DNA of 51,656 bases from Candidatus Peribacteria bacterium. GTDB lineage: Bacteria > Patescibacteriota > Gracilibacteria > Peribacterales > Peribacteraceae. Below the pieces are notes generated by a model, which was given only the letters and a program-made list of their open reading frames with translations, did not search any database and was not told where the DNA came from. This document shows positions 1 through 51,656 of this stretch, piece after piece; the stretch's first letter is position 1; every line of letters begins with the position of its first letter. The stretch covers positions 1-51,656 of the forward strand of contig CALRAD010000008.1 in NCBI GenBank assembly GCA_943350395.1, given 5' to 3'. Position numbers and translations under genes: made by a program.

Positions 1-1
1 G

Positions 2-154
2 CACAACTTCATCGTTTGGCAGTGGCTGAACTGGTACAACTACGTTAAAAGCCATTCTGGCATGGGAATGGACAGAAGAACCCCTGCAGCCGTAGTCTAT
101 GAATGCCTCACCAAGGAAAGTGTTACCCTAATGCTGCAACCTAACAATACTTGA
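2..154 (+). CDS. Transposase/integrase core, C-terminal end (cut by window edge)
   Basis: The first 50 visible codons are open and end at TGA 152-154. The peptide contains WLNWYNYVKSHSGMG followed by RTPAAVV. This matches the C-terminal part of the DDE integrase core in IS3/IS481-type transposases, where a 'YN..R.HS.LG....TP' motif follows the last catalytic Glu. The catalytic residues themselves lie outside the window, so activity cannot be judged. No terminal inverted repeat is visible before the next gene, whose promoter overlaps this stop codon. It could be an intact transposase or a remnant. Confidence 0.7.
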   Translation, partial: HNFIVWQWLNWYNYVKSHSGMGMDRRTPAAVVYECLTKESVTLMLQPNNT

Positions 155-178
155 CATATATCTAAAATATAATATAAT
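151..178 (+). promoter_or_regulatory. Consensus promoter placed for a leaderless mRNA
   Basis: TTGACA (151-156), a 16-nt spacer and TATAAT (173-178) form a perfect sigma70-type promoter. Only 7 nt separate the -10 box from the ATG at 186, so transcription should begin at or one base before the start codon. There is no room for a ribosome-binding site. Confidence 0.85.
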
Positions 179-185
179 AAAAAAT

Positions 186-713
186 ATGAGTAAGCTCTTC
201 GTTCTCGGCAATGCGGAAAAGGCGGATTCGGTTTTGCGTACTGAGCCAGATGCAGAGGCGCTGAAATTGCTGAATCACTCTATTCTTCGTCAAATGAAGG
301 TCTTATTCGCCTATACGCCGGATGAAGTGTTTGCGGCTGTGTTGCGTGAGATTGACGAAAAGGTCGTTTCGACTTCGCCGGAAGGATATCTTCGCAGAGT
401 GTTCATTGCTTTCAAAACCGGTTGGAATGCTTATTTGTCGTCGAAGGGAGGAACTGTAACACCCGTGGCGTCCAAGACACTTCTCGAAGATTGGCAGCAG
501 AACGGCAAGGATCCTACAAGAATCGCTCAGTACGATTTGTCTCCTTGGACAGTCGATACCTTGGAACAGGTCAATCATGCAATGTCTCTTCCTGTCACAC
601 CGACGGATTATATTCTGGGCTTCCCCGATCCCAAGGATTGGGAATCGGGTATTTTAAGCTCCTTCATGGACGGTTGGAATGCGGCGCGGAGCAAGCAGAT
701 CAGGGGGAATTGA
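186..713 (+). CDS. Hypothetical protein, 175 aa
   Basis: I do not recognise this protein. It is soluble, with no signal peptide or membrane segment. Two short similar stretches, FKTGWNAYLSS (about residues 76-86) and FMDGWNAARSK (about 160-170), suggest two related helical units or an internal duplication. The start is fixed by the consensus promoter 7 nt upstream. A separate promoter-like element (TTGATC at 710-715, TATATT at 734-739) overlaps its stop codon and leads into the next gene. That arrangement suggests the two unknown genes are neighbours with individual promoters rather than a strict operon. Confidence 0.75.
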   Translation: MSKLFVLGNAEKADSVLRTEPDAEALKLLNHSILRQMKVLFAYTPDEVFAAVLREIDEKVVSTSPEGYLRRVFIAFKTGWNAYLSSKGGTVTPVASKTLLEDWQQNGKDPTRIAQYDLSPWTVDTLEQVNHAMSLPVTPTDYILGFPDPKDWESGILSSFMDGWNAARSKQIRGN

Positions 714-754
714 TCAAGATACTAGTCTGTCTTTATATTTTTTTCACCCCGTCT

Positions 755-1183
755 ATGGACACCCTCAACGCACACGATTCCGAAGAGTTCTCGGCTAAAG
801 ATCCCATAGATTCATTGTCGGCCGCGGCCGATGAATTCGAATCGTTTGCAATCAATATGACAACCAGAGATTTTCTCGATGATCTCGGCAATATTTCGAT
901 GGGAGTGCAGATGACGATTGCAGGAGAGCCGACGATGGAAACGCTTCGGGATGTTCTGTCCAAGGCGCTGACGGTGCAAGAATGTTCGGCTTCTCATAAG
1001 CTTCCCGCTCTCGCATTCATTTCACCTGATGACATCATTGCGCTCGATCAGATCGTCGATTGTTTTCATCGTCTCGCTTCTGAAACGGATCTCGATGTTG
1101 ATCAGCTCACAAAACGTGCCGAGATCCTCATTCGCGCGTTCGATTTACTTTTGAGTGAGTTGAAGACGGAGTACGTGGAGTGA
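755..1183 (+). CDS. Hypothetical protein, 142 aa
   Basis: Unrecognised acidic, mostly helical protein beginning MDTLNAHDSEEFSAKD. The reading frame stays open far upstream, through the preceding gene, but ATG 755 is the sensible start. It lies after the end of the previous gene and about 16 nt downstream of a candidate promoter (TTGATC 710-715, 18-nt spacer, TATATT 734-739). No signal peptide, membrane segment or catalytic motif is visible. It lies next to another unknown gene, and nothing in the context points to a function. Confidence 0.65.
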   Translation: MDTLNAHDSEEFSAKDPIDSLSAAADEFESFAINMTTRDFLDDLGNISMGVQMTIAGEPTMETLRDVLSKALTVQECSASHKLPALAFISPDDIIALDQIVDCFHRLASETDLDVDQLTKRAEILIRAFDLLLSELKTEYVE

Positions 1184-1211
1184 AGACTACGAATGAGCGT
1201 AGCGAGTCGAG

Positions 1212-1286
1212 TGGTAGCCCCAAGGAGGATCGAACTCCTATTTCCTGGATGAGAACCAAGTGTCCTAGCCATTAGACGATGGGGCC
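1212..1286 (-). tRNA. tRNA-Glu (CUC anticodon)
   Basis: On the minus strand a complete cloverleaf can be drawn. The 7-bp acceptor pairs GGCCCCA with TGGGGCT (terminal G-U), the anticodon stem is CTTGG/CCAGG, and the loop TTCTCAT gives anticodon CTC. The T arm is AGGAG-TTCGATC-CTCCT, with discriminator A. The 3' CCA is encoded (1212-1214). Its first 10 nt plus 31 nt of upstream flank are repeated at 1373-1413. Confidence 0.93.
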
Positions 1287-1413
1287 ATGAGATCAGCGAT
1301 GATGGAAAGAGCAAAACGAAGCGAACATTAGACCCCACTTCGCTCCGCAGCGGCGGAGCTACGAGGGGCAGGCGATGGGGCCATGAGATGAGCGATTCTG
1401 GAAAGAGCAAAAC
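1277..1413. repeat. Duplicated tRNA-Glu 5' end and flank around a REP-like insert
   Basis: Bases 1277-1317 and 1373-1413 are direct repeats (38 of 41 identical by eye). Each starts with the first 10 nt of tRNA-Glu and continues into its upstream flank. The 55 bp between them carry a GC-rich inverted motif (CGCTCCGCAG/CGGCGGAG) like other intergenic repeats in the window. The second copy is not a functional tRNA. Confidence 0.7.
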
Positions 1414-1514
1414 TGCAATTTTATTGCAGCCGCGCAATTGTCGGTGATCAGTTGTCAATTGTCAATTTTAGGCTTCTAGTACAGGATGTGCGTACATTCG
1501 TTTCCCCCGTACTT

Positions 1515-2045
1515 ATGACTCACTCAACGAAGCTCCCCGATGCAATGCCCGAGATCGACAAGCCCACACTCCTGATTGTTGCAGACGCTCATCATTGCCG
1601 TTTCATCGATGTCGGTGGTCATACGCTGCTTGAAAAAGAGACGATGGATTCCAAAGAGCTTTTGCACACCGATCGTCAGGACGCGCAGCCGTCACCTGCC
1701 TCCATGGGCAAAGGTGGCATGATGTCGGGCGTCGGCGAAGAACACCATGCCGAGGAGAATCGGCTGCGCGATTTTGCAAAAATGCTGAATGAGCGTACGT
1801 CTGCGGTCATTGCGGAACAGAAGATCGAAGCGGTCTATCTTGCCGCTCCTTCCAGATTCCTGTCGGAGATCAAGAAGAATATGCCGGCCACAGTTGCGAA
1901 AGTGTTGAAGTCGACGATTGATGGAAACTTCGTGAAGGAACCTGCAATCGAGATTCTTCTTCGCTTCCGTCCCGATCTTGAGGAGTCTGTGCAGAAGCTT
2001 CGAGATCTCGAGAACTATTCGAGCAAGAAGCACCTGCCGAAATAA
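1515..2045 (+). CDS. Host_attach / baeRF-like protein
   Basis: A 176-aa protein. The N-terminal strand LLIVADAHHCRFIDVGGH and the C-terminal block VYLAAPSRFLSEIKKNM, with FVKEPAIEILLRF after it, match the Host_attach (PF10116) / bacterial archaeo-eukaryotic release-factor-like group. In that group a 'vAPprfLgeLR' motif is followed by a conserved C-terminal segment. Members carry an eRF1-like RNase-H fold, and their role is poorly defined (proposed ribosome- or RNA-linked functions). The frame is open further upstream, but the 5' extension lacks family similarity, so ATG 1515 is preferred. The stop overlaps the next ATG by one base, so it should be co-translated with the metal transporter. Confidence 0.7.
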   Translation: MTHSTKLPDAMPEIDKPTLLIVADAHHCRFIDVGGHTLLEKETMDSKELLHTDRQDAQPSPASMGKGGMMSGVGEEHHAEENRLRDFAKMLNERTSAVIAEQKIEAVYLAAPSRFLSEIKKNMPATVAKVLKSTIDGNFVKEPAIEILLRFRPDLEESVQKLRDLENYSSKKHLPK

Positions 2046-2791
2046 TGGATCAAGCTGCACTCACCAAGGCGCTTCAGGAGCATCAGGCAAGCGAACCGCA
2101 CGGAGGCGGTTTCGGTTCTTATATTCACGATATCGTCTATGGTGCTAACGACGGCATCGTCACGACGTTTGCAATTGTCTCGGGCGTCAATGGTGCAGAT
2201 CTTTCGCCATCGGTGGTTGTCATTATGGGGCTTGCCAACGTTCTCGCCGACGGTCTCTCGATGGGACTCGGGAATTTTCTCTCGAGCAGGTCAAAGCGGG
2301 ACAACTACAGGAGGATTTTCAAAGAAGAACAGCAGGAGATTATCGACATTCCCGAGATCGAGCGGGAGGAAATCCGAGAAATTTATCGGAAGAAAGGATT
2401 TTCGGGAACCGATCTCGAGACAGTGACGAGCGTCATCACTGCTGATAAGAAAGTTTGGGTCGATACGATGATGCGAGAGGAGCACGGACTCACACCCGAG
2501 GATACGGAACACGCCGGGCTGCACGGACTTGTGACTTTCTGCGCATTCGTGGTGTTTGGCATGATCCCGATCGCTCCGTATCTGCTGCCTGTTTCCGCAG
2601 GCAATCGTTTTGTCGTGACGATCGCGGCGACCGGCATTGCACTCCTCGTTGTGGGCTTGCTTCGCAGTTACGTCACGCGGGAGCGGATGCTCCGGGGGCC
2701 TCTGGAGATTCTTTTCATTGGAATGGTGTGTGCGATAGCGGCATACGGTGTTGGAGTGATGCTGCGTGGATTTGTGGGAGTTGCTCTGTAA
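2045..2791 (+). CDS. VIT1/CCC1-family Fe2+/Mn2+ transporter
   Basis: A 248-aa membrane protein of usual family length. The N-terminal segment HDIVYGANDGIVTTFAIVSG is the VIT1/CCC1 signature. It is followed by a second helix (VVVIMGLANVLADGLSMGLG), a cytosolic loop rich in Glu (residues about 95-165, the metal-binding region in the family), and three C-terminal helices. It should move Fe2+ or Mn2+ across the cytoplasmic membrane. Its ATG overlaps the stop of the Host_attach-like gene. Its own stop abuts the stop of the convergent nuclease gene, with no intergenic space for a terminator. Confidence 0.88.
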   Translation: MDQAALTKALQEHQASEPHGGGFGSYIHDIVYGANDGIVTTFAIVSGVNGADLSPSVVVIMGLANVLADGLSMGLGNFLSSRSKRDNYRRIFKEEQQEIIDIPEIEREEIREIYRKKGFSGTDLETVTSVITADKKVWVDTMMREEHGLTPEDTEHAGLHGLVTFCAFVVFGMIPIAPYLLPVSAGNRFVVTIAATGIALLVVGLLRSYVTRERMLRGPLEILFIGMVCAIAAYGVGVMLRGFVGVAL

Positions 2792-3598
2792 TCACCGAAT
2801 CCTTGCCGGACACATTTCTCTGTACGGGCAGTAGGCGCACTTCTCTCTCATTGGTGTTGCCGTAAAATCTTTGGCTTCAATACCGCTGTTTAAAAGTCGT
2901 ATCGCCGTGACGGCATTTTGAAGTTCCGAGGCATTGCGTGTGGTCGAGAGTTCAGTGACACCTGCTTCTCTGAGGAAGAGCAGGCTCAGTCGATCGATCG
3001 GCTGCTTCCATTCCTGCTCTGCTGCAAGCGCGTAGATCGAGAGTTGTAGATCGGAGTCGACACTCTCTTGTGACCGCGGTTCGCTCGTCTTGTAATCGAT
3101 GATCCAAAGACCCTTCTCCGTTCGTTCAATCCTGTCGTAGCGGCCGGAGAGCACGAGTGCTGTTGCGTTTTCCCGTTCGATATTTAGTTTGAATCCGGAC
3201 TCGATCGTGATGACGGTTCTCTCTTCTTTTTTCCACCATACAAAGAATGTCTGCATCAGCTTTTCTCCGCGCATCAGTGCGTTGTCCATCGCCGCACGGT
3301 TCTCGTATCCCTCGGCAATAAAACATTCTCGAAACATGGTGAGCAGTGTGTTCAGTTCCAGCGGTCTCTGTTTCACGCTTTCTTGCTCGTGTTCGGCAAA
3401 CAGTTTCAACTGATTTTTGAGCGGTGTTGTCGCTTGGCAGAGCATCTCGAGTTCACCCCATCGCCTGAGTGTGTTATGGATGCTGGAACCGAAACTCTCT
3501 CCGTCGCTGATTCTCCGAGGCACTTTTTTGACAGACATGAACTCGTACTGCTTTGGGCAGCGACGGTACGTCGAAAGTTGGGAGTAGGAGAGGGACAC
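2792..3598 (-). CDS. PD-(D/E)XK nuclease with Fe-S cysteines (RecB/Cas4-like)
   Basis: A 268-aa protein. The N-terminus LSYSQLSTYRRCPKQYEF is the typical start of the RecB/AddB/Cas4-type nuclease domain. The catalytic core is visible as GRYDRIE followed by IIDYKTSEPR (motif D...D-x-K). One N-terminal Cys plus CAYCPYREMC at the C-terminus would hold a 4Fe-4S cluster as in Cas4 and AddB. There is no CRISPR array or other cas gene nearby, so general DNA processing is more likely than CRISPR adaptation. The start codon is GTG. TAGACT lies 6 nt upstream of it, in the short gap after the previous gene, consistent with a leaderless transcript. Confidence 0.85.
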   Translation of the reverse strand: MSLSYSQLSTYRRCPKQYEFMSVKKVPRRISDGESFGSSIHNTLRRWGELEMLCQATTPLKNQLKLFAEHEQESVKQRPLELNTLLTMFRECFIAEGYENRAAMDNALMRGEKLMQTFFVWWKKEERTVITIESGFKLNIERENATALVLSGRYDRIERTEKGLWIIDYKTSEPRSQESVDSDLQLSIYALAAEQEWKQPIDRLSLLFLREAGVTELSTTRNASELQNAVTAIRLLNSGIEAKDFTATPMREKCAYCPYREMCPARIR

Positions 3599-3631
3599 GA
3601 TGACAGTCTAGCCGTCCGGAATCTCTCTAGC

Positions 3632-4945
3632 TCACAATTTGACCGGCGTTGTTTCGAGTCTCCAGCTTCCGCCTTTGTACGTGAACATCGCATTTGCGTT
3701 CGCTCCGGCTGCTGCCGTATACAAACCTTCGATCTGCTCCAGTCCTTTGTTACGGTCTTTATTTTGGTACACCGTGAAGGAATCTGATTCCAACTTGGTC
3801 TGCACGTTGTTCGTTGTTGCCGTTGCCAAGATCAGCTTTTTGCCACGAGGATTGAATCTTGGAAGCACATCATTGAGAAGGTTGAAGGGAGTTGTGTCAT
3901 TTGCCGAGAGTTCAATGTTCTTGGCTTCCGTATCCAGACTTGTCGCTTTGTCATTGCCGATCACCGTGATCTTCTTCGCATTGGTCAGTGCTTTCATTGC
4001 TTCAGCAAGTTTCTTTGTCGTTTCCAGCATCGGCACACCGGCATTGATTTCGCTCTCCGGAAGACTGATATCCCACTTTGCTCCGTTTCTCTCAGCACTG
4101 ACGACGTCCGAGGTCTTCACCTCACCGATCTCACCCGCTTCTTTCCAGCCGTTCACCAGTTTGGTCTTTCTGTCCGAAGCAACCGTGCCTGCGACTTCTT
4201 TCGCGATGTCTTCCTGTTTCATCATCATCTCGTCCACTGTGAAGGTAAACGATGTGCCAGCCTTGAGCTTCGTGTTGATGCATTCCTGCGCGAGCTTTCG
4301 AACAGTCACTTTCTTATCGGCATTGACTGCCATGTACTCATCGATATTTTTATGATCATCCGGAGTGAAACCGGCGAACGCGATCTTGAGATCAGGATAT
4401 TTCTGAACGCTTTTCTTCATCGCAATTGCGACAGCTTCCTCCACTTCCAGTTCTTCTAGTTTATAGCGTCCGAAATTAAGTGCGGGAATGTATTTGGCGA
4501 AGAAGCCTAAGCCCGAATAGGTCGTGAGGAATGAAATACCGGTGTAGGTGAGACGCTTGAGGTCATTGCCTTTGATGCCGGTAGCCTTGCTGATTCTCTG
4601 GAGAATAGGATCTGTGAAGCTTTTGACAGTATCGAGAATTCCTTCGTACCACACTTTTTCTTCCGGTTCGGTCGCTACTTCCGTTTCCGGAAGCGTTGCT
4701 TCATGTGCGTCGACCGCTTGGTTCAGTTCGGGCGAGACATTCGGCTTCGTTTTCAGTGTTGCTTTCAATTCCTTGGAGTCGATCCTGCTCATGATTCTCT
4801 GCTTCAACTTCTCCATCAGCTTATCGGCACCGGTGATATCGAGAAGCTCTTTCGCCGTGCGCTCGAGAAGATTTATTTTATCTGCATTCCCTCCGGGGAC
4901 TTTGTCTGCAGGGTTCTCTGCCGGCGAGCCTTTTGGTTGGGTCAT
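3632..4945 (-). CDS. Hypothetical protein, 437 aa
   Basis: Unrecognised. The first 100 residues are polar and helix-rich, containing an acidic stretch. A hydrophobic segment (about residues 150-175, TYTGISFLTTYSGLGFFAKY) could be an amphipathic or membrane helix. A mixed alpha/beta region follows. It starts 17 nt after the 398-aa gene and lies 33 nt before the nuclease gene, so the order on the minus strand is 71-aa gene, 398-aa gene, 437-aa gene, nuclease. The operon as a unit has no recognisable function. Confidence 0.75.
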   Translation of the reverse strand: MTQPKGSPAENPADKVPGGNADKINLLERTAKELLDITGADKLMEKLKQRIMSRIDSKELKATLKTKPNVSPELNQAVDAHEATLPETEVATEPEEKVWYEGILDTVKSFTDPILQRISKATGIKGNDLKRLTYTGISFLTTYSGLGFFAKYIPALNFGRYKLEELEVEEAVAIAMKKSVQKYPDLKIAFAGFTPDDHKNIDEYMAVNADKKVTVRKLAQECINTKLKAGTSFTFTVDEMMMKQEDIAKEVAGTVASDRKTKLVNGWKEAGEIGEVKTSDVVSAERNGAKWDISLPESEINAGVPMLETTKKLAEAMKALTNAKKITVIGNDKATSLDTEAKNIELSANDTTPFNLLNDVLPRFNPRGKKLILATATTNNVQTKLESDSFTVYQNKDRNKGLEQIEGLYTAAAGANANAMFTYKGGSWRLETTPVKL

Positions 4946-4962
4946 GGATTTATTGGTGTTGC

Positions 4963-6159
4963 TTAGGCCGTTGCTTCGAACTGAAGGACGCTTGAAGGAT
5001 TCTTGTTTCCTTGGGCATCCTTGGAAAGGACGACTCTTGTCACGGGGTCGCTGATGGCCTTGGCAAGATCGGTACCTTGTACTGTTGCCTGTTTACCGTT
5101 ATTCAACTTGAAGACAATCGTCTCCTCCTGTTTAGAGTTTGCTTTCAGGATTGTAACTTCTGTCATCAAACCTTTGATTGCCCTAGTTTTTGCACCCTTA
5201 CTGACAGTGACGATTCCTTCTTTTGTTTCGATTGTCAGGTTCGCTCCGTCATCTATCTTCGTTTCCAGAGTCTGCTTATCTTGTTTGATATTAACGGGGA
5301 TTCGTTTTTGTGCTTCGGCAGCTCCCGCCACAGCATCCTTTGGTGCCTCAGCAGCTACAGGAGCAGCTTCCGGCAGACCGAGAGCGCTTAGGTATGTCGG
5401 ATTTTTTCCTTCTTTGTAGGCTGCGATATACAGCTCTCTGGCCTTCGGTTGCTCGAGTGCAGCAAGTTGCTCTTTCTTTTCTTCCTCTTTGCCGGCAGCT
5501 GCAGGCTTTCTCTCGAAGTCCTTCTTCATCCGCATGAACTTCAGATCGCCTGCGATTTCTGCGGCAATGGGGATGGCGCTGAGTTTCTCAAGGACTTTGA
5601 TGATGATATCGATGACGCCATCCACGAGCATTTCTTTGGTGATGCCAAGCTTCTTGGCTTGCGCAAAGATGTTTCCTTCGGGTCCGCCCTCGGCTTCCAT
5701 CTGGTTGGCAAACCCATTCACTGCATCGAAAATTTTCTGTCCCTGTGTTTTTCCATCCTCAGGACTTGGCATTTCCTTCGCAAGTTTCTCCAGATCGGCA
5801 TCGAGCTTTCTGACACGCTCATCCTTATCCGTTTGCGTAAGGAAATTGGAGACGATCAGCACATCCTGAGGGCTGTTCTGGAACAGATTGAACAGCGCAG
5901 TCAGTTTATTCGGTGGCAGTCTGCCAAAATGCGGGCTATTCTTGTTCTTATCAATCGCTTCTAGATAGGTCTTCAGCAGCTCTTTCTTTGCTGTTTCAAT
6001 ATCTTTGTCTAATTTTCTTATTTCTTCCCTATCATCGGGGTCTTTTTCATTCTGTGTTTTCTTCGCTTCGATGCTGTTTTTCAGCGTTTGCAGTTTTTCT
6101 CTCACTTTATCGATCGTGAGTTTTTCGTTGTCATTCAGTTTTGGAATTTCTTGAGCCAT
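4963..6159 (-). CDS. Hypothetical coiled-coil protein, 398 aa
   Basis: Unrecognised. Residues about 10-75 are heptad-rich with high Lys/Glu (for example KLDKDIETAKKELLKTYLEA). The middle is helical with an Ala-rich linker (about 270-290), and the C-terminal 110 residues look beta-rich (LTIETKEGIVTVSKGAKTR). No signal peptide. The gene lies 18 nt after a 71-aa gene and 17 nt before the 437-aa gene, so all three should be co-transcribed. The beta-rich tail resembles in style, though not clearly in sequence, the C-terminus of the unknown protein encoded at 14064-14870. Confidence 0.75.
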   Translation of the reverse strand: MAQEIPKLNDNEKLTIDKVREKLQTLKNSIEAKKTQNEKDPDDREEIRKLDKDIETAKKELLKTYLEAIDKNKNSPHFGRLPPNKLTALFNLFQNSPQDVLIVSNFLTQTDKDERVRKLDADLEKLAKEMPSPEDGKTQGQKIFDAVNGFANQMEAEGGPEGNIFAQAKKLGITKEMLVDGVIDIIIKVLEKLSAIPIAAEIAGDLKFMRMKKDFERKPAAAGKEEEKKEQLAALEQPKARELYIAAYKEGKNPTYLSALGLPEAAPVAAEAPKDAVAGAAEAQKRIPVNIKQDKQTLETKIDDGANLTIETKEGIVTVSKGAKTRAIKGLMTEVTILKANSKQEETIVFKLNNGKQATVQGTDLAKAISDPVTRVVLSKDAQGNKNPSSVLQFEATA

Positions 6160-6177
6160 AGAGTGAATGGGAAGAAT

Positions 6178-6393
6178 TTAGTTCGTGAGTGCGGCAGTGA
6201 CTTTTTTCAGGAGTATGAGCGTCTGCTCGGCTTTCTTCGTCCACGGAATCGATTGGGCTTCGGTGAGGATCTCATCGAGTTTTTTCTGCTGTGTTTCGGT
6301 CATCGTCGGCACATTCTGTGCCCAGTACGCACGCCTCGAGTCACTCAGCATGCGGCAACTTTGAATCTTTGATTGAAGTGTTTTTGTATCCAT
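6178..6393 (-). CDS. Small hypothetical protein, 71 aa; first gene of unknown operon
   Basis: Begins MDTKTLQSKIQSCRML and is helical and charged throughout. The frame is open upstream, but ATG 6393 is chosen because TATAAT (6405-6400 on this strand) lies 6 nt before it, which would give a leaderless mRNA starting at this codon. It leads the operon with the 398-aa and 437-aa unknown genes. No family recognised. Confidence 0.6.
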   Translation of the reverse strand: MDTKTLQSKIQSCRMLSDSRRAYWAQNVPTMTETQQKKLDEILTEAQSIPWTKKAEQTLILLKKVTAALTN

Positions 6394-6405
6394 CCAGTCA
6401 TTATA
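6394..6405 (-). promoter_or_regulatory. -10 box of the unknown operon, leaderless geometry
   Basis: TATAAT on the minus strand (6405-6400) is followed by GACTGG and then ATG. The -35 region is weak (TTCCAA at 17 nt). The position puts the transcription start at the start codon. Confidence 0.6.
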
Positions 6406-6485
6406 CACTATTTCCTGTTTTTTTGGAAGCACCTTCCTGCTCCAGTCTCTGCTACCCTGTGTTCGCTTTCCTCCCACATCTATCC

Positions 6486-6836
6486 ATGCAAGTGCAGCAC
6501 TTCGAGAAAGGAATTTCCTACAACGCAGACGAACTGATTCTCCTTGCGAAGAAGATCGGAAAATTAGCAACGTACTGCCGTTTCCTCAAGGACGAAGGAT
6601 CGGTGATCCGTGTCGAAGCTGAGAAGAGAGACACCAAGAAAGACAGGGATCAGGTGAAGGTGATGATCACCGTGCATCTTCCGAAAGAGACTCTTCGAGT
6701 TGAGTCCAGAAAGAACCAGGTGCTCGAGGCGGTCGACAGCTGCATCAAGAAACTTGCTGAGCAGGTGAAAACGTACAAAGAAATGCATAGCGGAAAAGCG
6801 AAAGCGCATATCGCAGCGCGACGCTCGAAGGAATAA
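6486..6836 (+). CDS. hpf: Ribosome hibernation promoting factor (HPF/RaiA family)
   Basis: A 116-aa protein, the length of short HPF. It has the family's beta-alpha-beta-beta-beta-alpha pattern: an N-terminal MQVQHFEKGISYNADELILLAKKI helix region and a central pair of strands (SVIRVEAEKRD and QVKVMITVHLPKETLRVES). The last helix, AVDSCIKKLAEQVKTYKE, is typical of the family. It would bind the small subunit at the tRNA/mRNA channel and silence ribosomes under starvation. The ATG is the first after a short divergent intergenic region shared with the unknown operon. No Shine-Dalgarno sequence is visible. Confidence 0.82.
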   Translation: MQVQHFEKGISYNADELILLAKKIGKLATYCRFLKDEGSVIRVEAEKRDTKKDRDQVKVMITVHLPKETLRVESRKNQVLEAVDSCIKKLAEQVKTYKEMHSGKAKAHIAARRSKE

Positions 6837-6839
6837 ATC

Positions 6840-7025
6840 AGTTCTCGATTCGCCCTCGCTGCGGCTCGCGCTACTCGAACAGACACGAGTGTACGTTGAA
6901 ACTATGCCTCTTCGAGTTGTGTGCTTCGGATAAGTCCTGTCACTTCGAGTAGTGCGCTTCGGATAAGTCCTGTCACTTCGAGTAGTGCGCTTCGAGCGCA
7001 CGTATCGAGAAGTCCTGTGCTTTAG
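6840..7025. repeat. REP-like intergenic repeat with 33-bp tandem units
   Basis: Between hpf and rplY. The first part carries TTCTCGATTCGCC...CTACTCGAA, like the element at 16830-16880. From 6910 a 33-bp unit beginning CTTCGAG repeats at 6943 and, partially, at 6976. No coding capacity is seen. Confidence 0.65.
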
Positions 7026-7033
7026 AAGACAAT

Positions 7034-7756
7034 CTACTTCTTCGCCGCCTTGTCCTTGCCTGCAGCCTTGTCATCAGTCTTGCCTGCAGCTGGAGCACCC
7101 GCAGCAGCACCTGGTGCACCTTCCGCGGCAGGAACAGCAGTACCATCGGCAGCAACAGCGCCCTCAACAGGAGCGGCAACGACTTCGACGACTTCTTCTG
7201 CGCGCGGCTCTTGCACGGTAAGGATGACCATCTCTGCAGGAGATTTGATCGTGACGTCTTTCGGAACAACGAGAGAAGCAACCGTAATCGAATCACGGAA
7301 GTTTGCGAGTGTGGAGATATTGACGATGAAGGAAGCTGGGATGTCGCTCGGGAGACAGGTGACTTCGACTTCGTCATGCACGGTGACGAGCACACCGCCG
7401 AGCGTCTTGACTGCCGGAGACTCTCCTTCCACGCGTACGGGAACGCGCGTCGTAACTTTCTTGGTCATGTCGACAGCGTAGAAGTCCACATGTACTTCTT
7501 TGTCCGATACGGGATCGAAGCTGATGGCATGGATGAGGCAGGGGATTTTCTTTCCGTCAAGCGTGAGATCGACGAGGGTGTTCTCTCCCGCTTTCACGTA
7601 CACGTTATGCAGATCTTTCATCGAACACTGGATGCTTGTGTTGACAGTCTTGCCTCCGTAGATGACGCCGGGGATTGCTCCGGTTTTGCGCAGATTCTTC
7701 GGGCTGATGCCCTTTTCACGCGTCGAGACGGCCAATGCAATCGCTTCTTTATTCAT
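7034..7756 (-). CDS. rplY: 50S ribosomal protein L25 (TL5/CTC long form)
   Basis: A 240-aa protein. The N-terminal 5S-rRNA-binding domain is clear (STREKGISPKNLRKTGAIPG, then VIYGG). The TL5/CTC-type beta domain follows (DVTKKV-like strand region, VRVEGESPAVKTLGGVL, PSDIPASFIVNI). The C-terminal 45 residues are an Ala/Pro-rich tail ending in Lys-Ala repeats, probably disordered. ATG 7756 is chosen over upstream in-frame starts because family similarity begins there. It overlaps the stop of the glycosyltransferase gene (ATGA). A good promoter (TTGACC-17-TACAGT) ends 9 nt before the ATG, inside that upstream gene, so it can be expressed independently. Confidence 0.93.
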   Translation of the reverse strand: MNKEAIALAVSTREKGISPKNLRKTGAIPGVIYGGKTVNTSIQCSMKDLHNVYVKAGENTLVDLTLDGKKIPCLIHAISFDPVSDKEVHVDFYAVDMTKKVTTRVPVRVEGESPAVKTLGGVLVTVHDEVEVTCLPSDIPASFIVNISTLANFRDSITVASLVVPKDVTIKSPAEMVILTVQEPRAEEVVEVVAAPVEGAVAADGTAVPAAEGAPGAAAGAPAAGKTDDKAAGKDKAAKK

Positions 7757-8592
7757 AGCCGGGATACTGTAGACAGGGTTTGGGGCGCGGTCAAGCCCGT
7801 CCCACGCCATTTCCAGAAGTACTTGAGCCCGCTTGCGAAATGAATCCACGTCGTTTTGCGGCGCAGAAGAGAGAACATACTGGAGCCGCTGAGGCGGCGC
7901 TTGCGGTCGAGAACACGGACGCGCGGCAGGTAGAGCACTTTCTTTCCGAGGAGATGGATTCTACGGCAGAGATCGATGTCCTCGAAGAAGAGGAAGAATC
8001 GGGGGTCGAAACCCCCGAGAGACCGAAAGAGTTCCGTGCGCATCAAGAGGCAGGCTCCCACAAGCCAATCCACCTCCACTGCATCCTTGTCTCCTATGGT
8101 CTTGGTCCACTCTGCGTAGTGCTTTTGCCAGGCATCGGGGCTCAAGCGTTTTTTTAAGAGATCGATCATAGTCGGGAATTGTCTCGCTGATGCTCGTATC
8201 GAGCCGTCGGGATGAACGAGCGCGGGACCGACGACACCGATGTCCGTACGGCTTCGAAGGGACAGGAGCATGTGTTCGAGTGCATCGCGTGGCATCGTGT
8301 TGTCCGGATTGATGATCAGGAGGAATTCGCTTTCGACGAATGTCAGTCCGGCATTATTGCCGCATCCGTATCCCGTATTATTGCGTTCTTCGATGATGCG
8401 TACGCTGGCGGTATTTTGGTACCGCGCTCGAATCCATCCGATCGATTCGTCGTCGGAATGATTGTCGATGATGACAATTTCAAGCTGAGATGCGACTGTT
8501 TGTGCTCGGAGCGCTTCGACACATCGAATTGTATCGCGTGGAGAGCGGTAGTTGAGGACAAGAGCCGAAACAAGCTTTGAGCTATAAGACAT
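7753..8592 (-). CDS. Family 2 glycosyltransferase (WbbL/rhamnosyltransferase-like)
   Basis: A 279-aa cytosolic or membrane-associated GT-A enzyme. It opens with VSALVLNYRSPRDTIRCVEA, has IVIIDNHSDD for the nucleotide-sugar site, and INPDNTM as the DxD-equivalent. Later come VDWLVGACLLMRTELF and GGFDPRFFLFFEDIDLCRR, typical of WbbL-type rhamnosyl transferases acting on cell-surface glycans. The donor cannot be read from sequence. It is divergent from uvrC. Minus-strand TAAACT, 8 nt before the ATG, could be the -10 box. The stop overlaps the rplY start. Confidence 0.85.
   Translation of the reverse strand: MSYSSKLVSALVLNYRSPRDTIRCVEALRAQTVASQLEIVIIDNHSDDESIGWIRARYQNTASVRIIEERNNTGYGCGNNAGLTFVESEFLLIINPDNTMPRDALEHMLLSLRSRTDIGVVGPALVHPDGSIRASARQFPTMIDLLKKRLSPDAWQKHYAEWTKTIGDKDAVEVDWLVGACLLMRTELFRSLGGFDPRFFLFFEDIDLCRRIHLLGKKVLYLPRVRVLDRKRRLSGSSMFSLLRRKTTWIHFASGLKYFWKWRGTGLTAPQTLSTVSRL
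7766..7794 (-). promoter_or_regulatory. rplY promoter inside the upstream gene
   Basis: Minus-strand TTGACC (7794-7789), a 17-nt spacer and TACAGT (7771-7766), ending 9 nt before ATG 7756. The leader would be 0-2 nt. Confidence 0.6.
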
Positions 8593-8652
8593 GAGCTATG
8601 AGTTTACAATAAAATTCCATCAAAGGGAGCGGGATGCTTCCCGCGTTTGCGG

Positions 8653-8658
8653 TAGGAT
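8653..8658 (+). promoter_or_regulatory. uvrC -10 box
   Basis: TAGGAT followed by GACAGC and then ATGATG. It sits 6 nt from the start codon, so the mRNA should be leaderless. No convincing -35 box. Confidence 0.55.
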
Positions 8659-8664
8659 GACAGC

Positions 8665-10992
8665 ATGATGGCATCCGAGAAGGATCATAGTCGCGAAACA
8701 CTCCGTCGTAGAGTCGCGAAGGTTCCGAAAGAACCCGGCGTGTATCGCTGGCTCGATCAGAACGGAAAAATCCTCTATATCGGCAAAGCGAAGAATTTGA
8801 AGAACCGCATGCAGGGGTATGTTCAAGATGGATTGAAGCGTTCAGCGTGGACCGAGATGATGGTGCGTCAGATTGCGAATTTTGACGTGACGGTGGTCCG
8901 AAACGAAGTTGAGGCATTGATCCTCGAGAGTACGCTCATCAAAGAATTCCAACCGAAGTACAACGTGCTTTTGAAAGACGACAAGGGATACGTCTACGTC
9001 CGCATCTCTCTCAAAGATCCGTACCCTCGTGTCGCAATTGTGCGTCAGCTGCAGCGAGATGGTGCTAGGTATTTCGGCCCGTTTCTCGGCGTTCGAGATA
9101 CCGAGCATGCATTGTCTTTGCTCGACGGCATTCTCAAGTACAAAGCTTGCCGGAAATCTCTCGATGCGCTGAATGCCGATCCAACGCGCACGATGGAAGC
9201 GGACGCACCTTGCCTCGAGCATCAGATCGGGAAGTGCAACGGTTTGTGTATCGGAGCAGTTTCTCAGACTGATTATCAACAGCGCATTGATACGATTGTC
9301 AGTTTTTTCCGAGGAAACTTCGCATCGGTGAAGCGCATCGCAAAAGAATCGATGGCGGTCGCAGTTTCAGATCGGAAATTCGAAGCCGCAGCACGTTTTC
9401 GTGATGCGCTCCGGTTCATCGGGGAACTCGAGGACAGGCAAGCCGTCTCCGATCCGATGGGAGAGAATATCGACGTCTTCGGCATCGCGCTCAAGTATGG
9501 AAAAATTCAGGTTGTGCTCCTCAGGCAACGTGACGGCAAGCTGGTCGAGCAAGTCGCTTTCCCGCTCTCGGGAGAGGCGGACAGTGCTTCACTCGCGCTC
9601 GCACAGTTTCTCCCTCAGTACTACGAGCAGACGGACGATTTGCCGGAGATTGTTGTGCTTCGAGATCTTCCCGAAGACGCGTCGTCGTTGCAGAAATGGC
9701 TGAGTGAGAAGTACGGAAAAACAGTATCGATTGTCGTCCCCGAACGCGGCAAGAAGTCGAGACTTCTGGAGATGGCCGAGCGGAATGCGGAAGAGAAAGT
9801 GCAACAACAATTTGCAGTATTCGAGTCAGAGGCGCGCAAGGTCGAAGAGTCGCTGACAGATCTCCAGACGCTTCTCTCCCTTCGCGAAATTCCGCGTCGC
9901 ATCGAGTGTTACGACATCTCGCATTCCAGTGGCTCTGCAACGGTGGGGAGTATGGTCGTATTCGTCAATGGAAAGCCAAAAAGAGAGCATTATCGGAGCT
10001 TTAATATGAAGACAGTTCTCGATGGTCGCATCGACGATTATGCGTCGCTCAAAGAAACACTTCGGAGGAGGCTTAAGTATTTGACACAGGATCTGAAAAC
10101 TCTGGAGAGGGAATGGAAAGAGAAAGGAATAACATTTGGAAAAGTACGGAAAAAAGAACGGGAAACAGTGACTGCCAAAATCCACGCAGAAACATTTTCA
10201 GAGATTGCCATAGATTACCGAGAATGCATCGTTGCCAGACAGAATGACAAGATTGTCGCTTTTGGATATTTGCACCGTCATTCAAGCGGACATGTGGAAT
10301 TGTTCTCCGTTTGGGTTGATGATGCCATGCGAGGCGAGAAGCTCGGCTCTGTCATCAGCCAAATGCTGTTGAAACGCAGTGAGAAAAAGAAGGTCTATCT
10401 CGGCGCGAAACCATCGCTCGAGGAATACTACAGCGAGATTGGTTTCCGGCATGTGATCGAGCCTTCCGAAGAACTTCTTGCCGAAATAAACCGGAATGTT
10501 CCCGATTTTGCAGGCGATATCATCATGATGTACGACGGAAAGCAGCACAAAGTCGATGGATCCTTCACCGATCATCCGAATCTTCTCTTGATCGACGGCG
10601 GCAAAGGACAACTGTCTGCGGTGAAAGAAGTGCTCGACGCACTCAAGCTGACGATCTCGCTTGCGTCACTCGCGAAGCGTGAGGAAGAGATTTTTACTCC
10701 TGCAAGTTTGTCTCCTCTTATCGTTCCGGAAGATTCCTCCGCGCGGTTTCTCTTGCAACGGCTCCGGGACGAAGCGCATCGGTTTGCGAACTTTAAGCGT
10801 GAGACGAGACTCGAACACGCAATGTTTGAATCGAAGCTTGATCAAGTCTCCGGTATCGGACCGAAGACGAGAGACGATCTCATTCGCAGATTTGGATCCG
10901 CAGACGATGCGATCGCGGCGAACGATGAGGAACTGAAGAGCATGCTGACGGAGATGCAGCTTCGATCTTTGCGTTTAAAATTTCCTCGATAA
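8665..10992 (+). CDS. uvrC: UvrC excinuclease subunit with an inserted GNAT-like domain
   Basis: UvrC makes both incisions in nucleotide excision repair with UvrA and UvrB. Domains in order: GIY-YIG nuclease (GVYRW, ILYIGKAKNLKNR, catalytic Glu in NEVEALILE); the Cys cluster (YKACRK, APCLEHQIGKCNGLC); the UvrB-binding UVR motif (about residues 215-245); the RNase-H-like nuclease (IECYDISHSSG at about 410, then LLIDGGKGQLSAVKEVL at about 640 and DEAHRFANFKRETR near 710); and helix-hairpin-helix (VSGIGPKTRDDLIRRFGS). At 775 aa it is about 165 aa longer than E. coli UvrC. The excess falls at about residues 465-632 inside the RNase-H fold. There CIVARQNDKIVAFGYL, ELFSVWVDDAMRGEKLGS and YYSEIGFRHV form a GNAT acetyltransferase pattern. 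Known catalytic residues of UvrC remain. Confidence 0.93.
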   Translation: MMASEKDHSRETLRRRVAKVPKEPGVYRWLDQNGKILYIGKAKNLKNRMQGYVQDGLKRSAWTEMMVRQIANFDVTVVRNEVEALILESTLIKEFQPKYNVLLKDDKGYVYVRISLKDPYPRVAIVRQLQRDGARYFGPFLGVRDTEHALSLLDGILKYKACRKSLDALNADPTRTMEADAPCLEHQIGKCNGLCIGAVSQTDYQQRIDTIVSFFRGNFASVKRIAKESMAVAVSDRKFEAAARFRDALRFIGELEDRQAVSDPMGENIDVFGIALKYGKIQVVLLRQRDGKLVEQVAFPLSGEADSASLALAQFLPQYYEQTDDLPEIVVLRDLPEDASSLQKWLSEKYGKTVSIVVPERGKKSRLLEMAERNAEEKVQQQFAVFESEARKVEESLTDLQTLLSLREIPRRIECYDISHSSGSATVGSMVVFVNGKPKREHYRSFNMKTVLDGRIDDYASLKETLRRRLKYLTQDLKTLEREWKEKGITFGKVRKKERETVTAKIHAETFSEIAIDYRECIVARQNDKIVAFGYLHRHSSGHVELFSVWVDDAMRGEKLGSVISQMLLKRSEKKKVYLGAKPSLEEYYSEIGFRHVIEPSEELLAEINRNVPDFAGDIIMMYDGKQHKVDGSFTDHPNLLLIDGGKGQLSAVKEVLDALKLTISLASLAKREEEIFTPASLSPLIVPEDSSARFLLQRLRDEAHRFANFKRETRLEHAMFESKLDQVSGIGPKTRDDLIRRFGSADDAIAANDEELKSMLTEMQLRSLRLKFPR

Positions 10993-10993
10993 C

Positions 10994-11119
10994 GGTCCTC
11001 ACTCCGCCCCGCCGAGCGGGGCACCTCTCTCCGCTGCGGCGAAGAGAGGAAGATTCATATTGAGAGTAATACAAGTCACCCTTCTTCGCCGCAGCGGAGA
11101 AGGGTTGGGGATGAGGACC
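10994..11119. repeat. Palindromic intergenic element with terminal inverted repeats
   Basis: This 126-bp element starts GGTCCTCA and ends TGAGGACC (perfect 8-bp inverted ends). Internal inverted segments CTCTCCGCTGCGGCGAAGAG and CTTCGCCGCAGCGGAGAAGG pair with each other. It has no coding capacity. It resembles the elements at 17266-17373 and 22959-23089. Confidence 0.75.
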
Positions 11120-11130
11120 GGTAATTTTCC

Positions 11131-11160
11131 GTGACACATTCCGTCTGAGAGCTGTATGAT
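11131..11160 (+). promoter_or_regulatory. Promoter of the YtxH-like gene
   Basis: GTGACA (11131-11136), 18-nt spacer, TATGAT (11155-11160). It sits just after the palindromic element. The predicted leader is about 20 nt. Confidence 0.55.
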
Positions 11161-11186
11161 CCACTTCTCCTTTCCCAATTGATCCT

Positions 11187-11579
11187 ATGAAAAAACTCTC
11201 CTTCCTCCTCGGCTCTGTCGGCGGTGCCCTTGCTGGTTATGTCTTCAGCAACAACAAACTTCGTTCCGAAATGATGAAAGCCAAGGATACGACCGCTGCG
11301 GCAAAAATCCTCGGGAGTCATCTTGCAAAGGACGGTCAGACGGTAGCCAAAGAGGTGCAACAGCTCGCCGAGCAGCACCATCTCGATCAGCACATCGCGC
11401 ACGGCAAGAAGTACGTAAAGAACTACTACGATTCCGCGAAAGATGAAGTGCAGAAGTTTCTCGGTGATAAGGTGAAAGAGGCGACGAGCGTTGCAAAATC
11501 GGCCAAGAAACAGGTGGTGAGAAAAGCCGAAAAAGCAACGAAGGGAGTCATCAAGAAAGTGAAGTCGATGGCTCGTTGA
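11187..11579 (+). CDS. YtxH-like small membrane-anchored protein, Lys-rich tail
   Basis: A 130-aa protein. The N-terminus KKLSFLLGSVGGALAGYVFS is a Gly-rich hydrophobic segment as in YtxH/gas-vesicle-like stress proteins. A long amphipathic helical region follows. The C-terminal 35 residues are very rich in Lys and Ala (KKQVVRKAEKATKGVIKKV), resembling histone-H1-like tails and possibly binding nucleic acid or membrane phospholipid. The role is unknown. It has its own promoter upstream and a hairpin terminator right after its stop. Confidence 0.7.
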   Translation: MKKLSFLLGSVGGALAGYVFSNNKLRSEMMKAKDTTAAAKILGSHLAKDGQTVAKEVQQLAEQHHLDQHIAHGKKYVKNYYDSAKDEVQKFLGDKVKEATSVAKSAKKQVVRKAEKATKGVIKKVKSMAR

Positions 11580-11599
11580 TCTTTCGATTCCTGCAAAAC

Positions 11600-11625
11600 G
11601 CGGGTAGAAAACCCGCTCCTTTTTA
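11600..11625 (+). terminator. Rho-independent terminator after the YtxH-like gene
   Basis: Stem GCGGGT/ACCCGC with a short A-rich loop, followed by TCCTTTTT. The hairpin belongs to a 22-nt sequence (11598-11619) that recurs exactly at 21863-21884 inside ligA. Confidence 0.7.
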
Positions 11626-11719
11626 TGTGTATTTTCCTTGCAATCAGCTCATTTCTGAGTAAAATCAGAAGCGGGCTACGAAATTTAGAGAGTTCCCCCA
11701 AGGAATTCTTTTTTATTTT

Positions 11720-13378
11720 ATGGTTTCATCCAAGAAAATTACCGCGCCGAAGTTCATCATTGTGACGGGCGGCATCTGCAGCTCGCTTGGAAAGGGGATT
11801 GCGACGGCAAGCATCGGCGCGATTTTGAAGGCATGCGGCTATAAAGTCTTCGTCCAGAAGCTCGATCCGTATCTCAACGTTGATCCTGGAACGATGAGCC
11901 CCTTTCAGCACGGCGAAGTGTTCGTCACGGATGACGGAGCCGAGACGGATCTCGATCTTGGCCATTACGAGCGTTTCATCGACGAACCGATGAGCAGGCT
12001 CAGCACCGTGACGACCGGAAAAATTTACACCGAGGTGCTCGCCAAAGAACGAAAAGGCGATTTCCTCGGTGGCACGATTCAAGTCGTTCCGCACATCACG
12101 AATGCGATCAAGGACTGGATGAAGAACGCGGCCAAAGAGAGCAAGGCCGACATCATGATGATCGAAGTTGGGGGAACCGTCGGCGACATCGAAGGCGAGC
12201 CATTCCTCGAGGCAATTCGTCAGATGCGGTCGGAACTCGGGTCCGAGCGTGTGTTTCATGTGCATCTCACGCTGCTGCCGTATCTTGCCGGCTCCAAAGA
12301 GCTCAAGACGAAGCCGACACAGCTTTCCGTGCGTGAACTGCGTCGCATCGGACTCCAGCCCGATATCATTCTTGCGAGAGCGGACTACGACATTCCGACC
12401 GAGCTTCTCGACAAGATCAGCCGCTTCTGCGACGTCTCACGCGATGCCGTCATTCCGGCACAAACCGTGAAGTCGATCTACGATGTTCCGCTGAATTTCC
12501 AGAAATATGACATCGCGAATGTGATCGGCAGAAAACTCGGTCTCGGCAATTTGAAACCGGATATGAAAGAGTGGGAAGCAGGCAAGAAGCGTCATGAAAA
12601 GGCCATTAAGCCGATTCGCATCGCCCTTGTGGGCAAGTACACGAATCTCGATGACGCGTACCTCAGTCAGATCGAATCGATCAAATCCGCCGCCGCATTC
12701 CATGGTCGCAAAGCAGAGATCGTTTGGGTCGACAGTGAAAAACTTGAAAAAAAAGACGCGAAAGTGTGGAAAGATCTCAAGTCCTGCGCCGGCATCATCG
12801 TCTCGAGCGGATTCGGCAGTCGCGGCATCGAAGGCAAAATACTCGCTGCGAATTACGCACGAACGCAAAAAGTGCCCTATCTGGGGCTCTGTCTCGGTTC
12901 CCAGATTCTCGCGATTGAATTCGCCCGTGCCGCATTGCAAGATCCTCAGATCACGAGCCAAGAATTTGATGACAAAGAAAAACTCGGACATGAAAAGTAT
13001 GTCGTTCACTTCATGCCCGGTCAGCACAAAGGTCGAAGTTTAGGGGGAACGCTCAGGCTCGGAGCCTATACGTGCAGACTCAAGAAAGGTACGAAAGCCT
13101 ATGAAGCGTACAAAGCAGCGGGGCAGATATCGAACAACGATACGATTTCAGAGCGTCACCGCCACCGGTACGAATTCAATCAGTCCTTCCGCAAGCGCTT
13201 GGAAGAAAAAGGCCTCGTGTTCTCCGGCGAATGGCCCGAGTCAGGCTTGATGGAAATCGTCGAAATCAAAGATCATCCGTTCATGGTTGGCAGCCAGTTC
13301 CATCCCGAATTTAAAAGCAGACCGCACCGCCCACATCCGCTGTTTGCAGCGTTTATGAAGGCTGCGGTGAAGGGGTGA
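11720..13378 (+). CDS. pyrG: CTP synthase
   Basis: A 552-aa full-length enzyme converting UTP to CTP with ATP and glutamine. The amidoligase domain begins IIVTGGICSSLGKGIATASI and contains LDPYLNVDPGTMSPFQHGE and VGGTVGDIE. The class-I glutaminase domain has the nucleophile in LGLCLGSQ and the His-Glu pair in SQFHPEFKSRPHRP. The usual PGGFG oxyanion segment reads SSGFGSRG here. The last enzyme of pyrimidine nucleotide synthesis, it fits with pyrD-pyrK nearby. AAGGA lies 16 nt before the ATG, too far for a standard ribosome-binding site. A diverged copy of its last 16 codons lies at 14013-14061. Confidence 0.97.
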   Translation: MVSSKKITAPKFIIVTGGICSSLGKGIATASIGAILKACGYKVFVQKLDPYLNVDPGTMSPFQHGEVFVTDDGAETDLDLGHYERFIDEPMSRLSTVTTGKIYTEVLAKERKGDFLGGTIQVVPHITNAIKDWMKNAAKESKADIMMIEVGGTVGDIEGEPFLEAIRQMRSELGSERVFHVHLTLLPYLAGSKELKTKPTQLSVRELRRIGLQPDIILARADYDIPTELLDKISRFCDVSRDAVIPAQTVKSIYDVPLNFQKYDIANVIGRKLGLGNLKPDMKEWEAGKKRHEKAIKPIRIALVGKYTNLDDAYLSQIESIKSAAAFHGRKAEIVWVDSEKLEKKDAKVWKDLKSCAGIIVSSGFGSRGIEGKILAANYARTQKVPYLGLCLGSQILAIEFARAALQDPQITSQEFDDKEKLGHEKYVVHFMPGQHKGRSLGGTLRLGAYTCRLKKGTKAYEAYKAAGQISNNDTISERHRHRYEFNQSFRKRLEEKGLVFSGEWPESGLMEIVEIKDHPFMVGSQFHPEFKSRPHRPHPLFAAFMKAAVKG

Positions 13379-13394
13379 TGAAGGCATGGTAGAC

Positions 13395-13423
13395 TTGTCT
13401 GTTTGCCAGAAATAATCTACAAT
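13395..13423 (+). promoter_or_regulatory. Promoter of the protease cassette, leaderless geometry
   Basis: TTGTCT (13395-13400), 17-nt spacer, TACAAT (13418-13423), then 7 nt to ATG 13431. Confidence 0.65.
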
Positions 13424-13430
13424 AATCAAG

Positions 13431-13610
13431 ATGATCTTCTCGAAGAAAAACGCAGGCAAGTGGGTGGCAAGCACACAAGGGAAAGTGGTTGCCGTCTCTG
13501 CAAAACTGGATGTTCTCTACAAAAAAATCGGAAAAAGAGATGATCGAAAAAAGATTCAGTTCGACAAGGTGCCCTCCGGATCTTTCATCGGTGGCTTCTA
13601 TGGAATTTGA
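13431..13610 (+). CDS. Small basic protein, DUF5678-like, 59 aa
   Basis: Starts MIFSKKNAGKWVASTQGKVV and ends with FIGGFYGI. The pattern 'GKWVA...GKVVA.s.kld.l..k' resembles DUF5678-type small proteins. That assignment is from memory of the family and is tentative. The start is fixed by a promoter 7 nt upstream. Its last 11 nt overlap the next gene's start, so the two are translationally coupled. Function unknown. The pair may work together with the protease acting on, or regulated by, this protein (inference). Confidence 0.65.
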   Translation: MIFSKKNAGKWVASTQGKVVAVSAKLDVLYKKIGKRDDRKKIQFDKVPSGSFIGGFYGI

Positions 13611-14004
13611 ATTCACAAAAAGAGAGTGTGATTTTGGGACAGTGTTCACGCCGACATTGCCAATCATCTTCGATGGTTTCCCCGTTGGTCATGCACTGGT
13701 GGATACGGGAGCAGATATCACGCTTCTACCCCTTGAGATAAACAATATTCTCAATTTGGAACTCGACACAGATCATGCAATCGCTATCGGGAGCGCAGGT
13801 GGAGGAATATTTAAAGCGATTCCCGCGAAGAAGAAGGTGGAATATACGCTGGAACACAGTGGCTTTCAGCCAATCAAATGGAAAGGCACCGTCTACTTTG
13901 CACCGAGACAACCGACGATTCTTTTAGGGCAACATCAATGTCTTTCTGAGCTGAGTATCACGCTCGATGGTCCGAGACGGAAGATACGTGTGAATGCCAA
14001 ATAA
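13600..14004 (+). CDS. Retropepsin-like aspartic protease, single domain, 134 aa
   Basis: The active-site motif ALVDTGADITLLP (about residues 30-42) is the D-T/S-G signature of retropepsin-like proteases. A hydrophobic-hydrophobic-Gly element (TILLGQ) lies near the C-terminus, as in the retroviral fold. At 134 aa it has one DTG motif, so it would have to dimerise to be active. No signal peptide, so it is probably cytoplasmic. The frame runs further upstream, but ATG 13600 is preferred because it overlaps the stop of the 59-aa gene. The target is unknown. Confidence 0.8.
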   Translation: MEFEFTKRECDFGTVFTPTLPIIFDGFPVGHALVDTGADITLLPLEINNILNLELDTDHAIAIGSAGGGIFKAIPAKKKVEYTLEHSGFQPIKWKGTVYFAPRQPTILLGQHQCLSELSITLDGPRRKIRVNAK

Positions 14005-14012
14005 CTTCTTTT

Positions 14013-14061
14013 CCCGCATCCGCTGTTTGCGGCGTTTATGAAGGTGGCGGTGAAAGCCTAG
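14013..14061 (+). pseudogene. Displaced remnant of a pyrG 3' end
   Basis: These 49 bases align without gaps to the last 49 bases of pyrG (13330-13378), with about 9 differences. They encode PHPLFAAFMKVAVKA-stop, against PHPLFAAFMKAAVKG-stop in the intact gene. There is no start codon or upstream pyrG sequence. Confidence 0.85.
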
Positions 14062-14063
14062 AA

Positions 14064-14870
14064 TTATGATTCTTGTTTCTCTACCACACCGTATCTCGAT
14101 TCAAGACCATTCTTATTAGGAGCACTGATGATTGTTTCTCTTGGCGCATTACCTTGTTTTTGCACGTACGTTACACCTTCTTTATTCCCGTATACGATGC
14201 CTGGAGCAACAGCAAGTTCATATCGTAGCTCGTCCTCAACTTTTTTTGGCTTCACGGTATATGTCTGATTTTCATCAATATTAATAGTGAGTATTCCTGT
14301 CTTTCCTTCCAAAACTACTTTCATTCCATTGATTTCAAATTCAACTCCAATCTCCGTTCTTGGTAGGGAAATACTACTATATCTTTGTACGGTATTTCTA
14401 ATAGCATCAACTCTTTCTTTGGATTGTAATATCTCAGCAAACCTTTGATGCATAATCCCCGAGAGATCGGCAGACTCCTGTTCAATTATCTTCGCAATTT
14501 TTTCACGTTCTGCAGGAATATCGTCTTCACGATCAGCTTTGAATGAGAAATCAGCAATTTGTATGCTATTGCCTGTCATTTCTGCCAGTGTTTCCTTGAT
14601 TGCATTATAAAAATCTTGATCTGAAATAGGCAATCCTTTCAGAAAGGTATAATTATCTGGGGGAAAATATCGAGAAACAGTTCCATCCTTTTCCAGAAAT
14701 GTGGGAAAAGAATCATGGTCTTCTGATTCAATTTTTTGATACACTTTATCCAAAAAAATTTTTGTTTCTTCCTCAGAAAGATCTGCCAGAAAAGAGATTC
14801 TTACCAACGGTATTTTTGTATATCCTTCTGATTCTAGACTAGATATTTTTGTTGCAAATGTTTCAATCAT
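14064..14870 (-). CDS. Hypothetical protein, 268 aa
   Basis: Unrecognised soluble protein. The N-terminal 160 residues are alpha-rich and acidic (KIPLVRISFLADLSEEETKI). The C-terminal 100 residues look beta-rich (EFEINGMKVVLEGKTGILTI). An ATG exists 33 nt further upstream (14903), but it overlaps the -10 box of a good promoter (TTGATT-17-TATAAT), so the mRNA should begin downstream of it. MIETFATK at 14870 is therefore the likely start. The base composition is more AT-rich than that of pyrG and pyrD. It lies between the cassette remnant and pyrD, so it may belong to the same insertion event (inference). Confidence 0.65.
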   Translation of the reverse strand: MIETFATKISSLESEGYTKIPLVRISFLADLSEEETKIFLDKVYQKIESEDHDSFPTFLEKDGTVSRYFPPDNYTFLKGLPISDQDFYNAIKETLAEMTGNSIQIADFSFKADREDDIPAEREKIAKIIEQESADLSGIMHQRFAEILQSKERVDAIRNTVQRYSSISLPRTEIGVEFEINGMKVVLEGKTGILTINIDENQTYTVKPKKVEDELRYELAVAPGIVYGNKEGVTYVQKQGNAPRETIISAPNKNGLESRYGVVEKQES

Positions 14871-14901
14871 TTGTTTTTTGGGTAATAAGTAGAATAAAAC
14901 C

Positions 14902-14930
14902 ATTATATACTATTTACTTTATTAAATCAA
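14902..14930 (-). promoter_or_regulatory. Promoter deciding the start of the 268-aa gene
   Basis: Minus-strand TTGATT (14930-14925), 17-nt spacer, TATAAT (14907-14902). It overlaps the first in-frame ATG, which rules that ATG out as the start. Confidence 0.65.
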
Positions 14931-14987
14931 GTTCTCTCCAACCCTCTTTTCATAAAAGAAAAGCACTCACCTGTATCATCCCTACCA

Positions 14988-15929
14988 ATGAAGCTTTCGC
15001 AAACGCTCCTCGGGATCGACTTCAAAAATCCGACAGTGCTTGCATCCGGTATCTGGGGCATCACTGCGGCAAGCTGGAGACGAGCGGCGAAATGCGGTGT
15101 GGGGGCGGTGACGACGAAGTCACTCTGGCTTCATGAACACAAGGGTCACAGAAACCCGACAATTATTTCTACAGACCATTGGACGCTGAATGCTGTTGGC
15201 GTTCCGGATGCTGGTGTCGAGAAAGCGCGTGAGGAAATCGGAAGTTTCAACAAGAACAAGCCTGTTCCGCTCATCGCAAATATCATCGCCGAGTCCGTCG
15301 AAAATTATGCGAAGACTGCAGAAAGAATTCTGGAGTTGAAGCCGGATTTGCTCGAAGTGAACATCAGCTGTCCGAATATCGAGGACGAGTTCGGCCGGCC
15401 ATTCGCGTGCAGCGTCGGTGACGCATCGGCTGTCACGAAAGCCGTGAAGGCCGTGAGCGGGAAAACACCCGTGTTCATCAAGCTCTCCCCGAACGTCGAC
15501 AGTATTGCGGCTATCGCCATTGCCTGCGCAAAAGCCGGTGCCGATGGCTTCACCGTCATCAACACAGCCGGACCCGGTATGGCCATCGACTTGAAGAGCC
15601 GCATGCCGATCCTCGCGAACAAAGTCGGCGGTATCTCGGGTCCCGCAATCAAGCCTCTCGCAGTGCGCTGCATTGCGGATGTCTATAAGGCAACGGAGGG
15701 AAAACTGCCGATTATCGGTACAGGAGGTGTCTTCACAGGGGAGGATGCAATCGAACTGATGCTCGCGGGAGCAACGCTCATCGGTATCGGCACGGCACTT
15801 GCAGACAGAGGCGAGAATGTTTTCAAACTTGTCTGCGACGAGATGGCAGACTGGGGCAAGAAGAACGGAGTGAAAGATATGAAGGAACTTATTGGAGGCA
15901 TGCATCGGGAATTGCAAAAAAAATCATGA
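14988..15929 (+). CDS. pyrD: Dihydroorotate dehydrogenase, class 1B catalytic subunit
   Basis: A 313-aa FMN enzyme oxidising dihydroorotate to orotate. Family blocks: NPTVLASGIWG at the start, LEVNISCPNIED with the FMN-binding Asn, VFIKLSPNV, and the C-terminal phosphate loop LPIIGTGGVFTGEDA with GATLIGIGTAL. The class 1B assignment follows from the adjacent pyrK electron-transfer subunit, which overlaps the stop by ATGA. TATCAT ends 8 nt before ATG 14988, so the transcript is probably leaderless or nearly so. Confidence 0.94.
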   Translation: MKLSQTLLGIDFKNPTVLASGIWGITAASWRRAAKCGVGAVTTKSLWLHEHKGHRNPTIISTDHWTLNAVGVPDAGVEKAREEIGSFNKNKPVPLIANIIAESVENYAKTAERILELKPDLLEVNISCPNIEDEFGRPFACSVGDASAVTKAVKAVSGKTPVFIKLSPNVDSIAAIAIACAKAGADGFTVINTAGPGMAIDLKSRMPILANKVGGISGPAIKPLAVRCIADVYKATEGKLPIIGTGGVFTGEDAIELMLAGATLIGIGTALADRGENVFKLVCDEMADWGKKNGVKDMKELIGGMHRELQKKS

Positions 15930-16765
15930 AGCCTATTCCTCTCCAATCACGGCTCCCCAGAACCTACCCTATCGCTGCCGTTCGCCGCGAGACCGAGATG
16001 GTGCAGACATTTACTTTTAGCGTCTCACTCGGCGCAAAGCCGGGGCAATTTGTCATGGTCTGGATTCCGGGAGTCGACGAAATCCCAATGAGCATCGCGA
16101 GTGACAATGGCAAACAGCTAAAAGTAACGTTCTTCGCCGTCGGCGACGCAACACGTGTTCTTGCTTCCATGAAGAAAGGCGATCTTGTCGGCATCAGGGG
16201 TCCATTTGGAACGTTCTATGACTGGAAACCGAAGCAGCGTCTCGCTCTCGTTGCGGGCGGCTACGGTGCTGCACCGATGTACTTCGCAGCTCTTGAGGCC
16301 ATCAAGGACGGGTGCTCGCTTGATGTGTTTATCGGCGCGAGAAGCAAAGAACATCTTCTGTACGAGAAAGAACTTGGCAGTCTTCCGAGGACAACGCTCC
16401 ATATCGCAACCGACAACGGCTCAAAAGGTTTTAAGGGTTTTAATGTCGCAAATCTTGAAGTGATCTTGAAAGAGAAGAAACATTCGAAGAAGAAACCCTT
16501 CATCGATCAGATCTTCGCCTGCGGTCCCGAGCGCATGCTTGTCTCTGTCTCGAACCTGAGTGCTCTCTGGAAGATCCCAAGCCAGCTCTCGCTCGAACGG
16601 TATATGAAATGCGGGTACGGACTATGCGGGAACTGCGTTGTCGATCCGCTCGGTATACGCCTCTGCGTGGATGGTCCGGTGGTGAAGAATGATGTGTGTC
16701 AGAAGATAGAAGAATTTGGAAAGTATCATCGGGATGCAGTGGGCAGGAAACATAGTTTTTTGTAG
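15926..16765 (+). CDS. pyrK: Dihydroorotate dehydrogenase electron-transfer subunit
   Basis: A 279-aa FAD/[2Fe-2S] protein passing electrons from PyrD to NAD+. It begins with a ferredoxin-reductase-like FAD domain (KPGQFVMVWIPGVDEIPMSI), then an NAD-binding domain (LVAGGYGAAPMYFAALEA, FACGPERML). The C-terminal Cys cluster MKCGYGLCGNCVVDPLGIRLC holds the 2Fe-2S centre. The start overlaps the pyrD stop (ATGA), giving a tight heterotetramer-type operon. A hairpin follows at 16766-16786. Confidence 0.93.
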   Translation: MKPIPLQSRLPRTYPIAAVRRETEMVQTFTFSVSLGAKPGQFVMVWIPGVDEIPMSIASDNGKQLKVTFFAVGDATRVLASMKKGDLVGIRGPFGTFYDWKPKQRLALVAGGYGAAPMYFAALEAIKDGCSLDVFIGARSKEHLLYEKELGSLPRTTLHIATDNGSKGFKGFNVANLEVILKEKKHSKKKPFIDQIFACGPERMLVSVSNLSALWKIPSQLSLERYMKCGYGLCGNCVVDPLGIRLCVDGPVVKNDVCQKIEEFGKYHRDAVGRKHSFL

Positions 16766-16790
16766 AGACGCACCGCTGGTGCGTCTTTGT
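16766..16790 (+). terminator. Probable terminator after pyrK
   Basis: AGACGCACC and GGTGCGTCT form a 9-bp stem with loop GCT, followed by a short TTTGT run. The hairpin also begins the REP-like region to 16893, so it may be a repeat that acts as a terminator. Confidence 0.55.
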
Positions 16791-16794
16791 CACT

Positions 16795-16893
16795 TTTAAC
16801 ATGAGACGCCCCAGCGGGTCGTCTCTACTTCTCGATACGCCCCGCAGCAGCGGGGCTACTCGAAGTGACACAGGAAAAGGGGTGTATCGAGAA
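16795..16893. repeat. REP-like inverted-repeat region
   Basis: It contains GAGACGCCCC/GTCGTCTC pairing with the pyrK hairpin arms. The segment TCTCGATACGCCCCGCAGCA with GGCTACTCGAAGTGACA matches the style of the repeat at 6840-6890. No gene fits here. Confidence 0.55.
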
Positions 16894-16920
16894 CAAAAAA
16901 ACCGCCCTTTCGGGCGGTTC
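16894..16920 (-). terminator. Rho-independent terminator of the cold-shock gene
   Basis: On the minus strand: ACCGCCC-GAAA-GGGCGGT followed by a run of seven T. It lies 22 nt after the cold-shock stop codon. Confidence 0.9.
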
Positions 16921-16941
16921 TCGTATCGTCTTGATTGCGTA

Positions 16942-17145
16942 TTAGGCAGCCATCGCGACTTGGACGTTCTCGGCCTTAGGACCTTTCGGACCCATGCCCA
17001 TGTCGAACGTAACCTCCTGACCGACCTGCAGCGAGTCAAATTGACCGTTGCAAGCGCTCAGATGGAAGAAAACGTCGGGGGAACCCTCGACGGAAATAAA
17101 ACCGAAACCCTTTTCGGTCTTGGTCTTGATCATACCTGTAGCCAT
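16942..17145 (-). CDS. cspA: Cold-shock domain protein (CspA family)
   Basis: A 67-aa OB-fold RNA chaperone. It has RNP-1-type [10 protein letters not shown] and RNP-2-type DVFFHLSA, followed by [20 protein letters not shown], the standard CspA ending. The frame is open upstream, but [16 protein letters not shown] is the family start. The region 5' of the ATG has no ribosome-binding site and could carry a structured leader as in other csp genes. A strong terminator lies downstream. Confidence 0.95.
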
Positions 17146-17265
17146 TAGAAATGGTGGTAAGAAGTAGAAAGTAGAAAGCAGTAGCCTAAAAGCACCACCA
17201 TCTGCGTTTACGGTACCGAAGAAAGCATAGGAATGCAATGAAGAAGCCCGGGAAAATAGGTTGCT

Positions 17266-17373
17266 GTCCTCACCCCGCGCAGCGGGGCGGGGTCACCCTC
17301 TCCAGAAAAAATTCTTCCGTTTTCTTTCTCCTGCCTCAGCAGGAGAGAGTGGCTCGCAGAGCCGAGAGAGGAC
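17266..17373. repeat. Palindromic intergenic element with inverted ends
   Basis: It is bounded by GTCCTC (17266-17271) and GAGGAC (17368-17373). Inside are GC-rich inverted segments (CCCCGCGCAGCGGGG) and CTCTCC/GGAGAG. It has the same architecture as the elements at 10994 and 22959. Confidence 0.6.
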
Positions 17374-17403
17374 CATGGAGAGGGCAAGAAGTCATATTGT
17401 CTC

Positions 17404-17433
17404 TTGACAATTAGTTCAGTACTAAACTAATAT
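17404..17433 (+). promoter_or_regulatory. Promoter with embedded 22-bp palindromic operator
   Basis: TTGACA (17404-17409) is followed by a near-perfect palindrome (17410-17431; half-site ATTAGTT.AGT, one mismatched pair) that fills the spacer and touches the -10 (TAATAT 17428-17433 or ACTAAT 17426-17431). A dimeric repressor bound here would block RNA polymerase directly. Confidence 0.7.
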
Positions 17434-17437
17434 GTGC

Positions 17438-17494
17438 ATGTTTATTCTTTCCCACTCTCTTATGTTTGGTGGTGGATGCGGTTGCGGCAAATAA
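17438..17494 (+). CDS. Small peptide ORF, 18 aa, GGGCGCGK end
   Basis: ATG 17438 opens an 18-residue peptide, MFILSHSLMFGGGCGCGK. The first half is hydrophobic and it ends in a Gly-Cys-Gly-Cys motif that could bind a metal. It lies directly after an operator-containing promoter at leaderless distance, and 13 nt before a terminator hairpin, so the whole unit is about 100 nt. An alternative is that the transcript is a small RNA and the ORF is fortuitous. Confidence 0.4.
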   Translation: MFILSHSLMFGGGCGCGK

Positions 17495-17506
17495 GCTGCA
17501 CAAGAT

Positions 17507-17534
17507 AAAGAGCCCCCTCGGGGGCTCTTTTCTT
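17507..17534 (+). terminator. Rho-independent terminator of the small unit
   Basis: AAAGAGCCCC and GGGGCTCTTT form a 10-bp stem with loop CTCG, followed by TTCTTT. It lies upstream of the RlmI-like gene and downstream of the small peptide. Confidence 0.85.
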
Positions 17535-17553
17535 TATGCTATTCTTCCTGCTC

Positions 17554-18738
17554 ATGCAGATGACCTATCCCATCCTCACGCTCAAAGAAGGCAGCGAGGT
17601 GCACATCGAGAATCGTCACCATGCGATCTTCCGAACATCGGTTGCCTCACTCCCTGTCTGCGACAACGGATCGATCGTCGAAGTGCGGAGCTTCGATGAC
17701 CGGTTTCTGTGTTATGCAACACTCAACAATCGTTCGTATCTCTGCGCACGCGCAATTGCATTTGAGAAAGGGGACCCGATGCAGACCCTTCGCCGGCTCA
17801 TGAAGCGGGCAATCGACCTCCGCGACGCGCTCCCGTCGCTTCGTGATACCGATGCGATACGTCTGATCAACGCAGAAGGGGATGCCATTCCGGGTCTGAT
17901 CGTCGATCAATACGGCGACATTCTGATCGTCCAGCTCACAACGGTCGGCATGGATAAGATCAGAGTCTTTCTCTTCGATCTTCTGATGGAACTCCGGAAG
18001 CCAAAAGGCATCTACGAAAAATCTACGGGCTCGGCTCGGAAGAAAGAAGCGATGGGGGATCGCGAGGGATGGGTGCGCGGGCAGGGGGCAGAGCTGATTA
18101 CCGTAAATGAACGAGGTTTGAAATTTCTGATTTCTCCTTCCGGGAGCCAGAAGACGGGGCTCTTTCTCGACCAGCGAGAGATGCGCAGCCTCGTTCGCGA
18201 ATCTTCCGCCGGCATGACCGTGCTCGATGTCTGCAGCTACGTCGGCGGTTTCTCTTTGGCCGCTCTCAGCGGTGGTGCGCTCGCTGCCGATGCCGTCGAT
18301 TACGATCCAGAGGCTGTCGAAACAGCGAAGAAGCATGCGGAACTGAATGGCTACAGTGAAGACCAATTCGGTAGTTACTGCGAAGATGCATTCGACTTCC
18401 TCCGCAGAAGACCCTTGCCGCGTCCCTATGACTTTATCATTCTCGACCCTCCCGCATTCGCCAAACGCGACACGGAACTCGATCTTGCCAAGCACGCTTA
18501 CACGGACATGAATCGTATGGCGATGGAGATGCTGCCACCGGGCGGGCTTCTGCTCACGTGTTCATGTTCGTACCAGATCGACACAGGGCTCTTTCAGACG
18601 ATCATCTTTCATGCGGCGAGACAAGCAAAGAGATCGGTGCGTATTCTCCAAAGGCATCATCACGCATACGATCATCCGGTGAATATCTATCATCCGGAAA
18701 CAGACTACTTAAAGAGCATGCTCCTCTATATTGAATAA
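17554..18738 (+). CDS. RlmI-like class I SAM-dependent rRNA methyltransferase
   Basis: A 394-aa protein with an N-terminal PUA-like domain (about residues 1-75) and a C-terminal Rossmann methyltransferase. Visible motifs: LFLDQREMR, VLDVCSYVGGFSLAALSGGA (SAM loop), VDYDPEAVETA, and FIILDPPAFAKR with the later LLTCSCS. These are the DPP-motif and Cys-motif of 23S rRNA m5C/m7G enzymes of the RlmI/RlmK type. An ATG also exists at 17536, but an extended -10 (TGCTATTCT, 17537-17545) overlaps it and lies 8 nt before ATG 17554, which is therefore the preferred start. Confidence 0.87.
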   Translation: MQMTYPILTLKEGSEVHIENRHHAIFRTSVASLPVCDNGSIVEVRSFDDRFLCYATLNNRSYLCARAIAFEKGDPMQTLRRLMKRAIDLRDALPSLRDTDAIRLINAEGDAIPGLIVDQYGDILIVQLTTVGMDKIRVFLFDLLMELRKPKGIYEKSTGSARKKEAMGDREGWVRGQGAELITVNERGLKFLISPSGSQKTGLFLDQREMRSLVRESSAGMTVLDVCSYVGGFSLAALSGGALAADAVDYDPEAVETAKKHAELNGYSEDQFGSYCEDAFDFLRRRPLPRPYDFIILDPPAFAKRDTELDLAKHAYTDMNRMAMEMLPPGGLLLTCSCSYQIDTGLFQTIIFHAARQAKRSVRILQRHHHAYDHPVNIYHPETDYLKSMLLYIE

Positions 18739-18752
18739 TTTCCTCACTTTCT

Positions 18753-19685
18753 TTGATCGATCTCCAGCGAAAGCTCCTCGGCGACACTGTCCGCAATGAC
18801 GCTTTTGCAGAAGCACTTCGGCGTGTGATCAAGCCCGGCGAGTCGACAGTTATCGATCTCGGTTCCGGAACCGGATTCTTAAGTTTTCTCGCAAGCAGGC
18901 TTGGCGCGAAACACGTAACGCTTATCGAAAACGGCGATATTTGTGAAACGAGTAAGGTGCTCGCAAAGCGCAATGGCATCAACAACTGTACGTTTCTCCG
19001 GAAACATTCGACGCAGGTGCACGGTCTGCCGAAGGCTGATGTATTGGTCTCGGAAACACTTGGAAACTACGCACTCGAAGAAAATATTCTTGAAGCGATC
19101 GAAGACGGGAAGCGTTTGTTGCATCAAACAGGCATCATCATTCCGGGGAAGATCAGCCAGTTCGTGTGTCCGGTGATCATGGGCAGAATCCAGAAAGACA
19201 TCGATGTCTGGCCGCGTGTCGGCTTCGATCTCGATTTTACGGAAGCAAGAGAGATAGCGATGAACAATATGTACGTGAAAACCGTGCGCGCGGAAGATTT
19301 GATGAAGGGATCCGATGCGATACGCGAGTGGGATACGATCGATTTCTCGAAGAAAAATAAAAGCATTCGCACTGCCGACATTGTCTGGAAAGCAGCGACT
19401 CCCATGACTGTGTATGGCTTTGCGCTCTGGTGGAACGCAGAACTCGTCAAAGGTGTCGAACTTTCGACAAGCCCACTTGCGCCCATCACGCACTGGGAGC
19501 AAATCTATCTGCCGCTCCTGAAACCTATTGAGTGTGTGAAAGGATCCTCAGTACGCTTACAGCTCAACTCCGATACGCGCTGGAAAGTGAAAGTAAATCT
19601 GACGTGGACAGTCCGTTTGCTTGATCAACACAACAAAGAACTCTCGGTGCAGGAGATGGATATGAGGAGGGGGTTGATCGGTTAA
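18753..19685 (+). CDS. PRMT-like SAM methyltransferase
   Basis: A 310-aa protein starting at TTG 18753, the first start after an in-frame stop, 14 nt behind the previous gene. It begins IDLQRKLLGDTVRNDAFAEA, like the N-terminal helix of arginine methyltransferases. The SAM loop is VIDLGSGTGFLSFLASRLGA with VTLIENGD. VSETLGNYALEENIL matches the PRMT double-E loop (SE..G......E). A C-terminal beta region follows, as in the PRMT barrel. It could methylate protein arginines, though the substrate is unknown. It is probably co-transcribed with the rRNA methyltransferase. Confidence 0.7.
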   Translation: MIDLQRKLLGDTVRNDAFAEALRRVIKPGESTVIDLGSGTGFLSFLASRLGAKHVTLIENGDICETSKVLAKRNGINNCTFLRKHSTQVHGLPKADVLVSETLGNYALEENILEAIEDGKRLLHQTGIIIPGKISQFVCPVIMGRIQKDIDVWPRVGFDLDFTEAREIAMNNMYVKTVRAEDLMKGSDAIREWDTIDFSKKNKSIRTADIVWKAATPMTVYGFALWWNAELVKGVELSTSPLAPITHWEQIYLPLLKPIECVKGSSVRLQLNSDTRWKVKVNLTWTVRLLDQHNKELSVQEMDMRRGLIG

Positions 19686-20305
19686 TTTCCCAGAGGAGGC
19701 TCATTCAGCTGAAACGAATCCATCACTGTGTTCATGAAACGGATGAACTTCTCATGCTCGGCATCCGAGAGCAGCGTGCATTCTTTTTTCCACACTTCTT
19801 CCGTATCCAATGGCACGTCTCGTTGCACACTACTGAATGAAATCACATAGAGGCTTTTCAATACTGGAAATGCGTAGGTGTATCCGAGTGAACAACTGCG
19901 TGTTCCTTCGATCGGGAAATCGTGAAGATCCGAAATGAAGACTGTTCCCTCGATTCCCTGCGTGATCTTCGCCGGTCGTTCGTTTGGTATATGCTCTCTC
20001 CATATCGCGATATCTTTGTTACCCTTCAGCGGTGTACGGCTGATGTTGATATCGATCGAGAGATCGAATGCCTCACTATCCGGAATCCAATACGTGAGAT
20101 ACATTGTGTTGTCATCTTCCCAAACTCTTGCTCTTACCGAAGCGTGTGCATTTTCGATAGTGCCCGGAAGAGATAATTGGAAGTGACTTGTCCCGTAGTC
20201 CAGTGTTGCGCGAGAAGCAGGCGATGCCTTCTCCTTGCTACAGGCGGAAACAGCGATCATGCACATCGCAGTGATCAGAGTCGTACGCATGGATAGTGAT
20301 TTCAT
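19682..20305 (-). CDS. Predicted lipoprotein, 207 aa
   Basis: A signal peptide with lipobox IAVSAC-S places the lipidated Cys at about residue 22. The mature part is a soluble domain of about 185 aa with no recognised family. It should be anchored to the outer face of the cytoplasmic membrane. ATG 20305 lies 4 nt after the ligA stop. TATCAT formed by the last ligA codons sits 6 nt upstream, so it could have its own leaderless start as well as read-through from ligA. A second ATG at 20290 is an alternative start. Its end overlaps the PRMT-like gene tail to tail by 4 nt. Confidence 0.75.
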   Translation of the reverse strand: MKSLSMRTTLITAMCMIAVSACSKEKASPASRATLDYGTSHFQLSLPGTIENAHASVRARVWEDDNTMYLTYWIPDSEAFDLSIDINISRTPLKGNKDIAIWREHIPNERPAKITQGIEGTVFISDLHDFPIEGTRSCSLGYTYAFPVLKSLYVISFSSVQRDVPLDTEEVWKKECTLLSDAEHEKFIRFMNTVMDSFQLNEPPLGN

Positions 20306-20309
20306 GTGC

Positions 20310-22646
<2,337 letters not shown>

Positions 22647-22657
22647 TCAGCGCTCAG

Positions 22658-22912
22658 ATGCCGTCTGTTTCCGATCTCCGCAGGCAAGTCGACGCCCTCG
22701 ACCGTCAGGTTGTGGAATTGCTGTCTCGTCGCATGACAATCGTGCGTCAGGTCTTGCACCAGTCGGAGGACGATGCACCGGATAAAGAGCGCGAAGCACA
22801 GGTCTTAAGCAACTGGCTGGAAGAAGGTTTCGACTACGACCTCGACGAAGCATCACTCGAGAAAGTCTGCAAAGCGGTCATGGAGATGGGGAGGAAGGCG
22901 AAGGATAGGTAG
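22658..22912 (+). CDS. Chorismate mutase-like (AroQ-fold) protein, 84 aa
   Basis: The sequence SDLRRQVDALDRQVVELLSRR opens with the AroQ signature (Arg in helix 1, LxxR at its end), and DKEREAQVLSNWL matches the D..RE helix that contacts chorismate. The usual catalytic Lys between these (Lys39 in E. coli) is not evident in VLHQSEDD. The protein may therefore be a weak or non-catalytic relative. Candidate promoter: TTGTCA (22613-22618), 17 nt, TACAGA (22636-22641). There are no other aromatic amino acid genes in the window. Confidence 0.65.
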   Translation: MPSVSDLRRQVDALDRQVVELLSRRMTIVRQVLHQSEDDAPDKEREAQVLSNWLEEGFDYDLDEASLEKVCKAVMEMGRKAKDR

Positions 22913-22958
22913 AGCCTCATCCCTGCCTACCGAAAGGCAGGCCCTAGCTCCTTCTCGT

Positions 22959-23089
22959 ACAGCCCTCACTCTGTCGCTTTGGCGACATCTCTCTCCGGCG
23001 CTCCGGAGAGAGAAATGTTCGTAATCAAAGAATGCTCGGGCCCCCTCCTCTCCAGACCGTTGGAGAGGAGGTCGGGAGGTGAGGGCTGT
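22959..23089. repeat. Palindromic intergenic element with 11-bp inverted ends
   Basis: ACAGCCCTCAC (22959-22969) and GTGAGGGCTGT (23079-23089) are perfect inverted repeats. Inside are CTCTCTCCGGCG/GGAGAGAG and CCTCCTCTCC/GGAGAGGAGG hairpins. It is non-coding and fills most of the gap before the regulator gene, together with a small hairpin at 22924-22942. Confidence 0.75.
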
Positions 23090-23140
23090 AAGGAGGAAGG
23101 CAAAATTTACGAAGCCCTTCTGCAAGCCTCTGGAATGATA

Positions 23141-23168
23141 TTGACTCCTATATTTTTTGTAGTAGAGT
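23141..23168 (+). promoter_or_regulatory. Promoter of the TrmB-type regulator pair
   Basis: TTGACT (23141-23146), 16-nt spacer, TAGAGT (23163-23168). The ATG codons at 23183 and 23186 follow 14-17 nt later. Confidence 0.6.
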
Positions 23169-23185
23169 ACGAGTTTGTTCCTATG

Positions 23186-24793
23186 ATGAATACTTCCCTC
23201 CCCATGAGTGTCGAGACCTACTTGAAGGAGGCGGGGTTTTCGCAGACAGAAATGCTGATTCTCCGGAAACTGCTCGAAGAGCATGCGCTCACGATTCGTG
23301 AACTGGGTGCCAAGATGGGAAAGTCTGTGGGGCTGATCGATCAGGCGGTGAAGAAACTGATGAGCAAGAGGATCGTCCGAAAGGAACTGATCAACGGTCA
23401 ACCGAAATATTTGATCGATTCCTTGGATGCAATCGTAAAGTGGGTCCATAAGGATATGGAGGACAGAAAATTGACGCTCGAGAGGCGGCATGAAAGCTTT
23501 TCGCAGTTTATAGCTACACTCAAGATCGATCAGAAGAGACCCGATATGGAGCACTTCTCTGGTCTTGAAGGAATCAAGCAGGCGTACGACAAGCTGATTG
23601 CCTCCGGCGATGAGCTTCTTACGTTCACGCCCGTTCTCTATCTTGCCGAAGACGATCCGCTCCGTGCGTACCGCGTTGATCTTTTCCGTCGCAGGCAAGT
23701 CCGAAAAATCTTCCAGCGCGTGCTTGCCGTAGACTCTCCTCTTGCACGCAGGTTCCAATCGCGTGATCCTTTCGAGTATCGCCGCACACTCCTCGTTCCC
23801 GAGTCCGAACTGCCTCTCGCGTTCGAGAAGACGATCGTCGGTGATACGGTGGCTTACATTGATCTAAAGGGCGAGAATGCCTGTTTCCTGAAGTACGCAG
23901 ACCTTGCGAAAGCAGAGCGTGCGACGTTCGAGTGCCTCTGGTTGCGGACGCTTGAGCAGGAGAGGGATGGGACGGGAACGGTGTGCGCACTTGCAGTTCC
24001 GATGGCAGTCCCTTTGAGAACAAAAATATTCTCCTATCTTCGCGATTTTGTCCTGAGTCCGAGAAGTATCTGCATGATTATTCTGTTCGCTTTAATCAGT
24101 GGAGTGCTGACATTTGGTTTGTCCGAAAAAAACAGCGCTCTTAATCTTCATCGGATCAAGGATAAGGTTGTATCGATTGCAGTGACCGGCGCGTTGCAGT
24201 TTAATCCGGATGACATCCAAAATTTGCGAACTGAGAATGATTGGAGAAAACCTGAGTGGGTGAGGGTTGTCACGCTTCTGAGCCAAATTCGCCAGGGAAA
24301 TGACAGTATTATCTTTGCATATATCGTAAGAAAAAAACCTTCTGATCCAGATACAATGGAATTTGTGTCAGATTCCTATTCGCTCGATCCGTATGCGAAT
24401 ACCGATGATGATCCGTCAAACAATGTCGATGTGAATCACAATGGAATTGTCGATGGTCCAGATTTGTTACAGTGGCCTGGGCAACCGTATGACACTCCGC
24501 CTCTTGAAGCATTTCAGGCTTATGATGGACCTGCTGTTACGCCCGATTTCTATGAGGATCAATGGGGACATGAGATTTCCGGGTACGCACCTATTCGGGA
24601 TGTGCATGGCAAAACAATTGCAGTTCTTGCTATCGATATGACAGCGTTCACGTTTGATCAATTAAACAAGCAAACATTCACGCCTCTTTATGCATTTCTT
24701 GGCTTCTTTTTTCTGTTTATCCTGATTCGATTTGCCGCTGAAAATCGTTCGTTCTTCAGTCTTTTTCTTCCCGTATCAAAAGTTCGAGCATGA
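23186..24793 (+). CDS. Membrane-bound TrmB-type regulator with extracytoplasmic sensor
   Basis: A 535-aa protein. Residues 1-75 are a TrmB-like winged helix (AGFSQTEMLILRKLLEE, ELGAKMGKSVGLIDQAVKKL). Residues about 105-285 are a cytosolic effector region. A transmembrane helix at about 294-313 (ICMIILFALISGVLTFGL) leads to an outside domain with a Cache-like order (a long helix IKDKVVSIAVTGALQF, then IIFAYIVRK and GHEISGYAPIRDVHGKTIAV). A second helix follows at about 498-520. The outside domain contains DVNHNGIVDGPD, a dockerin/EF-hand-type calcium loop. The layout is a one-component transmembrane transcription factor. ATG 23186 is chosen by alignment with the next paralogue; 23183 is possible. 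Its stop overlaps the next start. Confidence 0.75.
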   Translation: MNTSLPMSVETYLKEAGFSQTEMLILRKLLEEHALTIRELGAKMGKSVGLIDQAVKKLMSKRIVRKELINGQPKYLIDSLDAIVKWVHKDMEDRKLTLERRHESFSQFIATLKIDQKRPDMEHFSGLEGIKQAYDKLIASGDELLTFTPVLYLAEDDPLRAYRVDLFRRRQVRKIFQRVLAVDSPLARRFQSRDPFEYRRTLLVPESELPLAFEKTIVGDTVAYIDLKGENACFLKYADLAKAERATFECLWLRTLEQERDGTGTVCALAVPMAVPLRTKIFSYLRDFVLSPRSICMIILFALISGVLTFGLSEKNSALNLHRIKDKVVSIAVTGALQFNPDDIQNLRTENDWRKPEWVRVVTLLSQIRQGNDSIIFAYIVRKKPSDPDTMEFVSDSYSLDPYANTDDDPSNNVDVNHNGIVDGPDLLQWPGQPYDTPPLEAFQAYDGPAVTPDFYEDQWGHEISGYAPIRDVHGKTIAVLAIDMTAFTFDQLNKQTFTPLYAFLGFFFLFILIRFAAENRSFFSLFLPVSKVRA

Positions 24794-26937
24794 ATACCTC
24801 TTTTCCAATTTCGATTGAAACCTATCTGAAAGAAGCGGGTTTTTCGCAAACAGAAATGCTGATTCTCAGAAAGCTTCTGGAGGAGGATGCACTGACGATC
24901 CGTGAGCTTGGAGCAAAGATGGGCAAATCCGTCGGTCTTGTCGATCAGGCGGTGAAGAAGCTCATGAGCAAAGGGATCGTCAGACGAGAGCACATCAACG
25001 ATCAGCCAAGATATCTTATCAATTCTTTGGATGCCGTGGTGCAATGGGTGAAAGATGATAGGAAGAAGCACAAAGAAATGCTCGATCGTCGTCATGAGAA
25101 TTTCGAAACGTTCATTGCAACGCTCAAAATCGATCAGAAGTGTCCGGATCTTGAACATTTTTCGGGTCTTGAGGGCATTCAGCAGGCATACGACAAGCTT
25201 CTTGCCGTCGGCGGTGAAATCCTCACCTTCACACCAGTTCTTTACCTCGCTGAAGACGATCCTCTTCGCGCCTACCGCGTCGATCTCTTTCGTCGCAGGC
25301 AAATCCGCAAAATCTTTCAGCGTGTGCTTGCCGTCGACAGTCCTCTCGCACGAAGATTCCAGTCGCGTGATCTCTTCGAGTATCGTCGTACACTTCTCGT
25401 CCCTGAGTCCGAACTGGCTCTCGCGTTCGAGAAGACGATCGTCGGTGACACCGTCGCCTACATCGACCTGAAGGGCGAGAATGCCTGTTTTCTCAAGTAT
25501 CCGGAACTCGCAAAATCCGAGCGTGCTGCTTTCGAGTGTTTGTGGGTACGGACGCTGGAGCACGAACATGATGGGACGGGAACGGTCTCGGCGGGGGCGG
25601 TATCGACTGTCATTCCGCTCGGAACCAGAATCTTTTCGCATCTCCGCGAGTTTGTCCTCAGTAAGCGCAGCCTTTGGACCATTCTTTTCTTCGCACTTCT
25701 CAGCGGAGTTTTCACTATAGGGCTTTATGATAACAATCGGTCGTTGAATTTGGAGAGGATCAAAGACAAGGTCATGTCTATTGCGGCAACAGGCGCACTC
25801 CAGTTCGATGCGGAGACTGTGAATGCAATCTGGAAGCCAAGTGATATCGATAAACCACAATACGCAAAATTGATTTTCACTCTCAATCTTATCCGTCGCA
25901 GCAATACCGATATTCAATATGCGTACATCATGCGGAAGACGAGCGATCCAAAGAAACTCGCTTTCGTTGCGGATGCCGACTCACTCTATCCCGATGAGAA
26001 AAAAGACTTGAACGGAGACGGCATCATCGATACTGCCGATGCCTTGAATACGCCGGGCGAACTGTATGATTCCGATCTCTTCGATCGGATGGACGATGCT
26101 TTCACTCATGCCATTGCTTCTGTCGGTACAGATCAGTGGGGTACATTTATTTCAGGCTACGCACCAATACGGGACAAGTATGGAGCGACTGTTGGCATTC
26201 TTGGAATCGATATGTTTGCGAGCAACTTGGAAAAGATGACTCTGACATCATTGACACCTGTTTACTTCTTTTTTGCCTTATTCCTGCTCTTTATGCTCTT
26301 TCGTTTTTGGGCCGGAAACCGATCACTCATGGAGGAGTGCTTCGAGGTAATCAAGAGAAATCTTCGTCTCACGATTCTGTGGATCGTCTTCCTTATTACT
26401 CTAACGTACGGCATTTTCTTCGCCTTTCAGCAATACAAATATCATCTCTGGGTCGAGGCAACAGGGGAGAGGCTCAAGGCGATTGCTGCAACCGCTGCAA
26501 ACCAATTTGATCCGGAGGATTTTGAACAGCTTCATTGGGCGAGGGATATGAAGACTGAGGCGTATCAGAGAGTGCACGATAAACTCAATGAGATCAGAAA
26601 TAACAATCCAAGTGTGAAATATGCTTATATTGTTCGAATGACCGCGACTCCTCATATGTACGAATTTATTGCAGATGCAGATTCGAATTATAATCTACCG
26701 AATCTTTGGATAGATTTTAATAGTGATGAAATTCTTGATGATGCGGATGAGAATGTCTGGCCTGGTTTTAATTATTTTGATGCAAATGGAGACTTGTTTG
26801 AAAAAGCAAAAATTCAGCCTGTCTATGGTTTTAGCAGAGATCAATGGGGCTATTTTATTACGGGTGTAGCGGGTATCTATGACGAAAATAAACAGTTAGT
26901 AGGTTTTTTGGGATTGGATGTGGTGTTAGGGAATTAA
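24790..26937 (+). CDS. Membrane-bound TrmB-type regulator with two sensor domains
   Basis: A 715-aa tandem paralogue of the preceding gene, nearly identical over the first 285 residues. The same winged helix is followed by TM1 (about 294-312), sensor 1 with calcium loop DLNGDGIIDTAD, TM2 (about 487-508), TM3 (about 524-546) and a second sensor (547-715). Sensor 2 repeats the ...GERLKAIAATAANQFDPEDFE, YAYIVRM and DQWGYFITGVAGIYDENKQL order of sensor 1, with a degenerate loop DFNSDEILDDAD. There is no helix after sensor 2, so the C-terminus is outside. The start overlaps the previous stop (ATGA). From about 26690 the DNA becomes AT-rich. Confidence 0.75.
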   Translation: MNTSFPISIETYLKEAGFSQTEMLILRKLLEEDALTIRELGAKMGKSVGLVDQAVKKLMSKGIVRREHINDQPRYLINSLDAVVQWVKDDRKKHKEMLDRRHENFETFIATLKIDQKCPDLEHFSGLEGIQQAYDKLLAVGGEILTFTPVLYLAEDDPLRAYRVDLFRRRQIRKIFQRVLAVDSPLARRFQSRDLFEYRRTLLVPESELALAFEKTIVGDTVAYIDLKGENACFLKYPELAKSERAAFECLWVRTLEHEHDGTGTVSAGAVSTVIPLGTRIFSHLREFVLSKRSLWTILFFALLSGVFTIGLYDNNRSLNLERIKDKVMSIAATGALQFDAETVNAIWKPSDIDKPQYAKLIFTLNLIRRSNTDIQYAYIMRKTSDPKKLAFVADADSLYPDEKKDLNGDGIIDTADALNTPGELYDSDLFDRMDDAFTHAIASVGTDQWGTFISGYAPIRDKYGATVGILGIDMFASNLEKMTLTSLTPVYFFFALFLLFMLFRFWAGNRSLMEECFEVIKRNLRLTILWIVFLITLTYGIFFAFQQYKYHLWVEATGERLKAIAATAANQFDPEDFEQLHWARDMKTEAYQRVHDKLNEIRNNNPSVKYAYIVRMTATPHMYEFIADADSNYNLPNLWIDFNSDEILDDADENVWPGFNYFDANGDLFEKAKIQPVYGFSRDQWGYFITGVAGIYDENKQLVGFLGLDVVLGN

Positions 26938-26971
26938 TTTCTTCAGTTTTAGTCAGATTTTTGGGTTACTG

Positions 26972-26977
26972 TATAAT
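26972..26977 (+). promoter_or_regulatory. -10 box before the 181-aa membrane gene
   Basis: TATAAT preceded by TG. A short 13-codon ORF (26995-27036) lies between it and the gene, and its stop overlaps ATG 27033. Confidence 0.5.
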
Positions 26978-27032
26978 GATTCTCTAGAGCTTTCATGGAT
27001 ATCTTCTTAACAACTTTTAAACAATCTCTATC

Positions 27033-27578
27033 ATGAAAACAAAAAAGTGGTTTGCAACTCTAGGTATCGGATTATTAGGTAATTTGGCAATTACATGGGC
27101 ATTTGATTTTATTCTCTATCCTTTTGTGATTGTGAAGTATGGTTTATTGATAGGCGCCCCAATAATGACAGTTTTTTCTTTCTTAATTTGTTATACAATA
27201 ATTCTTTTTTATGATTTTACAAAAAAAGACTGGCTTGGAATTGAGACCTTAAAGGGTCTTGAAGAATTTGCACCCAAGGCAGTTCCGAAGAATCTATTCG
27301 GACGGTTGTTAGTTACTGTGTTCAATTTTGTAGGTGAATGGACTGCTTGGTTTATGAGAAAGAGTGATATTTTATTAATGATCATACTTTCCATAAGATT
27401 TGATCCATTTATTACAGTTGTTCATATTCGTCATGGTGCCCATCAATATAATGGATTGTCGAAGAGAGATTGGAAAGTATTTATAATCAGCCTCATAATT
27501 GGCAATACTTATTGGGCTTTAGCCGTATATATGGGTATAACCATTGTAGAAGCGATTTTGCGATTAATTGGGGGATAA
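27033..27578 (+). CDS. Small multi-span membrane protein, 181 aa
   Basis: Four hydrophobic segments at about residues 8-30, 38-60, 112-132 (LLMIILSIRFDPFITVVH) and 150-175, with a basic and polar loop between the second and third. No family recognised with certainty. It is AT-rich, as are the next two genes. Its start overlaps the stop of a tiny 13-codon ORF, which would allow coupled translation. It sits between the TrmB-type sensors and the histidine kinase. Confidence 0.7.
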   Translation: MKTKKWFATLGIGLLGNLAITWAFDFILYPFVIVKYGLLIGAPIMTVFSFLICYTIILFYDFTKKDWLGIETLKGLEEFAPKAVPKNLFGRLLVTVFNFVGEWTAWFMRKSDILLMIILSIRFDPFITVVHIRHGAHQYNGLSKRDWKVFIISLIIGNTYWALAVYMGITIVEAILRLIGG

Positions 27579-27673
27579 ATGGCAATCGAAGTTACTATTT
27601 ACTGTTGCTCTTGAATTTAGAAGGACTAAATGCATTTGTAATTTTATATATTTAGGATTATACATATTTTATT

Positions 27674-28069
27674 ATGGATGATTTTAATGCATCAAAAGGA
27701 TCAAGAATATTGCTTCTTTTAGCAGTTTTTTCGATTATTATCGTTTTTTTTATAGCATTTTTTAAATATTATGTCAATGAAGATTTTTTGATCTACATAA
27801 AAGATTATTGTGATCCAAATAAAGAAAAATGTTTTATACATCAGTGTGATGCAGATGATACGAGATGTTCCGCATTTCCAAACGGCAAATTTTATTACAA
27901 AATACTATATAAAAAGCAATACAATATAATGCATGATTGCGGTGGTGGAGAATGTCAAGAAATTATATGTCGTTCAGGCGAGCACTCCTGTCAAATTTTT
28001 TATTGTTCTGAAACCAACCTAAGTGAGTTCGGATTAGATGATACTTGCATCGATGATTTATCGGAATGA
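27674..28069 (+). CDS. Membrane-anchored Cys-rich protein, 131 aa
   Basis: One N-terminal transmembrane helix (ILLLLAVFSIIIVFFIAFF, about residues 12-32) is followed by a domain of about 95 residues with ten cysteines (such as YCDPNKEKCFIHQCDADDTR and CGGGECQEIICRSGEHSC). It would be extracytoplasmic and held by disulfides or metals. No family recognised. TACATA lies 7 nt before the ATG. The end overlaps the next start (ATGA). Confidence 0.7.
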   Translation: MDDFNASKGSRILLLLAVFSIIIVFFIAFFKYYVNEDFLIYIKDYCDPNKEKCFIHQCDADDTRCSAFPNGKFYYKILYKKQYNIMHDCGGGECQEIICRSGEHSCQIFYCSETNLSEFGLDDTCIDDLSE

Positions 28070-28884
28070 AATATCTAAGTTCTAAAATGGGCAAAAATGC
28101 GAATCTCTCTCAGGTATATGCTTCATCATTTGTTGGGATCAGTAGGGAAATTGATGAGCGACGGAAGAATAAAAGATTAATGAAGAAAGTTGAAGAATTC
28201 TTCGGTTCCAACATGCCTATTTTTTTTGGTAATAAACCTCGGGCTGTGCTAAGTAGAAGTATTGCAACTCCAAATATGGAGTTTGATCGTTTTCTTGTTC
28301 TTTCCGGCAAATTAGGATTAAACCAGTTGATTTTAGAATACCCAGACAAATTTGTAGCAAAAAATTTAAATAAATATCACCTTTGTAAGCTTTTTTTCTT
28401 TGGCAAAACAAGAAAGAAGAGTTCTATTCTGGTTGATACTTTTAAAATAATTAATTTTAACAAAATGGAAGGAAAAAATTTTAGTGATATTAAAACAACA
28501 TGGCGTGAGAGCATAACTGATGTTCATCATAGATTTCTTTTTTCTGCTTTTCCAAAACTTACTGACAAAGTGGTCGATTTTTCTAAGTGGTTTAATCATA
28601 CAAAGACTCAATCAGAATATTATTATTTATTCTTCCTTTCCCTCTTTATTTGTCATGGAGTTTTATTTGAAAACTTTCTCCCTAATGACAGGGAAGAGTC
28701 TGATTTTATCGATAAAAAATTTCTTCCTAGTTTCAAAGAAGCTGAAAGAATATTTGGGGTGAAACCATTAATCTATCAACTTTTACCTAAAAATCATGAA
28801 GACGATATTTATTGGTATTCATATCCAGATTCGATCAAGCAAGACTTAACTCTGCAGATGAATATAGAACGTGGTATAATATAA
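28066..28884 (+). CDS. Hypothetical protein, 272 aa
   Basis: Unrecognised basic, AT-rich gene product with aromatic-rich helices (YYYLFFLSLFICHGVLFENF at about 185-205). It has no clear signal peptide. Translation is coupled to the Cys-rich gene by an ATGA overlap. It ends 3 nt before the histidine kinase, whose extended -10 box lies inside its last codons. Codon usage and composition differ from the host-like genes on either side, suggesting acquisition. Confidence 0.65.
   Translation: MKYLSSKMGKNANLSQVYASSFVGISREIDERRKNKRLMKKVEEFFGSNMPIFFGNKPRAVLSRSIATPNMEFDRFLVLSGKLGLNQLILEYPDKFVAKNLNKYHLCKLFFFGKTRKKSSILVDTFKIINFNKMEGKNFSDIKTTWRESITDVHHRFLFSAFPKLTDKVVDFSKWFNHTKTQSEYYYLFFLSLFICHGVLFENFLPNDREESDFIDKKFLPSFKEAERIFGVKPLIYQLLPKNHEDDIYWYSYPDSIKQDLTLQMNIERGII
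28872..28880 (+). promoter_or_regulatory. Extended -10 promoter of the histidine kinase
   Basis: TGGTATAAT is a perfect extended -10 element ending 7 nt before ATG 28888, within the 3' end of the previous gene. AAGG in the 7-nt gap is too close to the ATG to be an effective ribosome-binding site. Confidence 0.7.
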
Positions 28885-28887
28885 GGT

Positions 28888-30546
28888 ATGGAGTTTAATT
28901 TTCCTCAAAATTTGCAGTATTGTCAGAGAATAGTCGAAGACGTTTCTGGTCTTCTGTATTATTCGCATATTCCAAGTGCTCTTGCAGCATTTTTCATTGG
29001 TATATTTGTTCTATTCAAAAGTAAATTTTCTTTACTCAGCAAAATTCTATTTTCTATTTCTCTAGTGTTTTCATTTTGGGTAGTAGCCAACCTACTGATT
29101 TGGATATTCTACTATAAGAATAGTCTTGTGATGGCTATCTGGGCTCCAATTGAGGTTTTTTCTGTCCTTCTTTATATTCTATGCTTGTATTTCACATATG
29201 TTTTTATAGAAAAAAAAGATTTATCCATCTGGTTAAAATATATATCTACTGTACCACTCTTTGTCACAATATTAGCGACACCTACCAATTATAATCTTAC
29301 GGCTTTCGATATCCAGGAATGCATATCTGTCGAGAATTCTTTGTACACAAGCTATATCGTTTATGTAAAACTTTTCTATTCCTTGTGGATTATACTTTTT
29401 TCTGTCTATAAATATTTTACAGTCGATAAGTTTTTTAGAAAGCAGATACTTATAATGACCACTGGTATTATTATCTTTCTGTTATCTTTCTTATTTGCTG
29501 GCTATCTTGCAGAAGAAACAAGTGTATTTATTTATGAAGCGATTGGTCTTTTCGGAATGGTTGTTTTTATTGGGGTTTTGGGCTACTTGATAGTAAAATT
29601 TAAAACGTTTAATATTAAGTTAATCGCATCACAAGCTCTAGTTGTCTCACTTTTAGTTCTTATTAGTGCACAATTTTTCTTTATTCGGAATAATACCAAT
29701 AGAATTTTAACAGGGATAACTTTGATCTTAGCTTTTGTATTTGGATCCTACCTTGTAAAAAGTGTGAAGAGGGAGATTGAGCAGCGTGAAAATATCGAAC
29801 AACTTGCAGTTGAGCTCAAGGATGCAAACGATCAACTTAAAGAACTCGACCGCCAAAAAGACGAACTCCTTGGGATCGTCGCGCATCAGCTTGCAAAGCC
29901 GATTACGGCGATCCGTTGGGATCTGGAATCTCTCCTTGATGGTGATCTTGGTCAAATGAACGAGAAGCAGAAGACCGAAGCAAATATTATGCGTGGGCAG
30001 GCGGTGAACCTAGCAGACCTTGTTTCGATGATTTTGGATGTATCCAGAATCCAGCTTGGTCGTATTCAGCTTGCGCCACAGCCACTGAACCTCAATGAGT
30101 TCTTTGCTGAGATTTTACAGGTTATTCAGCCGCAGATTATCCAGAAGAAGCTCAACTTCATCAAGAAGATGCCGAAGACGCTGCCGACGGTTCTTCTCGA
30201 CAAGCGGTATACACGCATGACGGTCGAGAACATGCTGACGAATGCCGTGAAGTACACGCCGGATGGGGGCAAGGTAACGTTCGACCTCAAAATCGAGAAT
30301 GGTGTTCTTCGTTGTTCAGTCTCCGATACGGGCTGTGGTATTCCGAAGGAAGAGCAAGGTAAGATCTTCGGGAAGATGTACCGAGCGAGCAACGTCCGAA
30401 ATACTGTGGAGGGCAATGGTTTCGGTCTCTATGTCGCGAAGGGTGCCATAGAAGGGCAAGGTGGCAAGATGTGGTTTACGAGCGAAGAGGGCAAAGGCAC
30501 GACGTTTTTCATTGAATTGCCGTTGAAGGAGGTGGGGAAGAAGTAA
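28888..30546 (+). CDS. Sensor histidine kinase with 7TM-type N-terminus
   Basis: A 552-aa protein. About residues 25-300 form a series of hydrophobic helices (seven or more), like the 7TM histidine-kinase input domain. A coiled linker (ENIEQLAVELKDANDQLKEL) leads to HisKA with the phospho-acceptor in GIVAHQLAKPITAIRW (His at about 333). The ATPase boxes are NMLTNAVKYTPDGG (N), DTGCGIPKEEQGKIFGKMYR (G1/F) and GNGFGLYVAKGA (G2). No response regulator is adjacent. Bases up to about 29770 are AT-rich, while the kinase core has host-like GC. The last 13 codons recur in part at 33461-33505. Confidence 0.92.
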   Translation: MEFNFPQNLQYCQRIVEDVSGLLYYSHIPSALAAFFIGIFVLFKSKFSLLSKILFSISLVFSFWVVANLLIWIFYYKNSLVMAIWAPIEVFSVLLYILCLYFTYVFIEKKDLSIWLKYISTVPLFVTILATPTNYNLTAFDIQECISVENSLYTSYIVYVKLFYSLWIILFSVYKYFTVDKFFRKQILIMTTGIIIFLLSFLFAGYLAEETSVFIYEAIGLFGMVVFIGVLGYLIVKFKTFNIKLIASQALVVSLLVLISAQFFFIRNNTNRILTGITLILAFVFGSYLVKSVKREIEQRENIEQLAVELKDANDQLKELDRQKDELLGIVAHQLAKPITAIRWDLESLLDGDLGQMNEKQKTEANIMRGQAVNLADLVSMILDVSRIQLGRIQLAPQPLNLNEFFAEILQVIQPQIIQKKLNFIKKMPKTLPTVLLDKRYTRMTVENMLTNAVKYTPDGGKVTFDLKIENGVLRCSVSDTGCGIPKEEQGKIFGKMYRASNVRNTVEGNGFGLYVAKGAIEGQGGKMWFTSEEGKGTTFFIELPLKEVGKK

Positions 30547-30741
30547 TCGTTGAACTCTTCGTCCTCGCCGACTATCGCGGGTCTGGCATCAGCTCTAGGC
30601 TCATGGAAAAGGCCGAGGAATACTTCAGGGAGAACGGTTGCGACTGGATCAGCGTGGATGCGATTCGGGGCAATGAGAGCGCCTTGGAATTTTATAGAAG
30701 GCAGGGGTACACGGAACATGCAATGACATTGCTTAAAACGT

Positions 30742-30764
<23 letters not shown>
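30516..30764 (+). pseudogene. C-terminal half of a GNAT acetyltransferase
   Basis: A reading frame overlapping the kinase end encodes VELFVLADYRGSGISSRLM, then NESALEFYRRQGYTE and LKTFKRR. This is the acetyl-CoA-binding and C-terminal half of GNAT enzymes (R-G-x-G loop present). The N-terminal half and any ATG/GTG/TTG start before the domain are missing, so it looks truncated. The first ATG lies inside the domain. It overlaps the end of the convergent glycosyltransferase by 23 nt. Confidence 0.7.
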
Positions 30765-31942
<1,178 letters not shown>

Positions 31943-31946
<4 letters not shown>

Positions 31947-32584
31947 GGCTTCTTTGCAAGTACGCACCAGCCGATCGCATGTTTCCATGATCTGTCATTT
32001 GCGTGTGTATCTCTCCACAACGCGTAGCGCGTCAGTAGATTCGACCATGGCGCAAGGAGCCACATGACCAATGTTCGCTCGTATGGACGCCATTGATTGA
32101 TCATTTCGCGGATGCGCATTTGAGCGAGGGTCGCGTGGTAGCCACCACGTTGATCAAGATGTTCGACCACGAATCCTGTATCTTCAAAAAGAACTCTCAG
32201 TCCAAAACAGGTGTAACGGAAATAGTCGTGCGGTTCTTCATGCAACTCGTTCATCTGAGGTGCGGTAAGCAGGCACAGACCTCCGGGTCGGAGTAAGCGA
32301 TATATTTCCTGCAGGACTTTGTTCGGGTGCGCAACATGCTCAAGCACCTGAGTACAGAGGATGCTGTCGATACAGTTATCGGGCAGTGGGATCGCCTCGG
32401 CAGAGGCGATAATGTCGGCTCCAGACGCGTGGTTACAGTCGAGCGTTCGGTATGATGTTGCATTTGGGCAAAAGTATCGACGAACGCTGCCGGCTCCGAT
32501 ATCGAGGAGATCGCCCTTCAGGAGTGGGGTATACGCAGATATTTGTTCTTGCAGCAGTACCCGGTCTGGTTGTGAGATAATCAT
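31943..32584 (-). CDS. SAM-dependent methyltransferase (type 11), glycan island
   Basis: A 213-aa protein. SAM loop DLLDIGAGSVRRYF, acidic loop LDCNHASGADIIASAEAIPL and post-motif CTQVLEHVAHPNKVLQEIYR are typical of Methyltransf_11. The C-terminal region HDYFRYTCFGLRVLFEDTGF is shared with the upstream gene's product, showing the two are paralogues. The frame is open further 5', but ATG 32584 overlaps the upstream stop (ATGA) and family similarity starts after it. It probably methylates a sugar or a glycan-lipid intermediate (inference from the neighbouring glycosyltransferase). Confidence 0.82.
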
Positions 32585-33219
32585 GGCTTTTTGGCGATAC
32601 AGACGACGTTGGCATAGACGATGCCCGGCAGACAGACACGGTTCAGAAGCCGGCACACACGCTCCATCCATCCGCGCAGGAAGCGTTTCCAATGCGGGAG
32701 CGGATGCCCCGTATACGGGCTGAACCACTTCTGCTTCAGTGTCTCGCCAAGAGAGGAAAACAATCCGCCGTATGGCGTACATAGTTCCACTTCCAGACCC
32801 GCATCCTCGAAAAGCGATCGAATACCCTGTTCGGTGTAACGAAAATAATCGCCGGGGTCGGGATGAAATGGGACCATAAAGGGAGCGGTGAGAATGCAAA
32901 GGCCACCCTTTTTCGTCAAACGTGCCATGTTTTGTACCAAGACCCAGGGCTGACGCACATGTTCGAGCACCTGATTGCTGATGACCGTATCGAACTGGCG
33001 AGACAGAAGTGACGCAGGTGGATCAAGGATGTCTCCAACGATATCGGCTCCCGATTGGAGATCGAAAGATGTATATATCGCACCGCGCTTGATAAACAAA
33101 TGCTTGTACCTGCCTTGGCATGCGCCAAAATCCAGCACAGAGCCGGGCACGCGTGGAATCACTGCCTCCATTACCTCCTTGGTGAAATAGAGCCCGGAAA
33201 TCTCTTTTGGAGACAACAT
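32581..33219 (-). CDS. SAM-dependent methyltransferase, first gene of the glycan operon
   Basis: A 212-aa protein with SVLDFGACQGRYKHLF (SAM loop), FDLQSGADIVGDIL, SNQVLEHVRQPW and GDYFRYTEQGIRSLFEDAGL. It is paralogous to the next gene. An ATG 18 nt upstream (33237) overlaps an extended -10 box (TGATATTCT, 33236-33228) that ends 8 nt before ATG 33219, so MLSPKEIS is the preferred start. All three genes of the operon overlap by ATGA. Confidence 0.82.
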   Translation of the reverse strand: MLSPKEISGLYFTKEVMEAVIPRVPGSVLDFGACQGRYKHLFIKRGAIYTSFDLQSGADIVGDILDPPASLLSRQFDTVISNQVLEHVRQPWVLVQNMARLTKKGGLCILTAPFMVPFHPDPGDYFRYTEQGIRSLFEDAGLEVELCTPYGGLFSSLGETLKQKWFSPYTGHPLPHWKRFLRGWMERVCRLLNRVCLPGIVYANVVCIAKKP

Positions 33220-33227
33220 CACGAAAG

Positions 33228-33236
33228 AGAATATCA
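33228..33236 (-). promoter_or_regulatory. Extended -10 promoter of the glycan operon
   Basis: Minus-strand TGATATTCT followed by 8 nt and ATG 33219. It decides the start codon. Confidence 0.6.
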
Positions 33237-33260
33237 TGTTTTCAGTTTGTGTAATACAAG

Positions 33261-33431
33261 TTAGGACTGGGCGCGGACCACTTTGATGCCCGCTGTATTA
33301 ATAAATCTGACTTTCACCCCTCTTAGTTGATTCACACAGAATCCAGCATCTTCAGTACTATTGGAATCCACAGCGGAGCTGAGAAAAGGAGTATTGAGTG
33401 CCAATAGTACTTTTTTGAGCGTGTTGGACAT
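33261..33431 (-). CDS. Possible small protein, 56 aa
   Basis: ATG 33431 to TAA 33263-33261 encodes MSNTLKKVLLALNTPFLSSA and ends RFINTAGIKVVRAQS. Residue balance looks protein-like, and another frame here gives an unlikely Tyr/Trp-rich peptide. There is no clear promoter or family. It lies between the displaced kinase remnant and the glycan operon promoter. Confidence 0.35.
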   Translation of the reverse strand: MSNTLKKVLLALNTPFLSSAVDSNSTEDAGFCVNQLRGVKVRFINTAGIKVVRAQS

Positions 33432-33460
33432 TGATAGTGGTAACTTGATGCTAAAAATAC

Positions 33461-33505
33461 AACTTCATCGAATTGCCGTTGAAGGAGGTGCCGAAGGTTG
33501 CTTAA
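33461..33505 (+). pseudogene. Displaced remnant of a histidine-kinase 3' end
   Basis: It encodes NFIELPLKEVPKVA-stop, against FFIELPLKEVGKK-stop at the end of the intact kinase. The DNA from TTCAT to GGAGGTG matches at 26 of 27 positions (33464-33490 against 30510-30536). No other kinase sequence precedes it. Confidence 0.85.
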
Positions 33506-34236
33506 AGGTCTTCCATGCTTTCGATCGCCGGAGTACAGCCGCTGCAAATGGAAGGATCTTTCTGAAGCGCGCGTGTCTGAACGAGGCATGCAGCCTTTGC
33601 GTTTGTATTTGTGATTTTTGTGCAAAATTCAGGATCTTTCTTTTTCCATGCGAGGCCATATAAACAACGGTCATAGACGGGGATATCGTCTTTCACTGAA
33701 ATGCAATTGTTTTCACCGAGAAGATAACGTGTTTTTGCTACAGTGCAGCACTTCATCCTCATTTTTGCATGATCGCCACCCGCAGAGACGCATTCTTCCA
33801 GTGTAGCTTGATGAGGCTGCCCATCTTCATCCCAGTACACTGTGTATTTTTCAGTGCCACAGGGCAGGGCATGATTCTCCGCTGCCCCTACACAGCTAAT
33901 TCCATAGCTGCTTGGCATTAATGATTCGCAGATAGTAGGATCCTTCGATTTTTCAGCATAGTCCCGAATGCAAAGAGCAATGCGTTCTCCTGTTGGTGGT
34001 CCGAAAATATTGTACGCAATAATATTATCGCATATGCTTACATCTTTTTTCTCCCAAGCGATATTTGCTGTTTCCCAACCTGCCTCATCCACTCTGTATC
34101 CAAGGAATGTGAGACAGAGTGGAATAATGATGGTGAAAAGCAATACAAGTCCGGTGATCGTAAGAATGCTGTACTTGGCAATTTTCCAGATAATAAAGAG
34201 TGCTTTGCCGATGGCGTTGGAAAAACCGGAGACCAT
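33502..34236 (-). CDS. Membrane protein with Cys-containing repeats, 244 aa
   Basis: An N-terminal transmembrane segment (about residues 17-45, ILTITGLVLLFTIIIPLCLTF) is followed by an outside domain with repeated 'A..KKD...C..I' units (WEKKDVSICDNI, EKSKDPTICESL, WKKKDPEFCTKI, LQKDPSICSGC) and further Cys pairs. The family is unknown. ATG 34236 lies 2 nt after the stop of the WD40/lipase gene, so translation is probably coupled and the two proteins may act together at the cell surface. Confidence 0.75.
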   Translation of the reverse strand: MVSGFSNAIGKALFIIWKIAKYSILTITGLVLLFTIIIPLCLTFLGYRVDEAGWETANIAWEKKDVSICDNIIAYNIFGPPTGERIALCIRDYAEKSKDPTICESLMPSSYGISCVGAAENHALPCGTEKYTVYWDEDGQPHQATLEECVSAGGDHAKMRMKCCTVAKTRYLLGENNCISVKDDIPVYDRCLYGLAWKKKDPEFCTKITNTNAKAACLVQTRALQKDPSICSGCTPAIESMEDL

Positions 34237-34238
34237 GA

Positions 34239-37200
34239 TTATTGTATGCATAGGATATCCCAAATTTTGTCCTTCGTGTCACCGGTTATCGTTTGAGTGA
34301 TATAGATTGGGATGGCTTCCGTAAATGTCCTGCCATACGTATCGATTGATTCTTTTGTTGTAACTGAGATGGTGCCTTCATAGGAGCCTTCCGTATCTTT
34401 TTGATTCACAAGCTGCTGCATATCCGAAGCGGTCATTATTTCCGAAAGCAGCAGATTTTTTGGCACTGTATCGCTTGCGATTCTTCCTGCCTTCAAAAGA
34501 TTCGCAAGCGTTGTAACCGGCAGGCTGTGCTCGATTACAATTTGATAAGGTTCTGTGTTGTTTGAATCGATTTTGTACGCTGTGGCAGCTGTTGTGGCAA
34601 GGCTGTCGCTACCTGCGATCAAACTGCCTTCGATACCGATGGAATTTCTCGATACATTTGCAAGGTTCATGTCGCCGACGACGAAGCCGCTGAGCAGGGG
34701 TACATTATTGGCTGGATCTAAGGCAACAATAGCATTGATTTTTTCTTTGCCTTCGGTCATCTCCATGATCTCACTTGCCATTGCGTATGCGACGTACGTT
34801 GCGTGGCTATGTACAGCAGTATTGATCTGGGAAGGAGGGAAACCGGCATTGATGAGTTGTCGTGCCACCCATTCTCCAATCGGCTTAGTCCAGGGCGCAT
34901 CTTGCGTTGTATAAGACAGTGCTGCTTTTTCCCAGTTAATTGTTACCACTTGCATTCCACTCTGAAAAAGTTCGCGCGCTACTAATTCCATACTTCCTCT
35001 TTCGCTGCTATTCATTCCATGAATCACAACCCAAACGGGGAGATTGTGGTTCAATTTTTTGATTGCATCTTGTCCAGAAGTTGCATCATAGTTCTCTTTC
35101 CGTTTGCCTGTGTCGCTATAAAACTCCGCCACGCTCATGCTCACCGGCATGACTTCCGAATTACCATCGATGCTTATTTTCCCTTCGATTTTTGAACTGC
35201 TGTATTTTCCAATATCTACTCCTACGGTTGCCGAGAACGGCGTTGTCGCATAATTCGGGAAGGCTGGATTGGTGTAATTCGTTTGATCCTGCACTCTCAG
35301 CGTGTAGTTTCCGGGAGTCAATTTGAGGCTGACAGAATCACCGGAAATACCGGTCTTCGAGAGCGTATTGTAGCCATTGTTCGGTAGTGATCCTCCTTTG
35401 ATATCCAGAGAGAGACTTCGAGTGAGAGAACCTCCTGTCCACATATTCACCATCGAATCCTGCTTCACGGTGAAGGTGATCTCACCGAATCTTGTCGGAT
35501 AGATCGTAAGATCCTGAAGGCCTTTGAACTCGCCGTTCGCATCAAGCTTCAGGCCGATGCTCTCGTAGACAGATGAAATTACCTCATTGTTGGTTGATGC
35601 GACGAGGGTTGTGCTCGTGATGTCGAGTCCGTACGTGGTTCCGGGTTGCTCGGCCACATTCGTCTGCGGCAGCAGTGTCTGTCTCCCAAAACTATCGACA
35701 AAGAACACCAACCCCGTTGTCGCTCTTGGGTCTGTTGCGGCCACCATGGTGCCATCTAAGGTCTGTACGAAGCCATTTGCGACGAGTTGTTCGTGGTAGA
35801 GCTGACCTGCGGCTATCCGTGCCTCCGCCGTCTTCGTTTGTATCAACTGCTGGCAATTCTTATTCCATATCGCATCTACCGCACGGAGGATCGTATCTGC
35901 GTTCGGCATGCCGATGCCGATGTTCGAGAGCTGCGACATGGGGATGCTGCCTGCGTACGAACTGACGACGAGAGAGAAATCGCTCCGGAGTCGCGTGTCG
36001 TTTCCACCATTTCGGATATCCGAAAGAGTCGAAAGACCCCGCTGCAAGAGATCGCTGAGCATGCTGTAATATTGGCTGTAGGCAGCGCCGAGAGAGGACA
36101 TCAGATCCGTTCGGTCGCGCATCATCTGAGTATAAATCTGCGTCACCGTGTAATTGCCGACTCTGTTTTCCCATGCCTTCATCGCCGTTTCATGCATGAC
36201 CTCGTCTCTCCATTCGGGATGTGCTTTGAAGAATGCCGTTTGGAATGTCGGTGCCCAATTGCAGTACGGAGCACCAAGTGTGGGGAGCGTGCCGATGAGA
36301 ACCGACTGTTGCATCTGCCCGAGTGAACCGCCGACAATCGTCGGGTTTTGGCTCATGGCAAGGATCTCCTGCGCTTGCTGGTTCATCGCTTTCCCCTGCG
36401 CTCCCGAGGCTGACCAGAGTTCTCGGCTACTGCCGAGAGTCAGCTTCTTTTGGTCTGCATCCCAGCAGACGGGAAACGCAGAGAGGATCGTGCCATTGGG
36501 AGACTTGAGGACGACGCGGTACTGCCCAGTCGGATTTGTCGGATTTAATGTGATGCTCACGGGAGTGAGGTTTCCGTTTGAGGATCCTTCGATCGTCGCC
36601 CTTGTGAAGAAGCCTTCCTGCGGCGCACCTTCAAACATCACCGTGTTCTCTCCTTCGAGCGGTGACGATGCGGCGATCGTGATGTTCACTCCCTGGATGT
36701 TCACGGCTTCCAGAAGCGGTGCGGATGGTAGCACGTCGGGAATCTTGAGTGTTCGAAGGACTGGAATATTTTCCCTGGTTTGCATGACGAGCGTTCCTCC
36801 GGCGTCGTACATTTCATCGACGATGTCTCTTCCTGCAGCGAGGCAGTTTGCGATGTACGGAACTTCTTCCCCTATGTTCCAGACTTCGACGGTTCCTCCG
36901 ATATGACCGGCGGCAAGCACGCCATTACCGACAAACGTGAGCTCAGTGATCTTCGTTTGTTCGCCGTTCATTCTGGTCTCTTGTCCGCTCGAGAGATCGT
37001 AGAGGCTGATGGTTCCTCCGGCACCTGCCACGGCAATCGTTGTGCCACTCGGAGCGACTGCCACTTTGTACGCAAGACCGCTCATCGAGAGAACCTGCTT
37101 TTCGTCTCCGTTTGCTTCCCGTATCCACACGCTCGACCAATCTCTAATCGTTGCAATTTTGCCATCGGCAAGCGCTGTGCCTGCATAGTCGTTTGAGTTG

Positions 37201-39104
37201 GTCGACCCGAGTGATTGTCCGGAGAGTGCATCGAGAATCTGCACTCCTTTGCCATCGATATCCACCATCACTTTGCTTCCATCAGGGCTCACGGAAGCCG
37301 CATTCGTCCAACCTCCAGTCGGCTTTCTCCAGAGTTCCGTGCCTGTTGTCGTATCGACAGCGATGACCGCACCGCTACTTTCTCCAGCACTCACGTACAC
37401 AATCTCGCGGGTCGGGTCTTGCGTGATGAAGTATCCGCGGCCGATGCCCGTATTCATGCTTGATTTGATGTCTCCGTTTGCCGCATCGCGGATTTCGATC
37501 GTACCGTCATTATAGACCATGACGAGCGATGTTCCAGAGACTGTCATCGCGGAATTGTTGAGACGACTGCTTCTGCTTGAGGACAATTCGCCGTCCCATC
37601 CGTAAATCGTCGAGGGATTCCAACTGAGCTCTTGGCGTTCTTGCTTCGTAGCTTGGGCAACAAGCGCCTCTGCAATCATAGTGAGAGTCTCAGTATTGAG
37701 AGTTGATACTAACTCGTCAGGGGAGGTATCTGAATTTAATGTTGCGGCTTCCTGCAGGGCTAAAGCAGCTGCAGCATCCTGAGCAGATTGTGCGTCGGCA
37801 GCGGCTTTTGCCTGTGCGGCAGAAAGATTGGTTTGTGCCGCAAGCAGCAGTGCCTGCAGCTCGGATTTCTTTGAGGAAAGTGTTGATTGTTGCAATGCAA
37901 TGTTCGGATCTTGCATCCTCATTGTGCGAAGCAGCGGTGCGCCGTCTCTCGTTTGGATGACCAAATTTTCTTTCTGAACGTACATTTCATCCACAATATC
38001 CGTGCCTGCAGAGAGGCTTTTTTGAAGAACGGGACTCGTTCCCGATACATTCCAAAATTCCACGGTTCCGCCTCTGTGTGCCGTTACAAGCGTCCCGTCA
38101 TTGCTGAAGGTGAGACTCCAAATTTTTGTTCCTTCCCCGGTCCACTGCGTCGCTTTCCCCGTAGCCGTATCAAAAAGACCGATGGATCCACCCGCTCCCG
38201 CCACGGCAATCTTTGTGCCACTCGGAGCGACTGCCACTTTGTACGCAAGACCGCTCATCGAGAGAACCTGCTTTTCACTTCCATTCGCTTCCCGTATCCA
38301 CACGCTTGCCCAGTCTCGAATCGTTGCTATTTTGCCGCCTGCGAGTGCTGTGCCTGCGTAGTCGTTTGCGTTGGTCGTCCCAAGCGACAGTCCGGACAGT
38401 GCATCGAGAATTTGCACTCCCTTGCCGTCGACATCCACCATCACTTTGCTTCCATCAGGGCTCACAGAAGCCGCATTCGTCCAGCCTCCGGTTGCCTTTC
38501 TCCAGAGCTCCGTACCACTCACTGTATCGATCGCAATGACGGCTCCGCTGCTTTCTCCCGCGCTCACATACACGACATCGCGCGTCGGATCTTCGACCAA
38601 GAAATAAGCGCGACCAATGCCGGTTTTCATGGTTTTTTCGATCGCTCCGCTTTCCGCATTGCGGATTTCGATTGTGCCGTCGTTATACCCCTCGACCAAA
38701 TATTTTCCGGACGCTGTGACGGCGGAATTGCAGAGATATTTTCCGTTCGTCGACGGCAATTCACCGTCCCAGCCTGCGACAGTTGATGCCTTCCAGTTGA
38801 GCTTTGTTCCAGTTGGTATTTCTGCAATCTGCGTATCAACATCTGCAATTTGCTGATGCAGATTTGTCACTTCTGCGTCGAGCTCGTCGATAGTTGTTCC
38901 CGACGGCAAGCTGCGGCTTTCGAGCATTTCGATCATTGCTCCACCGAATGTATCCATGTGTTCACTCACATTTCTTCGCTCCTGCGATCGTCTGATTCGT
39001 GCCTGCGTGTCGGTTTTGAGAGCCGATTCTCCGATTCCTGCAGTCAAGAATCCTGTCATACTTGCATCGATCGCGTTTGGGTCTGAGACTACGTTGCTGT
39101 TCAT
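34239..39104 (-). CDS. Large surface protein: two WD40-like propellers plus lipase-like domain
   Basis: A 1,621-aa protein. After a coiled-coil start, a WD40/PQQ-like propeller (about residues 95-410, e.g. GTIEIRNAESGAIEKTM, VSPDGSKVMVDVDGKG) is repeated as a second one (about 490-790), the two separated by an Ala-rich helical linker. An Ig-like segment and a helical domain follow. Near the C-terminus an alpha/beta-hydrolase of the triglyceride-lipase type is visible: VVIHGMNSSE (oxyanion His-Gly), VHSHATYVAYA (candidate Ser), IVALDPANN (Asp) and IVIEHSLPV (His). The nucleophile elbow lacks the usual G-x-S-x-G glycines. No standard signal peptide. ATG 39104 is preferred over GTG 39128, but this is unsure. 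Confidence 0.75.
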   Translation of the reverse strand: MNSNVVSDPNAIDASMTGFLTAGIGESALKTDTQARIRRSQERRNVSEHMDTFGGAMIEMLESRSLPSGTTIDELDAEVTNLHQQIADVDTQIAEIPTGTKLNWKASTVAGWDGELPSTNGKYLCNSAVTASGKYLVEGYNDGTIEIRNAESGAIEKTMKTGIGRAYFLVEDPTRDVVYVSAGESSGAVIAIDTVSGTELWRKATGGWTNAASVSPDGSKVMVDVDGKGVQILDALSGLSLGTTNANDYAGTALAGGKIATIRDWASVWIREANGSEKQVLSMSGLAYKVAVAPSGTKIAVAGAGGSIGLFDTATGKATQWTGEGTKIWSLTFSNDGTLVTAHRGGTVEFWNVSGTSPVLQKSLSAGTDIVDEMYVQKENLVIQTRDGAPLLRTMRMQDPNIALQQSTLSSKKSELQALLLAAQTNLSAAQAKAAADAQSAQDAAAALALQEAATLNSDTSPDELVSTLNTETLTMIAEALVAQATKQERQELSWNPSTIYGWDGELSSSRSSRLNNSAMTVSGTSLVMVYNDGTIEIRDAANGDIKSSMNTGIGRGYFITQDPTREIVYVSAGESSGAVIAVDTTTGTELWRKPTGGWTNAASVSPDGSKVMVDIDGKGVQILDALSGQSLGSTNSNDYAGTALADGKIATIRDWSSVWIREANGDEKQVLSMSGLAYKVAVAPSGTTIAVAGAGGTISLYDLSSGQETRMNGEQTKITELTFVGNGVLAAGHIGGTVEVWNIGEEVPYIANCLAAGRDIVDEMYDAGGTLVMQTRENIPVLRTLKIPDVLPSAPLLEAVNIQGVNITIAASSPLEGENTVMFEGAPQEGFFTRATIEGSSNGNLTPVSITLNPTNPTGQYRVVLKSPNGTILSAFPVCWDADQKKLTLGSSRELWSASGAQGKAMNQQAQEILAMSQNPTIVGGSLGQMQQSVLIGTLPTLGAPYCNWAPTFQTAFFKAHPEWRDEVMHETAMKAWENRVGNYTVTQIYTQMMRDRTDLMSSLGAAYSQYYSMLSDLLQRGLSTLSDIRNGGNDTRLRSDFSLVVSSYAGSIPMSQLSNIGIGMPNADTILRAVDAIWNKNCQQLIQTKTAEARIAAGQLYHEQLVANGFVQTLDGTMVAATDPRATTGLVFFVDSFGRQTLLPQTNVAEQPGTTYGLDITSTTLVASTNNEVISSVYESIGLKLDANGEFKGLQDLTIYPTRFGEITFTVKQDSMVNMWTGGSLTRSLSLDIKGGSLPNNGYNTLSKTGISGDSVSLKLTPGNYTLRVQDQTNYTNPAFPNYATTPFSATVGVDIGKYSSSKIEGKISIDGNSEVMPVSMSVAEFYSDTGKRKENYDATSGQDAIKKLNHNLPVWVVIHGMNSSERGSMELVARELFQSGMQVVTINWEKAALSYTTQDAPWTKPIGEWVARQLINAGFPPSQINTAVHSHATYVAYAMASEIMEMTEGKEKINAIVALDPANNVPLLSGFVVGDMNLANVSRNSIGIEGSLIAGSDSLATTAATAYKIDSNNTEPYQIVIEHSLPVTTLANLLKAGRIASDTVPKNLLLSEIMTASDMQQLVNQKDTEGSYEGTISVTTKESIDTYGRTFTEAIPIYITQTITGDTKDKIWDILCIQ

Positions 39105-39298
39105 GGGGAGTGGGGGAGGAAACACCACTCATTCCACGCTTTGCAGTTGCGCTTCGGCAGATCTCTTTACGATGCTTGAAAGATCAGCATCGATCGGATG
39201 GCTTTTATAAGGGCTAAAGTATGTTCTTACTGCTCTTGGAACGTTTGTATTGGAAGATTGACATCTTGTATTTATAGTACTTATTCACATCCTAGACC

Positions 39299-39328
39299 CT
39301 GTCAAAAACCGCAGAAATATGCTAAAAT
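39299..39328 (+). promoter_or_regulatory. Promoter of the giant surface-protein gene
   Basis: CTGTCA (39299-39304), 18-nt spacer, TGC-TAAAAT (extended -10, 39320-39328). A second weaker candidate upstream is TTGACA (39258-39263) with TATTCA (39282-39287). Unlike most genes here, this leaves a 5' leader of about 50 nt. Confidence 0.65.
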
Positions 39329-39342
39329 AACCAGATTTTGCC

Positions 39343-39366
39343 CGTGCGCATAAAGGAACGCGCACG
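39343..39366 (+). promoter_or_regulatory. 5'-leader hairpin of the giant gene
   Basis: CGTGCGC and GCGCACG form a perfect 7-bp stem around a 10-nt loop containing AAGGA. An A-rich single-stranded stretch then leads to the ATG. It may stabilise the mRNA or help ribosome loading. Confidence 0.55.
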
Positions 39367-39387
39367 CGCGAAAAAAAACACAAACAC

Positions 39388-42300
39388 ATGACACACATCC
39401 GCCGTCCATTGGCTTCGATCCTCCTGACAGCACTTATCCTGTCTCTGATCGTGTCCGATGGCAGGAACAGTTTTGCTTCGGTACCTGTTTTTGCTCCTGA
39501 AGAGACAGCAGTCGAGAAGCCGGTGTTCGGTCCCACGGTTTTGGACTTCGCGTTCGGTCCTTTCGCTCTTGCTGCGATCACGAAGGCAGAGCAGGTTCCT
39601 GGACTTCCGCTTCGAGACAGATCTGCATTGCGTGCGATACAACGCCTCATGATTCTTCGGAGTGCTCCTCCAGAGATCATCAAGCAGACAATCGGGTCTG
39701 CTCTCACAAAAACAACAATCGATCTCGCTTTCGGTGAGGCGAGGAATAATCAGGTGCTCACATTCGTCGATGGCAGGATTGTCTGGAGAGACGTTGCATC
39801 GAGAGATAGAACAGGTCTCCGAAGTCAGCCCGGTACTGGCAGGAAGCCAATCGCAGATACGGGGGAAGCTACCGTTCGTCACTACGGAGGCACACAAGCA
39901 TCATCCAGTTCCACGAGTACCAGCGGCATGTCTCAGGCAGATGCAGATACGCGTTACGTGAATGTTGCAGGCGACACGATTGCGGGTGCACTGGTGATTA
40001 CGAGCAATGGTCTTGGGCTTACGATCATCGGGACTGCGTCGGGGAATACGCTTCATGCAGAGCGCCTGCTGAGTGTTTCCGGTTCCAGTATTTTTGATGG
40101 CAATGCGAGATTCAACTCCACGGTGACGCTGAATTCCGTCACCTACACACTGCCGAATGTGGATGGCAGTGCTTCGGGCAAGGTTCTTAAAACTGATGCA
40201 AACGGGCAGCTCTCGTGGTCGGAAGATCTCTCGGTTGGCACAGGGCTCTCGCAGATTGCAGGTGACTCACGTTATGTGAATGAGTCCGGCGACACCATGA
40301 CCGGAACTCTCGTCATCAATCTCACCTCCGGAAATCTCGGGCTCAAAATTATCAACACCGCTTCTGGAAATATTCTTCACGCAGAAAAAGATCTCACGAG
40401 CTCAGGCACTCTCACCGTCTCCGGCATCACGAGACTCAAATCGAACCTCAATGTCGTTGGCACCATTTCCGGAGCAGCCCTTCAGATTATGGCAGGCAGC
40501 ACCAATTACATTCAGGGATCTCTTGGCATCGGCAACACTTCCCCGAAAGCAAAACTCGATGTCACCGGCACGATCTCGGGAAACACGTTGACCGTCAGCA
40601 GGAACGGTTCGTTCTCAGGCTCTCTTACGACCGTCGGCAACATTTCGACCAGAGGCGCACTCTCCGGATCAACCATTTCAGGCTTCGCTCTCGGCAGCTG
40701 TACCGGCTCCACAGAGAAGCTTCTCTTCAACAATTCCACAGGACAATTCTCCTGCGGCACCGATCTTACAAGCTCATTTGGCACAGGCAATGTGTTGACT
40801 CTCGGTGATGCGAGATATGTGAATACTTCAGGCGACACCATGACGGGAGCACTCGTCATCAACCTCACCTCCGGAAATCTCGGCCTCAAGATTATCAACA
40901 CCGCTTCCGGAAACATCATCCACGCCGAGAAATCACTCTCAAGTTCAGGCACTCTCACTGTTTCTGGCATCGCCAGACTCAAATCGAACCTCAATGTTGT
41001 TGGCACGATCTCGGGCGCTGCTCTTCAGATTATGGCAGGCAGCACCAATTACATTCAGGGATCTCTCGGCATCGGCACGACTTCTCCCAAAGCTACTCTC
41101 GATGTCCGTGGCACACTCTCTGGAAGCAGAATCTTTGCAGCCTCTGCTTTCTCCGGTGCAGGACTCACTTCCTGCTCAGGCGCAGGACAGAAACTCATCT
41201 GGAACAGCTCGACTCAACAGTTCTCCTGCAGCACGGACTTAAACAATCTCTTTGGCACAGGCAATGTCCTGACACTTGGTGATGCCAGATATGTGAATAC
41301 CAGTGGAGACACCATGACCGGAGCTCTCACCATCAATCTCACCTCCGGAAATCTTGGACTCAAGATACTCAACACTGCTTCCGGAAACATTCTTCACGCA
41401 GAAAAAGATCTCACATCGTCCGGCACTCTCACCGTTTCCGGCATCACGAGACTCAAAAATAATCTGAACGTCGTTGGAACAATCTCCGGTGCCGCACTCC
41501 AGATTATGGCAGGCAGCACCAATTACATTCAGGGATCTCTCGGCATCGGCACCACTTCTCCCAAAGCTACTCTCGATGTGCGTGGCACACTCTCGGGAAG
41601 CAGAATCTTTGCTGCCTCTGCTTTCTCGGGTGCAGGGCTTACTTCTTGCTCGGGTGCAGGACAGAAACTCATTTGGAACAGCTCGACTCAGCAATTCTCC
41701 TGCAGCACGGACTTAAACACGATCTTTGGCACCGGCAATGTTTTGACACTTGGTGATGCGAGGTACGTAAACACCAGTGGAGACACGATGACGGGAGCAC
41801 TGACCGTCAACATTACGAATGGCAATATCAACACTGTCGGTATCAAAGTGATCAACACACTTTCGGGTGCCATTTTGCATGCCGAGTCGTCTCTCACATC
41901 CTCCGGTGGTCTGATCTTCGAGGGTGCCGCAACCGGATCTTCTCTGTATCTTGGAACTTCACTACGAGGGGCGGGACTTGCCGATTGTCTTGGAAACAGC
42001 AATAAGCTCGTGTGGGATGCAACGTCTGGACACTTCAGTTGTGCGATTGACCAAACGGGATCGGTGCTGACGCAGGGGGCAGGGGATGCACGCTTTGTGA
42101 ATACTTCGGGCGACACGATGACCGGAGTTCTCGTCATTAACCTCACTTCCGGAAACCTCGGACTGAGAATCATCAACACTGCTTCCGGAAATATTCTTCA
42201 CGCTGAGAAAGATCTCACGAGCTCGGGAACTTTCACCGTCTCCGGCATGACAAGACTTAAAAATAATTTGAACGTCGTCGGTACAATCTCAGGCAGTGCC

Positions 42301-45300
42301 TTGCAGATCATGAACGGCACGAGCATCTTCCTCGGTTCCGTCGGTATCGGTACGAGTGCGCCGAAAGCAAAGCTTGATGTCACCGGAACAATTTCTGGGA
42401 ACACTCTCGTGATCTCGAGAAACGGTTCGTTCTCCGGAGCCCTGACGGTAGCCGGGAACATCTCGACCAGAGGAACACTTTCCGGCGCCACAATTGCAGG
42501 GTTTGCTCTTGGCAGTTGTACCGGAGCGACGCAGAAACTTCTCTACAATAACTCCACGCAGAAATTTGAGTGCGGAACCGATACGCAGGATGCTTTGGCG
42601 TTCGGTACGGGCAATGTCTTGGTACTTGGAGATGCTCGCTACGTGAATCAGTCGGGTGATACCATGACCGGAGCCCTTACGATCAATGTGACGGGAGGGA
42701 ATATCAACACGATCGGACTGAAGATCATCAATACGCTCTCCGGTGCTATTTTGCATGCCGAGCGTGAGATCACGAGCTCGGGGAGCATCACAGCGTTCGG
42801 CAACATCCTTGCGCGCGGCAGTTTCTCAGGCAGAAACCTTACGGTCAGCAACGGTGCTTCGATCTCAGGAACACTGCTTGTACGAAACGGCATGACGAGC
42901 AAATCGTTCCTGAGCGGAGCGACATTCTATGGTGCCGGTCTTTCTTCTTGCAGCAGTGCCGGAGAGAAGCTTTTGTATAATGCAGCGACCGGTGCATTTT
43001 ATTGCAGCAGCGATACGCAGACAGTATTCGGTACGGGTAACGTGATTGCGGTCGGGGATGCTCGCTACGTGAATGTCTCCGGTGACACCATGACCGGAGC
43101 ACTCACGATAAATTTGGCTTCCGGAAATCTAGGACTCCGAATCATCAACACTGCTTCCGGAAATATTCTTCACGCTGAGAAAGATCTCACGAGCTCGGGA
43201 ACTGTCACCGTCTCCGGCATGACAAGACTTAAAAATAATTTGAACGTCGTCGGTACAATCTCAGGCAGTGCCTTGCAGATCATGAACGGCACGAGCACCT
43301 TCCTCGGTTCCGTCGGTATCGGTACCACCTCTCCGAAAGCAAAACTTGATGTCACCGGAACAATTTCTGGGAACACTCTCGTGATCTCGAGAAACGGTTC
43401 GTTCTCCGGAGCCCTGACGGTAGCCGGAAACATTACAACCAGAGGCAATTTCTCCGGAAGCAATCTGACCGTGAGTAACAGTGCGTCGATTTCCGGTTCT
43501 CTACTTGTCCGTACATCGATCGTGAGCAAAGGATCTCTGAGTGGTGCCACGATCGCGGGCTTCGCTCTGAGCTCCTGCAGTGAAAGTGCGACATCGAAGC
43601 TTCTCTATAACAATTCCACCCAGAGATTTGAGTGCGGATCAGATCGCTACGCCGGCATGTCCACGGGATCACTCATCAATGGAATTGGCGATCTTCGCTA
43701 CGTGAAGAAGCAGGGGGACACGATGACGGGAGCACTCATCATCAACATTACGGGAGGAAACATCAACACCGTCGGACTGAAGGTGATCAATACGCTTTCC
43801 GGTGCGCATATTCATGCGGAGAAGACACTCACGAGTTCGGGGTACATCAAAGCGATGGGGAATATCCTGACGCATGCAAATTTCTCGGGTAGTAATCTCA
43901 CGGTCAGTAACGGTGGATCCATCTCGGGTGCGCTTCTTGTCACGGTTGGTATCACCAGCAAAGGTTCCATCAGCGGTGCAACGCTCTATGGCGGAGGTCT
44001 CAGTTCCTGCACCGGAGCAAGCCAGAAGCTTCTCTACAATCCCTCTACAGGACGCTTCAGTTGCAGTACCGACGGCGTGGATTCAAGTTTCTTTGGTACC
44101 GGCAATGTCATCCTCGTTGGTGATTCTCGGTTTGTGAATACCTCAGGCGATACGATGACCGGAGCACTCACGATCAACCTCACCTCTGGAAACCTCGGAC
44201 TCCGAATCATCAACACTGCTTCCGGAAACATTTTGCATGCTGAGAAATCACTCTCCAGTTCGGGCACACTGACGGCAGTTGGAATCGCGAGACTTAAAAA
44301 CAATCTGAACGTTGTTGGTACGATCTCGGGTAGTGCTTTGCAGATCATGAACGGTACCAGCACTCTGCTCGGATCTGTGGGCATCGGCACGAGCTCACCG
44401 AAAGCAAAGCTTGATGTTTCTGGTACGATCTCCGGCACGACGCTCACGATCAGCAGAAATGGTTCGTTCTCGGGAGCTCTTACCGTGATATCCGGCGTAA
44501 CAACCAAGGGCTCGTTCTCGGGGAACAGTTTGACCGTGAGTAATGGCGTTTCGATTTCCGGTTCTCTTCTCGTGAGAACGGCCATCGCGAGCAAGGGCTC
44601 GGTGAGCGGAGCAACGATTTCCGGTTTTGCACTCGGCAGTTGCAACAATGCGACGTTGTCCAAGCTTCTTTATAACTTTTCAACCGGGCGATTTGAATGC
44701 GGATCGGATGTCACGGTCGCGATGAGTACGGGAGTGCTGATCGGGTTAGGAGATCTTCGGTACGTCAAAAAGCAGGGCGACACCATGACAGGCACTCTTA
44801 CGATCAACCTCACATCGGGTTCTCTTGGTCTCAGAATTCTTCAGACCGCTTCCGGAAATATTATTCATGCCGAGAAGAGCCTCACGAGTTCGGGGCTCCT
44901 CATGGTCACGCAACGCACACCGCAAGGGTCGGGCGCACTGGTCGTTCGGCAACTTGCGAATTCAACTGGCGTGTATATCGGCGCAGGAACAGGCGGTCGC
45001 ATGTCGGTTGGTCCGGGGATACTCAATCCCATTGCTCAGCCGCTCCTTGTGCTCGACAGTTCCACAGGTTCTGCGAAAGCGCCGCACATTGTCTTCGGAC
45101 AGAACGGCATGTTCGATGTTTCTCTCTGGCGCAGTACCGGAGCAACGCTTAGCTTGTCCGGGCATTTACTTCCCGGTCTCACAAATAAATTCAATCTGGG
45201 CTCGGGTGCAATTCGGTGGAGGTCTCTGTATCTTTCGGGAGGCACAATGTATCTCGGGAATGCCGGCAATCAGGCATCGATCAATTACAATACATCTGCC

Positions 45301-48300
45301 TCACGCTTTGGCATCGACAGCAACACGGACGGTACGGATGAACTCAGTATCCTGAGTACCGGCAATGTCGGCATCGGAACACTTGCGCCGAAAGCGAAGC
45401 TCGATGTCGGAGGCACGCTCTCTGGAAGCAATCTTGTTATTTCTCGTGGTGCATCGATCTCGGGAACGCTGCTCGTCAAAACAAGCATCACGTCGAAAGG
45501 CTCGCTCTCGGGTGCCACCATTACGGGTTTTGCTCTCGGCAGTTGTAACAGTGCAACCGGTTCCAAACTTCTCTACAACAATTCCACTCGACAATTCGAA
45601 TGCGGAACGGATCAGGGAGGGGGAGTGGACGGCATCGAATACTCCGCAATATCGGGAACATTTTTGAATAAAGCAGGAGGGACGATGACGGGTGCTCTGG
45701 TGATAGATCTTACGAGCGGATATCTGGGACTTAGGGTCATGCAGACCGCATCCGGAAACATCATCCACGCGGAGAAGCAACTGAGTTCGTCCGGGACGAT
45801 CATTGCAACCGGCAATATCTCGACGAGAGGAACGCTGTCCGGAAAAACGCTGACCGTGATGAGCGGCAATAGCTATCTTCTTGGTTCCGTTGGCATCGGC
45901 AAGTCCGCAACACCGAAGGCAAAGCTCGACGTGCTCGGAACAATCTCGGGCGCAGCGCTCGTGATCAGCGGCAACGGTTCGGTTTCCGGTTCGCTGATCG
46001 TCAAGAATAACTTGTCGGGTTCGGCACTCTTCGGCTTCGGTCTCGGCAGTTGCAGTGACTCGAATACGTCAAAACTCCTCTACAACAATTCGACCGGTCA
46101 ATTCAGCTGCGGAACCGATCAGGGTGCTGCGGTGGTTGGTACGGGTAATATGATTACGATCGGTGACAGTCGCTACGTAAAGAAGCAGGGCGATACGATG
46201 ACGGGAACCCTTAAGAGCCCCGGGTATTTACTCGCGTCCGGCACGACACTCGTCGAGATGTCAGGTTGGAACGAATCGCTGAATCTGATTCACTCGGGTC
46301 TTGCGACAAACTCTGTCACGCGTCTTGCGAATCAGGGTGATCTTAAGAATATTTCTACAATTCAGTCCGGAGAAGCACACTTCCGGCGAGGCGGCACGTT
46401 TGCGCCGAAGGTGGATTACTCAGTGGGCTCTGCTCCTCTTTCCGTTGTGATTAACGATTTGAATGGTGACGGGAAGGCAGATCTTGCCGTTGCAAACAAT
46501 GGTGCGGGAATATCAGTCCTCATCGCCACAGGGAGCAATACTTTTTTGCCGGATGTCGAATATACGGCGGGACTAGGGCCCTACAACATTGCGACGGGCG
46601 ATCTGAATGCTGACGGCAAACCGGATCTTGCCGTTCCGAACAACGGGAGCAACACTGTTTCGGTATTCATCAATAAGGGCGATGGAACGTTTGCAGGAAA
46701 AGTTGATTACGATACAGGTTCCGTTCCGGATTTCGTAGCGATCGGCGATTTGAACGGTGACGGCAGACCTGATCTTGCAGTGACGAATCAGGCAAGTTTT
46801 ACGGTTTCCATCTTCCTGAACAGGGGGAATGGCATTTTCAGTAGTAAGGTCGATTATGCCACGGGCAATGCTCCTCAAACAGTCGCCATCGAAGATCTTA
46901 ATGGAGATGACAAGCCTGATCTCGCAGTGGCGAATTACGGCGGCTCCGTTTCGGTCTTTCTCGGCAGAGGCAACGGCACCTTTGCTGCAAAGATTGACTA
47001 CACGACAGGAGACGCTCCGATTGGTGTTTCGATTGGAGATCTGAATGGAGACGGCAAAGCAGATCTTGCAGTAGCGAATAACGGCGATAATTCGGTCTCC
47101 GTTCTCCTGAATAATGGCAACGGAACCTTCGGTACCAAGGTTGATTACATAACTGCATCCAGCCCGCAGGCTGTTGCCATCGGTGATCTTAACGGTGACG
47201 GTACACTTGATTTGGCTGTGGGATCCAGTTTCGCTATTTCTATTTTCCTGAACAACGGCAATGGTACCTTTGCTACCAAAGTTGATTACACCACTGCAGC
47301 AGGGGGAGGCCGCTCTGTTGCTCTCGGAGATGTAAATCGGGATGGCAAGTTGGATCTTGCTGTGACGATCAGTGATGATCCTGGCATTGTCTCCGTTTTC
47401 CTTAATAACTCCAAGACGATCCTGTATGCCTCCTCCAACACCGGCGGAGCCGTTGGTATCGGTACGGCTACTCCCGGCTCCGCACTCGCTGTCTCCGGTG
47501 CGATGCTCATCAACCAAAACGGAAATATCCTGAACACTGCAGCGGACACAGGTCTTGCACTCGAAGTGATCGGCACCTCCTCCGGTCGCGTGTTCCACGC
47601 ACAGGATGTTCTCCGTTCCAGCGGATCACTGATTGTCGAGGGCAATATGTCCGGTGCGACGCTGCAAGGTGCGGGGCTTGGAAGTTGCACGGGTGCCTCG
47701 CAGAAGCTTGCGTATAACATTTCCACCGGAAGGTTTGCCTGTGCGACGGATGGAAACGTTGCCGCATCCGTCGGAACGGGCAATGTGATCACTCTTGGCG
47801 ATGCTCGGTACGTGAACAGATCGGGTGACACGATGACCGGAACACTCACGATCAATCTCTCGTCGGGACATCTCGGTCTCAAGATTCTCAACACCGCTTC
47901 GGGAAATATCATTCATGCCGAGAAACAACTCAGTTCCTCGGGAACGATTCTCGCTCTCGGGGGTATTACATCGAAGACGTCACTCTCCGGAGCCAGCTTC
48001 TTCGGAGCTGGACTTGGCAGCTGCAGCGACGGCTCAACGTCGAAGCTACTCTATAATTCTGCGACAGGAAGATTCTCGTGCACGACAGACAGTACGACAA
48101 CCGGAAGTGCTCTGACATTCAGTTCGGCAAGCAATATCTTCGTGAACCAGTCAGGAGACACCATGACCGGCGCACTCACGATCAATCTGAGTTCCGGACA
48201 TCTGGGTCTTCGTATCCTCCAGACCGCATCCGGAAACATTCTTCATGCAGAAAAAACTCTTACGTCTTCCGGAAACATCATCGCTGGAACCGACATTGTT

Positions 48301-51300
48301 GCAAAAGGTTCAGTCAAAGCCGATGCAGTTGTCTTCACCTCCGGCACGACACTTGCCGAGATGTCCGGTTGGAACGAGTATCTGAATTTGGTTCACTCTG
48401 GGCTTGGAACAAATTCAGTCATTCGTCTCACGAAAGAAGGCGATCTTAAAAATATCGGCACGATCCAATCTGGTGAAGCACAGATGAGGAGGGGAGGGAC
48501 GTTTGCGACGAAGGTGGATTATGCGACAGGGACGAATCCCGGTGCTGCGGTTGCGGCAGACCTCAATGGCGATGGAAAACCGGATCTTGCCGTAGTGAAC
48601 AGAAACAGCGATACGGTGTCAATTTTCATCAATACCGGTGCAGGGCTCTTCGTTGCCAAGGTCGATTACTTGGCCGGTTCAGCACCGATTTCCATTGTCG
48701 CCGGCGATCTCAACGGTGACGGAAAGCCGGATCTTGCGGTTGCCAATGCGGTTGGCAATTCTCTGTCGATCTTCATCAATAAAGGCGCTGGTACTTTCAA
48801 AGACAAAGTCGATTACACGGCGGGGACAGGCGCTCGTGAAGCTGTTATTGCCGATCTCAATGGCGATGGAAAGCCGGATGTCGCTACAGCCAATCAGGAC
48901 GCTGCATCGATGTCCGTATTCCTGAATAGAGGCGACGGCATCTTCGCTGCGAAGACCGATTACATCGCCGGCACCTCACCGGTTTCCATTGTCGCAGGTG
49001 ACATCAACGGTGATGGGAAAGCCGATCTCGTCGTTGCAAACTATGACAGTGATACTGTTTCGGTCTTCAAAGGACACGGTAGCGGTAGCTTTATGGCCAA
49101 GGTGGATTATACGACCGGGACTGGCCCGCGTTCGGTTGCGATCGGGGACGTGAGCGGAGACGGGAAACCGGATCTTGCTGTTGCAAATCAAACGGCTGAT
49201 TCCGTTTCCGTCTTCAAAAACAACGGTGCGGGGACCTTCGCCACGAAGGTGGATTACACGACGGGCACAACCCCCCAGTCCGTTGACATCGGAGATCTCA
49301 ATGGTGACGGCTTTGCGGATCTTGCGGTTGCCAACTACGGCAGTGCATCTGTTTCCGTATTGCAGAACAACGGCAATGGCACATTTGCGACGAAGGTGGA
49401 TTACACGACCGGAACGCAGCCGAATACTGTTGCCATCGGCGATCTCAATGGTGATGGCAAAGCCGATCTTGTGCTCCCGAACTACGGCAGTGCGACAGTT
49501 TCCGTCCTCCTGAATAACTCCCGCACGATTCTCACTGCCTCCGCCAGCACCGGCGGAGCTGTCGGTATCGGTACCGCTACTCCAGGTTCCGCACTCGCAG
49601 TATCTGGAGCCGTGCTTATCAACGGTAACGGCAATATTCTCAATACCGCAGTCAATGCAGGTGTTGCTCTCGAAGTGATCGGCACAGCATCAGGACGTGT
49701 GTTCCATGCACAAGATGTCCTTCGTTCCAGCGGGTCACTGATCGTCGAGGGCAACATGTCGGGTGCGACGTTGCAGGGAGCGGGACTTTCCAGTTGCAAC
49801 GCGTCGACGAAGAAGCTTCTCTACAACAATTCGACGAAGAAATTTGAGTGTTCAACGGATGGGAACATCACCGTCAATCTTAATTTTGGCAGCGGCAATA
49901 TCATCAGCATCGGCAATGCGCGCTACTTGCGGACATCCGGAGGAACGATGACCGGTGCACTAACGATAAATCTTACTTCGGGGAATCTCGGACTCAAAAT
50001 CATCAACACCGCTTCGGGAAATATCATTCATGCAGAGAAAGATCTCGCGAGCTCCGGAACGCTTACGGTGAAAGGAAAATCTCTCTTAAAAGATACGCTC
50101 ACGATTGCCGGTTCCGGGCATCTTCTTGCAGGACGCGGTGCCACATCGAATACGGTGAACCATGCAACAGTGACCATCGATTCATCACAGCAAAGCGATG
50201 ATTCGTCCATTGCGATTGCTCCGGATGGTTTGCCGGTAGTCAGTTACTTTGCTGCAAGCAATCAAGATCTTCGAGTCGTGAAATGCGGGAATATTTCTTG
50301 CAGTGCAGGCAACATCACGACAACCGTTGATTCAACAAATGCTGTCGGAAAGTATTCTTCGATTGCCATTGGAATCGATGGCTTGCCGATCATCAGTTAC
50401 AACTATGGTACGGATGATTATCTGAGAGTCGTGAAGTGTGGAAATCCTTCCTGCAGTGAGGGCAATACGATCACGACTGTTGATTCCAGCGACCAAGTCG
50501 GATGGGGTACTTCGATTGCTATCCCTCCGGATGGTCTTCCCTTCATTGCGTACGAAGAGCCAGGCGGTTATGGAGGAGGTCATCTGAAGACTGTGAAATG
50601 TGGCACGGTGGATTGCAGTAGCGGGAATACGACGACAACTGTTGACACTGTGGCAGGTTATTTTGATGTTTCCATGACGATTGGTTCTGACAGCTTGACC
50701 GTGATCTCTTACCGCGATGGTATCAATGCCGATCTCAAAGTGCTGAAATGCGGCAACGCCGCCTGCAGCAGCGGGAACACGACGACGACCGTTGATTCGA
50801 CGGGGGATGTAGGTCAAAGTAACACCATTGCCATTTCACCGGATGGTCTTCCTGTCGTTGCGTACTTTGGAGCTACAAATGGAGAGGTGAAGGTTCTGAA
50901 GTGCGGAAACGCCGCTTGCAGTTCGGGGAACACGATTACCTCCGTGAGGAGCGGAGACGCAACAGGCTTGGCTGAGCCGCATATGGCGATCGGTGCGGAT
51001 GGTTTTCCTTTGATCATTACCCATCTTCGCGTCATCAAATGTCGTGACATTGCTTGTACCAAGAGCGTCTATTACGGAAACGTCAGCCCCCTCTACACTA
51101 CTGATACTTCCATTGCCATCGCGCCCGATGGTTTGCCGATTTTCAGCAACATTGATATCGCTGGTGCCAATATCTATATCAAGGTAACGCGTTGCGGTAA
51201 TCCTACCTGTTTGTCCCTCTACGATTCTTCCATTTCTTCCTTCACCCGCGGCCAATCCATCGGTGCTTCCAAAGGCAACGAACGCTCCTTCTTTCCTGCC

Positions 51301-51656
51301 TTCGAACAGCTCAACGTCATTTCGATCGGCAATCCCACCAGTTTCCGAAACCTCACCTTCGCCGTGAACGGCATCGAGCGCATGGCACTCACCTCCAGAG
51401 GCATTCTCGGCATCGGCACCAGCGGCTCCACGATCCTCAATAGTTCCAACATTCCGGCAGGTTCCGTCCTCATCGGCAGTGGTGCTCTCTGTGTCGACAA
51501 TGGCAGAAGTGCTTGCGATGACGCTGCACGCGTTGCCGGTCGCATCTATGCCAAATCCTCAAGCGTCACAGCCATCGACGTCGCCGAGAACTATCCCACC
51601 CTCGATCCTACCATCGTTCCCGGTGAACTCGTCGCCACCGATCCTCTGCATCCCGT
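39388..51656 (+). CDS. Giant secreted modular adhesin-like protein (runs off right edge)
   Basis: Open for 4,089 full codons with no stop in the window. A signal peptide is at the N-terminus (RRPLASILLTALILSLIVS, then SFASVPV). About sixteen modules follow, each built around SGDTMTGALTINLTSGNLGL, TASGNILHAEK, LNVVGTISG, GSLGIGTTSPKAKLDV and a Cys-containing segment (LGSCTGSTEKLLFNNSTG), in the style of phage tail-fibre and other surface fibre repeats. Two blocks of seven FG-GAP/VCBS-type units (DLNGDGKPDLAV plus SVFLNNGNGTFA; 46.4-47.4 kb and 48.5-49.5 kb) predict integrin-like seven-bladed propellers. A third block (50.2-51.2 kb) has seven CX4C units (VKCGNPSCSEGN). It probably works as a long cell-surface fibre for attachment. 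The C-terminal anchor or processing domain lies beyond the window. Confidence 0.9.
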   Translation, partial: MTHIRRPLASILLTALILSLIVSDGRNSFASVPVFAPEETAVEKPVFGPTVLDFAFGPFALAAITKAEQVPGLPLRDRSALRAIQRLMILRSAPPEIIKQTIGSALTKTTIDLAFGEARNNQVLTFVDGRIVWRDVASRDRTGLRSQPGTGRKPIADTGEATVRHYGGTQASSSSTSTSGMSQADADTRYVNVAGDTIAGALVITSNGLGLTIIGTASGNTLHAERLLSVSGSSIFDGNARFNSTVTLNSVTYTLPNVDGSASGKVLKTDANGQLSWSEDLSVGTGLSQIAGDSRYVNESGDTMTGTLVINLTSGNLGLKIINTASGNILHAEKDLTSSGTLTVSGITRLKSNLNVVGTISGAALQIMAGSTNYIQGSLGIGNTSPKAKLDVTGTISGNTLTVSRNGSFSGSLTTVGNISTRGALSGSTISGFALGSCTGSTEKLLFNNSTGQFSCGTDLTSSFGTGNVLTLGDARYVNTSGDTMTGALVINLTSGNLGLKIINTASGNIIHAEKSLSSSGTLTVSGIARLKSNLNVVGTISGAALQIMAGSTNYIQGSLGIGTTSPKATLDVRGTLSGSRIFAASAFSGAGLTSCSGAGQKLIWNSSTQQFSCSTDLNNLFGTGNVLTLGDARYVNTSGDTMTGALTINLTSGNLGLKILNTASGNILHAEKDLTSSGTLTVSGITRLKNNLNVVGTISGAALQIMAGSTNYIQGSLGIGTTSPKATLDVRGTLSGSRIFAASAFSGAGLTSCSGAGQKLIWNSSTQQFSCSTDLNTIFGTGNVLTLGDARYVNTSGDTMTGALTVNITNGNINTVGIKVINTLSGAILHAESSLTSSGGLIFEGAATGSSLYLGTSLRGAGLADCLGNSNKLVWDATSGHFSCAIDQTGSVLTQGAGDARFVNTSGDTMTGVLVINLTSGNLGLRIINTASGNILHAEKDLTSSGTFTVSGMTRLKNNLNVVGTISGSALQIMNGTSIFLGSVGIGTSAPKAKLDVTGTISGNTLVISRNGSFSGALTVAGNISTRGTLSGATIAGFALGSCTGATQKLLYNNSTQKFECGTDTQDALAFGTGNVLVLGDARYVNQSGDTMTGALTINVTGGNINTIGLKIINTLSGAILHAEREITSSGSITAFGNILARGSFSGRNLTVSNGASISGTLLVRNGMTSKSFLSGATFYGAGLSSCSSAGEKLLYNAATGAFYCSSDTQTVFGTGNVIAVGDARYVNVSGDTMTGALTINLASGNLGLRIINTASGNILHAEKDLTSSGTVTVSGMTRLKNNLNVVGTISGSALQIMNGTSTFLGSVGIGTTSPKAKLDVTGTISGNTLVISRNGSFSGALTVAGNITTRGNFSGSNLTVSNSASISGSLLVRTSIVSKGSLSGATIAGFALSSCSESATSKLLYNNSTQRFECGSDRYAGMSTGSLINGIGDLRYVKKQGDTMTGALIINITGGNINTVGLKVINTLSGAHIHAEKTLTSSGYIKAMGNILTHANFSGSNLTVSNGGSISGALLVTVGITSKGSISGATLYGGGLSSCTGASQKLLYNPSTGRFSCSTDGVDSSFFGTGNVILVGDSRFVNTSGDTMTGALTINLTSGNLGLRIINTASGNILHAEKSLSSSGTLTAVGIARLKNNLNVVGTISGSALQIMNGTSTLLGSVGIGTSSPKAKLDVSGTISGTTLTISRNGSFSGALTVISGVTTKGSFSGNSLTVSNGVSISGSLLVRTAIASKGSVSGATISGFALGSCNNATLSKLLYNFSTGRFECGSDVTVAMSTGVLIGLGDLRYVKKQGDTMTGTLTINLTSGSLGLRILQTASGNIIHAEKSLTSSGLLMVTQRTPQGSGALVVRQLANSTGVYIGAGTGGRMSVGPGILNPIAQPLLVLDSSTGSAKAPHIVFGQNGMFDVSLWRSTGATLSLSGHLLPGLTNKFNLGSGAIRWRSLYLSGGTMYLGNAGNQASINYNTSASRFGIDSNTDGTDELSILSTGNVGIGTLAPKAKLDVGGTLSGSNLVISRGASISGTLLVKTSITSKGSLSGATITGFALGSCNSATGSKLLYNNSTRQFECGTDQGGGVDGIEYSAISGTFLNKAGGTMTGALVIDLTSGYLGLRVMQTASGNIIHAEKQLSSSGTIIATGNISTRGTLSGKTLTVMSGNSYLLGSVGIGKSATPKAKLDVLGTISGAALVISGNGSVSGSLIVKNNLSGSALFGFGLGSCSDSNTSKLLYNNSTGQFSCGTDQGAAVVGTGNMITIGDSRYVKKQGDTMTGTLKSPGYLLASGTTLVEMSGWNESLNLIHSGLATNSVTRLANQGDLKNISTIQSGEAHFRRGGTFAPKVDYSVGSAPLSVVINDLNGDGKADLAVANNGAGISVLIATGSNTFLPDVEYTAGLGPYNIATGDLNADGKPDLAVPNNGSNTVSVFINKGDGTFAGKVDYDTGSVPDFVAIGDLNGDGRPDLAVTNQASFTVSIFLNRGNGIFSSKVDYATGNAPQTVAIEDLNGDDKPDLAVANYGGSVSVFLGRGNGTFAAKIDYTTGDAPIGVSIGDLNGDGKADLAVANNGDNSVSVLLNNGNGTFGTKVDYITASSPQAVAIGDLNGDGTLDLAVGSSFAISIFLNNGNGTFATKVDYTTAAGGGRSVALGDVNRDGKLDLAVTISDDPGIVSVFLNNSKTILYASSNTGGAVGIGTATPGSALAVSGAMLINQNGNILNTAADTGLALEVIGTSSGRVFHAQDVLRSSGSLIVEGNMSGATLQGAGLGSCTGASQKLAYNISTGRFACATDGNVAASVGTGNVITLGDARYVNRSGDTMTGTLTINLSSGHLGLKILNTASGNIIHAEKQLSSSGTILALGGITSKTSLSGASFFGAGLGSCSDGSTSKLLYNSATGRFSCTTDSTTTGSALTFSSASNIFVNQSGDTMTGALTINLSSGHLGLRILQTASGNILHAEKTLTSSGNIIAGTDIVAKGSVKADAVVFTSGTTLAEMSGWNEYLNLVHSGLGTNSVIRLTKEGDLKNIGTIQSGEAQMRRGGTFATKVDYATGTNPGAAVAADLNGDGKPDLAVVNRNSDTVSIFINTGAGLFVAKVDYLAGSAPISIVAGDLNGDGKPDLAVANAVGNSLSIFINKGAGTFKDKVDYTAGTGAREAVIADLNGDGKPDVATANQDAASMSVFLNRGDGIFAAKTDYIAGTSPVSIVAGDINGDGKADLVVANYDSDTVSVFKGHGSGSFMAKVDYTTGTGPRSVAIGDVSGDGKPDLAVANQTADSVSVFKNNGAGTFATKVDYTTGTTPQSVDIGDLNGDGFADLAVANYGSASVSVLQNNGNGTFATKVDYTTGTQPNTVAIGDLNGDGKADLVLPNYGSATVSVLLNNSRTILTASASTGGAVGIGTATPGSALAVSGAVLINGNGNILNTAVNAGVALEVIGTASGRVFHAQDVLRSSGSLIVEGNMSGATLQGAGLSSCNASTKKLLYNNSTKKFECSTDGNITVNLNFGSGNIISIGNARYLRTSGGTMTGALTINLTSGNLGLKIINTASGNIIHAEKDLASSGTLTVKGKSLLKDTLTIAGSGHLLAGRGATSNTVNHATVTIDSSQQSDDSSIAIAPDGLPVVSYFAASNQDLRVVKCGNISCSAGNITTTVDSTNAVGKYSSIAIGIDGLPIISYNYGTDDYLRVVKCGNPSCSEGNTITTVDSSDQVGWGTSIAIPPDGLPFIAYEEPGGYGGGHLKTVKCGTVDCSSGNTTTTVDTVAGYFDVSMTIGSDSLTVISYRDGINADLKVLKCGNAACSSGNTTTTVDSTGDVGQSNTIAISPDGLPVVAYFGATNGEVKVLKCGNAACSSGNTITSVRSGDATGLAEPHMAIGADGFPLIITHLRVIKCRDIACTKSVYYGNVSPLYTTDTSIAIAPDGLPIFSNIDIAGANIYIKVTRCGNPTCLSLYDSSISSFTRGQSIGASKGNERSFFPAFEQLNVISIGNPTSFRNLTFAVNGIERMALTSRGILGIGTSGSTILNSSNIPAGSVLIGSGALCVDNGRSACDDAARVAGRIYAKSSSVTAIDVAENYPTLDPTIVPGELVATDPLHP
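40288..46200 (+). repeat. Tandem SGDTMTG modules, near-identical at DNA level
   Basis: Modules start near 40288, 40828, 41305, 41776, 42106, 42655, 43078, 43714, 44146, 44773, 45673 and 46186 (further copies near 47821, 48154 and 49945). Some pairs are almost identical DNA, such as 42166-42355 with 43138-43327, and 41041-41130 with 41509-41598. Confidence 0.85.

Follow-up and report, generated by a model that had tools for sequence, protein, structure and literature searches.

UvrC, a DNA-repair nuclease that is highly conserved in bacteria, is considered here in Peribacteria, which, like their kin, are tiny and uncultured. The solved bacterial enzymes (T. maritima, PDB 2nrr and 2nrt; D. radiodurans, 8b0q; B. 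stearothermophilus, 3c65) have the same GIY-YIG domain, RNase H D-D-H triad and helix-hairpin-helix (HHH) as the protein described below. In Deinococcus, a lineage-specific signature insert of 16 residues occupies a surface loop of UvrC (PMC5867870). The solved protein closest in sequence to the insert reported here is E. coli ElaA (5z6n, E = 2.4e-5). When ElaA was overexpressed in an E. coli strain, growth was inhibited (PMC6199490). Open-access literature on UvrC with GNAT, with domain insertion or with acetylation, and on Peribacteria, contained nothing on the insert. No description of an enzyme domain inside the UvrC nuclease was met with in those papers, in line with the first-pass annotation, which knew of no described UvrC of this kind.

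The uvrC gene of the window and its insert

The window is a stretch of 51,656 nucleotides from a Candidatus Peribacteria contig. It carries uvrC as one intact open reading frame (8665–10992, 775 aa); this and all features below lie on the + strand. The gene is single-copy in a genome of 1.25 Mb that also encodes full-length UvrA and UvrB, and its product passed the curated cut-off of the UvrC family TIGR00194 (506.9 bits against 285, E = 8e-152). A GIY-YIG nuclease domain (8734–8964, residues 24–100; PF01541, E = 1.5e-9) is followed by the N-terminal part of UvrC_RNaseH (9466–9807, residues 268–381; PF22920, E = 4.5e-28). The C-terminal HHH (10834–10941, residues 724–759) matched PF14520 below cut-off (E = 0.0016), and its helices were present in the predicted structure.

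Between these lies the RNase H endonuclease domain, in two parts. Its first half, to the end of helix A, covers 9865–10071 (residues 401–469), and its second half 10576–10824 (residues 638–720), corresponding to the second stretches of 3c65 and 2nrt. The Pfam match to PF08459 was likewise broken into two stretches, of which the first covered residues 401–476; in the structural model, helix A extended to residue ~474. The catalytic residues Asp417 (YDISH, 9913–9915), Asp644 (LLLIDGG, 10594–10596) and His705 (DEAHRF, 10777–10779) were invariant in 67/67 aligned UvrCs.

Spacing comparison, Pfam and the model together placed an insert of ~168 aa (10072–10575, residues 470–637) in the loop between helix A and strand 4, starting after helix A (RRLKYL) and ending right before strand 4 (LLLIDGG). 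The first Asp motif and IDGG are 227–228 aa apart, compared with 65–131 in nearly all measured insert-less UvrCs of the phylum. The first-pass annotation had judged this UvrC to be about 165 residues too long, with the excess between YDISHSSG and LLIDGGKGQ; its interval of 10060–10560 fell within a few codons of the borders found here. It had also recognized GNAT hallmarks in the extra sequence. Consistent with this, GNAT families matched the insert alone (Acetyltransf_10, 1.2e-7; Acetyltransf_1, 1.1e-6; Acetyltransf_7, 4.9e-6), and profile cut-offs were passed (PF13673, 32.2 against 23.6 bits; PF00583, 29.4 against 20.7).

The motifs that had been quoted were present. The acetyl-CoA pyrophosphate loop occurs as the variant R-G-E-K-L-G (10330–10347, residues 556–561) within ELFSVWVDDAMRGEKLG, aligned to RGEKVG of ElaA. 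Relative to the pattern [RQ]xxGx[GA], Arg556 and the last glycine, Gly561, are kept, and the middle glycine is replaced by lysine, as it is in ElaA. Loops of the RGEKLG type were kept in most inserts of the window's family. Tyr589 (10429–10431), within YYSEIGF, occupies the position of the GNAT general-acid tyrosine, and by analogy may serve that role; it was invariant (column Y122) in alignment A4, which holds 25 inserts of the family. The insert ends in a conserved tail, K-x-D-x-S-[FL]...P-[DN]-L (10549–10584), which runs into strand 4 and in which D164, S166 and P171 were invariant.

A search of genome contigs matched three Peribacteria loci. The nearest named record was the Candidatus Peribacteria MAG Baikal-deep-G206, with no differences from genome G001 in the stretches compared.

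Predicted structure of the insert

Residues 396–775 were modelled with AlphaFold2 from an alignment of 67 sequences. The model was of high confidence (pLDDT 92.4, pTM 0.76), and bore out the GNAT assignment for which structure prediction had been proposed as the check. VIA-align matched the T. maritima UvrC nuclease (2nrr) on both sides of the insert (Z 22, 1.2 Å, 137 residues), and matched GNAT enzymes over 124–149 residues of the insert with Z of 12–14.7. The latter matches delimit a GNAT fold core at model residues 87–235, that is residues 482–630 of the protein (10108–10554). Foldseek was in agreement. The model thus predicts a complete GNAT fold within an undisturbed UvrC nuclease fold. 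In the RNase H fold, the loop between helix A and strand 4 lies at the end of the sheet distal to the catalytic residues.

Genome G018 has an insert without any Pfam match; its model, too, was GNAT-like, with Z up to 9.5 and a lower pLDDT of about 64–91 in the insert, and the alignment behind this model included intact relatives.

Distribution among relatives

PF08459 was present in 324 of the 353 genomes of the window's class. In the window's own family (f1), the match was split in 65 of the 70 genomes having the domain, and an insert was present in 66 when G575, recognized by sequence and not by a split, is counted. The four exceptions were two UvrCs with a remnant (G006 and G551, spacing 150 and 141) and two with no insert (G009 and G015, spacing 85 and 87).

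The first-pass annotation had proposed that the insert be sought in related CPR genomes. In 142 UvrCs from 27 families, the site carried a long insert (spacing at least 160) that was read in frame, a count and not a rate, as the UvrCs measured were mostly picked for a split-looking PF08459. An assembly chimera, which had been named as the artefact to exclude, is ruled out by these in-frame occurrences. Three families with in-frame TGA (f10, f14 and f164) mostly had no PF08459 split, and the split-looking UvrCs of f164 had a spacing of 70. Families f13 and f3 were without the insert, and f6 was mixed. When 287 genomes of the phylum were queried with the insert, the in-UvrC form was found outside the class only in f39. 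These surveys were confined to the window's phylum, and many of the genomes are drafts.

Acetyltransf_10 matched 43/58 and 56/88 inserts in two scanned sets. A profile built from f1 inserts without their flanks matched those of f7, f9, f18, f19, f21, f39 and other families, the better cross-family matches having E-values of ~1e-16 to 1e-35 within the analysed set. Most inserts therefore look like one ancestral GNAT type.

The f39 UvrCs L048 (G075) and L050 (G111) carry the GNAT type of the class outside the class, by common ancestry or transfer. Also outside the class, L089, L090 and L091 (G168, G260 and G080) have spacings of 116–131, too short for a GNAT domain.

Other enzymes in the same loop

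The same loop holds other enzymes in some relatives. A Ser_hydrolase domain (PF06821, 8.3e-12) was found in L122 of family f8, an Aminoglyc_resit nucleotidyltransferase (PF10706, 1.7e-6) in L123 of f6, and DUF559 (8.7e-35), once, in L233 of f6 (genome G676). GNAT domains of f6 ranged from one matched strongly by Pfam (L119, 2.6e-16) and by the f1 profile (1e-16) to four matched only weakly by that profile (L225, L226, L228 and L230, 4e-7 to 4e-3); a GNAT of a different type in the loop scored up to 1.1e-12. In L175 (G600, f169), with a spacing of 377 aa, the loop holds a tandem pair of GNAT-like units, the second of them weak.

In a UvrC core tree of 182 rows built with FastTree, in which deep branches were weak, f6 formed a single clade (support 100), and its insert-less and differently filled members were interleaved. 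Several independent insertions would be the simplest reading of this pattern.

The DUF559 unit is flanked by 34-nt inverted repeats that are 85% complementary. The motif of these repeats occurred 47 times in the G676 genome and 0 times in the reversed control. The repeats at its borders suggest that the DUF559 insertion, at least, arrived with a repeat element that is translated in frame.

The motif, CCCTCTCC-loop-AGAGGG-GGGGTGAGG, forms a dense repeat family in the reduced G676 genome (~1 Mb), and has three copies in the window's genome. An inverted-repeat element resembling the repeats around the DUF559 unit lies directly 3′ of the uvrC stop in the window (10990–11123), with arms at 10990–11001/11112–11123 and 11023–11045/11083–11105. 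The insert of L012 also contains a repeat of the kind that flanks DUF559.

Exchange of the insert between UvrCs

Within f1, insert and core gave conflicting relationships. The UvrC of G002, from the window's genus, was 80% identical to that of the window in the core and 35% in the insert; its insert was closest to that of G022 (56%), with which its core shared 59%. In G017 and G026, the inserts were 67% identical and the cores 57–59%. The insert of G575 was 64% identical to that of G007, while its core was 82% identical to that of G029, with which its insert shared 38%. In sliding comparisons, identity dropped sharply at the insert borders and then recovered.

In approximately unbiased (AU) tests on 29 f1 members, the insert data rejected the core topology (p = 9e-66) and the core data rejected the insert topology (p = 3e-8). 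Three conflicting pairs had 100% bootstrap in the insert tree, against well-supported branches in the core tree. These conflicts indicate that the GNAT module has been exchanged between f1 UvrCs independently of the UvrC body. Rapid local divergence might account for part of this signal, but not for the cases in which inserts are closer than cores. The simplest route would be recombination from one uvrC gene to another, with the conserved flanks as anchors.

The f1 insert profile was also searched against 12 f1 genomes. Of these, 8 had one full-length match, located in uvrC; 2 had a remnant and 2 had no match. No full-length stand-alone module was found in these 12 genomes, the only weak candidate being a 145-aa GNAT in G026 (E = 1.2e-4), so the module seems to be tied to UvrC. 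A stand-alone reservoir was thus not seen among the same genomes.

Erosion, loss and selection

Among 139 GNAT-like inserts, the pyrophosphate loop and the tyrosine were both kept in 81 and both missing in 34; the tyrosine alone was kept in 20 and the loop alone in 4, so that one or both were missing in about 40%. In the window's family, 25/32 inserts, including the window's copy, kept both. The two features erode together (Fisher 3e-14, a value inflated by kinship). Five families (f174, f20, f4, f15 and f166) had 0 intact inserts among sampled members.

The two f1 UvrCs without an insert carry short sequences ahead of PDL (KKPDVSL in G015, QKPDRSF in G009) that match the conserved sequence with which GNAT inserts end. 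These scars suggest that both most likely lost the insert. Possible scars were seen in f13 and f3.

The dN/dS of the insert ranged from 0.05 to 0.44, some pairs having saturated dS, and in most pairs was laxer than that of the core. Between the window and G001 it was 0.12 for the insert and 0.04–0.06 for the core; among close relatives of G018, whose insert lacks a Pfam match, it was 0.15–0.20. These ratios indicate that the inserts, eroded ones included, are under purifying selection. Selection on eroded copies would imply a non-catalytic role, at least in those.

Discussion

The reading we prefer, at a probability of roughly 0.58, is that the insert is a tolerated, exchangeable enzyme module in a hotspot loop of UvrC, where it is inherited, swapped, eroded and deleted, and that it is not required for excision. 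The variety of enzymes in the loop, the conflict between insert and body, the losses in lineages whose nuclease residues are intact and the erosion of active sites all argue for its being dispensable in this sense. In this part of the Patescibacteria, the loop between helix A and strand 4 of the UvrC 5′ endonuclease would be a hotspot for domain insertion. A GNAT module resembling ElaA would be an old arrival there, probably predating the divergence of most carrier families, and would since have been passed down by descent, exchanged between UvrCs through recombination at its borders, eroded and deleted. Small enzymes of other kinds would have been inserted independently in some lineages. Judging from RNase H topology, the loop would be distal to the catalytic residues, and a domain with neighbouring ends may well leave cutting undisturbed.

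The window's insert is probably a working acetyltransferase, because its loop and tyrosine are intact and selection on it is purifying. It would act on a substrate of its own and not as a required part of excision. Against the preferred reading, the keeping of an insert in nearly all of f1 and in most related families suggests some benefit from being inside UvrC, greater than a free passenger would call for; the apparent tie of the module to UvrC and the selection on eroded copies also count against it. More tentatively, the loop might be a port into which unrelated whole enzymes are repeatedly inserted and swapped between species, the advantage possibly coming from having an enzyme, as a changing effector, at sites of damage or from its being made together with UvrC.

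The first-pass annotation had suggested that the domain could couple acetyl-CoA level or protein acetylation to excision repair, or be a structural add-on. Under the first suggestion, the GNAT would acetylate UvrC, UvrA/UvrB or proteins at lesions, or sense acetyl-CoA, and so tune excision. The joint retention of loop and tyrosine in 81 of the 139 inserts would fit, as would the confinement of the full-length module to UvrC among the 12 family genomes; protein acetyltransferases are among the VIA matches, though they share just the fold. However, relatives have unrelated enzymes in the same loop, the module is exchanged separately from the UvrC body, and the insert changes more rapidly than the core. 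It is also missing or a remnant in the four f1 exceptions and in f13 and f3; five families had no intact copy among sampled members, and the active site is eroded in about 40% of inserts overall. We therefore consider coupling to repair rather unlikely.

A purely structural or docking domain, in which the GNAT fold would be a scaffold or protein-binding surface and catalysis irrelevant, seems quite unlikely. It would suit the inserts that lack the loop, the tyrosine or both, and the GNAT-like model for G018 together with the low dN/dS of that genome's close relatives, although intact relatives contributed to the alignment behind that model. Against it, the two active-site features erode together, and both are present in most family inserts. 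A structural add-on may be the case where the active site has gone, but the window's copy retains its own. Lastly, the GNAT, nucleotidyltransferase, nuclease and hydrolase classes resemble toxin and defence modules, and rapid exchange within a constant carrier would be expected if the loop were a polymorphic slot for effectors against phages or rivals, with UvrC as mere carrier. A single-protein query of viral contigs returned no relative of the insert, and fold matches in BFVD were to generic acetyltransferases; we regard such a slot as highly improbable.

Under the preferred reading of a tolerated and exchangeable module, a cassette swapped between UvrCs, together with repeated unrelated insertions, amounts to a natural experiment on how domains enter working enzymes. 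The loop is evidently tolerant of whole domains, and whether an inserted module is passenger, scaffold or regulator becomes testable.

Comparison with known systems

The solved bacterial UvrCs align around the insert, and have no counterpart of the ~168-aa GNAT domain between helix A and strand 4. ElaA has the RGEKxG loop variant in common with the insert (Z 12.6, 27% identity), but is a free single-domain protein, whereas the insert is embedded in UvrC. The insert scored 31.7 bits against the ElaA family (PRK10314/NF007644), for which the cut-off is 171; ElaA would thus be its nearest relative, and the insert no member of that family. The Deinococcus UvrC insert is likewise lineage-specific and in a surface loop, but at 16 residues it forms no domain. 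The endonuclease-like domain DUF559 (PF04480) of G676 occupies the same UvrC loop as the window's GNAT, but comes from an unrelated domain family and is found in another family of the class.
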